A DNA stretch of 47,416 nucleotides, from assembly GCF_000745895.1 (NCBI RefSeq), contig NZ_JQKE01000017.1, positions 1-47,416 on the forward strand, given 5' to 3'. A program made the translations under genes and the position numbers. Positions within the stretch are counted from its first letter, which is position 1. Every line of letters begins with the position of its first letter. This DNA is from Stenoxybacter acetivorans DSM 19021. GTDB lineage: Bacteria; Pseudomonadota; Gammaproteobacteria; Burkholderiales; Neisseriaceae. The notes beneath the pieces are model-generated. The model was not told the DNA's origin and searched no databases. It saw nothing but the letters and a program-made list of their open reading frames with translations. Positions 1 to 47,416 of the stretch are shown here, one piece after another.

Positions 1-32
1 TGACGCTGATAGGGCAGTAAACGGGTTCTTTT

Positions 33-70
33 ATGAATATTCATTACAGTATTTTCCTATAAATACTGTA
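33..70. repeat. adjacent palindromes at the 3' end of the rep-like gene
   Basis: Two palindromes touch each other. ATGAATATTCAT (33-44) is a perfect 12-bp palindrome. TACAGTATTT (45-54) pairs perfectly with AAATACTGTA (61-70) across a 6-nt loop. The second encodes the last residues and stop codon of the minus-strand gene. A hairpin here would protect or end that transcript, but there is no clear T-run, so terminator function is inferred only. It could equally be a protein-binding site. Confidence 0.45.
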
Positions 71-811
71 AACAACGCTAGGAATTCTTACACCTTTTCT
101 TATTTCTTCAGACTTTTCGGTTTTTTCCGGCGGCGGTTGATTGTGCTTTGGTTTTTTCGGAATGTTCTGTGTTTGTGCTGATTTCAGCAACCGCCCGCGC
201 TCGCCGCTGTACTGCTCAGTAAGCGCATCAACCTTGAAATATGTCCAGCCCTCAATTGAGCCTTGACGCAAAATTGCATCAATATCCAAGCCGCGATTGT
301 GCAGCACAGTCAATGCCCGTATATGGCTGTTTTTACCGGCTTGCTTAAAGGGTTTACCGCGCTTGGTTTCCGCTACTTCCAGCCATTCTTGCCATAAATC
401 GGCATTGAGCCATTCAGGCAGCTGGTTTGGGTCTTTTTTAAAGAATGTCGCATAAATAGAAAAAGGTTTTCCGAGCTTTTCAAAAAGCAGCTGCTCTAAG
501 CGAGCAATATTCAGCCGCCAGTGCATTTTTCCATGAACTCCGCCACGGCGGTATTCAATCACACCCAAATCAAGGAGAATACGGCGGGCTTTTTCGTAGG
601 CGCGGCGGGTGAAGCCGAGTTTTTCGAGCAAATCCCGAGCGGTTTCCCACGACCAGCCACAACGATGCCCGTACTTGGCAGGATCGTGTTCCATGATGCC
701 GCGCATTTGCAACAGATAGTCCACCATGGCGGCGGCTACTCCGATGCCGTCGCATAACACCAATGTTTCGGCGTAGCGTTGGTAGCGTGGGGGGAGGGCG
801 ATAGGGGTCAT
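44..811 (-). CDS. phage-type replication protein (winged-helix, DnaT/O-like), putative
   Basis: A 255-residue soluble protein. The first ~110 residues look like a winged-helix domain (WSWETARDLLEKLGFTRRAY followed by a basic beta-hairpin region), as in prophage replication proteins. Residues ~165-200 (IRALTVLHNRGLDIDAILRQ ... GWTYFKV) resemble the C-terminal segment of phage DnaT/replication-organising proteins, followed by a Pro/Lys-rich tail. The ATG at 809-811 lies 4 nt after the stop of the Cro-like gene, so the two form one leftward operon of the early-lytic type (cro then replication). The family is inferred from architecture and position. An accessory DNA-binding protein is the alternative. 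Confidence 0.55.
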   Translation of the reverse strand: MTPIALPPRYQRYAETLVLCDGIGVAAAMVDYLLQMRGIMEHDPAKYGHRCGWSWETARDLLEKLGFTRRAYEKARRILLDLGVIEYRRGGVHGKMHWRLNIARLEQLLFEKLGKPFSIYATFFKKDPNQLPEWLNADLWQEWLEVAETKRGKPFKQAGKNSHIRALTVLHNRGLDIDAILRQGSIEGWTYFKVDALTEQYSGERGRLLKSAQTQNIPKKPKHNQPPPEKTEKSEEIRKGVRIPSVVYSIYRKIL

Positions 812-815
812 TAGT

Positions 816-1001
816 TTACTGATTTTTTTGCAAATCTTTGTGTAATTTTAAAAGTGCCTCACCGATTTGATATTTTACGCTTGCCTGTTTTCCTGTAGAA
901 AGAAACGAAATTGTTCCTTGAGAACAATTACTTAACTTTGCTATTTGATATTGCCGTAAACCTGAATTTTCTAAATCATGAATAATTTTTTGCCAATTCA
1001 T
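816..1001 (-). CDS. Cro-like helix-turn-helix regulator (61 aa)
   Basis: A 61-residue protein that is almost entirely a helix-turn-helix: RQYQIAKLSNCSQGTISFLS is a recognisable HTH with the Gln/Gly turn pattern of phage Cro and HTH-XRE proteins. I chose the ATG at 999-1001 because AAGG lies 9 nt upstream; a longer in-frame reading would begin inside the operator/promoter region. It is transcribed divergently from the CI-like repressor and directly precedes the replication protein, the layout of a lambdoid switch. It probably binds the sites at 1042-1065. Function is inferred from HTH and position. Confidence 0.65.
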   Translation of the reverse strand: MNWQKIIHDLENSGLRQYQIAKLSNCSQGTISFLSTGKQASVKYQIGEALLKLHKDLQKNQ

Positions 1002-1034
1002 AGTGATAATCCTTATTAAATTCCTCTCATTCTT

Positions 1035-1064
1035 ATTATATATTAGCAATCTAATTATTAGCAA
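1035..1064 (-). promoter_or_regulatory. leftward early promoter of the cro-rep operon
   Basis: On the minus strand TTGCTA (1064-1059) and TATAAT (1040-1035) are separated by 18 bp. Transcription would start about 7 nt further on and run into the Cro-like and replication genes. The spacer contains the ATTAG-N4-CTAAT operator candidate, as expected for a repressed early promoter. Confidence 0.6.
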
Positions 1065-1065
1065 T
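1042..1065. promoter_or_regulatory. operator candidates of the CI/Cro switch
   Basis: ATTAGCAAT occurs twice (1042-1050 and 1057-1065), 15 bp apart. The first copy continues into CTAAT, giving the inverted repeat ATTAG-CAAT-CTAAT at 1042-1055. The sites sit between the divergent cro-like and cI-like genes and overlap the leftward promoter, the expected place for repressor binding. The same ATTAG-N4-CTAAT pattern recurs at 2586-2599. Confidence 0.55.
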
Positions 1066-1129
1066 AGCCAATCCACTTGATTTTACAAATAAACTCTATT
1101 TAGGAATTTTTAAAAAGACGTGTGAAGTT

Positions 1130-1741
1130 ATGAGTGATATTGGACATCGTATTAAAAAACGGCGAGAAGAAATAGAGCTTAGCCAAGCAGAATTGGCAAG
1201 GCGATCTAAAGTTAGCCAAGGAACGATAGCACAATTAGAAACAGGGCGAAATCAAAGCTCTGCGAAAATTGTTGAGTTATCCTATGCTTTAGGCGTATCT
1301 CCTGAGTGGTTGCTCTATGGTAAAAATACTCCCACCATTCCTGAGCGTTCAACCAACATCATTGAAACACAATCATTTCTAACTTCAGAGAAAAGTAATT
1401 CGGGGATTAAACCAAAACTACTAGAGAAAAAACAATGGGATGCTGATTATATTGAATTTATTCAAGCCAATGATGAGAGTATGTCCCCTGTAATAGGCAT
1501 CTATGATGACGTTGCTGTAAATAAATTAGACACAACACCCCATGAAAATGGTGTATTTGCCATTCGACGGAAAACAGGAATAATTATTATTCGTAGATTG
1601 GTGGTAGATTTTAATTATAGTTGGATTTACCGTTGTGATAACCCTGATAAAACCAGATTCTCTGATATTCCACGCAGTGAAGCCGATACGGTAATTGGTC
1701 GTGTTATTTGGCGGGGTGGCTCAGAAATGTTTAATTGTTAA
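1130..1741 (+). CDS. CI-like repressor, HTH-XRE plus S24 (LexA/CI) domain
   Basis: A 203-residue two-domain repressor. Residues ~6-62 are an HTH-XRE domain (LSQAELARRSKVSQGTIAQL). Residues ~105-200 are a LexA/CI-type S24 fold with DESMSP, where S117 takes the place of the catalytic serine. The catalytic lysine expected in the VKRL-like strand is replaced: the sequence reads IIIIRRLV, with R155 at that position. The linker has no Ala-Gly or Cys-Gly cleavage pair. The protein probably maintains the integrated state by binding the operators just upstream, but may not be inducible by RecA-stimulated self-cleavage. It ends at a strong bidirectional terminator. Confidence 0.82.
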   Translation: MSDIGHRIKKRREEIELSQAELARRSKVSQGTIAQLETGRNQSSAKIVELSYALGVSPEWLLYGKNTPTIPERSTNIIETQSFLTSEKSNSGIKPKLLEKKQWDADYIEFIQANDESMSPVIGIYDDVAVNKLDTTPHENGVFAIRRKTGIIIIRRLVVDFNYSWIYRCDNPDKTRFSDIPRSEADTVIGRVIWRGGSEMFNC

Positions 1742-1781
1742 AAAGAAAAAAGCAACTGACCTATGTGTCAGTTGCTTTTTT
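1742..1781. terminator. bidirectional intrinsic terminator
   Basis: AGCAACTGAC (1751-1760) pairs perfectly with GTCAGTTGCT (1767-1776) around a 6-nt loop, with an A-run before and a T-run after. It would terminate both the plus-strand repressor gene and the minus-strand higBA operon, which converge here. Confidence 0.85.
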
Positions 1782-1786
1782 AATTT

Positions 1787-2092
1787 TTAAATTGCCTCAT
1801 GTTGGATAGGAACAATTTGAAGCGTATAGCCAAGCGGGGTCAGTATTTTAAAAAGGGTGTCAATTTGAGGAGTTGCTTTTAGGCTTTCCAAACGCGCGAT
1901 CGCTGGTTGCTTTACTCCTGAAACATCTGCCAACGCTTGCTGTGAAAGTCCGCGAGCTTCACGCGCCTCAATCATTTTTCCAATGAGTTCAACCTCAAAA
2001 TAGATGCGCTCCCTGTCTGCGGGACTCACACGTGTTTCATCATTCATATAGTCTGCAAAATTTCTAACTTTTTTTCGTTTTTTAGTTTCCAT
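1787..2092 (-). CDS. HigA-type antitoxin (HTH-XRE), module 1
   Basis: A 101-residue HTH-XRE protein. The HTH lies at residues ~45-75 (LSQQALADVSGVKQPAIARL), with an N-terminal extension containing NFADYMNDE and a hydrophobic C-terminal strand typical of antitoxins paired with Gp49-like toxins. It overlaps the end of the toxin gene by 11 nt, so translation is probably coupled; no strong own ribosome-binding site is visible. It would neutralise the toxin and repress the operon through the palindrome at 2501-2518. The exact family (HigA versus another XRE antitoxin) is inferred. Confidence 0.75.
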   Translation of the reverse strand: METKKRKKVRNFADYMNDETRVSPADRERIYFEVELIGKMIEAREARGLSQQALADVSGVKQPAIARLESLKATPQIDTLFKILTPLGYTLQIVPIQHEAI

Positions 2093-2474
2093 TTGGTTTA
2101 TTCCTTTCTATAAAATCTTTCATTTTAGCTCGAGCCTTTTCAATTTCTTGAGGTGGTGTTTTTTGCGTTTTTTTGATGAAATAATGCAACATTATGAATT
2201 TTTTGCCTGTCCAATGAAAGAAAAAAATACGATTAGAAAGTGGACGCAATTCCCATAAGTTGCCGTCTATATGTTTAACAACAGGCTTTCCTACTCTAGT
2301 CCCATACCGCTCCAACAAACCGAAGTAAGACAGTATTTTATCGAGATTAATTCGTGCCGTTTTACTGGTTGCACTCCGTTCTCCCAAGTCATCTAAATAA
2401 TCAACAAGTTCTGAATCTCCATTTTTATCCTCGTAAAAATCAATGTGATACAAACTCTTATCACTGTCTTTCAT
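2082..2474 (-). CDS. HigB/RelE-type toxin (Gp49-like), module 1
   Basis: A 130-residue protein of the HigB/RelE (phage Gp49-like) mRNA-interferase group. The diagnostic core is YGTRVGKPVVKHIDGNLWEL followed by RIFFFHWTGKKFIMLHYFIKKTQKTP, ending in a Lys-rich helix (EIEKARAKMKDF). I chose the ATG at 2472-2474 because AAGGAG lies 5 nt upstream; a GTG two codons earlier overlaps that site. The toxin is first in the operon and the antitoxin second, as in HigBA rather than RelBE. Its operator-like palindrome lies 27 nt upstream. Confidence 0.78.
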   Translation of the reverse strand: MKDSDKSLYHIDFYEDKNGDSELVDYLDDLGERSATSKTARINLDKILSYFGLLERYGTRVGKPVVKHIDGNLWELRPLSNRIFFFHWTGKKFIMLHYFIKKTQKTPPQEIEKARAKMKDFIERNKPNGN

Positions 2475-2500
2475 ACCCACTCCTTGTTATTTATTGAAAT

Positions 2501-2518
2501 AATAACGAATTTGTTATT
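2501..2518. promoter_or_regulatory. operator-like palindrome of TA module 1
   Basis: AATAAC-GAATTT-GTTATT is an 18-bp inverted repeat directly upstream of the toxin gene of module 1. Antitoxins of this group autorepress through such sites. It closely resembles the palindrome before the second module (2973-2995). Confidence 0.5.
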
Positions 2519-2572
2519 AAAAATCAAATAATATTTAATTTGCACGTTGCTGTATTTAAAATTACAAAACTA

Positions 2573-2601
2573 TTTACAATAATAAATTAGAATGCTAATA
2601 T
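2573..2601 (+). promoter_or_regulatory. sigma-70 promoter of the putative ncRNA
   Basis: TTTACA (2573-2578), a 17-bp spacer, and TAATAT (2596-2601) preceded by a TG at 2593-2594 (extended -10) make a near-consensus promoter; initiation would fall near A2608. The ATTAG-N4-CTAAT palindrome at 2586-2599 covers the spacer end and the -10 element, so a repressor bound there would block it. Confidence 0.7.
2586..2599. promoter_or_regulatory. CI/Cro-type operator overlapping the ncRNA promoter
   Basis: ATTAG-AATG-CTAAT has the same half-sites and spacing as ATTAG-CAAT-CTAAT at 1042-1055 in the repressor control region, and it overlaps the -10 box of a strong promoter. The likely reading is that the element's repressor or Cro-like protein controls this promoter. 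With 10 fixed bases the coincidence is unlikely but not excluded in AT-rich DNA. Confidence 0.5.
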
Positions 2602-2621
2602 AACCGCATCGAAGCAACACC

Positions 2622-2634
2622 TGCTCTTTAACAA
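2622..2634 (+). promoter_or_regulatory. boxA antitermination element
   Basis: TGCTCTTTAACAA is identical to the boxA of ribosomal RNA leaders, the binding site of NusB/NusE. It lies ~14 nt after the predicted start of the putative ncRNA. BoxA normally protects long untranslated RNAs from Rho, which fits a non-coding transcript. Confidence 0.65.
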
Positions 2635-2891
2635 CCCAGTCCGACTAAGCCCGCGCCACCAGAAAGCGGCGGCGGTAACAAGGAGAAAAGATTACCGCCC
2701 TTGCCCTGAAAAGCAAGCAAGTTAGCGGTACGGCGCGGCTGTTCAGTCGCCGCGCAAGCTGTGAATAGCCCGACTGCAATAGACAAAAAATCTCACTAGC
2801 GGGGAACTGAACCGACTCAACTGCGAAATGCGGGTGTTTGATGCGAATATACCGTCAAACCCGAGCGTGGTCGTAATAAAACGGCAGTAAG

Positions 2892-2944
2892 CAATCAAAT
2901 TCGGCAGATTGGCAACAGTCTGCCGATATGTGATTGTTTTTTTT
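2892..2944 (+). terminator. intrinsic terminator of the ncRNA
   Basis: Nested stem: CAATCA (2892-2897) pairs with TGATTG (2931-2936), and TCGGCAGA (2901-2908) pairs with TCTGCCGA (2919-2926), followed immediately by eight Ts. Confidence 0.85.
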
Positions 2945-2951
2945 AAGGCGA

Positions 2952-3010
2952 TATAATATACGATTCTAAGACTTAATAACGATTGACGTTATTAACGAAT
3001 TGCGTTATTA
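2952..3010 (+). promoter_or_regulatory. promoter and operator region of TA module 2
   Basis: TATAAT (2952-2957) provides a -10 box. Just downstream is TTAATAACG-ATTGA-CGTTATTAA (2973-2995, perfect 9-bp arms), and CGTTATT occurs again at 3003-3009, overlapping a second imperfect repeat. The sites cover the predicted start of transcription, so antitoxin binding would shut the operon. The half-site AATAAC is shared with the operator of module 1. Confidence 0.55.
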
Positions 3011-3017
3011 TAAATTC

Positions 3018-3296
3018 ATGATTACTGATTTTTACTGCGAAGAAACCCAAGCCCTTTTCGAAGGGAATCGAGTAAAACGTTTCGCCAACATTGAAACCGT
3101 TGCCATGCGTAAATTACAGCAACTACATGCAGCAACAGATTTAAATTTTCTACGCATTCCACCCGGAAACCACTTAGAAGCGTTGAGCGGCAACCATAAA
3201 GGTCAATACAGCATACGTATTAATAACCAATGGCGGATTTGCTTCATCTGGCAAAATGGACACTCAACCCATGTAGAAATCGTTGATTACCATTGA
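3018..3296 (+). CDS. higB: HigB-type toxin, module 2
   Basis: A 92-residue protein of the HigB/RelE family, the usual length for HigB. Recognisable segments are the N-terminal RVKRFANIETVAMRKLQQL helix, the RIPPGNHLEAL strand, and GQYSIRINNQWRICFIW followed by VEIVDYH at the C-terminus, which hold the Arg/His residues used for ribosome-dependent mRNA cleavage in this family. I chose the ATG at 3018; the upstream TTG at 3000 lies inside the operator. It is followed by the antitoxin gene after 16 nt. Confidence 0.88.
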   Translation: MITDFYCEETQALFEGNRVKRFANIETVAMRKLQQLHAATDLNFLRIPPGNHLEALSGNHKGQYSIRINNQWRICFIWQNGHSTHVEIVDYH

Positions 3297-3312
3297 TTTA
3301 ATGGAGAAAATA

Positions 3313-3645
3313 ATGAATAAACGCCAAGTTCCTTTGATTCACCCCGGTGAAATTTTGCTTGAAGATTGGTTGAAGCCAATGAATATTAGCCAATACGCAC
3401 TGGCAAAAGCCATTGATGTATCGCCGCGGCGAATCAATGAAATTGTGAAAGGCAAACGTGCTATTACCGCCGATACAGCCTTACGGCTGGCTGCTTTCTT
3501 TGGTACTGATGCACAAAGTTGGCTGAATCTACAGAGCCATTACGAAACAGAGCAAACACGCACGATGATTGATGACGTGCTCAATCGTATTCACCCTTAT
3601 ACTGAAGCAAGAGTACGCCAGTCCACTTTGATAGGCAACCGCTAA
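3313..3645 (+). CDS. higA: HigA-type antitoxin, module 2
   Basis: A 110-residue antitoxin of the HigA/VapI group with the signature VPLIHPGEILLEDWLKPMNI and an HTH (ISQYALAKAIDVSPRRINEI), followed by TADTALRLAAFFGTDAQSWL. The ATG at 3313 is preferred because GGAG sits 6 nt upstream; another in-frame ATG at 3301 is possible. Together with the upstream toxin it forms a complete higBA module, probably autoregulated at 2973-3010. It stabilises the mobile element by addiction. Confidence 0.88.
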   Translation: MNKRQVPLIHPGEILLEDWLKPMNISQYALAKAIDVSPRRINEIVKGKRAITADTALRLAAFFGTDAQSWLNLQSHYETEQTRTMIDDVLNRIHPYTEARVRQSTLIGNR

Positions 3646-3707
3646 AATTAAAATGAGGAAGATTTCATTACACTTGTTGCCTTTTTAAGTAATTTATCCG
3701 ATTACCC

Positions 3708-3738
3708 AAGCCTTTTTCTTCAGGAAAGAGGCTTTTTT
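3708..3738 (+). terminator. intrinsic terminator after TA module 2
   Basis: AAGCCTTTTTC (3708-3718) pairs with GAAAGAGGCTT (3724-3734), with one G-U pair, followed by a T-run. Confidence 0.75.
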
Positions 3739-3764
3739 ATTGCCTTTTACTTTTTCAGGAAGCC

Positions 3765-4451
3765 ATGATGGAAAACCCCGCAAGTAATAAGGGCTATCTA
3801 CCCGCAGCCCTGCTGCATTTTTATCGTGCCGTCGGTGCGTCTGCTTGGGAATTTCGCAAAGCGGTTATGTTGGTGGAAGTTGAAACACGCTGCTGCTTCT
3901 TTCAAAACCACCCTGATTTGATTGAACCGTTGCGCCAACTGAACACTTATCTACTGACAGTCAGCGCGTATTGTCATCATGATTTTGGTTATGGTTTCGG
4001 CTTTGACGGGGTTGCCCGCGACATCAAAGGCGGCAGCAGTATTTTACCTGCTTTGCCCGGATTGCCCGACAGTCCGCGCTTAGCATTAGCACAATTGATT
4101 GATTTCAAAGCATTCAACCTGAAAGATAAACTCGCTTTTGCCTGTAAAAAAGTGCCGCTGGCGACTTTGGGTGAGGTTGAACATATCCGCACCATGTTAG
4201 CCGTATGGCGGCAATTTACTGAGTGTGTGGCAACAAAATACAGCGGCAAAGAATGGTTTGAGTATGAACGCCACAACTTCACGCTGGTTGATGAACTGAT
4301 TAACTGGCTGGGTTGTGTGCGTTTGCATATTGACGCAGGTTTGCCGATGAAACGTGAAACTGTGCAATGGCAAGAAATCAGCCCACCCGTGCCATTGGTT
4401 TTTCAGGCGGTAGAGCAAGAATTCGGGCGGAAGCGTCCGATGTATTTGTAA
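3765..4451 (+). CDS. hypothetical protein (228 aa) of the mobile element
   Basis: A 228-residue protein that I do not recognise. It has no signal peptide and no clear membrane segment. Features seen are a Leu/aromatic-rich N-terminal helical part, a Gly/Phe stretch (HHDFGYGFGFDG, residues ~66-77), a Pro/Leu-rich loop (ILPALPGLPDSPRL) and a helical C-terminal half rich in Trp. The leader TTTTTCAGGAAGCC just before the ATG resembles that of the trbM-like gene (CAGGAAGTCC-ATGATG), suggesting a shared origin or control. Its place with conjugation-type genes hints at a transfer accessory role, but no function can be assigned. Confidence 0.6.
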   Translation: MMENPASNKGYLPAALLHFYRAVGASAWEFRKAVMLVEVETRCCFFQNHPDLIEPLRQLNTYLLTVSAYCHHDFGYGFGFDGVARDIKGGSSILPALPGLPDSPRLALAQLIDFKAFNLKDKLAFACKKVPLATLGEVEHIRTMLAVWRQFTECVATKYSGKEWFEYERHNFTLVDELINWLGCVRLHIDAGLPMKRETVQWQEISPPVPLVFQAVEQEFGRKRPMYL

Positions 4452-4488
4452 GTTGGAAGATTAATATTTTTTAGGGTTTTGTAAAAAG

Positions 4489-4511
4489 CACTTTGTTTTC
4501 AAAGTGATTTT
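4489..4511. terminator. intrinsic terminator, left bracket of the 4576-5564 gene pair
   Basis: CACTTTG (4489-4495) pairs with CAAAGTG (4500-4506) around TTTT, followed by ATTTTT. The core ACTTTGTTTTCAAAGT is repeated exactly in the hairpin at 5641-5668. Confidence 0.7.
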
Positions 4512-4575
4512 TACTGTATAGCCTGACAGCTGTCGGCAAAAATCACACAGCGGGACGACATAGAAAGATGCTGCT

Positions 4576-4863
4576 ATGGAAACTACGGAAATGATACAGA
4601 ACGTGATGAACATTATCACAGTTATACTGGGCGCAATAGCTATTTGTATGGCTTTGGTCATGATAATCGGCAATTATTTTGAATATTCATATTATGAGTG
4701 TGAATATTATGTAGTTAACTTTATATTAAAATTAATCTTAATAGTTATTATGGTTACCATCTCTCCGATACTGCTTATCGTATGGATTGTGAATAAATCT
4801 CTGGTACTGGCTAGAATGTTGTGGTGTATCGGCATAAAAGATACTAAAAAACATGAAGATTAG
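4576..4863 (+). CDS. small two-helix membrane protein, unknown
   Basis: A 95-residue protein with two hydrophobic helices (residues ~10-28 and ~47-70) joined by a short Tyr/Glu-rich loop (NYFEYSYYECEYY) and ending in a charged tail (KDTKKHED). No family is recognised and the ribosome-binding site is weak. Its stop codon overlaps, by 4 nt, the stop codon of the convergent gene 4860-5564, which also has a membrane anchor. The AT-rich composition contrasts with the neighbouring transfer genes. The pair may be a cargo module, but that is inference. Confidence 0.55.
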   Translation: METTEMIQNVMNIITVILGAIAICMALVMIIGNYFEYSYYECEYYVVNFILKLILIVIMVTISPILLIVWIVNKSLVLARMLWCIGIKDTKKHED

Positions 4864-5564
4864 AATACTTTTCCTTTGGTATTGATAATTTCAATTTTGG
4901 TAGTTACATTATTTGGAAATTTATTGGCAAAAAATTTAAGTTTAATAGAACGTTTGTAATTTTTCCATTTTTTAGGTCTGGGTGGTATTCGCAATTTCAA
5001 CGTGATCCCTTTGTTTTCCGGATCATTTATCTTTTTTTCTGAAAAGACAGATATATTGACATCGGCAAACCGAAATTTATCAAAAATGGTACATTTTCCT
5101 TTTAATATCTTGAAGAAGAAAAATTTATCTTTCTGAATAAACCATTTTTTGATACCAAACCAACTGGGCTTTGATAATCTAATCCTGTATGGTTCAGTCA
5201 TTTCTTCCCAAACGTTGACAGTACACTCTTTTTTGTGTGGTTGAAACGTTTGAAGTATTTGATAAGTAACCTTACCACTGGTAACTGGTCCAATTAAGGT
5301 GATCCGTTTGATGGTATACATCTGTTTCTCTAATCGGTCTAAGCGAATGGTAATTTCTGTATAACCTTTGCCATCTTCTGGTTCATCGATTTCGTAATCT
5401 ATGTCAGGTTGAATATCAGAACGCTTGCTGACTTTAATTGCATGGTATGCAATCCAAGCGGCAATCAATGCTGCAATGAAGGATAGCACTGTTGCAATAT
5501 CTGCTGCCTCGTCCCAGTAATTCCAACTGACTAATTTTTCTAATACGTAAGTTATCAGTTCCAC
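4860..5564 (-). CDS. membrane-anchored hypothetical protein (234 aa)
   Basis: I chose the GTG at 5562-5564 because AAGGAG lies 7 nt upstream on the minus strand; longer readings need a TTG with no such site. The 234-residue product has one N-terminal membrane helix (about residues 20-43, AALIAAWIAYHAI) followed by an acidic DIDYEIDEPEDG segment and a ~170-residue beta-strand-rich, Lys/Phe-rich domain. No family is recognised. It converges with the small membrane protein 4576-4863 and the pair is flanked by matching hairpins, so it looks like an inserted cassette. Entry exclusion or defence is conceivable but unproven. Confidence 0.6.
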   Translation of the reverse strand: MELITYVLEKLVSWNYWDEAADIATVLSFIAALIAAWIAYHAIKVSKRSDIQPDIDYEIDEPEDGKGYTEITIRLDRLEKQMYTIKRITLIGPVTSGKVTYQILQTFQPHKKECTVNVWEEMTEPYRIRLSKPSWFGIKKWFIQKDKFFFFKILKGKCTIFDKFRFADVNISVFSEKKINDPENKGITLKLRIPPRPKKWKNYKRSIKLKFFANKFPNNVTTKIEIINTKGKVF

Positions 5565-5640
5565 TGGGTTGCTCCTTGTGTATGGATTTGAATGTGAGAA
5601 CCTCAATCATAGCACAAGCCAAGCAACCCGCCTTTTACCC

Positions 5641-5668
5641 AAAAGTACTTTGTTTTCAAAGTACTTTT
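5641..5668. terminator. intrinsic terminator, right bracket of the 4576-5564 gene pair
   Basis: AAAAGTACTTTG (5641-5652) pairs with CAAAGTACTTTT (5657-5668) around TTTT, with T-rich sequence after it. It sits between the start of the minus-strand gene and the plus-strand trbM-like gene, where a terminator is not needed for either. Its core matches the hairpin at 4489-4506. Confidence 0.65.
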
Positions 5669-5700
5669 TCTTTTTCTGTTCTTTAATTTTCAGGAAGTCC

Positions 5701-6279
5701 ATGATGAAAAAACTGCTTATCTCCTTAACCGCTGCTGCCTTATTGTCGCCGATAGCTCACGCTGAAAACACCGACGGTGATTTACTCACTGGTGATGTCC
5801 GCCTCGCTTGTGAAGCAATCTTGTGTTTGAGTTCGGGTGATCGCCCCAGTGAATGCGCCCCATCATTAAAACGGTATTTCAGCATCAACCATAAGAAGCT
5901 GAGCGACACCCTGCGTGGACGTAAAAATTTCTTAGAGCTTTGCCCGGCAAGCAATGAAGAAAACATGCCCGAACTCATCAATGCCATTGCCAACGGCGCG
6001 GGGCGATGTGATGCCAAAGAATTAAATCGCATCAATCAAAGAATCATTACAGTTGAAAATCCCGAATGGAAAAGAAGAGGTTGTGATAAACCGGGCTACG
6101 GAAAATGGCGGCTCTGCGACAACATCAAGCCTTATATGCAAATCACCATTATCGAAAACAAACTGCCGCAATACTGCTCCGCATACTTTGATCATGCGTG
6201 GACAGATTTAAAAGGCAAAGGCAGTACTCAATACCAAGGCAATCCAAAAGAGGGCGGGCATTGGGTTGATATTCAATAG
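5701..6279 (+). CDS. trbM: TrbM/MpfK-family conjugal transfer protein
   Basis: A 192-residue exported protein of the TrbM family known from IncP plasmids. The signal peptide (MMKKLL...AHA, residues 1-21) is clear. The family signature follows: LTGDVRLACEAILCLSSG, then RPSECAPSLKRYFSI and NFLELCP, INAIANGAGRCDA, and paired cysteines throughout (C in LACEAILC, SEC, LC, GRC, GC, LC, YC), suggesting periplasmic disulfides. TrbM proteins act in mating-pair formation. Two adjacent ATG codons could start it; 5701 follows AGGAAG. The gene is followed by two stacked terminators, so it is its own unit, and its stop is next to an uptake sequence. Confidence 0.88.
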   Translation: MMKKLLISLTAAALLSPIAHAENTDGDLLTGDVRLACEAILCLSSGDRPSECAPSLKRYFSINHKKLSDTLRGRKNFLELCPASNEENMPELINAIANGAGRCDAKELNRINQRIITVENPEWKRRGCDKPGYGKWRLCDNIKPYMQITIIENKLPQYCSAYFDHAWTDLKGKGSTQYQGNPKEGGHWVDIQ

Positions 6280-6289
6280 GCTGCCTGAA
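6278..6289 (+). repeat. DNA uptake sequence AGGCTGCCTGAA inside the mobile element
   Basis: A perfect 12-mer of the sim-type uptake sequence overlaps the end of the trbM-like gene. It is the only full copy I saw in the element, so the element has resided in, or evolved within, this family of naturally transformable bacteria. Confidence 0.8.
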
Positions 6290-6300
6290 AGTTTCACTCC

Positions 6301-6379
6301 GTAATCCATTTAATCAAGTGGGAATGGATTACTCTTTTTACCGCCGTGTGTTTCCTTAAAACTCACGGCGGCTTTTTCT
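6301..6379 (+). terminator. two tandem intrinsic terminators
   Basis: First: GTAATCCATT (6301-6310) with AATGGATTAC (6323-6332), then TCTTTTT. Second: CCGCCGTG (6341-6348) with CACGGCGG (6364-6371), then CTTTTTCTT. Together they insulate trbM from the traL operon. Confidence 0.8.
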
Positions 6380-6517
6380 TGATAGAGAGAAAGACATGGC
6401 TTGGGTGTATTGTTCCTTGATCCACCGACAAAATCACACAGCCGTGTCTTTCTCTCTGTACAGAGCAAGAGCAACAACAATCATGTTTCATTCATTTCAT
6501 TTTTTAAGGAAACCAAC

Positions 6518-7261
6518 ATGCAACAAGCACATTTTATTTTGCAGGGAAAAGGCGGTGTCGGCAAATCACTGGTTGCGTCAATATTGGCACAATACCTGAC
6601 GCAAACTTTTTCAGGCAGCTTACCGGTACATTGTTTTGACACTGATCCGGTAAACCAAACATTCAGCCGCTACAAAGCCCTGAATACACAAATGGTCAAA
6701 ATTCTTAATCAGGACGATAACATCGACAGCCGCTTATTTGACGGACTGATTGAGGAATTACTCACCGCAGAGGGTATTGCTGTAATTGATAACGGTGCAG
6801 CGACTTTTGTGCCGCTGGTGGGCTATCTGAAAGAAAACGGCATTATTGAGTTCTTGGAAGCCAACGGTGTACATGTTATTTGCCATGTTGTAGTAACGGG
6901 CGGACAAGCTATGGAAGATACTTTTTACGGCTTAGCAGCGGTACTACACAAATTGCCCGTGAAAGTCATGGTGTGGAGCAATGAGTTTTTCGGTGCGATT
7001 GAGCAAAACGGTAAATCACTGATGGATCTCAAAGTGATGAACGATAACCATGACCGCATCGTTGGTGTAATTCGTATTCCTCGCCGTACTGCCGACACAT
7101 TCGGCAAAGACATAGAAAATATGGTGAGTGCCAATTTAACGTTTGATGAAGTTGAAAAAACACCTGAATTCGGCATCATGAGCCGCCAACGTCTATTGAC
7201 GGTAAAACGAGATTTATTCACGTCTTTAGACCAATTGTCCTTTTCAGGCAACCTGTTGTAA
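6518..7261 (+). CDS. traL: TraL-type conjugal transfer ATPase (ParA-like)
   Basis: A 247-residue deviant-Walker P-loop ATPase matching TraL of IncP plasmids. Seen: FILQGKGGVGKSLVASILAQ (deviant Walker A), FDTDPVNQTFSRYKAL, AVIDNGAATFVPL (the DNGA motif), VVVTGGQA, and the ending IMSRQRLLTVKRDLF. The ATG at 6518 is chosen because AAGGA lies 7 nt upstream and the family starts here; the open frame extends further upstream without homology. TraL acts with TraM and the relaxosome in DNA transfer, although its exact role is not settled. It is followed by a TraM-like gene, the order seen in IncP tra regions. Confidence 0.9.
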   Translation: MQQAHFILQGKGGVGKSLVASILAQYLTQTFSGSLPVHCFDTDPVNQTFSRYKALNTQMVKILNQDDNIDSRLFDGLIEELLTAEGIAVIDNGAATFVPLVGYLKENGIIEFLEANGVHVICHVVVTGGQAMEDTFYGLAAVLHKLPVKVMVWSNEFFGAIEQNGKSLMDLKVMNDNHDRIVGVIRIPRRTADTFGKDIENMVSANLTFDEVEKTPEFGIMSRQRLLTVKRDLFTSLDQLSFSGNLL

Positions 7262-7278
7262 TCGTGTTTACAGAGATA

Positions 7279-7302
7279 CAGAGACGCATATATGCGTCTC
7301 TG
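7279..7302. terminator. 24-bp perfect palindrome between traL and traM
   Basis: CAGAGACGCATA is followed directly by its reverse complement, then TTTGTTT. It may be an attenuating terminator that lowers traM and downstream expression, or a protein-binding site. Confidence 0.6.
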
Positions 7303-7320
7303 TTTGTTTAAGGAAATATC

Positions 7321-7818
7321 ATGAGTGAACCCGAAAACAGCATTGCATCGTCAGAAAAAAATGTGCCTGAAATCATCAACAGGCTCATCAATGAAACTTT
7401 TATTGCCACAAAAACCCAGCTGGACAAAAACGACCCTTTAATAACTGTGTTGTATATGCAGCACTTATACAACCAAGAATTAGTCGAACATTTTCAGGCA
7501 ACAATACAAAACTTACTGAACAAAGACGACATCAAAAAGCAAAACTTTGAACAATTTTTTGACGACAAATCAACCGCTGTTATTGAAGCCGTAGACAAAT
7601 TGGAAGAAGTACGAGACGCATTGCTGGAACAACTGGGACAGAAACATAAAATCGCCGTATCCACTGCTGCCGATAAATTGTACGGCAACATCAGTGATCG
7701 CGTAACCGCCCAAGCCCGCGACATATTGCGCACTGGGAAAACCGCGCAATGGTTCAGCATTATTATTGCGATATTGCTTGCGGTTGCGGCAATGATTTCA
7801 GTGGTTTTGCTGAAATAA
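7321..7818 (+). CDS. traM: TraM-type conjugal transfer protein
   Basis: A 165-residue protein with a long helical, charged body, a likely coiled coil (residues ~60-125, KQNFEQFFDDKSTAVIEAVD onward) and one C-terminal membrane helix (residues ~140-163). This matches IncP TraM, which is also helical with a C-terminal hydrophobic segment and follows traL. The identification rests mostly on gene order and architecture, because sequence similarity in this family is low. It is separated from traL by a palindrome and followed after 13 nt by a small zinc-ribbon gene. Confidence 0.72.
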   Translation: MSEPENSIASSEKNVPEIINRLINETFIATKTQLDKNDPLITVLYMQHLYNQELVEHFQATIQNLLNKDDIKKQNFEQFFDDKSTAVIEAVDKLEEVRDALLEQLGQKHKIAVSTAADKLYGNISDRVTAQARDILRTGKTAQWFSIIIAILLAVAAMISVVLLK

Positions 7819-7831
7819 AAAGGAGCAAATC

Positions 7832-8110
7832 ATGAAAATCGAACGAAGCACAATTATAGACGGTGAGCTACATCTTTTTTGTACCGGCTGCCAAGAATAT
7901 TTGCCCGCCGATCCCGAATTTTTTTACCGCAACAAAAATAGAAAAACTGGATTTAGATCGCGATGCAAAGCCTGTTATTACGAAACCCCGTCCGCGATCG
8001 CTCGCGATACCGCCCACATTCAACGAGGACAAGTAATCGGCGGCTTATTTCGCGAAAGCGTAATTACCCGTGTTCTTGCCCGCGACACCAAGAAGCAGGG
8101 AAGGAATTGA
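7832..8110 (+). CDS. small zinc-ribbon protein, unknown
   Basis: A 92-residue protein with two CXXC knuckles (CTGC at residues ~17-20 and CKAC at ~46-49) separated by FYRNKNRKTGFRSR, a pattern common in small phage and plasmid zinc-ribbon proteins. The basic C-terminal tail suggests nucleic-acid binding. AAAAGGAG precedes the ATG. It sits in the tight traL-int operon, one base before the next gene. Function is unknown. Confidence 0.65.
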   Translation: MKIERSTIIDGELHLFCTGCQEYLPADPEFFYRNKNRKTGFRSRCKACYYETPSAIARDTAHIQRGQVIGGLFRESVITRVLARDTKKQGRN

Positions 8111-8111
8111 A

Positions 8112-8390
8112 ATGGAAAAAATTGAATATATCCGCATCGTTGCATTCTTGCGAAGAGTACCAACAAAAAAACTGGCTGAAAAATTAGATCGCGTGGGCTG
8201 GACGCGTTATTCCGCGAGTGTGTACGTCCGTATGACTCGTACAGATCTTATAGGGTTTAGGGTTGAAGAACTTCAATTTGCAATTAGAGACCACCCGCCA
8301 GAAAAAATAATCACCATGCCTGAAGAGAATTTTGTCGCGTGGCAACCGTACTGGGAAGAAAACAGATACATGCAAAACCCCGAGGATTAA
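8112..8390 (+). CDS. hypothetical protein (92 aa)
   Basis: A 92-residue protein starting one base after the stop of the zinc-ribbon gene, with GGAAGGAA as ribosome-binding site. The start at 8112 is chosen for that site; longer readings run through the upstream gene. The N-terminal part (IRIVAFLRRVPTKKLAEKLD) could be a DNA-binding helical unit, followed by an aromatic, acidic C-terminus. Not recognised. Probably an accessory gene of excision or transfer by position. Confidence 0.55.
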   Translation: MEKIEYIRIVAFLRRVPTKKLAEKLDRVGWTRYSASVYVRMTRTDLIGFRVEELQFAIRDHPPEKIITMPEENFVAWQPYWEENRYMQNPED

Positions 8391-8394
8391 AAAC

Positions 8395-8745
8395 ATGAAA
8401 ACATTTAACGTAGCGCAAGCAGCAGCACTCTGTCATTGCCACATGGAAACCATACGCGAACATATCAGAAGCGGCAAACTCGTTGCTGTTCGCATTGGTC
8501 GCAGCTACGTCATCACTCAACCCGCGCTTGACGCGTTCCTCAACACTTTAGAAAATGATGCCATGCGGGCATCACTTCAAAAACGGAGTGAAGAAAAATG
8601 CCGATTTATCAACGAAAAAACGGTACTTGGTACATCAATCTCACAACACAAGGCGGCAAGAGAATTAGATATTCTCTTAACACCCAAGACAAGAGGCAGG
8701 CGCAAGAGCTGCACGACAAAATCGCGCATGAGCAATGGCGTGTAG
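8395..8745 (+). CDS. excisionase-like helix-turn-helix protein overlapping int
   Basis: A 116-residue protein. Residues 1-52 are a MerR/HTH_17-type excisionase domain: FNVAQAAALCHCHMETIREHIRSGKL, then VAVRIGRSYVITQPALDAFL. The remaining ~60 residues, ending KSCTTKSRMSNGV, resemble C-terminal extensions I associate with similar proteins in proteobacterial mobile elements. The start at 8395 follows GAGG and fits the domain boundary. The last 148 nt overlap the integrase gene in another frame, so both are probably translated from one mRNA. It would bias the recombinase towards excision. Confidence 0.72.
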   Translation: MKTFNVAQAAALCHCHMETIREHIRSGKLVAVRIGRSYVITQPALDAFLNTLENDAMRASLQKRSEEKCRFINEKTVLGTSISQHKAARELDILLTPKTRGRRKSCTTKSRMSNGV

Positions 8746-9581
8746 AAAAGCTCGGCGATAAGCCAAAATATACTTGGGACGAAGCCGCCGCTCGGTGGAT
8801 AAAGGAGAAGCAGCACAAACGAAGTATTAATGACGACAAAACCAAAATCAGACGACTTGCCACATTGCGCGGAATACCGTTGGAATTATTAACGAGAGAT
8901 TTTGTCATGAAAATGGTTGCCGAATTGCCATGTGGTGATTCCACCAAAAATCGTTATCTGACATTGATTCGTTCTGTTCTAAACAAATGTTCGGGAGAAT
9001 GGGAATGGCTGGATAAAGCACCCAAATTTACGTTATATCGCGAACCAAAAAAGCGAATCAGATTTTTGACTCGTGAAGAAGCGGACAGGCTGATATTGTC
9101 ATTACCGGAACTGTATGCGGATTTGGCAGAATTCAGTTTCATGACAGGTTTGCGACAAACCAACGTGTTGCATTTGGCATGGTCTCAAATTGATTTAAAT
9201 CGCAGAATTGCATGGATACACGCAGACCAAAGCAAATCGGGAAGACCAATCGGTGTACCTTTAAATAACAGAGCAGTCAGTGTATTGGAAAGGAGGTTTG
9301 GCGCACATAAAACTTTCGCATTCGTCAATGAACGCACACAAAAACCATTAAATGGGATTTGTTCCAAAACATGGAAAGAGGCATTGCAAAAAGCAGGATT
9401 AACCGATTTTCGTTGGCACGACATTCGCCATACGTGGGCAAGCTGGCTGATACAATCGGGTGTTCCGTTAATGGATTTAAAAGAAATGGGTGGTTGGGAA
9501 AGCATCGAAATGGTACAAAAATATGCCCACTTAGCACCCATGCATTTACATAAAAATGCGGTTCTGCTTGATGCACTTTAA
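8598..9581 (+). CDS. tyrosine recombinase (integrase) of the element
   Basis: A 327-residue integrase. An N-terminal arm-binding segment (PIYQRKNGTWYINLTTQGGK) is followed by a SAM-like core-binding domain (~60-150) and the catalytic domain. Catalytic residues are visible: Arg in MTGLRQTNVL, Lys in QSKSGRPIGVPL, HxxR in WHDIRHTWASW, Trp instead of the last His in GGWESIEMVQKYAHL, and the Tyr nucleophile in that same segment. The start at 8598 has GGAGTGAAG upstream. It lies 106 nt from the tRNA-Ser 3' end, the usual arrangement for an element integrated into that tRNA. It looks intact. Confidence 0.93.
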   Translation: MPIYQRKNGTWYINLTTQGGKRIRYSLNTQDKRQAQELHDKIAHEQWRVEKLGDKPKYTWDEAAARWIKEKQHKRSINDDKTKIRRLATLRGIPLELLTRDFVMKMVAELPCGDSTKNRYLTLIRSVLNKCSGEWEWLDKAPKFTLYREPKKRIRFLTREEADRLILSLPELYADLAEFSFMTGLRQTNVLHLAWSQIDLNRRIAWIHADQSKSGRPIGVPLNNRAVSVLERRFGAHKTFAFVNERTQKPLNGICSKTWKEALQKAGLTDFRWHDIRHTWASWLIQSGVPLMDLKEMGGWESIEMVQKYAHLAPMHLHKNAVLLDAL

Positions 9582-9584
9582 CGA

Positions 9585-9606
9585 AAATTTGGCACAAATT
9601 TGGCAC
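9585..9606. repeat. tandem integrase arm-site candidates
   Basis: AAATTTGGCAC occurs twice in direct tandem, immediately after the integrase stop and ~80 nt from the tRNA. Short direct repeats in this position are typical arm-type sites bound by the N-terminal domain of tyrosine recombinases. Confidence 0.55.
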
Positions 9607-9687
9607 ACGCCAAAAATAAATCCCCGCAAAATGTAATATTTTAAGCGAGGATAATCAGAAATTTCACTAATTTAATCAGCAAGATAC

Positions 9688-9777
9688 TGGCGGAAGCGGT
9701 GAGATTCGAACTCACGGAGGGGACAAACCCTCGACGGTTTTCAAGACCGCTGCATTAAACCGCTCTGCCACGCTTCC
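9688..9777 (-). tRNA. tRNA-Ser (anticodon UGA), integration target
   Basis: A 90-nt tRNA with encoded CCA. The acceptor stem GGAAGCG (9777-9771) pairs with CGCTTCC. The anticodon loop CTTGAAA gives UGA, between GCGGT and ACCGT. The T-loop GTTCGAATC is canonical. A long variable arm, as expected for a class II tRNA-Ser, is formed around GAGGGTTTGTCCCCTC. The 3' end faces the integrase, so the attachment core probably lies within the 3' half of the gene. The other copy of the core would be outside this window. Confidence 0.97.
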
Positions 9778-9793
9778 GTTCTTGAGAGGGCGC

Positions 9794-9823
9794 ATGATAC
9801 GCGAAACAGCATCTGTTTGCCAA
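9794..9823 (-). promoter_or_regulatory. promoter of tRNA-Ser
   Basis: On the minus strand TTGGCA (9823-9818) and TATCAT (9799-9794) are separated by 18 bp, placing the start ~10 nt before the mature tRNA. A GC-rich GCGCCC follows the -10 box, reminiscent of a stringent discriminator. Confidence 0.65.
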
Positions 9824-9859
9824 GTGTTTTTTCAGCAAAAATAGCGGCAATGCCGTTTT

Positions 9860-10627
9860 TCAGCGAATAAACACCCATTCGGTTTCATTGGACATGGCTT
9901 CATTGTAGCCATAACCCTCAGCGTCAAAGGCTTTGAGCTGATGCACATCAGTGATGCTGTTTTCGGCGGCAAAACGAGTCATCAAGCCGCGTGCGCGTTT
10001 GGCGTAGAAACTGATGATTTTATATTGTCCGTTTTTTCCATCTTTAAATATCGGTGTGATGATTTTGCCGTGAATACGGGCTGCCTGAACGGATTTAAAA
10101 TATTCCTGCGAAGCCAAATTCACCAATACGGCATCATCGCCTTGCTGTGCCAATGCCTCATTAACTGCCCGATTGATGTGATTGCCCCAAAAAGCGTATA
10201 AATCCGCACCGCGCGGATTGGCTAATTTGGTTCCCATTTCCAATCGATAAGGCTGAATCAGGTCAAGCGGACGCAGCAAGCCATACAAACCCGACAAAAT
10301 TCCCAGATGTTGTTGTAAGTACGCCACACTCGCTTCAGGTAAACTGTGCGCGTCCAAACCTTCATACACATCGCCGTTGAATAAATAAACGGCTTGCTTG
10401 GCATTTTCCGGCGTAAACGGTGTTTGCCAACGAAAAAAGCGTTCGGTGTTTAATAAAGCCAGTTTGTCGGAAATACGCATTAACTGCGCCAACGCTTGCG
10501 GCGGCATGGCTTTTAAAACAGGCATCAATTCTTCAGCTTGATCCAGCAAACAAGGCATGCTGAAAGCCGATACCGGCACGGCAGCGTTTTCGTTTAGATT
10601 TTTGGCGGGAGACAAAATTAAATACAT
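9860..10627 (-). CDS. yaaA: peroxide-stress protein YaaA
   Basis: A 255-residue protein of the YaaA (DUF328/UPF0246) family, with the characteristic N-terminal LILSPAKNL, the central [23 protein letters not shown] motif, [13 protein letters not shown], and [12 protein letters not shown] towards the C-terminus. In E. coli YaaA limits intracellular iron and DNA damage during hydrogen peroxide stress. I chose the ATG at 10625-10627 because the family starts directly at this motif; the in-frame TTG at 10633 is less likely. It is divergent from speA. An uptake-sequence variant (GGCTGCCTGAA near 10079) lies inside it. Confidence 0.93.
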
Positions 10628-10905
10628 AGTCAAAATTTTCTGTAAAGGCGTGATTAAATAAAGTAATTGCTACAGTATAATCCGCGCTCGCAACGGATTT
10701 GCCGCACTGCCGCAACTCAGTATCATCTGCGCCGCCATTGCGAAAAAAGCATAAACCGAGGCGGGAATATTCCGCGCACCGACACTCTCAACCATAAAAA
10801 GCAGATTGCCGCATCACAGCCAACAACCCGCAATAACCGCTTAGCGGTGTGAATACATTGTTGGGTTATATTTTACTGCAATACTCAAACGGGATAATAA
10901 ACGCA

Positions 10906-12798
10906 ATGAGTTGGACGACAAACGACAGTGCCGGGCTTTACGGCATCAACCACTGGGGCAGTGATTATTTTTTCATCAGCGATGCAGGCGAAGTCATGGT
11001 GCGTCCGAATGCACAATCCAATACGGCAGTGAGTTTATTGGTTTTGGTGGAAGGATTGCATGAACGCGGACAAGATTTGCCGATGCTGCTGCGTTTTCCC
11101 GATATTCTGCAAGACCGTGTCGCGAAACTATGTGCTGCATTCAATCGCTCAATCCGCAAAAATGATTACCAGGGCAGTTATACCGCGATTTATCCGATTA
11201 AAGTGAACCAGCAGGAAAGTGTGGTGAAAAACATCATTATTCCGAAAAATGATGATGTTTCCATTGGCTTGGAAGCCGGTTCTAAACCGGAATTGATGAT
11301 TGTGCTGGCGTTTGCGCCCAAAGGCGGCACGATTGTGTGCAACGGCTACAAAGACCGCGAATTTATCCGTTTGGCACTCATGGGGCAGCGGCTGGGACAT
11401 CACGTTTTTATTGTGATTGAAAAAGAGGCTGAAGTGGATTACGTGATTGAAGAATCACGCAATTTGGGTGTAACCGCCAACATCGGTTTGCGGGTGCGCT
11501 TGTCATCACTGGGTTCAGGCAAATGGGCAGACACCGGCGGCGACAAGGGTAAATTCGGTTTATCGGCAACACAACTATTATCAGCGGCAGAAAAACTCAG
11601 CCGAGCAGGCTTGGCGCAGCACGTGCGCTTGATGCACTTTCACATGGGCTCACAAATTGCCAACATCAGCGACTACCGCGCCGGCTTCAAAGAAGCGGTG
11701 CGCTATTTTGCCGAATTACGCGCCTTGGGTTTACCGATTGACCACATCGACGTTGGCGGCGGTTTGGGCGTGGATTACGACGGCACACATTCGCGCAATG
11801 CCAGTTCAATGAATTACGACATCGGTGAATATTCACATGTGATTGTGTCCATGCTGGCAGAATGCTGCGCCGAAAACAATTTACCGCAGCCGCATATTTT
11901 TTCGGAATCCGGCCGCGCCATGACCGCACATCACGCCGTGTTGATTATGAATGTAACCGACGTAGAGCGGCTACCTGAACAGATGCCGCCGCTGGAAAGC
12001 ACCGACAACCTGAGCTTTCCCACCAAAAAACTGCTGGAAAAATTGAATGTTGCCGACAGCGAAATGGTCACGGAAACCTATCACCGCATCAGCCATTATT
12101 TATCGGAAATCACCGAAGATTATGTGGCGGGCAAAATTCCGCTGGCAGAAAAAGCCTTGGCAGAGCAGCTGTATGCCGTATTGTGCCGCCGATTAAGAGC
12201 GCAGCTGCAAGCCGATTACCGCAGCCAGCGGCAAGTATTTGATGTATTAACCGATAAGCTCGCTGACAAATATTTCTGCAATTTTTCGGTATTCCAAAGT
12301 TTACCGGACACTTGGGCAATTGGACAAGTATTGCCGATTATGCCGATACACCGCTTAAACGAACGCCCTACCCGCCGCGCCGTATTGCAGGATTTAACCT
12401 GCGATTCCGACGGCAAAGTCAGCCAATATGTGGATCGCCAAAGCATCGAATCCAGCATGCCGATTCACGCACTGAATGCGGGTGAGCCCTATTTGCTCGG
12501 CGTGTTTATGGTGGGCGCGTATCAGGAAATTCTCGGCGACATGCACAACTTATTCGGCGACACCGATTCGGTCAATGTGCTGGTGCGCGACAACGGCACG
12601 GTGGAATACGTTGGCATGGAAGAACACGACACCATCGAAGACATGCTGCGTTATGTGCATTTATCGCCCGATGAAGTGCTGAATAAATTTGAAGAAAAAG
12701 CCCGCTTTGCCAAACTCGACAGCGTAAGCCGCAATCTGTATTTTGCCGAATTTTGCCGAGGCTTAAAGCAATCTTCGTATTTGAGCAGCACGGAATAA
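10906..12798 (+). CDS. speA: biosynthetic arginine decarboxylase
   Basis: A 630-residue PLP-dependent arginine decarboxylase of the SpeA type, making agmatine for putrescine synthesis. Seen: the PLP lysine in YPIKVNQQ (K99); [15 protein letters not shown]; the substrate/PLP region [24 protein letters not shown]; and [19 protein letters not shown]. The length matches other SpeA proteins. The ATG at 10906 is preferred over the in-frame start at 10849 because family proteins begin near this [12 protein letters not shown] segment. It is alone on its strand and followed by an uptake sequence at 12798-12810. No agmatinase or agmatine deiminase gene is in the window. Confidence 0.95.
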
Positions 12799-13174
12799 GG
12801 CTGCCTGAAAACCCCGCTGCCTATTATGAACCTGCAAACGGTGCGCTCATTTGCCGTTTGCAGCCGTTGCTTTGCCAAATCAGTTACTTCCTTACTGCCG
12901 CTTGTCGTCATGGCACGGGTTGTCTCACATCTTGTTTTCCGGTTGCGGCACATTTCAATTTCTGCATAAATTTTTTGACAACATTTGCTCAACCAATTGT
13001 TTTAATTGTTGTTTATTTACAATACATCAATATCACCATGAAATACCCGAATGTATTTTCAGGCTGCCTGAAAACCATGATTGACAAAATATAATAACGT
13101 CTGAAAATACCAATTGCCCAAACCCAAGAAACAGAAGCATAATTGTATTGCCTATCTCTTGAAAGGACAGTCAA
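12799..13174. other. speA downstream intergenic region
   Basis: No gene is supported in these 376 bases. They hold an uptake sequence directly after speA (12799-12810); a perfect 10-bp stem, CTGCAAACGG (12832-12841) with CCGTTTGCAG (12854-12863), which lacks a T-run; a palindromic uptake sequence (13056-13074); and TTGACA at 13081-13086 with AT-rich sequence after it, a possible promoter for the hydrolase gene. Confidence 0.6.
13056..13074. repeat. palindromic DNA uptake sequence
   Basis: TTTTCAGGCTGCCTGAAAA is a 19-bp palindrome with a T at its centre. It reads AGGCTGCCTGAA on one strand and AGGCAGCCTGAA on the other, so it presents both known 12-mer dialects at once and could fold as a hairpin in RNA. 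Confidence 0.85.
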
Positions 13175-13861
13175 ATGAATCAATCAAAGCTGGAATTACT
13201 CACGCCGCACAACTGCCAAGTTATCTTTATTGATCACCAGCCGCAAATGGCATTCGGCGTACAATCCATCGACCGCCAAGTTTTAAAAAACAACACCGTT
13301 GCCTTAGCCAAAGGCGCAAAAATCTTCAACATTCCCGCCATCATCACCACAGTAGAAACAGACAGCTTCTCCGGCTACACTTATCCGGAGCTCTTGGACG
13401 TTTTTCCCAATCAAAAATTGCTGGAACGCACCTCAATGAATTCTTGGGACGACCAAAAAGTGCGCGACGCACTGGCTGCCAATCAGCGCAATAAAGTGGT
13501 GGTATCCGGTTTATGGACCGAAGTATGCAACAACAGTTTTGCCCTCAGCGCAATACTTGAAGGCGGCTATGAAATTTATATGGTAGAAGACGCATCGGGC
13601 GGCACATCAAAAGCCGCGCATGACTATGCCATGCAGCGCATGATTCAAGCAGGCGTGATACCGGTTACTTGGCAGCAAGTGGTGCTGGAATGGCAGCGCG
13701 ATTGGGCGCGCAAAGAAAGCTATGATGCGGTCATGAAGTTGGTGAAAGAGCATTCGGGCGCATACGGCATGGGCGTGGATTATGCCTACACCATGATACA
13801 CAAAGCCCCGCAGCGCACCCAAACCGCTCACGAAGCCATTGCACCCGTACCTGCCAAATAA
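13175..13861 (+). CDS. YcaC-type cysteine hydrolase (isochorismatase superfamily)
   Basis: A 228-residue cysteine hydrolase. The catalytic triad positions are visible: D20 in IFIDHQPQM, R85 in LLERTSMNSWDD, and C118 in VSGLWTEVCNN. This Asp/Arg/Cys pattern is the YcaC subtype rather than the Asp/Lys/Cys of true isochorismatases, so the substrate is unknown. GAAAGGA precedes the ATG. It leads a three-gene set with an MFS_3 exporter (14136) and a YtcJ-type amidohydrolase (15904), each separated by palindromic uptake sequences. The set may degrade or detoxify an amide-type compound, which is inference. Confidence 0.88.
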   Translation: MNQSKLELLTPHNCQVIFIDHQPQMAFGVQSIDRQVLKNNTVALAKGAKIFNIPAIITTVETDSFSGYTYPELLDVFPNQKLLERTSMNSWDDQKVRDALAANQRNKVVVSGLWTEVCNNSFALSAILEGGYEIYMVEDASGGTSKAAHDYAMQRMIQAGVIPVTWQQVVLEWQRDWARKESYDAVMKLVKEHSGAYGMGVDYAYTMIHKAPQRTQTAHEAIAPVPAK

Positions 13862-14135
13862 TTGGGTGTTGCCGCAAACTTGAGTTTGTTTTCAGGCAGC
13901 CTGAAACACAAAAACAGTTGCGGCGATTTCTCACAAGCAATCGTCAGTTCATTGTTTACCATTGCCATTTTCAAGCCGAGTTACCCGCTTTGGAAATGGC
14001 TTACCGTATCGGTTTCATTTTTTCGCCATAACAACCGATCAATTTATCGGTATGTCTTCAGGCTGCCTGAAGCATAAAAATGACTTTATTTTCCTTTCAC
14101 CGCCACTGAAACCACCGCAACCAAACAGGTCATTT
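13862..14135. repeat. intergenic region with two palindromic uptake sequences
   Basis: TTTCAGGCAGCCTGAAA (13890-13906) and CTTCAGGCTGCCTGAAG (14056-14072) bracket ~150 bp without a supported gene between the YcaC-type hydrolase and the MFS gene. Either hairpin could act as a weak terminator. Confidence 0.75.
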
Positions 14136-15788
14136 ATGAACACCCCGCCCTCTCCCGACAACAATACACCAGCACTGCCAACGCAAGCCGTTGTCAAACA
14201 AAATCCGTTTGCCTACAAAGCCTTTACGGTGTTGTGGCTGGCAACCGTATTGTCCAATATCGGCACATGGATACACGATGTCGGCGCAGGCTGGCTGATG
14301 ACGTCATTGTCGCAATCCTCTCCTGTGTGGGTATCGCTCACGCAAGCCGCCACAACGCTGCCTGTATTTTTATTGGCTCTGCCGGCAGGCGCATTGGCAG
14401 ACAAGGTAAACCGCAAGTACATGCTGATGATTGTGCAGACATGCTTATTGTTGGTGGCAAATATATTGGGTATCGTGGTGGCAGCGGGTAAAGCCACGCC
14501 TTTAATATTGCTGTTGTTCACCTTTTTTATGGGCGTCGGCGCGGCAATGACTTCACCCGTTTGGCAAGCGATTGTGCCAAGTTTGGTGCCGCGCGCCGCC
14601 TTGCAGCAAGCAGTGGCGATGAACAGTGTTGGCGTAAACATCAGCCGTGCCATTGGTCCGGTATTGGCGGCAGTGTTGATTGGCTCTCTGGGTATTGCCG
14701 CACCGTTTTTTGTTAATGCCTTGAGTTTTATGCTGGTATTGCTGGCACTTTTCTGGTGGCAGCCGCCTGCCGCCGCCGAAAAACGGCTGCCGCCTGAAGC
14801 ACTGGCAGGCGCAGTGCGGGCCGGCTGGCGTTATGCCCTGCACAGCGAATTATTGCGCGCGCCCTTATTGAAAGCAGCGGGATTTTTTGTGTTTGCCAGT
14901 GCTTATTGGGCATTACTGCCCTTGATTGCCAAACAAGTATTGCACGGCAATGTCAGCCTTTACGGCATATTGCTCGGTTGTATCGGCATCGGTGCAATTG
15001 GCGGTGCATTATTACTGCCCGCGCTGCGTAAACGGAAATCGGCAGATCAATTATTGCTGCTGGGCGCAATCGGTACGATTTTGACTTTGTGCGTATTTGC
15101 CTTGGTGCAAAACAATTACGCTGCGGGTGCAGTCTGTTTGATTGCAGGCGCATCGTGGATTGCCGTACTGACTTCTCTGAACACATCGGTACAAATCTCC
15201 CTGCCCGATTGGGTGCGCGCCCGCGGCTTGGCGGTGTTTATCATGGTGTTTTTTGGTTCTCAAACACTGGGCAGCATCATTTGGGGTCAAGCGGCGTCTC
15301 ATATCGGCATTCAGGCAGCCTTATTATTGGCGGCGGCTGGTTTGGGTTTGGCGATGTTTATCATGCGTCGGCTGCATTTGCCCAATGATCAGACGGTTAA
15401 TTTAGCGTCTTCTCTGCATTGGCCTGAACCCTTGGTTGATGCCTCGGTAACACATGATCGCGGCCCGGTCATGATTACGGTAACGTATCAGATTGCGCCG
15501 GAAAATACCGCAGTGTTTTTAAGTGCCGTTTACCGTCTGCGCAAAGAACGCTTGCGTGACGGGGCATACAGCTGGGGCATATTTGAAGACACCGTACAAA
15601 AAGGGCAGTATCTGGAATATTTTATCGTGGCTTCATGGCTGGAGCATCTGCGCCAGCACGAACGGGTTACCGAACACGACCGCGACATTCAAACCGAGCT
15701 GCTGCAATACCATTGCGGCGATGAACCGCCCAAAGTGGCACATTTTGTTGCACCGTATCCGGACAGCATCAACGCGGCGGATAAATAA
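14136..15788 (+). CDS. MFS_3-family exporter with C-terminal soluble domain
   Basis: A 550-residue inner-membrane protein. Residues ~25-410 form an 11-12 helix major facilitator domain of the MFS_3 group (starting NPFAYKAFTVLWLATVLSNI, with the loop LADKVNRKYM). Residues ~415-550 form a soluble domain (MITVTYQIAPENTAVFLSAV ... YFIVASWLEHLRQHERVTEHDR) resembling antibiotic-biosynthesis-monooxygenase-like (ABM) folds attached to several proteobacterial MFS_3 proteins. The ATG at 14136 is chosen from the MFS start; an upstream in-frame ATG lies before a palindromic uptake sequence. It is probably a drug or metabolite exporter that serves the flanking hydrolases. Confidence 0.85.
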   Translation: MNTPPSPDNNTPALPTQAVVKQNPFAYKAFTVLWLATVLSNIGTWIHDVGAGWLMTSLSQSSPVWVSLTQAATTLPVFLLALPAGALADKVNRKYMLMIVQTCLLLVANILGIVVAAGKATPLILLLFTFFMGVGAAMTSPVWQAIVPSLVPRAALQQAVAMNSVGVNISRAIGPVLAAVLIGSLGIAAPFFVNALSFMLVLLALFWWQPPAAAEKRLPPEALAGAVRAGWRYALHSELLRAPLLKAAGFFVFASAYWALLPLIAKQVLHGNVSLYGILLGCIGIGAIGGALLLPALRKRKSADQLLLLGAIGTILTLCVFALVQNNYAAGAVCLIAGASWIAVLTSLNTSVQISLPDWVRARGLAVFIMVFFGSQTLGSIIWGQAASHIGIQAALLLAAAGLGLAMFIMRRLHLPNDQTVNLASSLHWPEPLVDASVTHDRGPVMITVTYQIAPENTAVFLSAVYRLRKERLRDGAYSWGIFEDTVQKGQYLEYFIVASWLEHLRQHERVTEHDRDIQTELLQYHCGDEPPKVAHFVAPYPDSINAADK

Positions 15789-15844
15789 TCAAAATAGATA
15801 AATAATCAACATAATCGGTTAATGTGATTTAGAAATTGGTGCGT

Positions 15845-15861
15845 TTTCAGGCGGCCTGAAA
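15845..15861. repeat. palindromic uptake-sequence variant
   Basis: TTTCAGGCGGCCTGAAA differs from the common palindrome only at its central base (G for T/A), leaving both arms intact. Confidence 0.75.
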
Positions 15862-15903
15862 GATAAAAAAATGCCGCCTTGCGCACAACACAGGAGCAGT
15901 ATC

Positions 15904-17754
15904 ATGAATGCAGACATGATTTTAATCAACGGTCAATTCAGCACCTTAGACCGCAGCAAACCGCAAGCCCAAGCGGTTGCCATAACCAACGGCGTATTCA
16001 GCGCAGTGGGCAGCGAAGCGGAAATATTGGCGCACCGCGGTGAGCGCACTGCCGTTATCGACCTCAAAGGCAAACGCGTGATTCCCGGTTTAATCGACAG
16101 CCACCAGCACATCATTCGCGGCGGGTTGAGCTATAACTTGGAATTGCGCTGGGACGGCGTACCGACGCTTGCCGAAGCCATGCGCCGCTTAAAAGAACAG
16201 GTTGATAACACCCCTGCACCGCAATGGGTGCGCGTCGTGGGCGGATTTACCGAACATCAGTTTGCTGAAAAACGATTGCCCACGCTTGATGAAATCAACG
16301 CCATTGCCCCCGACACACCGGTATTTATTCTGCACTTGTATGACCGCGCTTTACTCAACCGCGCCGCTTTGCGTGCCGTGGGCTATACCGCCGACACCTC
16401 CAATCCGCCCGGCGGCGAAATTCAGCGCGATGCACACGGCAATCCCAACGGCCTGCTGCTGGCACGACCCAATGCAGGGATTTTGTATGCCACGCTGGCA
16501 AAAGGACCGAAACTGCCGCCGGAATACCAGCTCAATTCCACCCGCCACTTTATGCGTGAACTGAATCGGCTGGGCGTTACCGGCGTAATTGATGCAGGCG
16601 GCGGCTTTCAAAACTATCCCGAAGACTATGAAATCATCGCCAAGCTGGCACAAGACAATGAATTAACCGTGCGTATTGCCTACAATTTATTCACCCAACA
16701 CCCGGGTGCGGAATTGCAGGACTTCCAAGGCTGGGTATCATCACTCACCGCCCACCGCGGCAATGACTATTACCGCCACAATGGTGCGGGAGAAATGCTG
16801 GTTTATACCGCTGCTGATTTTGAAGATTTCAGAGAGTCGCGCCCTGAAATGCCGCCAAACATGGAAACCGATTTAGAACCCGTGGTGCGGGTGCTGGCAG
16901 AAAACCGCTGGCCGTGGCGGCTTCATGCCACCTACGATGAAACCATTTCCCGCGCCTTAGATGTGTTTGAAAAGGTAAACCGCGACATTCCGCTGCAAGG
17001 CTTGAATTGGTTTTTTGACCATGCCGAAACCATCAGCAAGCGCAATATTGACCGCATCGCCGCTTTGGGCGGCGGCATCGCGGTACAGCACCGCATGATG
17101 TATCAGGGCGAGTATTTTGCCGAACGCTACGGCACAAAAGCCGCGGAAAACACCCCGCCGATTGCCGACATGCTGGCAGCAGGTATTCCCGTGGGCGCGG
17201 GAACAGACGCCACCCGTGTTGCTTCCTACAACCCTTGGGTTTCGCTGGCATGGCTGGTAACGGGGCAAACACTCGGCGGATTGCGCCTGTATCCGCGCAG
17301 CCGCTGTTTAAGCCGCGAAGAAGCCTTGCGCTTATGGACTGAAGCCAACACATGGTTTTCATCGGAAACGGGCAAGAAAGGGCAAATCAAAGTGGGGCAA
17401 TATGCTGATTTGTGCGCATTAAGCAGCGATTATTTTCAGGTTGCCGAAGAAGAGATTCGCCACATTGAAGCCGAATTTACCGTGGTGGGCGGCAAAATTG
17501 TGCATGGTGCGGGCGATTTCACCGATTTTGCACCGCCTTTACCCGCCGCCATGCCCGATTGGTCGCCGGTGAATCGGTTCGGCGGCTACTACCGCCCCGT
17601 CCCTGCCGCCAAAACCAAAGCCATTGCTGCCTGCGGCTGTGCCAACGCTTGCAATGTTCACGGTCATGCGCACACCGCTGCCGACAACCGTGCAGTGTCT
17701 GCCGATGGACAAAAAGCATTTTGGGGCGTGTTTGGGTGCAGTTGCTGGCTGTGA
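15904..17754 (+). CDS. YtcJ-type amidohydrolase
   Basis: A 616-residue metal-dependent amidohydrolase of the YtcJ group. Seen: ADMILINGQFSTLD at the N-terminus, KGKRVIPGLIDSHQHIIRGG with the first metal-binding His pair, RLHATYDETI (residues ~340-350), FFDHAETIS, VGAGTDATRV with the catalytic Asp region, and KGQIKVGQYADLCALS. The tail (CGCANACNVHGHAHTAADN... CSCWL) is Cys/His-rich and might bind metal; this is unusual compared with typical YtcJ. The ATG at 15904 follows CAGGAG. It is third in the hydrolase-exporter-amidohydrolase set and has no terminator before the ATP-grasp gene 69 nt downstream. Confidence 0.88.
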   Translation: MNADMILINGQFSTLDRSKPQAQAVAITNGVFSAVGSEAEILAHRGERTAVIDLKGKRVIPGLIDSHQHIIRGGLSYNLELRWDGVPTLAEAMRRLKEQVDNTPAPQWVRVVGGFTEHQFAEKRLPTLDEINAIAPDTPVFILHLYDRALLNRAALRAVGYTADTSNPPGGEIQRDAHGNPNGLLLARPNAGILYATLAKGPKLPPEYQLNSTRHFMRELNRLGVTGVIDAGGGFQNYPEDYEIIAKLAQDNELTVRIAYNLFTQHPGAELQDFQGWVSSLTAHRGNDYYRHNGAGEMLVYTAADFEDFRESRPEMPPNMETDLEPVVRVLAENRWPWRLHATYDETISRALDVFEKVNRDIPLQGLNWFFDHAETISKRNIDRIAALGGGIAVQHRMMYQGEYFAERYGTKAAENTPPIADMLAAGIPVGAGTDATRVASYNPWVSLAWLVTGQTLGGLRLYPRSRCLSREEALRLWTEANTWFSSETGKKGQIKVGQYADLCALSSDYFQVAEEEIRHIEAEFTVVGGKIVHGAGDFTDFAPPLPAAMPDWSPVNRFGGYYRPVPAAKTKAIAACGCANACNVHGHAHTAADNRAVSADGQKAFWGVFGCSCWL

Positions 17755-17775
17755 TGCGATGAAGATTCTACACAG

Positions 17776-17794
17776 CATAATAACAATCATTCGC
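17776..17794. promoter_or_regulatory. Fur-box-like site before the ATP-grasp gene
   Basis: CATAATAACAATCATTCGC matches the 19-bp E. coli Fur consensus at 14 of 19 positions by my count, and lies 30 nt before the ATG of the ATP-grasp gene. Iron repression of the ligase-exporter pair is the inference. Confidence 0.45.
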
Positions 17795-17823
17795 ATAAAA
17801 ACTGTCTTTACGAAAGCGAGAAA

Positions 17824-19065
17824 ATGAGTAGAGAATTCATCGTATTACTGGGTGCCAATCAGTATCTCAGAGAACGGGCGCTGGCGGGTGCCCGTCAATG
17901 CACACAGGCAGAGGTGTGGATTGCCGACCCTTTGGCTGTTTTGAACAAAAACAGGTATTTTGACGGAAGCCTTCCTGCCAGCCCTTATGATGCAAAAAGC
18001 ATTATTGAGCAGGTTGAGAACATGAATAACATGAAACTGCTTTCCGTTATTCCGCTTAATGACTGGGTTCTTGAAACGGCAAACAAAGTTAATGCTCATT
18101 TTGGATTACCTGCGCTTAGCGAGCAGACAGTGGTGCGTGCCAGAAATAAATTTGCAATGAAGCTGATGTTTTCTGAGCATCATATTCCGATTGCGGATTA
18201 CTTCCTTCTGAGTAACGATGATGAACTGCCTGCGGCATTAGCACATGTTGGACTCCCTGCGATAATAAAACCCTATGATTTTGGCGGCAGCGGCGGTGTT
18301 TTTGTGGCAAACACCCACGAAGAAGCGGTTAAATATCTCGGTGAATCCAGAGAACTCATTTCCATGCACAAAGATGCGTTCAAAATAAAAGGTGATAAGT
18401 ATCTTATCGAGGAATACATCAATTCAGTTGATGAAGTTTCCGTTGAAGTGATCTGTTTCAGAGGGAAATACAAAACAGTAACCGTTACGGAAAAATATCT
18501 TTCTCCTGAACCGTGGTTCAGCGAGCTGGGGCATCTTGTTCCCAGCTTCCGCCATAAGGACGAAGAACTCAGGTCGCTTGCGGAAAAATCCTGTGCGGCT
18601 TTGGGTATTGAATTTGGCATGGCCCATGTAGAAATAAAAATAAGAGATGGTCAATTCTATGTCATTGAGATTGCCGCCAGACCCGGAGGCGACGGGATTA
18701 TGGATCAGGTTGAAACCGCCTTTGGTATCAATCCGTATGCGTTGCATATAGGTGCTTATCTGGGACAGGATACGACGGAGACGCACATACCTGAACCATC
18801 AGGAACAGCTGCCATTGCCTTTCTCAAAGCGAAAGAAGGGGTAATCACCAAGATTAATCGAGCGGAAGATCTTGAATACGATAAAAACCTGTTTTCGCTG
18901 AAGATAACAACTGAGGTTGGCAAAAAAAGCGAACCGCCAAAAAATTGGAGTACCAGAGAGGGCGTGGCAGAGTTTTACTGGTACGGCTATTTTGAAGACA
19001 AAAAAACACTGCTGCCCCTTGATAAGGCCCGCGCAATATCGGCGAAATTATTTGAGGTGGAATAA
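17824..19065 (+). CDS. ATP-grasp ligase (amino-acid/peptide ligase type)
   Basis: A 413-residue ATP-grasp enzyme. Residues ~1-95 form a Rossmann-like pre-ATP-grasp domain (FIVLLGANQYLRERALAGAR). The ATP-binding lobe holds LPAIIKPYDFGGSGGVFV (Gly-rich loop), KYLIEEYI, then VEVICFRGKYKTV, and the Mg-binding segment AHVEIKI...YVIEIAARPGGDGI. This architecture is shared by PurK/PurT-like carboxylases and BacD/YwfE-type L-amino-acid ligases. The absence of purine genes and the exporter 4 nt downstream favour a dipeptide or amide-forming ligase. AAGCGAG precedes the ATG. Codon use differs from neighbours and no uptake sequence lies inside, suggesting acquisition. The substrate is unknown. Confidence 0.82.
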   Translation: MSREFIVLLGANQYLRERALAGARQCTQAEVWIADPLAVLNKNRYFDGSLPASPYDAKSIIEQVENMNNMKLLSVIPLNDWVLETANKVNAHFGLPALSEQTVVRARNKFAMKLMFSEHHIPIADYFLLSNDDELPAALAHVGLPAIIKPYDFGGSGGVFVANTHEEAVKYLGESRELISMHKDAFKIKGDKYLIEEYINSVDEVSVEVICFRGKYKTVTVTEKYLSPEPWFSELGHLVPSFRHKDEELRSLAEKSCAALGIEFGMAHVEIKIRDGQFYVIEIAARPGGDGIMDQVETAFGINPYALHIGAYLGQDTTETHIPEPSGTAAIAFLKAKEGVITKINRAEDLEYDKNLFSLKITTEVGKKSEPPKNWSTREGVAEFYWYGYFEDKKTLLPLDKARAISAKLFEVE

Positions 19066-19069
19066 ATAA

Positions 19070-20206
19070 GTGTATCTTTATATATTAACATCGGCTCTGT
19101 ATCGGCTCAGCTGCGGTGCGCTCATCATCGCTGTTAATTGGTTAATGGTAATCAGCAGCTCATCACTTGGCTGGCTGGCGACAACGGTGGCACTGACATT
19201 TATTCCGGCAATGGTTGTGCCGCTTATCTGGCGGGGCAGCAATGGAAATTTATCCGGCAAGACGCTGACTCAATACAGTCTGCTGGCTGCCGCTGTGATT
19301 TCTGTCATCATGTTTATGACAGACAGTCAGTATTTTCTGTTGGGTCTGAATACGGTTATCTGGTTTTTCTTCTTTGTCATGGAATCCAGCTGGGAATCAT
19401 GGTTTGCAAGCGAGTGCAAAAACCTGAATGATAAGGAAATAGAGCGATTCAGTTCAATAACCATGACTGCCAACCAGGCGGCTTTGATGATTGGTCCTGT
19501 TGTTGTTGCCTACATATTTGAAAATCAACCCGAATATGTTATTTTATCCTGTGCAGTATTGTATCTTTTCTGCTTTATTGCCCTGTGGTTTGCAGGCTCA
19601 GATAAGCCTGTTTTATCCAATCATTCAACAGGCGAAGCTGAACCGAGTGATAAGTTACAGCACCTTAAAATTTCAGGTGTTGAAGCGGCACTGCTGCTTA
19701 TCTGGCCTACTCTGGCAATGTTTAATTTTATGCTGCCTGCTCAGGTGGTGGCTGCGCACGGCAGCATGACTCAAGTTGGATTGCTTGATGCGCTGATGGG
19801 TGTCGGCATGATTGTTTCCGGCTTTGTCGTTGCCCATGCGGGATTAAACAGAATAATCGTCAAGTATCAATTAACCTCGGTGTTAATCATTATCGCCATG
19901 CTGTTATGGGGTTTGGGTGGCAACATCGTATGCTGGTTATTGGCGGTATTTCTCTTGGGGGTATCATTCAACAGCCAGAGAATTATCGTCCGAGGTGAAC
20001 TTGCTAAAAAATATCACCCGAATCTTGTCGGTAAAATTGTTTCGGGTGCAAATGCCTTTTCCTTTATTTTAATATCATTCTCATTGATGGTATTTCACGG
20101 TAAAATCAATGTTAATTGGATAATTCCCTTTGTATTCAGCTTGTTAATGGGCGTAATTATCCCTTTAAAAGGTAAATCAGAAAACAGCGCAGAACGCAGC
20201 CGCTGA
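19070..20206 (+). CDS. MFS transporter, partner of the ATP-grasp ligase
   Basis: A 378-residue inner-membrane protein with ~12 hydrophobic segments and the general layout of MFS efflux proteins, with a central cytoplasmic loop (residues ~180-200, NHSTGEAEPSDKLQ). The start is a GTG at 19070, with GAGGTGG upstream and the ATP-grasp stop 4 nt before it, so the two genes are translationally coupled. In characterised systems such as bacilysin an ATP-grasp ligase (BacD) is paired with an MFS exporter (BacE), which is the model for this call. It would export the ligase product or protect from it. No uptake sequence lies inside the gene. Confidence 0.8.
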   Translation: MYLYILTSALYRLSCGALIIAVNWLMVISSSSLGWLATTVALTFIPAMVVPLIWRGSNGNLSGKTLTQYSLLAAAVISVIMFMTDSQYFLLGLNTVIWFFFFVMESSWESWFASECKNLNDKEIERFSSITMTANQAALMIGPVVVAYIFENQPEYVILSCAVLYLFCFIALWFAGSDKPVLSNHSTGEAEPSDKLQHLKISGVEAALLLIWPTLAMFNFMLPAQVVAAHGSMTQVGLLDALMGVGMIVSGFVVAHAGLNRIIVKYQLTSVLIIIAMLLWGLGGNIVCWLLAVFLLGVSFNSQRIIVRGELAKKYHPNLVGKIVSGANAFSFILISFSLMVFHGKINVNWIIPFVFSLLMGVIIPLKGKSENSAERSR

Positions 20207-20232
20207 TACTGCCGAATGCTGGTTACCATAAA

Positions 20233-20299
20233 CAGGCTGCCTGAATGGGTGCTTTGTTTGCTTTTCGATAACAATTGCACACACAATTCAGGCAACCTG
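20233..20299. terminator. terminator-like hairpin made of two inverted uptake sequences
   Basis: CAGGCTGCCTGAAT (20233-20246) pairs with ATTCAGGCAACCTG (20286-20299) with one mismatch, between convergent genes (MFS and metal-binding protein). Inverted uptake sequences are known to serve as terminators in Neisseriaceae. The long loop makes function less certain. Confidence 0.6.
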
Positions 20300-20322
20300 A
20301 TAATTAAAAAATCAACCCAAAA

Positions 20323-21207
20323 TCATTTCATTGCATCGCTCAGTGCTTTCACGTTGTAGCGAAACATTTGTATATAGGTTGCTGCCGGTGCACCCGCACT
20401 CAATGAATCGGCATACAGCACACCGTTTACTTTAACACCGGTTTCTTTGGCAATGCGCTCAATCACACGCGGGTTTTTGATGTTTTCGGTGAACACCGCT
20501 TTGATATTTCGCTGTTTGATTTGACGAATAATCGCCGCTACTTGTTTGGCAGACGGCTCTGCTTCTTCACTGACGCCTTGCGGTGCTAAAAATTGCACGT
20601 GATAGCGGTTTCCCAAATAATTGAACGCATCGTGCGAAGTAATGACCTTGCGTTTGGATTCGGGAATGGTGTTGAATGTTTGTTTTGTCCACACGTCCAG
20701 TTGGTTTAATTCGGCTTGAAAATTTTTCAGCCGCCGCTGGTAGTAAACCTTACCTGCTGCGTCTGCCTGAATCAGCGCATCGGCAACATTTTTAGCGTAA
20801 TCTTTCATCAAAACCGGGTCTTGCCAAACATGCGGATCAAGTTCATGGTCGTGGTCATCATGACCGTGTTCATCTTCCGGCATGGACAAGGCTTTGATGT
20901 TGGCGGCGGCATAAAACAGCGGCACTTTGCTTTGCTCGGCGGCACGCACCAAATTGGCGCGTTCAAATCCCAAGCCATTGAGTAACAACACTTTGGCTTG
21001 GCGAATTTTGCGTACATCAGCATTACTCATGGTATAAACATGTGCGTCTTGCCCGGGCGCAATGATGTTTTGCACCGTTACGCGCTCGCCGCCGATTTGC
21101 TTTGCCACATCGCCCAAGATGCTGAAACTTGCCGTTACCGGTAATGGCTCTGCCATCAGGCTGCCTGAAAGCAGGGTAAGCGCAAATCCAAATAATCGTT
21201 TTTTCAT
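20323..21207 (-). CDS. metal ABC transporter substrate-binding protein (zinc type)
   Basis: A 294-residue periplasmic binding protein of the cluster A-I (ZnuA/TroA) family with a cleavable signal peptide (cleavage near LMA-EPLP). Metal ligands inferred from family motifs: H56 in PGQDAHVY, H126 in DPHVWQDP, the His in ITSHDAFNYLG, and Asp in LYADSLS. The third ligand is His rather than Glu, and there is a His/Asp-rich loop (DEHGHDDHDH) before DPHVW. Both favour zinc over manganese. It lacks a lipobox, unlike neisserial MntC. It is last in the ATPase-permease-binding protein operon. An uptake sequence lies in its signal-peptide region (~21158). Confidence 0.9.
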   Translation of the reverse strand: MKKRLFGFALTLLSGSLMAEPLPVTASFSILGDVAKQIGGERVTVQNIIAPGQDAHVYTMSNADVRKIRQAKVLLLNGLGFERANLVRAAEQSKVPLFYAAANIKALSMPEDEHGHDDHDHELDPHVWQDPVLMKDYAKNVADALIQADAAGKVYYQRRLKNFQAELNQLDVWTKQTFNTIPESKRKVITSHDAFNYLGNRYHVQFLAPQGVSEEAEPSAKQVAAIIRQIKQRNIKAVFTENIKNPRVIERIAKETGVKVNGVLYADSLSAGAPAATYIQMFRYNVKALSDAMK

Positions 21208-21242
21208 TTTTTTCTCTTATGTATATCAATGCTGTATAAGAA

Positions 21243-22136
21243 TCAATGCGCACGATGGCGGCGATGCCGCCACCAGCGCGGCAGTAAACCGCTTTCTTGC
21301 CCGAAAATCAGCGACAACACATAAACCAAGCCGCAGCACAAAATAATGGCGGGACCTGAGGGCAATTCCACGTAATACGAAAACAATAAACCCGCCAAGC
21401 CGCACGATATTGCCATCAGCGTTGCCAGCGCAATCAAACCGCCCATGCTGTTTGCCCACAACCGCGCACTGATGGCGGGTAGCATCATCAAACCCACTGC
21501 CATCAGCGTTCCCAATGCCTGAAAACCGGAGACCAAATTCAGAACCACCAGCACCAAAAACGCCAAATGCCACACACTGCCGCGTCCGCCCACCGCCTGC
21601 AAAAACAAGGGGTCAATGCTTTCCAGAAGCAAAGGGCGGTACATCACCGCCAGTGCCAGCAAGGTGATGCTGGAAACCACTGCCACCAAAGTTAATGCGG
21701 GCAAATCCACCGCCAAAATTGAACCAAACAATAAATTCAATAAATCCACGCTGTTGCCGTTACGGCTCACCAGCACCACCCCGATTGCCAAGCTGCTTAA
21801 ATAAAAAGCGGCAAAACTCGCGTCTTCTTTGATGTTGGTAAAACGGCTTGCCAAGCCCGCCAGCAATGCCATTGTTAATCCGGCAACAAAACCGCCGATA
21901 CTCATGGCAGGCAAACTCAATCCTGCCATTAAATAACCCACTGCCGCACCGGGTAAAATGGCATGCCCCAGCGCATCGCCCACCAAACTCATGCGCCGCA
22001 TCATTAAAAATACGCCAATGGGCGCAGTGCTGACCGCCAAAAACACCATTGCCGCCAAAGCATAACGCATGAAATCAAATTCAATAAAAGGCTGAAACAG
22101 CCAGTTAAACATAGACATAAACTCACTTTGTTTCAT
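21243..22136 (-). CDS. metal ABC transporter permease (ZnuB family)
   Basis: A 297-residue inner-membrane permease with about eight hydrophobic helices of the ABC-3 (ZnuB/TroC) family. Recognisable segments are VSTAPIGVFLMMRRMSLVGD, ALGHAILPGAAVGYL and FQALGTLMAVGLMMLPAISA. The tail is basic (RWWRHRRHRAH). It lies between the ATPase and the binding-protein gene (36 nt). The start at 22136 has no clear ribosome-binding site; an in-frame ATG at 22118 with AGTGAG upstream may be the true one. Confidence 0.9.
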   Translation of the reverse strand: MKQSEFMSMFNWLFQPFIEFDFMRYALAAMVFLAVSTAPIGVFLMMRRMSLVGDALGHAILPGAAVGYLMAGLSLPAMSIGGFVAGLTMALLAGLASRFTNIKEDASFAAFYLSSLAIGVVLVSRNGNSVDLLNLLFGSILAVDLPALTLVAVVSSITLLALAVMYRPLLLESIDPLFLQAVGGRGSVWHLAFLVLVVLNLVSGFQALGTLMAVGLMMLPAISARLWANSMGGLIALATLMAISCGLAGLLFSYYVELPSGPAIILCCGLVYVLSLIFGQESGLLPRWWRHRRHRAH

Positions 22137-22252
22137 TTGCGGTTTTAAAAATAACCATTATTCGGAACGGCTTGCTTTTAAAACACAACCCTGTTTTTTT
22201 ATCCGCATTGTTTGTCGAATGCAATATCGCTGACAAATTTTGGTTCAAGCCG

Positions 22253-22981
22253 CTATACCGCGCACCATTCGGCACTGTCATGGCGGCGCATGGCATCATT
22301 GGCTGCCTGAAAATGCGCCGCGCTTAATACTTCATCGGTTTTGCCTGCCGTCACATACTCCCGCGCCAACATTAACGCATACGGAAAATATTGGCGTACT
22401 TGTTCATTATTGTGCAGCACCGCAATCAACAAACAACCTGTCTGCGCTTGGTGGCGGCACAACATCTCCAGCAATACTTCGGTGGTGCGCACATCTACTG
22501 CGTTAAAAGGCTCGTCCAGCAGCAATACTTTGGCGTTTTGCACCAATAACCGAGCAAATAAAACCCGCTGAAATTGACCATTGGATAATTGTCCGATACC
22601 GTGCGCGAAAAAATCACTCATGCCCACTTGCGCCAAGGCGGCATGAACGCGTTTATGCTGAGTCGGCGACACACTGCCGAAAAAACCGATTTCATGCCAC
22701 AATCCCATTGCCGCCAATTCATAAACGCTCAAGGGCTGGCTGCGGTCAATGTCGGATTGCTGCGGCAAATAAGCAATGTCTTTGCACGTGATGCCCTGCC
22801 AATCCACACAACCCGTATCGGCTTTAATCAAGCCCATCATCGCTTTTAATAAAGTGGATTTGCCCGCACCGTTCGGACCGATAACCGCCCACATTTCACC
22901 CATACCGAATTGCACGTTTAAATGATGTATTGCCGGACGGCGGCGATAACTGACCGTTAAATTACGAACCAACACGCTCAT
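22253..22981 (-). CDS. metal ABC transporter ATPase (ZnuC family)
   Basis: A 242-residue ABC ATPase. Walker A is GPNGAGKST, the Q-loop is YLPQQSDID, the signature is LSNGQFQRV, Walker B is VLLLDEPF, and the switch His is in AVLHNNEQV, all intact. The ATG at 22979-22981 overlaps the stop (ATGA) of a 34-codon membrane-peptide gene, so translation is probably coupled to it. The product energises the permease encoded downstream. It is a ZnuC/MntA-type subunit; metal specificity is inferred from the binding protein. Confidence 0.93.
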   Translation of the reverse strand: MSVLVRNLTVSYRRRPAIHHLNVQFGMGEMWAVIGPNGAGKSTLLKAMMGLIKADTGCVDWQGITCKDIAYLPQQSDIDRSQPLSVYELAAMGLWHEIGFFGSVSPTQHKRVHAALAQVGMSDFFAHGIGQLSNGQFQRVLFARLLVQNAKVLLLDEPFNAVDVRTTEVLLEMLCRHQAQTGCLLIAVLHNNEQVRQYFPYALMLAREYVTAGKTDEVLSAAHFQAANDAMRRHDSAEWCAV

Positions 22982-23082
22982 ATTGACTGAACCGCCCAAT
23001 AAAAAATACCCCACAGCAGAACCAATAATATTGCCGCCCCCAGCAAACGCTTCGCCAAGCCCGTCAATAATAATGAAAACAT
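22978..23082 (-). CDS. 34-residue single-pass membrane peptide at the head of the metal ABC operon
   Basis: A short gene on the minus strand, with ATG at 23080-23082 and AAGGAA 7 nt upstream, ending in TGA that overlaps the ATPase start as ATGA. The peptide begins MFSLLLTGLAKRL and continues with one hydrophobic helix rich in Leu/Ile/Trp (LLVLLWGIFYWAV). Good ribosome-binding site, stop/start coupling and membrane character support a real gene. It may be a small subunit or modulator of the importer, or a leader peptide that controls downstream translation. I know of no named family. Confidence 0.65.
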   Translation of the reverse strand: MFSLLLTGLAKRLLGAAILLVLLWGIFYWAVQSI

Positions 23083-23390
23083 ATTATTTCCTTAAAAACA
23101 CATCGGCGGCAGAAAAAACCAACGTTTTTTCTGCCGCTTTATTTTACGTCCTGTATCAAAAATACAGCAACTTGCTGTAAAAGCAGAACTCATCTCGAAA
23201 TAACACTGTAAAAATACAGTCAATTCACTAAAAATAGCACACACCAGCATCAAGAGCGATTGCAAATATCGCGGCAATTTGCTGTTTCCGCTGATTCAAT
23301 CAAAATATTTGGGTTATGACAACCAAGGCATTAAAATGTCTGGAAAGGAGTCATGATCTTATATTTTACCTTATCAATATTTTCATACGC
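23083..23390. promoter_or_regulatory. upstream control region of the metal ABC operon
   Basis: 308 bases separate eptA from the ABC operon. A perfect 14-bp stem, GCGGCAGAAAAAAC (23106-23119) with GTTTTTTCTGCCGC (23124-23137), ends 23 nt before the small membrane-peptide gene. Further upstream are the palindromes TACAGCAACTTGCTGTA (23163-23179) and ACTGTA-AAAA-TACAGT (23205-23220), sharing TACAG/CTGTA half-sites. They look like operator sites, but I do not recognise a known Zur or Mur consensus. The hairpin may be an attenuator or RNA-stability element. Confidence 0.55.
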
Positions 23391-25025
23391 TTATTGCGGC
23401 AGCGGGCGCAAACGGCAAGGAGTGATTACATCCAGTTTGGGGTCGTATTTTTCTGTTTTCACCTCCAAAATTCCAAGCATAGTATGAAAAAGATTATCAT
23501 GGCTGTATTTGTTGTTTTGAGCCTCATTTTTGATACACTCATAATCAACATGGTCATATTTTTTCATATTTTCGCTCATCCACAACGCCATAGGTACCTC
23601 TTTTTGCTCTGTTGGGGCTATTTTGTAGGGAAAACCATGCAAGTAGATATTGTTTTCGCCAAGAGATTCTCCGTGGTCTGATAGGTAAAGCAAGCCCGAT
23701 TCAAGCTCGGGAAATTTTTTAAGACTGTCTATCACAGAAGAGATGATAAAGTCGGTATATAAAATCGTATTGTCATAAGTATTTATAATGGCTTCCCTTG
23801 AGCATTTGCTTAAATCTGCCGTATCACATGTAGGCTTAAATACCTTAAATTTATTAGGATATCGTTTGTAGTACGTGGGTCCGTGGCTTCCCATAGTATG
23901 CAACACTATCACGGTATTTTTCGTTATCTGTTTAAGTCTGTCTTCAAATCCATCAATCAGGGCTTCGTCTATGCAATATTCGCCGTTACAATATTTCGGA
24001 TTATTTGTTTTCACCATATTTTCCGTATAAACACGATTGCAAACGCCTTTGCAGCCATCGTCATTTTCAAGCCATATAATGTTATATCCGCTTTGCTTTA
24101 GCAGATCCATAACATTTTCCGTAAAAGCAGCGTCATTGTTGTTGAATTTGCTCGCGCTCATGTGCGAAAACATACATGGTACAGAAACCGCTGTTGCCGT
24201 TCCGCAAGAGAAAACCTCTTTAAAATACGCCATATCTTGTTTGGAAAGCTGCGGATTGGTTTCTTTTTCGTATCCGCCCAAAGAGAAATTTAAAGCCCTC
24301 GCTGTTTCTCCCAAAACCAACACAAACACGGTAGGATAAGGATCTTCAAACGGCACAAGCTTAGCATTCTCGTCAAGCCTCATAAATTGCCTTTTCGCCA
24401 ATGCCTCAATTTGGAAATAGCGAACTAAAGCATATATATGATTGGCTGGATTTATCAGTTTGCGTACTTCTCTATTATTGCGTCCGAAAGAGGCATAATC
24501 TTTATAAAAAGCGAAAGCCAATACAGCAGTGGTGGAAAAGCATACTAGAAGCACAAAAGTACCGCGTTGCAATTCCTTGAAAAACGGCTTATATTCTATT
24601 TTTATAAAAAAAAGAGCTATGGCGGGCAATATTCCAAGCATTAACACCCACGCCAAAAGCCCAAGAGTGATGAGGTCAAATGCTTCACGGCTATTTGTCT
24701 CAAATACATTTCTTATCATATCAGAGTCTATGTATATGCTGTATTTATACATCATATAATTCGCAGTGCTTGATATTATCAACAACAATCCCAAAAGCGG
24801 TTTTGTTATGTACGGCAAAAGAATTATATTAAATATCGCAGCAAGCAGAATAAATAAAAGAAATGGCATAGAACAAACAAAAAGCAGCGTCTGAAAATCT
24901 TCAATCTCAATATGCGTCAATATATATCGCCAAAATGAGAAATTCAATATAACCGTAAAATATGCCGCAGCGATAGCAATCAACCAAATTCTCGTTAATG
25001 AAAATCTTAATTTTTCGAATTTCAT
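23391..25025 (-). CDS. eptA: phosphoethanolamine transferase (EptA family)
   Basis: A 544-residue inner-membrane enzyme. Five hydrophobic helices (residues ~12-175) precede a periplasmic alkaline-phosphatase/sulfatase-fold domain. Active-site elements are present: E240 in LGETARA, the Thr nucleophile in SCGTATAVSVPC (T278), and SDHGESLGE with the following His; several Cys pairs would form disulfides. EptA moves phosphoethanolamine from phosphatidylethanolamine to lipid A, giving resistance to cationic peptides and polymyxin. The ATG at 25023-25025 is chosen over a GTG 33 nt upstream that has no ribosome-binding site. The gene is much more AT-rich than its neighbours and has no uptake sequence, so it was probably acquired. 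Confidence 0.92.
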   Translation of the reverse strand: MKFEKLRFSLTRIWLIAIAAAYFTVILNFSFWRYILTHIEIEDFQTLLFVCSMPFLLFILLAAIFNIILLPYITKPLLGLLLIISSTANYMMYKYSIYIDSDMIRNVFETNSREAFDLITLGLLAWVLMLGILPAIALFFIKIEYKPFFKELQRGTFVLLVCFSTTAVLAFAFYKDYASFGRNNREVRKLINPANHIYALVRYFQIEALAKRQFMRLDENAKLVPFEDPYPTVFVLVLGETARALNFSLGGYEKETNPQLSKQDMAYFKEVFSCGTATAVSVPCMFSHMSASKFNNNDAAFTENVMDLLKQSGYNIIWLENDDGCKGVCNRVYTENMVKTNNPKYCNGEYCIDEALIDGFEDRLKQITKNTVIVLHTMGSHGPTYYKRYPNKFKVFKPTCDTADLSKCSREAIINTYDNTILYTDFIISSVIDSLKKFPELESGLLYLSDHGESLGENNIYLHGFPYKIAPTEQKEVPMALWMSENMKKYDHVDYECIKNEAQNNKYSHDNLFHTMLGILEVKTEKYDPKLDVITPCRLRPLPQ

Positions 25026-25104
25026 AAATTTTGTTCTCTCGCTAAATTTATATTGCACGGAGGAGATTTTAGTTTAACACAGATAAAACTGTTTAAAAAA
25101 ACCG

Positions 25105-26913
25105 TTACCGTTTTGAAAGTAAATCGTTGTACCACTGCAAAAACGCATCGAGCGGCACATAACCCAGCAAAGGTTCACTGCGGCTGCCGTCGGCATACAC
25201 CACGAACAAGCCGGGCGGACCAAATAAGCCATATTCTTTAAGCATGGCTTGCTGCACGGGTGTATTGGCGGTTACATCAATTTGTAAAAAACGATCCTCG
25301 TTCAACAACCGCTTCACTTTCGCATCACTGAAAGTATAAGCCGCCATTTCTTTGCACGACACGCACCAATCGGCGTAAAAATCCACCAATACCGGTTGTT
25401 TGGCATCTTCGGCAAATGCGGCTTCCATAGCGGTGCGTACATCGTCCGGGTGGAAAAAACTGCGGCCGAAATGCGCTTCATCAGACGGATACAATGTCAA
25501 TGCCCGATGAAAAATCGTACTTTCTTGGCGAACCGAACCTGCTGCAAAATACACCGCCGCCACCAGCAACAGCACGCCCAACAGATTGCTGACCGTTTTC
25601 AGGCTGCCTGAAAACACCCGCGCCTTCACCAATAACAAACCGGCGGGAATCAATAACAGCAAAACATAAGCAATCACCACCACACCATACGGCAAAAACG
25701 GCGTGGCCAAATAAATCGCCGCCGCCAGCAGCAAAATACCGAATGTATATTTAATGCCATTCATCCAACTGCCCGAACGAGGCAAAATATGCGAACCGAA
25801 AACCGCTACCGCAATCAACGGCAAACCCGTACCCAATGCCAAAACATACAAAGCCAAACCGCCCAATACAGCATCACCCGTTTGCCCGATATAGCCTAAG
25901 GCAAATGCCAAGGGCGGCGCCACGCACGGGCCGACAATCAACGCCGAAAATATGCCCATCACCAACACTGAAACCAATTTACCGCCGCCTAAACGGCTAC
26001 TCTGTGTTTGGAAAAACGCTTGAACACGATTGGGCAGCTGAATGCTGTAAACACCAAACATCGCCAGTGCCAGCAACACCAATACCGCCGATGCCGCCAA
26101 CACCACCCAAGCCTGTTGCAGCCACACCGTAACCAATGCGCCCGTCAAACCCGCCGTGATGCCGACTGCCGCATAAGTAATCGCCAAACCTTGCACATAC
26201 AGCACCGACAACAGCAAAGCGCGGCGTTTGCTGTGATTTTGTCCGCCCAGCACAATGCCGGAAACAATCGGCAGCAAAGGATACATACAGGCAGTTAAAC
26301 TCAAACCCAACCCGGCGACAAAAAACGCCAACAAGTTGGCGCTCAAGGTTTCCCAAGACAGCTTAAACCGGCTACTGTCCGTGTTCACTGGACGCGGCGG
26401 CAGCGTGGGATTCACCGAATTTTGCGGATTATTTTCCAAAAAAGGCTGTCCTGCCGATACACTTTGCCGCCGATATGTTCCGTCGCCATTGATGTAAAAC
26501 ACCGCCGCCGCCGGCGGATAACACACACCGACATCAGCGCAGCCTTGATATTCCAACGTTACCGTAAAAGGTTCATCGCGCTTTGCATTCGGCTGATACA
26601 GCCAATTTACTTCGACTTCATGGTGATATACTTCTTGTTTACCGAAAAATTCATCGTTTTTTTCCTGACCCGCGATTGGAAATTGCCCGTCGGCAACCAA
26701 TTGACCGGCGGGATCGGTATCAGCGAAAATTTTCTCGCGGTAAAGATAATAACCCTCGGCAATGGCAATTTTTGCCGATACCTTGTCGCCGCCAACCGTT
26801 AGCTGCGGAACAAAAGCCTTATCGGCACTCAATAATTTACTTGCATCAATTGCCCATGCTGCCTGAAACAAACCCAGCAGTAAAAAGGCAAGACCGAGCC
26901 ATTTTTTCAGCAT
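25105..26913 (-). CDS. dsbD: thiol:disulfide interchange protein DsbD
   Basis: A 602-residue inner-membrane reductase with three parts. A signal peptide (to AWA, residue ~21) and periplasmic N-terminal domain carry the Cys pair in QGCADVGVCYPP. An eight-helix membrane domain (~190-430) carries the Cys in TACMYPLLPIVSG and in GPCVAPPLAFA. A C-terminal thioredoxin domain has ADWCVSCKEM. It passes electrons from cytoplasmic thioredoxin to periplasmic DsbC and cytochrome maturation factors. All redox cysteines are present. A 21-bp palindromic uptake sequence lies inside the coding region at 25595-25615. Confidence 0.95.
   Translation of the reverse strand: MLKKWLGLAFLLLGLFQAAWAIDASKLLSADKAFVPQLTVGGDKVSAKIAIAEGYYLYREKIFADTDPAGQLVADGQFPIAGQEKNDEFFGKQEVYHHEVEVNWLYQPNAKRDEPFTVTLEYQGCADVGVCYPPAAAVFYINGDGTYRRQSVSAGQPFLENNPQNSVNPTLPPRPVNTDSSRFKLSWETLSANLLAFFVAGLGLSLTACMYPLLPIVSGIVLGGQNHSKRRALLLSVLYVQGLAITYAAVGITAGLTGALVTVWLQQAWVVLAASAVLVLLALAMFGVYSIQLPNRVQAFFQTQSSRLGGGKLVSVLVMGIFSALIVGPCVAPPLAFALGYIGQTGDAVLGGLALYVLALGTGLPLIAVAVFGSHILPRSGSWMNGIKYTFGILLLAAAIYLATPFLPYGVVVIAYVLLLLIPAGLLLVKARVFSGSLKTVSNLLGVLLLVAAVYFAAGSVRQESTIFHRALTLYPSDEAHFGRSFFHPDDVRTAMEAAFAEDAKQPVLVDFYADWCVSCKEMAAYTFSDAKVKRLLNEDRFLQIDVTANTPVQQAMLKEYGLFGPPGLFVVYADGSRSEPLLGYVPLDAFLQWYNDLLSKR
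25595..25615. repeat. palindromic uptake sequence inside dsbD
   Basis: GTTTTCAGGCTGCCTGAAAAC, wholly coding, is a perfect 21-bp palindrome around a central T. Confidence 0.85.
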
Positions 26914-27070
26914 AAAAAAACCATTTTAAAAAACAAGCCGTTTCTTATATCACATCAACGCAACACCGGCACTACTTCTTACGGATAAATACTGTGTATC
27001 GAAAACCGTTTACAGTGCTTGCGGATTGTTTAAAATTTTATTGTTCAATTGGAATCAGCCGTCAATTCGG

Positions 27071-27844
27071 CTACGGAAATTGAATCATTGCGTATGCGGA
27101 ATGATTGTGTATTGATTCAAAATTTTCACTCTCTACAGTGAACGCATCAATCCGCGGATCGGCTTTAAGGGCGGTGGCAATATCGCGCACCATGTCTTCC
27201 ACAAATTTCGGATTGTCGTAAGCGTGTTCGGTAACAAATTTCTCATCGGGTCGTTTCAGCAAGCCGTACAACTGGCAAGAGGCTTGCGATTCCACCAAAT
27301 CAATCACTTCTTCAATATTCACCACCCGAGTACAGCATAAAGACACGGTAACGTGCGAGCGCTGATTGTGCGCGCCGTATTGCGAAATTTCCTTGCTGCA
27401 CGGGCAAAGGCTGGTTACCGGGACCATCACCTTCAGGGTGTGGCGGTATTGCCCGCTGCAGATTTCACCGCTCAGGGTTACATCGTAATCCAAAGTGCTT
27501 TTAATGCCGGAAATCGGTGCGGTTTTTTGACGGAAAAACGGAAAATTCAGGCTCAGCTTCCCCGAATGCGAATCCAGCCGCTCCAGCATTAATTCTGTGA
27601 GCCGCCGCAAACTGTCAAACGCAACAGCGTGTTCAGATTCTTCCATTAGCGCCACAAAACGCGACATGTGCGTGCCTTTTTGGTCGGCGGGCAAAAACAC
27701 AGTCATCGTAAACCGCGCCACCGTATGCTGGCTGCCATCGTCAGAGGCAATCACCACCGGCAAGCGCAAATCCTTAATGCCCACCTGATTAATCGGCATA
27801 TTGCGTTTATCAAGACTGCTTTGCACATCGGCAATGGCATTCAT
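27071..27844 (-). CDS. folE2: GTP cyclohydrolase FolE2 (type IB)
   Basis: A 257-residue enzyme of the FolE2 family, catalysing the first step from GTP to dihydroneopterin triphosphate for folate (and queuosine). Family motifs seen are [10 protein letters not shown] near the N-terminus, [24 protein letters not shown] with the conserved Cys, [10 protein letters not shown], and [10 protein letters not shown] with the metal/active-site His. FolE2 can use metals other than zinc and often replaces FolE under zinc limitation. Its position 6 kb from a zinc-type importer is suggestive but not evidence of joint control. No clear Zur site is visible. Confidence 0.95.
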
Positions 27845-27900
27845 GCGTTGAACTTTCTGCTGGTATAAACGTGGGCTAAATGTGTGCGCTTACCCAAATC

Positions 27901-29364
27901 TCAAGCCCGCACCGACTCCCCGGGCATTTTTCGATGCCAATCACTCACCTGCTGTATCTGATGCGCTGCATTCAGCAATTTCGCTTCTGCAAAATAATTA
28001 CCAATGAATTGCACCCCAATCGGCAAGCCGTCGGCAGAAAATCCGGCAGGCAGTGTGATGCCCGGCAATCCTGCCAAATTTACAGAAATAGTATAAATAT
28101 CAGATAAATACATTTGAACAGGATCATTAATATCGCTGTTCAGCTTTGGTGCGGCGGTGGGGGCAACGGGTGCGAGAATCACATCACACGCTTTGAAGGC
28201 TGCCTGAAAATCATTGGCAACCAAGCGGCGCAGTTTTTGCGCTTTCAAATAATAGGCGTCGTAATAGCCGTGCGACAACACATAAGTGCCAATCATGATG
28301 CGGCGTTTGACTTCGCTGCCGAAGCCTTCGGTTCGGGTATTGCTGTACATTTCGTCCAAATTATTAAAATGTGCGGCACGATGCCCGTAACGTACGCCGT
28401 CATAACGCGATAAATTGGTGCTGGCCTCGGCAGAGGCAAGTACATAGTAAGCGGGAATGGATAATTCGGTTTGCGGCAAGCTCACGTCCACCATTTGCGC
28501 ACCCTGCGCCTTAAGCACTGCCACCATGCTGCTGATGGCTTGCTGCACATCGGCAGCCAAACCTGCGCCGAAATACTCTCGGGGCAAACCCACTTTTAAC
28601 CCTGCCAGCGGACGGTTTAAATCACGGCAATAATCTTCTTTTGCGCGTTCTAAACTGGTGGAATCACGCGCATCAAAACCCGCCATGGCATTTAACAATA
28701 CCGCACAATCTTCAGCGGTTTGCGCCATCGGTCCCGCCTGATCAAAACTGGAAGCATAAGCAACCACGCCGAAACGGCTGACAATGCCGTAAGTCGGTTT
28801 AATGCCGGTAATGCCGCAGTGAGATGCGGGCTGACGAATCGAACCGCCGGTATCCGAACCCAATGCCGCCGGCGCAAGACGCGCCGCCACCACGGCAGCC
28901 GAACCGCCTGAAGAACCGCCGGGAACATGGTTTTCATTCCACGGATTGCGCGTTGCGCCGCGAAACGATGTTTCCGTGGTGGACCCCATGGCAAACTCGT
29001 CCATATTGGTGCGCCCCAAAGTAACCATGCCTTCATTCAGCAGGTTTTGCACTACGGTAGCGGTATAAGGTGAAACAAAGTTATCCAGCATTTTGCTGCC
29101 GCACGCACTTTTCCAGCCCGTTTGACAAAATATGTCTTTATACGCCATCGGCACACCGGTAAGCAGGCTGCCTGAACCGCTTTGCAAACGCGCATCGGCT
29201 GCCTGCGCTTCTGCCAAAGTGCGCTCTTTGTCTAAAGTAATATAGCCGTTAATGGCTTCATTTCCGGCTGCAATGGCTTGTAAATAATCCTGTGCCAACT
29301 CAACGGCACTGACTTTTCGGGTTTGCAGTAAATCACTGCATTGTTTGACGGTGTAATTATTCAT
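27901..29364 (-). CDS. gatA: Glu-tRNA(Gln)/Asp-tRNA(Asn) amidotransferase subunit A
   Basis: A 487-residue amidase-signature enzyme. The Ser-cisSer-Lys triad region is intact: Lys in [20 protein letters not shown], and [13 protein letters not shown]. GatA releases ammonia from glutamine for the amidation of misacylated tRNA in the GatCAB complex. It follows gatC on the same strand after 115 nt. gatB is not in the window and may be beyond it or elsewhere. Several uptake sequences (28198, 29165) lie inside. Confidence 0.96.
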
Positions 29365-29479
29365 GGTGGTTGTATTTGATGTAGTGGAGTATTTAAGAAT
29401 TGTTTACCGCAGATTGTTTACCGCGGATTATTTACCTCTTTACAGGCAGCCTATTGTTTCAGGCAGCCGCTGATTGGGT
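29365..29479. repeat. gatC-gatA spacer with short tandem repeats
   Basis: TTTACCGC(A/G)GATT recurs as an approximate direct repeat (29402-29432), followed by two partial uptake sequences. No gene is seen. The spacer is long for an operon pair and may carry a processing or attenuation site. Confidence 0.4.
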
Positions 29480-29767
29480 TTACTCAATCACTTTGGGTAC
29501 CAAATACATACCATTTTCCACCAAAGGCGCAACCGCTTGGTAACGATCACGCTCATTGGTTTCGGTAACCGCATCTTCCCGCAGGCGCAAAGCGATTTCG
29601 TGCGGGTGTGCCATCGGTTCGACACCGTCGGTATTGACACTTTGCATCTTTTCCACCAATTCAAAAATACCGTTCAGTTCGCTTAATGTCTGCGCCGCTT
29701 CGGCATCAGACAAATTCAATCGGGACAACTTGGCAATTTTTTCCACATCAGCCAAAGTTAAAGCCAT
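29480..29767 (-). CDS. gatC: amidotransferase subunit C
   Basis: A 95-residue GatC protein with the family start [21 protein letters not shown], the central [25 protein letters not shown] and the C-terminal MYLVPKVIE. GatC stabilises the GatA-GatB interaction. It is divergent from mreB, with 228 nt between the starts. Confidence 0.96.
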
Positions 29768-29992
29768 GTTAAAATCCTCTTGTCGGTTTAATAAACCCGA
29801 AAACTACGCTATCATTACGCGTTTTTAAAGATGTACGGTGCAGTACTTTTAAGCACCGGAATTCGATGATTATAACCGAAAACAGACAAACCGCACCCGC
29901 ATCGGACGCTTCCGCACGCTGCGCAAAACACGTTTTCCCATACTTTTAATATATTATTATTTACACCGGAATTTGACACTCTTTAAGGATAA

Positions 29993-31036
<1,044 letters not shown>

Positions 31037-31073
31037 ACCCAAATTTTTAATTTCTGTTTATTTTGTTTAAACC

Positions 31074-31961
31074 ATGTACAACAATGACAGCTCACCCAGT
31101 TTCGCGAATCCGCGCCTGCGCCCTGCCAGCAAGCTTGTGTTTCTTGCTTTGGCAGCGGTGGTGCTGTTGCTGTTGGATCACCGCTATGCGCCCATTGCCC
31201 GTGCCAAATCGGTGGTTGCCACTGCGCTTTATCCTTTGCAATGGCTCGCCAATCAACCGATAAACGGTGTACGCCGCGGCGTTGCGTTTTTACAAAACCA
31301 GCACCACCTGCTTGCCGAAAACCAAAGGTTGCATGAAGAAAACGCACAATGGGCTCAGCGTTGGCATTTACAGCAAGCCCAGCTGCAAGCATTAACCCAC
31401 TTAGACGCCATACAGCACTTAAAAAACCAAGCCTTGCCCAATTCTATTGTTGCCAAAGTCATTTCCGTCGGCAGCAACACCGATTCCGATTTATTGGTGA
31501 TTAACCAAGGCAGTCAAAACGGCATCACCGCCGGCGATCCCGTTACCGATGAACACGGTTTAATCGGACAAATCACTGCTGTACAGCCATTCAATGCCGA
31601 AATCACTTTGGTTACCAGCAACCGCACCGTTATCCCTGCCATGGTCGCACGGACAGGAGTGCGTACCTTAGTGTACGGCAACAGCAACAGCATTGATTTA
31701 CCCTATTTCCCTGCCGATGCCAGTTTGAAAACCGATGATTTACTGATTACCTCCGGTGTGGACAGTATTTATCCTGCGGGTATTCCCATTGCCCAAATCA
31801 TCAGTGCGGAAACCGGCAACGGCTCGCCCTACTACCGAGTTGAATTGCGCCCTGCTTCAGACAGCCGCCGCAGTCAATTTGTGTTGATTTTGCCGCAAAC
31901 CAAACACAGTGAACCATCGGTTGAACCGAAACCGCAAACTGCTTCGGAAGTCCGGTTATGA
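31074..31961 (+). CDS. mreC: rod-shape protein MreC
   Basis: A 295-residue bitopic protein. One membrane helix (residues ~20-38, KLVFLALAAVVLLLLDH) is followed by a coiled coil (~75-115) and a periplasmic beta domain with VAKVISVGSNTDSDLLVINQGSQNG, GDPVTDEHGLIGQI and LVTSNRTVIPAMVARTG. MreC activates PBP2 in the elongasome. The last codons overlap mreD by 4 nt. Confidence 0.94.
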   Translation: MYNNDSSPSFANPRLRPASKLVFLALAAVVLLLLDHRYAPIARAKSVVATALYPLQWLANQPINGVRRGVAFLQNQHHLLAENQRLHEENAQWAQRWHLQQAQLQALTHLDAIQHLKNQALPNSIVAKVISVGSNTDSDLLVINQGSQNGITAGDPVTDEHGLIGQITAVQPFNAEITLVTSNRTVIPAMVARTGVRTLVYGNSNSIDLPYFPADASLKTDDLLITSGVDSIYPAGIPIAQIISAETGNGSPYYRVELRPASDSRRSQFVLILPQTKHSEPSVEPKPQTASEVRL

Positions 31962-32455
31962 ACAATATCCGCAGCTTTTTTTTACGCAAACCCAAACGTT
32001 TGGTCATTGCCAGCTTGATTGTTTCCGTATTTTTAGACTTTATTCCCTTTGATGCGTCATGGTCGTTTTGGCTGCCTGAATGCACGGTATTGCTGTTGCT
32101 GTACTGGACACTGCACCGTCCGCAGGACGTTGGGCTGGGTACGGCTTTTTTAATGGGCTTGATCATTGATATAGGCACGGGTTCACCTTTCGGACAGCAT
32201 GCGTTGTCTTATATTTTTGCCGTATTTTTTATCCAGCAGCAACGCCGCTTTGTTTTGTCCTATACCTATGGTTTTCAATGCGTAGTGCTGGCGGGTGCTT
32301 TATTGATTAATACCATCACCACCACCTTGATTCATTTTTTTGAAGCCCATTATTTCATCGGCTGGTCGGCATTTGTTTCTCCGTTCACAGGCGCACTGTT
32401 GTGGCCATTATTGAATAAATTCATGCTGTTTATCTCCAATCATCAGTCTGACTAA
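31958..32455 (+). CDS. mreD: rod-shape protein MreD
   Basis: A 165-residue protein with 4-5 membrane helices and the conserved LGTAFLMGLIIDIGTGSPFGQHAL region of MreD. It works with MreC and the PBP2-RodA complex. It overlaps mreC by ATGA and precedes mrdA by 15 nt. Confidence 0.92.
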   Translation: MNNIRSFFLRKPKRLVIASLIVSVFLDFIPFDASWSFWLPECTVLLLLYWTLHRPQDVGLGTAFLMGLIIDIGTGSPFGQHALSYIFAVFFIQQQRRFVLSYTYGFQCVVLAGALLINTITTTLIHFFEAHYFIGWSAFVSPFTGALLWPLLNKFMLFISNHQSD

Positions 32456-32470
32456 AAACAATATTCAACA

Positions 32471-34543
32471 ATGAAATTAAAATTCCAATCAACCAAACCC
32501 CCACCGCCGCCGCGCAATCTCAAGCGCGATCATGTCCTGCGCATTATGGTGGCTTTAGGATTGATTGTACTGTGTTTTTTTCTGCTGGCAACGCGGTTTT
32601 TCTATTTGCAAGTCATCAAACACAGCGAATATTCGGCACAAGCTAACAACAACCGCGTATCGCAGATTCCCACCGCGCCGATACGCGGTGAAATCATTGA
32701 TGCCAACGGCGTGGTATTGGCACACAATTATCCTGCCTATTCATTGGAAATTATTCCCAACCAGCTGGCAGGGGAATTAAGTGAAACCATTGATGCCTTG
32801 CGCCAATATGTCAGTATCACCGATGGCGATCTCAAACGTTTCCAAAAATTCCGTACCGACTACCGCTCTTACGAAAGAATTCCGCTTAAACTCAAATTAA
32901 GCATGACGGAAGCCGGACAAGTTGCCGCGCAGCTTTATCGATTTCCCGGCGTGGAAGTAAACGCACGCACATTCCGTGATTACCCTTACGGCGAATTAAC
33001 CGCCCACATCATCGGCTACATCGGACGCATCAGCGACAGCGATGTCAAAGAGCTGGAAGAAAACAAACGCATTCAAAACTATCGCGCCAGCACCCACATC
33101 GGCAAAATGGCTTTAGAAAACTATTATGAAAGCCAGCTGCACGGTTTACCCGGCTATCAAGAAGTGGAAAAAGATGCGCAAGGACGCATTGTGCGCACAC
33201 TCAAATCCGTACCCTCCGTCACCGGACACACTTTGCAGCTGGCTTTGGATATTCGCATGCAAAAAGAAGCAGATCGGCTTATGGAAAACCGCCGAGGTGC
33301 ATTGGTGGCGATTAATCCGCAAACAGGCGGTATCTTGGCATTGGTTTCCAAACCTTCATTCAATCCGTCTTTGTTTATCGACGGCATTGACACCGAAACA
33401 TGGAAAAGCCTGAATGAAGACTGGCAGCGGCCGCTCATCAACCGTGCCACACAAGGATTGTATCCACCTGGTTCTACCTTCAAACCGTTTATGGGCATGG
33501 CGGCACTGGAAAGCGGACAAATCACCCAAACCACCGTTCTGCCCTCTCCGGGTGCGTGGAGCATTCCCGGCTCTTCTCACTTATTCCGCGATTCCGTGCG
33601 CCGAGGGCACGGCTCTGCCAATTTAAGCCGCGCAATCCAAGTATCGTCTGACACATTTTTTTACCGCTTGGGCTACGATATAGGCATTGATAAAACCGTG
33701 CCGTATCTGGCGCAGTTTGGTTTGGGTTCGCCCACAGGCATTGACTTAAATCACGAATACCAAGGCATTTTGCCCTCGCGCGAATGGAAAGCCAAACGTT
33801 TCGCCAAATCCAGCGAAAAAGTACGCTCATGGCAAGCGGCAGATATGGTGAGTTTCAGCATCGGACAAGGCTATAACGCCTATACACCCCTGCAAATGGC
33901 ACACGCCACCGCCACACTTGCCAACGACGGCGTGGTGTTCCGCCCGCATGTGGTGAGTAAATTACTTGATCACAGCAACCAGCAAATCACCCTCATTGAC
34001 CCCAAACCCGTCAAAACCCTGCCTTTTGACCGCAGTAATTTTGAATACGTCAAAAATGCCATGGCATCGGTGTTAAAATCCGGCGGCACTGCATGGCGCG
34101 TGGGTACAAATCTGCACTACACCATGGGCGGAAAAACCGGCACCGCACAAGTGGTGCAAATCAAACAAGGCGCACGCTACAACGCTTCCGAATTGGCAGA
34201 GCAGCACCGCGATCACGCTTGGTTTATTGCTTTTGCACCGGTGGAAAATCCGCAAATTGCCGTGGCAGTTATTCTCGAAAACGGCGGCTGGGGCGCAACC
34301 GCCGCACCGATTGCCCGATCCTTATTTGATTTTTATTTGCTGACACTCAATCAATTGCCGAAAAACCAAACACCCGCTTCAGCAATACAAACAGCACCCG
34401 TTATCATCAGCAAACCCGGCAATACCATTGACAGCACCGCTTTGCAGACAAATCTTCTGCCAAACAACGCCGCCTATGCCCCGCCGCCGTTGATGAATGC
34501 CTTCCAAACACAGCAAGACACCGCATCGGTGAGCCAACCATGA
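32471..34543 (+). CDS. mrdA: penicillin-binding protein 2
   Basis: A 690-residue class B transpeptidase. It has an N-terminal membrane helix (~22-45), a pedestal domain with APIRGEIIDANGVVLA, and a transpeptidase domain with the SxxK motif in YPPGSTFKPFM, SSD in QVSSDTFFY, and KTG in MGGKTGTAQV. The tail (~620-690) is Pro/Asn/Gln-rich and probably disordered. PBP2 cross-links the lateral wall with RodA, whose gene overlaps the end by 4 nt. Confidence 0.96.
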   Translation: MKLKFQSTKPPPPPRNLKRDHVLRIMVALGLIVLCFFLLATRFFYLQVIKHSEYSAQANNNRVSQIPTAPIRGEIIDANGVVLAHNYPAYSLEIIPNQLAGELSETIDALRQYVSITDGDLKRFQKFRTDYRSYERIPLKLKLSMTEAGQVAAQLYRFPGVEVNARTFRDYPYGELTAHIIGYIGRISDSDVKELEENKRIQNYRASTHIGKMALENYYESQLHGLPGYQEVEKDAQGRIVRTLKSVPSVTGHTLQLALDIRMQKEADRLMENRRGALVAINPQTGGILALVSKPSFNPSLFIDGIDTETWKSLNEDWQRPLINRATQGLYPPGSTFKPFMGMAALESGQITQTTVLPSPGAWSIPGSSHLFRDSVRRGHGSANLSRAIQVSSDTFFYRLGYDIGIDKTVPYLAQFGLGSPTGIDLNHEYQGILPSREWKAKRFAKSSEKVRSWQAADMVSFSIGQGYNAYTPLQMAHATATLANDGVVFRPHVVSKLLDHSNQQITLIDPKPVKTLPFDRSNFEYVKNAMASVLKSGGTAWRVGTNLHYTMGGKTGTAQVVQIKQGARYNASELAEQHRDHAWFIAFAPVENPQIAVAVILENGGWGATAAPIARSLFDFYLLTLNQLPKNQTPASAIQTAPVIISKPGNTIDSTALQTNLLPNNAAYAPPPLMNAFQTQQDTASVSQP

Positions 34544-35652
34544 ATCACGATACTTTTCTGCTGAAACGCCTCTGGCAGCACTTATCTGCCCCCATTGACG
34601 TATGGCTGTTTTATACCATGCTGGTTATTTACGTCATGAGTCTGTTTCTGCTTTACTCCGCCGACGGGCACGATTTTGGTCAATTGGAACAAAAAACCAT
34701 TCACACCATTTTGGGTTTTGTTATCTTATGGTTTGTGGCACAAATGCCGCCGCAAATTCTCAGCAATTTTGCCTTGCCTGTTTATCTTTTGGGCATGGCA
34801 TTATTGTTGTGTGTGGAATTTTTCGGCATCACCGTCAATGGCTCAACCCGCTGGCTTAACCTTGGCTTAATTCGTATTCAGCCGTCTGAAATCATGAAAA
34901 TCGCCCTGCCGATGATGATTGCTTGGTATTTCCAAAAATACGAACTGAGTTTGCGCTGGTATCACTATTTATGCGCTTTTATCTTAATTGTGATTCCGGT
35001 TGCCTTAATTTTAAAACAACCCGACTTAGGCACTGCCACCTTAATTATGGCATCAGGCATATTTGTGGTATTTTTTGCCGGGCTGCCATGGAAAGCCATT
35101 TTCACTGCTACTGTCGGCTTTATTGCCGCCACACCAATCATTTGGTTATACGGCATGCACGACTATCAGCGCACACGCGTTCTGATGCTGATTGATCCCA
35201 CTCAAGACCGATTGGGTTCAGGCTACCATATTCTGCAATCCATGACTGCCATCGGTTCGGGCGGCTTCTGGGGAAAAGGCTGGCTCGGCGGTTCTCAAAC
35301 CCATTTGGATTACATTCCCGAAGCCACCACCGATTTTATCTTTGCCGTGTTCGGCGAAGAATTCGGACTTATCGGCAACCTGCTCTTACTGGCGGCGTAT
35401 TTCTTGATTTTGGCACGCGGACTTTACATCAGCTACCGCGCCCCCACCCTCTACAGCCGCACCCTCGCCGGCGCATTCACCATGACCTTTTTTTGCTATA
35501 CCTTTGTTAATATGGGCATGGTCAGCGGTATCCTGCCGGTAGTCGGCGTACCGCTGCCTTTGGTGAGTTACGGCGGCACAGCCACTTTGTCTGTTATGGT
35601 CATGCTCGCCATGATTATGGGCATCAGCAACCAACAACGCATAAAGAAATAG
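34540..35652 (+). CDS. rodA: peptidoglycan glycosyltransferase RodA
   Basis: A 370-residue SEDS-family polymerase with ~10 helices. Motifs seen are NGSTRWLNLGLIRIQPSEIMKI, KQPDLGTA, LIDPTQDRLGSGYHILQS, GWLGGSQTHLDYIPEATTDFIFAVFGEEFG with the catalytic Asp region, and LPVVGVPLPLVSYGGTATL. It polymerises lipid II with PBP2. It overlaps mrdA by ATGA and is followed after 10 nt by marC. Confidence 0.96.
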   Translation: MNHDTFLLKRLWQHLSAPIDVWLFYTMLVIYVMSLFLLYSADGHDFGQLEQKTIHTILGFVILWFVAQMPPQILSNFALPVYLLGMALLLCVEFFGITVNGSTRWLNLGLIRIQPSEIMKIALPMMIAWYFQKYELSLRWYHYLCAFILIVIPVALILKQPDLGTATLIMASGIFVVFFAGLPWKAIFTATVGFIAATPIIWLYGMHDYQRTRVLMLIDPTQDRLGSGYHILQSMTAIGSGGFWGKGWLGGSQTHLDYIPEATTDFIFAVFGEEFGLIGNLLLLAAYFLILARGLYISYRAPTLYSRTLAGAFTMTFFCYTFVNMGMVSGILPVVGVPLPLVSYGGTATLSVMVMLAMIMGISNQQRIKK

Positions 35653-35662
35653 AGGCAGCCTG

Positions 35663-36283
35663 ATGAGTTTTGAAGTAACCAAAATCCTGCTTGCCTTTTT
35701 GGTATTGATTAATCCACTGGCAGCATTGGGCTTGTTTCTGGATCATACCGAAGGCTTAAGCAACCGTGAACGGCAGCACATCGCCAAAATTTGCGCCGCA
35801 AGCGTGTTCATCATCATCACCATCTTCACCCTTATCGGGCAATATATTTTAAAAGCACTGGGCATTTCTATCGGTTCATTTCAAATTGCCGGCGGTATTT
35901 TGGTATTCTTGATTTCACTCTCCCTAATCAACGGTGCAGCCAACCCGACCAAACCCCAAACCGATAAACTGGACATCAACCGAAGCAGTTTTGCCGTTGT
36001 CCCCTTGGCCATGCCGATGGTTATCGGTCCGGGCGGCATTTCCACCGTGGTCATCTATGCTTCAGGCAGCCGCCACTACCTTCATCTTTTATCCATACTT
36101 GCCGCCGGCTTAATTTGCAGCTTAATTTGTTACTTTACACTTCGGGCAGCCGCCAAAGTAAGCCACTACTTAGGCACAACCGGCATGAACATTCTCAACC
36201 GCATTATGGGTTTACTCCTCGCCGCCGTCGCCGTGGAAATCATCATTTCCGGACTAAAAACCATTTTCCCGAGCATCGCTTGA
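35663..36283 (+). CDS. MarC-family membrane protein
   Basis: A 206-residue protein with six predicted membrane helices of the MarC/SnatA family (LLAFLVLINPLAALGLFLDHTEG near the N-terminus, PLAMPMVIGPGGISTVVIYA centrally). Some members transport neutral amino acids; the function here is unknown. An uptake-sequence variant (AGGCAGCCTGAT) lies between rodA and the ATG and supplies the ribosome-binding site. It may be co-transcribed with rodA. Confidence 0.9.
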   Translation: MSFEVTKILLAFLVLINPLAALGLFLDHTEGLSNRERQHIAKICAASVFIIITIFTLIGQYILKALGISIGSFQIAGGILVFLISLSLINGAANPTKPQTDKLDINRSSFAVVPLAMPMVIGPGGISTVVIYASGSRHYLHLLSILAAGLICSLICYFTLRAAAKVSHYLGTTGMNILNRIMGLLLAAVAVEIIISGLKTIFPSIA

Positions 36284-36450
36284 TTGACCTGTACCGCAGC
36301 CCAATACAGCCAAACAACTGTTTTTTGCACATGGACACGACTTGTCATTCCGATTTCTACCGTACAAGGCTTGATTGTTTCGGATTGCAACATGATGAAA
36401 AAGAAAGCAGTTTAGCCAAACAAAAAGGCAAACCGAAGTTATTTTTTATA

Positions 36451-36486
36451 TTGCAAATAAGAATGATTATTGATTATAATCAACTC
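36451..36486 (+). promoter_or_regulatory. Fur-box-like promoter of tonB-exbB-exbD
   Basis: TTGCAA (36451-36456), 18 bp, TATAAT (36475-36480) form a promoter embedded in an AT-rich repeat of GATTAT-like hexamers (AATAAGAATGATTATTGATTATAATCA), containing the palindrome TGATTATAATCA (36471-36482). This is the composition of Fur-bound promoters and fits the iron-uptake role of TonB. Initiation would fall at or next to the tonB ATG (36487). Confidence 0.6.
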
Positions 36487-37272
36487 ATGAGATTTGACAG
36501 CCCCATATTCAACCGCTTAGACATCACCGCCGCATTGGCTGCGGTGATTGTGCATGTTTTTTTGCTGGCATCTTTGTGGCAAACGCACAAGCCGAAATTG
36601 GATTTTGGTACGGAAGAATTGAGTTTTGTTGATTTATCGGCATTTTCATCTGCTGCGCCATCTGCTGAAAATAAACCTTTGCCCATCAAAACTGCTGTGC
36701 CGATTCAACCCAAAACCGCGCTTGCCAAGCAACCGATAAAACAATCTATTATCAAACCCGTGATTCAGCAGAATGCACAAGATGATTTGACACAACCCAT
36801 TCAAAAGCAATTTGATAAGCCTGTGTCCAAACCGCAATCAGATATGCAAGAGGATACGCAAGCGGTCAATCAAGCAATGCCGGCTGCTGATGCGGCGAAA
36901 ATAAATGTACCGTCAAGCAACAACAGCAACGATGAAATGGCGGGGAGTCAAAAACAGACCGACGGCGGAACAGGCGGCGGTAAAGTAACACCTGCTACGC
37001 ATTTGGGCGGGCATCTGGGTAATCTGCCGCCAAACTATCCGCCTGATTCTCGTGATAACGGGGAAGAAGGCAGCGTGGTTTTGCGCGTTGCCGTGAGTGC
37101 CGAGGGCAGAGCAGACCATGTGGCAATTAAAAAAAGCAGCGGCTTTCCGCGTTTAGACCGCGCCGCCAGACACGCAGTAAAACGCTATCGTTTTCAGCCT
37201 GCCACTCGCGGCGGTGTGGCGATTCCTTATGTTTATGTATTTGCGGTGCATTTTAATTTAAGTAATGGGTGA
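36487..37272 (+). CDS. tonB: energy transducer TonB
   Basis: A 261-residue TonB. An N-terminal membrane anchor (~12-32, ALAAVIVHVFLLASLW) precedes a Pro/Lys/Gln-rich spacer (~60-170) and a C-terminal TonB domain with GEEGSVVLRVAVSAEGRADHV, SSGFPRLDRAARHAVKRYRF and IPYVYVFAVHFNL. It transmits inner-membrane energy to outer-membrane iron and heme receptors. The ATG at 36487 is chosen because the anchor begins there. No Shine-Dalgarno sequence is seen and the promoter ends 6 nt upstream, so the mRNA may be leaderless. exbB and exbD follow. Confidence 0.92.
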   Translation: MRFDSPIFNRLDITAALAAVIVHVFLLASLWQTHKPKLDFGTEELSFVDLSAFSSAAPSAENKPLPIKTAVPIQPKTALAKQPIKQSIIKPVIQQNAQDDLTQPIQKQFDKPVSKPQSDMQEDTQAVNQAMPAADAAKINVPSSNNSNDEMAGSQKQTDGGTGGGKVTPATHLGGHLGNLPPNYPPDSRDNGEEGSVVLRVAVSAEGRADHVAIKKSSGFPRLDRAARHAVKRYRFQPATRGGVAIPYVYVFAVHFNLSNG

Positions 37273-37437
37273 TGCCAAAATACATGTGCGGCGGCAGACA
37301 ACACAATGCCATGCAGATTGCCTGTTGCCGCATTAAAGCAAAAACGATGTGCTTATTCGCTGATACAAGGTGCGAAGCCGTGAACAGTAATGTGGATAAG
37401 GTGATCGTAATTCTATGTTTTTACGGGATAAAATAAA

Positions 37438-38106
37438 ATGAATTTGGGCTTGGTTTTTCAGCAAGGCGATGCGGTATTGATTGTAGTCTTTTTGATTTTG
37501 GTGCTGATGAGTATTGTTACATGGACGGTTATTATCGTGCGCAGTATCAAATTGGTTCGTGCCAAACACGGCAATCTTGCGGCACAGACGGCAATTTGGG
37601 CTTCAGGCAGCCTGAATGAGGCGCAGCAGTTGGCACAGCAGCATGAGTCTCCGATAAGTGATTTAACCGTATCAGCGATTGAGGCACGGCAGCGTTATCA
37701 ACACAGCGGACATGGTTCGCTGGCGGCGGCTGTGCCGCTGAATGAATATTTGGTGCGCCAAATTCGCAACAGCATGAGCCAGATTTTGCGCCGATTTGAC
37801 GGCGGCTTAACGGCGTTGGCATCAATCGGGGCGACTGCGCCGTTTATTGGTCTGTTCGGCACAGTATGGGGTATTTATCATGCTTTGGTGAATATCAGCG
37901 TGAGCGGGCAAATGAGCATCGCCGCCGTTGCGGGTCCCATCGGTGAAGCCTTGGTGGCAACCGCCGCCGGTTTGTTTGTCGCCATTCCGGCGGTATTGGC
38001 GTACAACACACTGGTGCGTGGCAACAAAACTTTGGCGCAAGATATGGACGGCTTTGCCCACGATTTGCATGCACAATTATTGATGCCCGATAAAACAGGT
38101 AAATAA
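37438..38106 (+). CDS. exbB: TonB-system proton channel ExbB
   Basis: A 222-residue MotA/TolQ/ExbB-family protein with three membrane helices: ~14-36, then in the second half [31 protein letters not shown] and [31 protein letters not shown], the conserved channel segments. It forms the proton channel with ExbD. A palindromic uptake sequence is inside the gene at 37602-37616. It is 165 nt downstream of tonB. Confidence 0.95.
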
Positions 38107-38115
38107 GGAAAAATC

Positions 38116-38529
38116 ATGGCTTTTGGTCAATTAAATTCAGGTGAAGACATGCCGATGGCGGAAATCAATGTAACGCCCTTGGTTGATGTGATGCTGGTGC
38201 TGCTGATTGTGTTTATGGTAACCATGCCGGTATTAACGCATTCGATACCGCTGCAGCTGCCTGTGGCTTCCGGTAAAAATACATCCGAGCCGAAAGAGCC
38301 GCTGCGCTTATCCATTAGCGAGCGCGGGGAGTATGTATTGGGTGAAACCACTTTTGGGCTACCTGAATTAACACAACAATTCAGAGAAGCCAATCAATCC
38401 AATCCCGATACGGTGCTGGCGATTGCCGCAGACAAAGGCGCGGCATACGATTATGTTGCCCAAGTTTTGGCGGCAGCGCGAGACGCGGGCTTGCATAAAG
38501 TGGGTTTTGTAACCGAAGAAAAACAGTGA
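38116..38529 (+). CDS. exbD: TonB-system protein ExbD
   Basis: A 137-residue ExbD/TolR protein. It starts with the cytoplasmic MAEINVTPLVDVMLVLLIVFMV segment, in which the Asp of PLVDVM is the protonatable residue, followed by one membrane helix and a periplasmic domain. AAGGAA precedes the ATG, 9 nt after exbB. The stop is 11 nt from a MITE-like repeat that probably acts as a terminator hairpin. Confidence 0.95.
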   Translation: MAFGQLNSGEDMPMAEINVTPLVDVMLVLLIVFMVTMPVLTHSIPLQLPVASGKNTSEPKEPLRLSISERGEYVLGETTFGLPELTQQFREANQSNPDTVLAIAADKGAAYDYVAQVLAAARDAGLHKVGFVTEEKQ

Positions 38530-38540
38530 AACAAGGAAAA

Positions 38541-38658
38541 TATAGCTGAACTACCAAATTTTTCAAAATGACTGTCTGGAAAAACTACGGCTAATTATCT
38601 GAAATCTGCTGAATGTAAGTCATGTTTGCTTTTTTGAAAAAATAATAGTATAGCTATA
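38541..38658. mobile_element. MITE-like element, copy 1
   Basis: A 118-bp element with imperfect terminal inverted repeats of ~28 bp (TATAGCTGAACTACCAAATT at one end, TATAGCTATACTATTATTTT on the opposite strand at the other, both continuing into TTTCAAAA). It has no reading frame. A second copy in opposite orientation lies at 46665-46781, with a 29-bp identical core (38586-38614). The ends TATA suggest a TA target, as for Tc1/mariner-IS630-type elements. The outline resembles neisserial Correia elements but the end sequence is different. Confidence 0.75.
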
Positions 38659-38960
38659 TATATAGAAAAGCGGACTCACACAACAAATGCAATAAATAAT
38701 TCAGCAAGTCAATCCACTCGCAGTCCTGACAACATTTCTTTGGACGATTGTCTGCCGCAGATAAATCTTGGTTTGTTGTTTAATCGTTGCATGGCTGTTG
38801 TATGATTTTTTCCACTCCTGCATCACTCATCTGATTTATGCAAAGCCGCCTGTGATTACTTTTCTCATGTAATTGGCTAGCAGAGATTGATAAGTAAATA
38901 ATTTTTCTGTTTTATAGAAAATCTGCAAAAAATCCCATGCTTAAATAATATTTAATCATT
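38659..38960 (-). pseudogene. intergenic region with a possible IS30-type transposase relic
   Basis: This ~300-bp region lies between the MITE and the lysE-type gene. On the minus strand (about 38725-38810) one frame reads AMQRLNNKPR followed by ICGRQSSKEMLSGL, then stops. The LNNKPR motif resembles the C-terminal RLNNRPRK of IS30-family transposases. Upstream the frame is broken by stops, so it would be a decayed remnant. Nothing else is recognised. The similarity is short, hence low confidence. Confidence 0.3.
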
Positions 38961-39557
38961 TCACAGCAATAAAGATATTGCAATTGACCACATAATTACG
39001 CCGATAAGAAAATCCAATATTTTCCACGAGATTGTTTTTTTAAATAAAGGCAGCAGAACCCTTGCACCGTAACCCAAGCTGAAAAAGAAAACCCAGGAGG
39101 CAAACATTGCACCCAATCCAAACAGATAGGTATGATTGGGGAATTGAATTGAAATAGAGCCAATCAATATAATTGTATCCAGATAGACATGGGGATTAAG
39201 CCATGTAAAAGCCAGACACAATAATAAGATTTTATAAGGGGAATTTTTTTCAATATCACTGGGTATCAATGATTCATTATTATTCAGAGCCGAATAGAAA
39301 TTCTTTGCGCCATAAAAAAACAGAAAAGAAGCACCAAAATATTTTGCAAAATCTACGATTATCGGGAAACCGCGAATAATTTCAGAGAAGCCGGCAACAC
39401 CTGAATAGATTAGAATAGAATCAGATAAAGCGCATGTAAAACATACCAAGAAAACGTATTGACGCTTTAGCCCTTGTTTTAAAACAAAGGCATTTTGTGC
39501 GCCAATCGCTAAAATCAGAGAAAAGCCAACACCAAAACCATAGAGAAAAGCCGTCAT
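38961..39557 (-). CDS. LysE/ArgO-family amino-acid exporter
   Basis: A 198-residue inner-membrane protein with six hydrophobic helices of the LysE superfamily. The signature GFGVGFSLILAIGAQNAFVLKQGLKRQYVF is close to that of ArgO/LysE, and LAFTWLNPHVYLDTIILIGSI is the second conserved segment. It exports basic amino acids such as arginine or lysine. The ATG at 39555-39557 is preferred to the TTG two codons upstream. The gene is AT-rich compared with aroK-aroB, and no LysR-type regulator is adjacent. Confidence 0.9.
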   Translation of the reverse strand: MTAFLYGFGVGFSLILAIGAQNAFVLKQGLKRQYVFLVCFTCALSDSILIYSGVAGFSEIIRGFPIIVDFAKYFGASFLFFYGAKNFYSALNNNESLIPSDIEKNSPYKILLLCLAFTWLNPHVYLDTIILIGSISIQFPNHTYLFGLGAMFASWVFFFSLGYGARVLLPLFKKTISWKILDFLIGVIMWSIAISLLL

Positions 39558-40114
39558 AATCAATTTTCCACATAAAAAATATTAAGATGCACTTATAAAA
39601 TTATAGAATAGGTTGATTTTTAAATTGTTAATTGTGAAATCATTATCTTGGCAATCCTAAATATTACTCGTGATGACAGCAGGGTAAGTTTTTTAATTTC
39701 ACTGCCAACAGACGGATCAAATTCAATCGACCAAACCTCCTGCCATATCATCGACAAGTACATGACACCATTCCAATGCGTCGGCTTCGTGCTTTTTATC
39801 CGCTGTCATGACTTTGTAACCCTCATCAAAGGCGATGGTCATTTTTTTTGACATTTTAAACATGCCTTAAAGCGTAATACATATGTAGTATAAAAGAAAG
39901 CCTTTCAGCCTTAATCGGGATCATCGAACAGGCACTTCCTTTTTCCCGCTTGAAAAAGAAATTCCTCTTTTGGCTTTATTTGCCTGCTCATAATAAAAAC
40001 GAAGCAAGAGGTTGTATCAAATCAAAATACGCCGCGGTGCAACGCCATTTTGGCTTTAAAAATCTGCCGCCGTAAACGAATGAACCCTGCCGAAATTTCC
40101 CTTTTTCCGCTACA
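39558..40114. other. intergenic region between the lysE-type gene and aroK
   Basis: 557 bases with no firm gene. A possible 46-codon minus-strand gene lies at 39723-39863 (listed separately). The remainder is AT-rich to 39900, then moderately GC-rich up to aroK. I see no tRNA, clear repeat or uptake sequence. Confidence 0.5.
39723..39863 (-). CDS. possible small protein (46 aa) or gene remnant
   Basis: A minus-strand frame from ATG at 39861-39863 to TGA at 39723-39725. An internal ATG at 39852 has AAGG ~12 nt upstream and may be the true start. The product (MSKKMTIAFDEGYKVMTADK, then HEADALEWCHVLVDD) is acidic and shows protein-like periodicity. It could be a small hypothetical protein or the last part of an inactivated gene. 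No family is recognised. Confidence 0.3.
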   Translation of the reverse strand: MFKMSKKMTIAFDEGYKVMTADKKHEADALEWCHVLVDDMAGGLVD

Positions 40115-40666
40115 ATGCCCGCCATGAAAACGGCAGCCAATCTTTTTTTAATCGGTTTAATGGGTGCGGGCAAGACCACTTTGGGTCGCTCTTTGGCGGC
40201 TCGGCTTGATTTTGACTTTTATGACAGCGATTTGGTCATCATTGAACGCACCGGCGTGAGCATTCCCACTATTTTTGATATGGAAGGCGAAGCGGGATTT
40301 CGTGCGCGCGAAGCGGCGGTCATTGATGATTTAACCCGCTTAAACCGCATTGTTTTGGCAACCGGCGGCGGTGCAGTGTTGTCAGCTGTCAATCGGCAGG
40401 CACTAAAAAATCGCGGCACAGTGGTGTATCTGCACGCCCAGCCGTCATTATTGCTGGAGCGCACGCGGTTGGATAAAAACCGTCCTCTGCTTCAGGTAGC
40501 CGACCCTTTGTCCAAACTCACCGAGCTTTATCAGGCACGCGATGCGCTTTATCGCGCCGCCGCACATTTGGTTATCGACATTCACAATCAGCATTGCCAA
40601 CACACCATTCAACAATTGCTGTCTCTTCTGAAAAGTGAAGGCTTCCATGCAAACCTTAACCGTTAA
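40115..40666 (+). CDS. aroK: shikimate kinase
   Basis: A 183-residue P-loop kinase. Walker A is [11 protein letters not shown], the shikimate-binding Asp/Arg elements are in [14 protein letters not shown] and EAGFRAREA, and TGGGAV and the lid region [16 protein letters not shown] are all present. It phosphorylates shikimate in aromatic amino-acid synthesis. It overlaps aroB by 20 nt. The second ATG at 40124 is an alternative start. Confidence 0.96.
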
Positions 40667-41735
40667 TACCCCTTCCCATGCCTACCCGATTTTTATCGGT
40701 ACTGATTTGGCAAAACGCGCCGATGCGGTGCTGAAACCTTATCTTGGCAGCAGCCGCGCTGTTATTATCAGCAATGAAACCGTTGCGCCGCTGTATTTGG
40801 CGCAGTGGCAGCGCGCGTTAGACCAAATCGGCTGTGCGCATTTCAGCATTATTCTGCCCGACGGCGAAGCCTATAAAAACTGGGAAACTTTAAACCTGAT
40901 TTTTGACGGGCTGATGCAAAACCGCGCCGAACGCAAAACCACACTGCTGGCATTGGGCGGCGGTGTCATTGGTGATATGGTTGGGTTTGCTGCTGCGGTC
41001 TATCAACGCGGTGCACCGTTTATTCAAATTCCCACCACTTTGCTGAGTCAAGTGGATTCTTCCGTTGGCGGGAAAACTGCGATTAATCATCCGCTGGGCA
41101 AAAACATGATTGGTGCGTTTTATCAGCCGCAAGCGGTGATTGCCGATTTGGGCTGCCTGAAAACCTTGCCGCCGCGCGAATTTTCCGCCGGTATGGCAGA
41201 AGTCATCAAATATGCTTTGCTGGGCGATGCCGATTTTTTAAGCTGGCTGGAGCAGCACATCACCGCCTTAATGGCACAAGAACCCGAAACGCTGGCTTAT
41301 GCCGTGGAACATTGTTGCCGCATGAAAGCCGACATCGTGGCACAAGATGAAAAAGAACACGGCATTCGCGCTTACCTGAATTTAGGGCATACATTCGGAC
41401 ACGCCATTGAAGCCGAGATGGGCTATGGCAACTGGCTGCACGGTGAAGCGGTTGCCGCCGGCATGGTGCTGGCATGCCGCTTATCCGAGCAATTGGGCTG
41501 CCTGAAAACGGCGGATACCGAACGGGTGATGCGGCTCTTAAAAGCGGCGAATTTACCCATCGAACCGCCTGTCTTTACATCGGAAAAATGGATAACCCAT
41601 ATGCAGCACGATAAAAAAGTGGAAAACGGCGTGATGCGTTTTGTGGCTCTGGAAAGTTTAGGCAAAGCCTGTGTATTGAATGATGTGAATAAAGAGCAAT
41701 TGACGGCGGTTTTAGAGCCGTTTTTGCCAAATTAA
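40647..41735 (+). CDS. aroB: 3-dehydroquinate synthase
   Basis: A 362-residue NAD-dependent AroB. Seen: [36 protein letters not shown] (NAD-binding), [30 protein letters not shown], the Zn-binding Glu/His in the segment ending [11 protein letters not shown], and [11 protein letters not shown]. It converts DAHP to 3-dehydroquinate. The ATG at 40647 is preferred because GAAGG lies 6 nt upstream; a GTG at 40635 is in frame. Two uptake sequences (41150, 41495) are inside. Confidence 0.96.
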
Positions 41736-41919
41736 ACAACATTGACGCGAAGGGGGCGGAGAATTCATCGTTTGTTGCGGCGGATTTTTTTAACGGCATC
41801 GTTTCCGCGCAATAGCGGTGGGTATTTTGTACTGAAAGCAGTTTTTATCAGATTTTATTACTATCATTTATAAAGTGAACCGCCGCAGAAATCGGTTCAT
41901 GCTGCAAGGAGAAAACGCC

Positions 41920-43584
41920 GTGGAAAAAATTTGGTTAAAAAGCTATGAAGAAGGTGTCCGCGCCGAAGTAGATGTGCATGCTTATGCCTCTGTTTGCGCT
42001 GTTTTTCATGAAAGTGTAAGAAAATTCGGCAATCGGCCAGGGTTCAGTAATTTTGGTGTTACCAAAACCTATGCCGAAACCGCTGCTTTAGTAAACACGT
42101 TTACTTCTTATTTGCAAAATGTGCTGAATATTCGCAAAGGTGATCGGGTTGCGGTGATGATGCCCAATGTTTTGCAATATCCTGTTGCGGTTTTCGGTAT
42201 TTTGCAGGCAGGCGGTGTGGTGGTGAATATTAATCCGCTCTATACCCCGCGTGAATTGGCGCATCAATTGCACGACAGCGGCGCAACCACCATTATTGTG
42301 CTGGAAAATTTTGCCGACACGCTGGAAAGTGCTTTGGCGGAAACGGATATTAAAAATGTCATTATTACCAGCATGGGTGATTTGCTGGGTGGTTTAAAAG
42401 GTGCGCTGATGAATTTTATCGTGCGCAAGGTGAAAAAAATGGTGCCGCCGCACCGCATTGCCCATGCGATTCCTTTTCAGGCAGCCATGAAACAAGGTAT
42501 GGAAAAGCCGTTTATTTCCGTGCCGCTGCAATTGGAAGATTTGGCATTTTTGCAATACACAGGCGGTACAACCGGCGTTGCCAAAGGCGCGGAACTCACG
42601 CACGGCAATATTGTTGCCAATATGCAGCAAGCAGCGGAGTGGATAAAATCAAAATTGATTGATGGCAAAGAAGTGGTGATTACCGCCCTGCCGCTTTATC
42701 ATATTTTTTCGCTCACCGTGAATTTAATGATTTTCACCAAACACGGTGCGCACAATGTGTTAATCACCAATCCGCGCGATTTGCCTGCGTTTATCAGAGA
42801 ATTAAAGCGTTACCCTGTATCGGTGTTCACCGGTGTGAATACCTTATTTAACGGCTTAATTCACCGTCACCGCTTTTCCACCCTTGACTTTTCCACGTGG
42901 AAAATTGCATTGGGCGGCGGCATGGCGGTGCAGCAAGGCGTGGCAAATGAATGGAAACACATCACCGGCATTCCCATTATCGAAGCCTACGGCTTAACCG
43001 AAACCAGCCCGGGTGTATGTGTGAACCCTTTAAATGCAACCGAATACACCGGCTGTATCGGTTTGCCGATTCCCAATACCGACATCGAAATCCGCAATGA
43101 AGCCAATGAAGCCTTGGGTGTGGGTGAAGCGGGAGAATTGTGGGTAAAAGGACCGCAAGTGATGCGCGGCTATTGGCGGCAGCCTGAAGAAACCGCCAAA
43201 GCCATTGATGCACGCGGTTTCTTTGCCACCGGCGATATTGTTATGATCAGGCAAGACGGTTATCTGCGGCTGATCGACCGCAAAAAAGACATGATTGTGG
43301 TGTCCGGGTTTAATGTGTATCCCAACGAAGTGGAAGATGTGGTGTCTTTGATGCCCGGTGTGCTGGAAGTGGCTTGTATTGGCGAACCCAATGAAAAAAC
43401 GGGAGAATCATTGAAATTATTCGTGGTGAAAAAAGACCCCGCGCTCAGCCAGGAAGACATCATTGCCCATTGCCGCAAAAACCTCACTGCTTATAAAGTG
43501 CCGCGCAATATTGAATTTTGTGAAGAACTGCCCAAATCCAATATCGGTAAAATTCTGCGCAAAGATTTGCGTAAATCGGCGTGA
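41920..43584 (+). CDS. fadD: long-chain fatty acid-CoA ligase
   Basis: A 554-residue AMP-forming acyl-CoA synthetase. Motifs: YTGGTTGVAKGAELTHGNI (ATP/AMP loop), EAYGLTETSPGVCVNPL, GYWRQPEETAKAIDARGFFATGDI, DRKKDMIVVSGFNVYPNEVE and the C-terminal SNIGKILRKDLR with the catalytic Lys. I chose the GTG at 41920 because AAGGAG lies 8 nt upstream and the following EKIWLKSYEEGV matches the FadD start; an earlier in-frame GTG at 41875 has no such site. It activates exogenous fatty acids. No other beta-oxidation genes are present. Confidence 0.93.
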   Translation: MEKIWLKSYEEGVRAEVDVHAYASVCAVFHESVRKFGNRPGFSNFGVTKTYAETAALVNTFTSYLQNVLNIRKGDRVAVMMPNVLQYPVAVFGILQAGGVVVNINPLYTPRELAHQLHDSGATTIIVLENFADTLESALAETDIKNVIITSMGDLLGGLKGALMNFIVRKVKKMVPPHRIAHAIPFQAAMKQGMEKPFISVPLQLEDLAFLQYTGGTTGVAKGAELTHGNIVANMQQAAEWIKSKLIDGKEVVITALPLYHIFSLTVNLMIFTKHGAHNVLITNPRDLPAFIRELKRYPVSVFTGVNTLFNGLIHRHRFSTLDFSTWKIALGGGMAVQQGVANEWKHITGIPIIEAYGLTETSPGVCVNPLNATEYTGCIGLPIPNTDIEIRNEANEALGVGEAGELWVKGPQVMRGYWRQPEETAKAIDARGFFATGDIVMIRQDGYLRLIDRKKDMIVVSGFNVYPNEVEDVVSLMPGVLEVACIGEPNEKTGESLKLFVVKKDPALSQEDIIAHCRKNLTAYKVPRNIEFCEELPKSNIGKILRKDLRKSA

Positions 43585-43887
43585 GTTTTCAGCCGCTGCC
43601 GTGTTTTGTTTGTCATGATGATGAGGTGCTTTCAGGCTGCCTGAAAAATCTTTGCTTTTGGCGATAGGTTATTTGTATCACTGTTGTTTTTAAAAAAGGT
43701 TTTACCCCAAGCCCGTTGCGGGCTTGGTTTCTATTTGCCGTAAATTGGTTTATGATAATACAGCTGGTGTCATACAAATCAGTTGATTAAACCGTTGCCG
43801 CTGTGCCGCCGTGATGTCAATATGATTTAAAGCAAGCCGCCAGAAATCAGAATAAGAACCCTGAATCATTACAAAAGGAAGTTAAAC
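43585..43887. terminator. fadD-acnB intergenic region with terminator
   Basis: A palindromic uptake sequence, TTTCAGGCTGCCTGAAA (43630-43646), and a perfect 9-bp stem, CCAAGCCCG (43707-43715) with CGGGCTTGG (43719-43727) followed by TTTCTATTT, lie here. The second is a good fadD terminator. The remaining ~160 bases carry the acnB promoter region, in which I see no distinctive operator. Confidence 0.7.
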
Positions 43888-46473
43888 ATGTTAGAAGCCT
43901 ACCGCGCCGCCGCCGCTGAACGCGAAGCCTTGGGTATTCCCGCTTTGCCGCTCACTGCCCAACAAACCGCAGAATTGGTTGAATTATTAAAAAATCCGCC
44001 GGCAACTGAAGGCGAATTTTTATTGGAACTATTGTCGCACCGCGTGCCGCCCGGCGTGGATGATGCCTCTAAAGTGAAGGCCTCTTTCTTGGCGGCAATT
44101 GCCGAAGGATCGGTTTCCAGCCCCCTGGTTTCTCCCGAATTGGCAACCGAATTATTGGGAACCATGCTCGGCGGCTACAATATCCACCCGCTGATTGAAT
44201 TGCTGGATAACGCCAAATTGGCACCAATAGCCGCCAAAGGGCTGAAACACACTTTATTGATGTTTGATTCTTTCCACGATGTGGAAGAAAAAATGAAAGC
44301 GGGCAATCCGCACGCCAAAGAAGTCATTGAGTCTTGGGCAAATGCCGAATGGTTTACCGAGCGTAAAAAAGTACCGGAAAAAATCACGGTTACTGTGTTT
44401 AAAGTAACCGGAGAAACCAATACCGATGATTTATCACCCGCACCCGATGCGTGGTCGCGCCCCGATATTCCGCTGCATGCTTTGGCAATGCTGAAAAACC
44501 CGCGAGACGGCATCACGCCTGATAAATCAGGCGAAATCGGTCCCATTAAATTACTTGAAGAATTGAAAGCCAAAGGCAATTTGGTTGCTTATGTCGGCGA
44601 TGTGGTCGGTACCGGTTCTTCACGCAAATCCGCCACCAATTCGGTGATTTGGCACACAGGAGAAGACATTCCGTTTGTGCCGAATAAACGCTTTGGCGGT
44701 GTGTGTTTGGGCGGCAAAATTGCCCCGATTTTCTTCAACACTCAAGAAGATTCAGGTGCATTGCCAATAGAGGTTGATGTTTCCCAATTGAATATGGGCG
44801 ATGTGGTTGATATTTTGCCCTACGAAGGAAAAATCATCAAAAACGGTGCAACCGTTGCCGAATTTGCATTGAAATCATTGGTATTGCTGGACGAAGTACA
44901 AGCAGGCGGGCGCATTAATTTAATTATCGGGCGCGGCTTAACTGCCAAAGCACGTGAAGCCTTGGGTTTGCCCGCTTCCGAAATATTCCGTCTGCCGCAA
45001 ACACCGGCAGCGAGTACCGCCGGATTTACGCTGGCGCAAAAAATGGTGGGACGTGCTTGCGGGCTGCCTGAAGGAAAAGGGGTTCGCCCGGGTACTTATT
45101 GCGAGCCGCGTATGTCCACCGTGGGTTCACAAGACACCACCGGCCCGATGACCCGTGATGAATTAAAAGATTTGGCGTGTTTGGGTTTTTCTGCCGATTT
45201 GGTGATGCAGTCATTCTGCCATACCGCCGCTTACCCCAAACCCGTTGATGTCAAAACCCATAAAGAATTGCCTGAATTTATTTCGTCTCGCGGCGGCGTA
45301 TCATTGCGCCCGGGCGACGGCGTGATTCACTCTTGGTTAAACCGCTTGCTGCTGCCCGATACCGTCGGCACAGGCGGCGATTCGCACACCCGCTTCCCTC
45401 TTGGCATTTCTTTCCCCGCAGGGTCCGGCTTGGTGGCATTTGCCGCCGCCACAGGCGTGATGCCTTTGGATATGCCCGAATCGGTGTTGGTGCGCTTCAG
45501 CGGCAAATTACAGCCCGGCATTACCTTACGGGATTTGGTAAATGCCATTCCTTTGTATGCAATTAAAGCGGGTTTATTAACGGTGGCTAAAGCGGGTAAG
45601 AAAAATATTTTCTCCGGCCGTGTTCTGGAAATTGAAGGCTTGCCTGACTTAAAAGTAGAACAAGCCTTTGAATTGTCTGATGCGTCTGCGGAGCGCTCGG
45701 CGGCGGGCTGCACCGTTAAACTCAACAAAGAACCTGTGATTGAATACCTGAAATCCAATATCGTGTTGATGAAAAACATGATTGCCGATGGTTATCAAGA
45801 TGCACGGACATTAAAACGCCGTATCCAAAAAATGGAAGCATGGCTGCAAAGCCCTCAATTGCTGGAAGCCGACAAAGACGCGGAATATGCCGCCATTATT
45901 GACATCAATATGGACAACATCAAAGAGCCGATTTTGGCGTGTCCGAACGATCCTGATGATGTGAAATTCCTGTCAGACGTAGCGGGAACAAAAATTGACG
46001 AAGTATTTATCGGCTCGTGCATGACCAATATCGGGCATTACCGCGCCGCTTCCAAATTGTTGGAAGGCAAAAGCGATATTCCCGTGCGCTTGTGGGTTGC
46101 CCCGCCCACCAAAATGGATGCCGAAGAATTGTCAGATGAAGGTCATTACAGCGTTTTGGGCAATGCCGGTGCACGCATAGAAATGCCGGGCTGTTCATTG
46201 TGTATGGGCAACCAAGCTCATGTGCGCGAGGGCGCAACAGTGGTGTCCACCTCCACCCGCAACTTCCCGAACCGTTTGGGCAAAAACACCCAAGTGTTTT
46301 TAAGCTCCGCTGAATTGGCGGCCATTGCCGCTAAACTGGGACATATCCCGAGCATCAAAGAATACCAAGAAAGTGTTGCCATTATCGCTGACAAAGGCGT
46401 TGAAATTTACCGCTATATGAATTTCAATGAAATTGAAAGCTACGAAAAAGTGGCAGAAAGCGTTGCCGTTTAA
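43888..46473 (+). CDS. acnB: aconitate hydratase B
   Basis: An 861-residue AcnB. The order is the AcnB type: an N-terminal HEAT-like domain (~1-160), then the swivel domain ([37 protein letters not shown]), then the iron-sulfur and catalytic domains. 4Fe-4S ligands are seen in [11 protein letters not shown], and in the C-terminal segment with GSCMTNIGH and [10 protein letters not shown]. It interconverts citrate and isocitrate. AAAGGAAG precedes the ATG. It ends at a hairpin that contains an uptake sequence. Confidence 0.97.
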
Positions 46474-46501
46474 GCGGTTATTTTTCGGTATTTGTTGATT
46501 T

Positions 46502-46552
46502 AAAACACGCCGTGTATTTCAGGCAGCCTGCTTGGAGTATGCGGTGTGTTTT
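46502..46552 (+). terminator. acnB terminator hairpin containing an uptake-sequence variant
   Basis: AAAACACGCCG (46502-46512) pairs with CGGTGTGTTTT (46542-46552); TTCAGGCAGCCTG lies in the loop region and TTTTT follows. Confidence 0.7.
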
Positions 46553-47115
46553 TGTATTTGCTTTACTTATTGCTACCCTTAATTAAATATTGCGTATTTT
46601 ATGGTCGCTTTTTGCATCATGTGTCGTTGCTCATCGATTAAAAGGTGTTTATATTAATTCCATCTATAGCTGTACTATTATTTTTTTCAAAAAAGAAAAC
46701 ATAACCTATTCAGCAGATTTCAGATAATTAGCCGTAATTTTTCTGGCTAGTCGTTTTGAAAAATTTAATAGTTTAGCTATATGTTTTTTTCCTGCCTTTT
46801 TTATTCAGATCTTCATTTACCTTACTAAATTAATTATAAATAAAAAAATGACAATTAATACAAAGATTAAGTGCGAATTATCAGCAAGTATTTGGGTATT
46901 GAATAAAAATAGGGTTTTCAACTTAAATCTATACTAAGACAAAGCTAACTTCAAAAAATAGACGATGTACAAATCCGATATTGAATCTGTGCATCGTTTA
47001 TATTACTGATGATAAAATTTTTGCCCAGTATGCTATTTAAGCGCAAGGTGCAATATTGGAAAAGGTCTTCCCTGCTCATCTTGCTCAGAGCGGCCAATAA
47101 TCTGAGAACCTATGT
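46553..47115. other. AT-rich intergenic region after acnB
   Basis: Apart from MITE copy 2 (46665-46781) no gene is seen. A hairpin, GACGATGTACA (46961-46971) with TGTGCATCGTT (46988-46998), could terminate leftward transcription. GAGAACCTATGTTC at 47104-47117 overlaps the transposase stop and may be the terminal repeat of the insertion sequence, but only one end is visible. Confidence 0.45.
46665..46781. mobile_element. MITE-like element, copy 2 (inverted)
   Basis: A 117-bp element closely similar to copy 1 at 38541-38658 when reverse-complemented. The ends are TATAGCTGTACTATTATTTT and, on the other strand, TATAGCTAAACTATTAAATT, both running into TTTCAAAA. The 29-bp core is identical to copy 1 (here 46711-46739 region); differences are scattered over the arms. 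Confidence 0.75.
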
Positions 47116-47416
47116 TCAATAACGTTTAAGTAAAGTATGCAAATGGGAAATGATGAAATCATTTTCTTGATGTTTGCATTTAATCTCGTAATCCTTACTG
47201 AGTAACCTTGAATGATTTACCCAAGCAAAGGTTCGTTCAACAACCCAACGTTTAGGTAAAACCAGCCATTCAGGCGTGATTCGGGCAGAAATATCAACGC
47301 CAATGCCCAATTGGTCAGCGACATTTTCCTCAAAAGTCTTGCGGTAACCCGCGTCAGCACTAAACCGTTTGATGGTTGGGTATTTTTCAAATGCCTTTTT
47401 GGCAACCGAAATACCG
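47116..47416 (-). mobile_element. IS5-type transposase, C-terminal part, cut by the window end
   Basis: An open frame runs from the window edge to TGA at 47116-47118, giving at least 99 residues. It reads ISVAKKAFEKYPTIKRFSAD at its upstream end, then LGIGVDISARI, then the strongly conserved LPKRWVVERTFAWVNHSRLL with the catalytic Glu, and SKDYE. The Asp of FSADAGYR is the second catalytic acid. This is a DDE transposase of the IS5 family (IS427/IS1031-like). No frameshift is seen in the visible part; completeness cannot be judged. Confidence 0.85.

Follow-up and report, generated by a model that had tools for sequence, protein, structure and literature searches.

Positions 2573-2944 of contig NZ_JQKE01000017.1 of Stenoxybacter acetivorans DSM 19021, analyzed here over its whole length of 47,416 nucleotides (the window), raise the question of what a structured RNA headed by a ribosomal-type boxA does among the genes of a mobile element. 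Along this interval lie a promoter, a boxA without mismatch, a structured RNA of about 270 nt and a terminator whose U8 reaches 2944 (Table 1). The initial annotation, made from this sequence only, had described a TTTACA-17-TAATAT promoter with an extended -10. These elements are present at 2573-2601; as promoter-like sites in the window are near the chance level (11 against 7.3 expected), the hexamers by themselves are weak evidence for the RNA promoter. The reported absence of a reading frame was borne out, with no plus-strand ORF of at least 40 aa within 2573-2944, and the strong terminator thought to close the RNA is found as a predicted hairpin with U8 at 2890-2944. Some copies (e.g. L187, L185 and L197) do have ORFs overlapping the RNA, which were set aside. 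Both flanks are toxin-antitoxin-like, as had been described (1787-2480 on the minus strand, 3018-3645 on the plus strand). The window RNA has a folding energy below that of shuffled sequences (z -2.96, reached by 0 of 100 shuffles), and the minus strand of 2573-2944 folds nearly equally (z -2.77). Since the two strands fold similarly, the energy alone cannot fix the strand of the RNA, which is assigned to the plus strand on the basis of boxA, terminator and covariation.

Table 1. Features mapped around the boxA-led RNA (positions in the window)
Feature	Position	Strand	Details
Replication initiation O-like gene	44-811	-	
Small regulator, Cro-like by position, divergent from repressor	816-1001	-	transcription regulation families
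Operator-like AATTAGATTGCTAATA	1041-1056	-	between Cro-like and CI-like genes; partner of AATTAGAATGCTAATA
CI-like repressor gene	1130-1741	+	HTH_3; phage repressor families
Toxin-antitoxin-like pair (HTH_3; Gp49), inserted between repressor and RNA	1787-2480	-	no relative in other mapped loci
RNA promoter	2573-2601	+	-35 TTTACA 2573-2578, 17-nt spacer, -10 TAATAT 2596-2601, TG of extended -10
Operator-like AATTAGAATGCTAATA	2585-2600	+	overlaps RNA promoter; 15/16 letters in common with region upstream of repressor gene
boxA	2623-2633	+	GCTCTTTAACA; with flanks TGCTCTTTAACAA at 2622-2634; exact consensus match
P1	2640-2684	+	2640-2642 (UCC)/2682-2684 (GGA), 2651-2654/2672-2675; compensatory changes in both helices
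P3 hairpin	2734-2754	+	stem 2734-2739/2749-2754, loop 2740-2748; A5 alignment
Pseudoknot PK1	2741-2812	+	loop 2741-2746 (GUUCAG) with 2807-2812 (CUGAAC)
P4	2769-2804	+	2769-2771/2802-2804, around small hairpin 2781-2783/2791-2793
P5	2813-2873	+	2813-2816/2870-2873, variable hairpin within
Possible second pseudoknot	2821-2887	+	invariant CUGC (2821-2824) and GCAG (2884-2887)
Intrinsic terminator hairpin with U8	2890-2944	+	predicted structure
HigB-like toxin and HTH_3 antitoxin, cargo 3' of RNA	3018-3645	+	place not conserved
Terminator-like hairpin	3708-3734	+	ends 31 nt before gene 3765-4451
Next plus-strand gene	3765-4451	+	ORF
TrbM	5701-6279	+	
ParA-like	6401-7261	+	
Xis-like	8332-8745	+	
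Tyrosine integrase, near tRNA-Ser gene	8598-9581	+	

Three types of boxA-led RNA

The boxA of the window conforms to the published consensus GYTCTTTAANA, derived for gammaproteobacteria (PMC5725501). Its 11 letters recur identically elsewhere in this genome, some 165 nt ahead of the starts of two 16S genes, in agreement with its description as an rRNA-type site. The chance expectation of a boxA with at most one mismatch is 0.13 over the whole window. The exact consensus is not enriched in the genome of the window, where it occurs at 18 sites against 31 for the reversed pattern.

A BLAST search of 61 genomes with the window RNA revealed three near-identical copies in another Neisseriaceae genus (G002), and a repeat search with a G002 copy as the query led to G006, G015 and G021. 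The covariance model built from the window, G006, G015 and G021 (R1, defining type A) recovers the three G002 copies, which are absent from the model, with E 1e-26 to 1e-23. A covariance search across Neisseriaceae, proposed in the initial annotation as a check, places type A in five of 83 genomes. At E 0.001, R1 found the window's own genome only among 399 genomes of the order, and a pattern search of 369 genomes of the class returned the window only.

Further copies came from the ParA-like protein of the window, which has matches in 26 of the 83 family genomes (32 rows). Besides the window and L008, 27 ParA loci were taken, leaving out the short fragments G024, G084 C44 and G036 C56. In twenty of them the repressor gene is followed by a boxA and an RNA unlike type A (type B), and three carry type A; L186 and L200 show no RNA on reading, and L204 and L205 were of insufficient length. 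With a type B model, 23 copies are detected in 19 other genomes of the 83, 20 of them in the model and three new (G070, G078), and none in the five type A genomes. Outside the family, an order-wide ParA search gave 25 rows, from which 20 loci were taken. Repressor, boxA and ParA are combined in two of these (G619 and G735, of one genus); the 18 loci without this combination may belong to other elements. The genus of G619 and G735 has yet another RNA (type C), which occurs in three of 121 genomes of that other family. In all, 33 intact loci were collected from 27 genomes and every one has a boxA, which agrees exactly with the gammaproteobacterial consensus in 26 and differs by one mismatch in seven. 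Scanning 25 loci on both strands gave two exact boxA sites beyond those borne by the RNAs.

Several candidates were rejected. Twenty family loci with weak R1 matches (E between 8e-4 and 0.92) were all dropped, the RNA being absent from the 13 that were read. A BLAST match in G057 (L003/L009) looked by eye like a protein gene and was dropped; a match in G020 and many short ones at query positions 98-153 represent a repeat, chance-shared or genome-copied, as judged from the one in G020, and all were discarded. A pattern scan of genome contigs returned 19 stretches, of which L050 and L053 are the G015 and G021 copies of type A and the remaining 17 unrelated by eye (L045 from a partial view). Five pattern scans of viral contigs yielded 60 stretches; 55 were scored with R1 and dropped (best E 0.5), and five were read by eye. 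At the DNA level, type A had no match in phages and one weak match in plasmids (E 0.3, under an annotated protein gene), and type B, searched with one sequence (L185), had none in either.

The type A and type B models do not recognize each other's RNAs. On eight type B loci the best R1 score at an RNA site is 6.9 bits (L189 8214-8311, E 2.2), and the type B model R2 does not recognize the type A RNA of the window, L040, L041 and L042. The two types have a common layout without recognizable sequence likeness, and with models blind to each other common descent cannot be inferred. Among the 4227 models of Rfam release 15, none matches the window RNA above its gathering cut-off (best E 2.1); the type A RNA of L040 gives nothing to E 1, and five type B loci and L206 give no match at the RNA. 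The earlier impression that no named RNA family has this layout thus holds against Rfam 15 for the type A and B loci scanned. Judged from sequence, A and B each form a pseudoknotted RNA family for which Rfam has no match.

Covariation supports pseudoknotted folds

Structures were drawn on the alignments of both types (A5 and A8) before pairs were counted, which biases the percentage of paired positions towards them and the count of changes on both sides less so. In A5, which comprises four type A sequences, the G002 copies being left out as an independent test of R1, the 27 drawn pairs are formed in 98.1%. Changes on both sides affect 11 pairs against 4.4 in shuffled alignments (0 of 500 shuffles reach 11), and no pair when the pairing is slid by one to three columns; further pair types are not in excess (12 against 11.9). 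The compensatory base changes that the initial annotation had named as potential support for its hairpins are thus seen, and the relatives keep both boxA and hairpins.

P1 pairs AGUCC with AAGGA, and G006 changes both sides to CCC/GGG. On alignment A4, four of eight pairs are changed on both sides against 1.3 after shuffling, a value reached by 3 of 500 shuffles. In pseudoknot PK1, five of six pairs are changed on both sides; with G002 added, a single pair appears as C-G, G-C and U-A. The inner small hairpin of P4 is misaligned in the window row of A5. The two strands of the possible second pseudoknot do not vary among the five lineages examined, which leaves covariation silent on it. The type A sequences have in common boxA, AGYCCGANTAA, GGUAAYAAGG, GCGAAAU and ACGGCAG, with much divergence in between.

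Of the GC-rich hairpins first described, the helices stand, with compensatory changes, but the AAGGAG said to be exposed in a loop does not: this exposure is a product of single-sequence folding, and the relatives support pairing of its GGA with the UCC of AGUCC. The suggested ribosome-binding decoy was rejected, since the motif is AAGGAA or AAGGGG in relatives and is paired rather than free. No sign of the antisense or sponge action also suggested there came up in these comparisons. At 2674-2683 the window reads GGUAACAAGG, kept in type A as GGUAAYAAGG, which resembles GUAACAAGG near the 3' end of 16S rRNA; this likeness, along with the 16S-type boxA, might reflect mimicry.

A decayed partial second copy, consisting of the 3' half of a type A RNA, lies at L041 7410-7563; PK1 does not form in it, and it was kept out of the count of intact loci. 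By eye, the decayed and intact copies of L041 flank a RelE-type toxin-antitoxin-like pair, which looks as though it had been imported along with the RNA fragment.

In A8, which holds 20 type B sequences, 33 drawn pairs are formed in 95.8%, with five sequences off by one column at P4 and counted as unpaired there. Changes on both sides occur in 17 pairs against 7.1 in shuffled alignments (0 of 500 reach it) and in at most six when the pairing is slid. The type B pseudoknot joins the hairpin loop UUCAAC to GUUGAA beyond the next helix, and two of its six pairs are changed on both sides. In type C, a loop with a possible downstream pairing partner was judged by eye, so that the layout of a loop paired to a distal strand has covariation behind it in A and B and visual assignment in C.

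That boxA and hairpins met by chance and serve no function is scarcely credible. The near-chance frequency of promoter-like sites and the lack of boxA enrichment in the genome would be compatible with it, but boxA keeps the same place in 33 loci, and the folds show covariation.

Repressor operators and gene order

The gene arrangement of the window is that of a lambda immunity region, and the RNA stands where a PL-type transcript would begin. By gene order, the RNA occupies the place of nutL or putL in lambdoid phages, heading a mostly plus-strand block that leads to the TrbM, ParA-like, Xis-like and integrase genes. At 26 of 27 mapped loci, an open plus-strand ORF of at least 150 aa ends 131-994 nt upstream of boxA, the exception being L194, whose repressor gene is broken. 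This ORF has a CI-type tblastn match in 19 of 25 loci; in the other six it is a Peptidase_S24 protein, four times with HTH_3. Among the 25 mapped RNA-bearing stretches, Rep lies on the minus strand in 24, and the plus strand carries TrbM and ParA-like genes throughout, an Xis gene in 20 stretches and an Int gene in 18; several stretches end before the last two genes. The Cro-like protein of the window has no match in the other loci, so a Cro gene is seen for the window only. Past the RNA, the first plus-strand ORF of at least 70 aa starts some 370 to 1380 nt after boxA. These positions, together with boxA and the compensatory changes, support the earlier proposal of a mobile-element regulatory RNA, as far as sequence can tell. 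The PL-like position, the operator common to RNA and repressor, the pseudoknot and the wider set of boxA-led RNAs go beyond the initial annotation.

The genes next to the RNA are more variable. The toxin-antitoxin-like pair at 1787-2480 has no relatives in other mapped loci. Relatives of the window HigBA pair occur, among the 24 other mapped RNA loci, at L182 and L185 only, where they lie before the repressor gene and not after the RNA, which speaks against transcription solely as a leader of the downstream higBA, as the initial annotation had considered. On the minus strand at 4860-5606, a gene that opposes the direction of the block is likely inserted cargo; several related elements also have minus-strand ORFs in the interval between RNA and TrbM. 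Two copies in G078 (L268 and L269) agree in all of the 600 letters that surround the RNA. Genes for Rep, repressor, Xis and Int are present there and the ParA-like and TrbM queries have no match, so the RNA occurs without these two genes.

An operator-like sequence is common to the RNA promoter and the region upstream of the repressor gene. The best 16-letter match between this region and the 100 nt upstream of boxA was determined at 26 loci, dropping L194 (repressor not open) and six loci found later. The mean match is 14.7 of 16 for a locus's own pair versus 12.4 for different repressor classes, and 0 of 20,000 permutations on eight class representatives reach the observed sum. In the window the match is 15 of 16, and 0 of 21 other-class repressor regions match as well. 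No other-class region does equally well at 20 of the 26 loci; L190 and L198 are equalled by one of 21 such regions and L206 and L208 by two of 25, and the test fails for L008a (equalled by nine of 25) and L197 (11 of 21). In G002 (L008 3948-13530), three modules of a Rep-like gene, a repressor gene and an RNA follow in tandem, with RNAs that are 95-98% alike and repressors of three classes. By this comparison the modules are a natural immunity swap; the first of them is L008a, among the failures of the operator test.

Candidate functions of the RNA

We consider it an even call whether the RNA acts as a repressor-controlled, boxA-dependent processive antitermination leader, similar to put and nut but larger. 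The CI-like repressor would leave its operators and transcription would start near 2607, whereupon the nascent boxA would recruit the host rRNA antitermination machinery (NusB-S10 and partners). The pseudoknotted RNA behind boxA would stabilize or complete the modified elongation complex, and RNA polymerase would then pass the terminators of the leader as well as those of inserted cargo and continue into TrbM, ParA-like, xis and int. Fold, pseudoknot, boxA, position and the operator-like sequence are seen in the sequence comparison; that the RNA is transcribed, recruits Nus factors and antiterminates, and when it does so, we infer here from boxA in 33 of 33 loci, the early-promoter position, the operator sharing, the covariation and the plus-strand terminators. 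The tag, kind of fold and position kept in the relatives suggest that the RNA helps the polymerase to pass stop signals upon induction of the element.

An antitermination system would need terminator punctuation within a long operon (PMC8955417). From boxA+270 to the ParA-like gene, a region whose start falls inside the longer type B leaders, 25 elements hold 34 terminator-like sites on the plus strand and three on the minus strand, with one to three in three shuffles. At least one strong site is present in 17 of the 25, and the scan detects none in eight. A looser scan of the window gives 10 plus-strand and seven minus-strand sites, 17 in total against 8.2 expected. Since most genes lie on the plus strand, these terminators may be the ordinary ends of their own genes. 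The antitermination reading is weakened by the eight elements without a strong terminator, by a leader of 270-500 nt versus about 70 nt for put, by the strong terminator that ends the window RNA, by the ability of boxA to repress elsewhere (PMC5725501), by the lack of boxA enrichment in the genome, by the failure of the operator test at L197 and L008a, and by further pair types in A5 that do not exceed shuffles.

The terminator directly after the window RNA would also suit an independent RNA of about 270-500 nt that is synthesized upon induction and acts in trans; boxA would then provide only Rho protection and a folding aid, as it does for rRNA, and the target of the RNA might be host translation, a helper element or a competing phage. 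A complex conserved fold far larger than put and boxA letters equal to those of the host 16S-leader site also favor this alternative, which we nevertheless regard as rather unlikely: in 19 of 20 type B elements the scan detects no terminator-like site from boxA+270 to boxA+700, where the leader ends and the next plus-strand ORF usually starts (the exception, L184, has one at +339, inside the leader), and action in trans needs no fixed place at the head of an operon.

We judge it improbable that the RNA serves transfer or replication of the element in the manner of the sgm-sRNA of SGI1, even though the elements carry TrbM and ParA-like genes and a mobilizable island that requires, and itself encodes, a small RNA is known (PMC9299015). 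The sgm-sRNA derives from a transcript 3' end and lies between mpsA and oriT (PMC9299015), whereas the RNA here lies at a 5' end with a repressor-type operator. Less probable still would be a Nus-dependent repressive leader, in which boxA and structure lower downstream expression as at suhB. Repression by boxA of suhB and of a Citrobacter gene for a ParE-like toxin is described in PMC5725501, but the survey there considers boxA within 50 bp of the start codon; here the ORF is some 370-1380 nt away and a large conserved fold would be superfluous.

Returning to antitermination, the closest known systems each resemble the RNA in part. In phage lambda, the boxA of nutL heads the PL transcript leading to xis and int, and nut sites are short and require N protein on boxB. 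The RNA here likewise carries boxA at the head of a putative transcript towards xis and int, but at 270-500 nt it is not short. As to rrn leaders, its boxA reads letter for letter like that of the host 16S leader, but it has no rRNA downstream, a repressor-type promoter and conserved folds of its own. Few systems of RNA-encoded processive antitermination are known. In phage HK022, the put RNAs are encoded after PL and PR, with putL just downstream of PL, and need no dedicated protein; their description in PMC9378689 gives them about 70 nt with two stem-loops and does not contain the word boxA. Like them, the window-type RNA lies just downstream of an early promoter beside a CI gene, with an operator-like sequence in the promoter, but it consists of boxA plus 270-500 nt with a pseudoknot and differs from the two-stem put fold in both length and fold. 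The pLS20-type bipartite antitermination shares the long mobile-element operon with internal terminators (PMC8955417), but belongs to Gram-positive plasmids and is compared by function only. In the open-licence literature, titles and abstracts do not describe a boxA-led element RNA, and a term search of a study of Neisseriaceae ICEs (PMC7371117) finds neither TrbM nor structured RNA nor the term noncoding.

A broader proposal, which we advance tentatively and place somewhat short of even, is that of a class of mobile-element leader RNAs that would use host rRNA antitermination through boxA without a phage-type protein, keeping boxA and promoter in a fixed place while at least three swapped, unrelated-looking bodies (A, B and C) have a loop-pairing layout in common. 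If true, a single boxA chassis would bear diverse leaders in elements of Neisseriaceae and of a second family. They would show how integrative elements silence their cargo and still express a long operon once induced, and would offer a natural mutant series for what boxA needs to form an antiterminating complex.

Other RNA-like features were noted in these elements. At L008 7032-7135, 3' of the RNA in G002, a tRNA-like sequence stands out by a very long anticodon arm (41.8 bits with the Rfam tRNA model, cut-off 29; ARAGORN calls no gene), with similar sequences near 10170 and 14220 by eye. Directly 3' of the type A RNA at L040 5770-5870 and L042 6283-6388, a T-arm-like GTCGGTTCGACTCCGAC and acceptor-like GTGGGC/GCCCAC ends are found, with a long hairpin replacing the other tRNA arms and no Rfam match for L040. 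On the minus strand of the type B element stretch L189, Rfam has matches to C4 antisense RNA at 3559-3646 (46.1 bits) and to sRNA-Xcc1 at 3275-3360 (61.0 bits).
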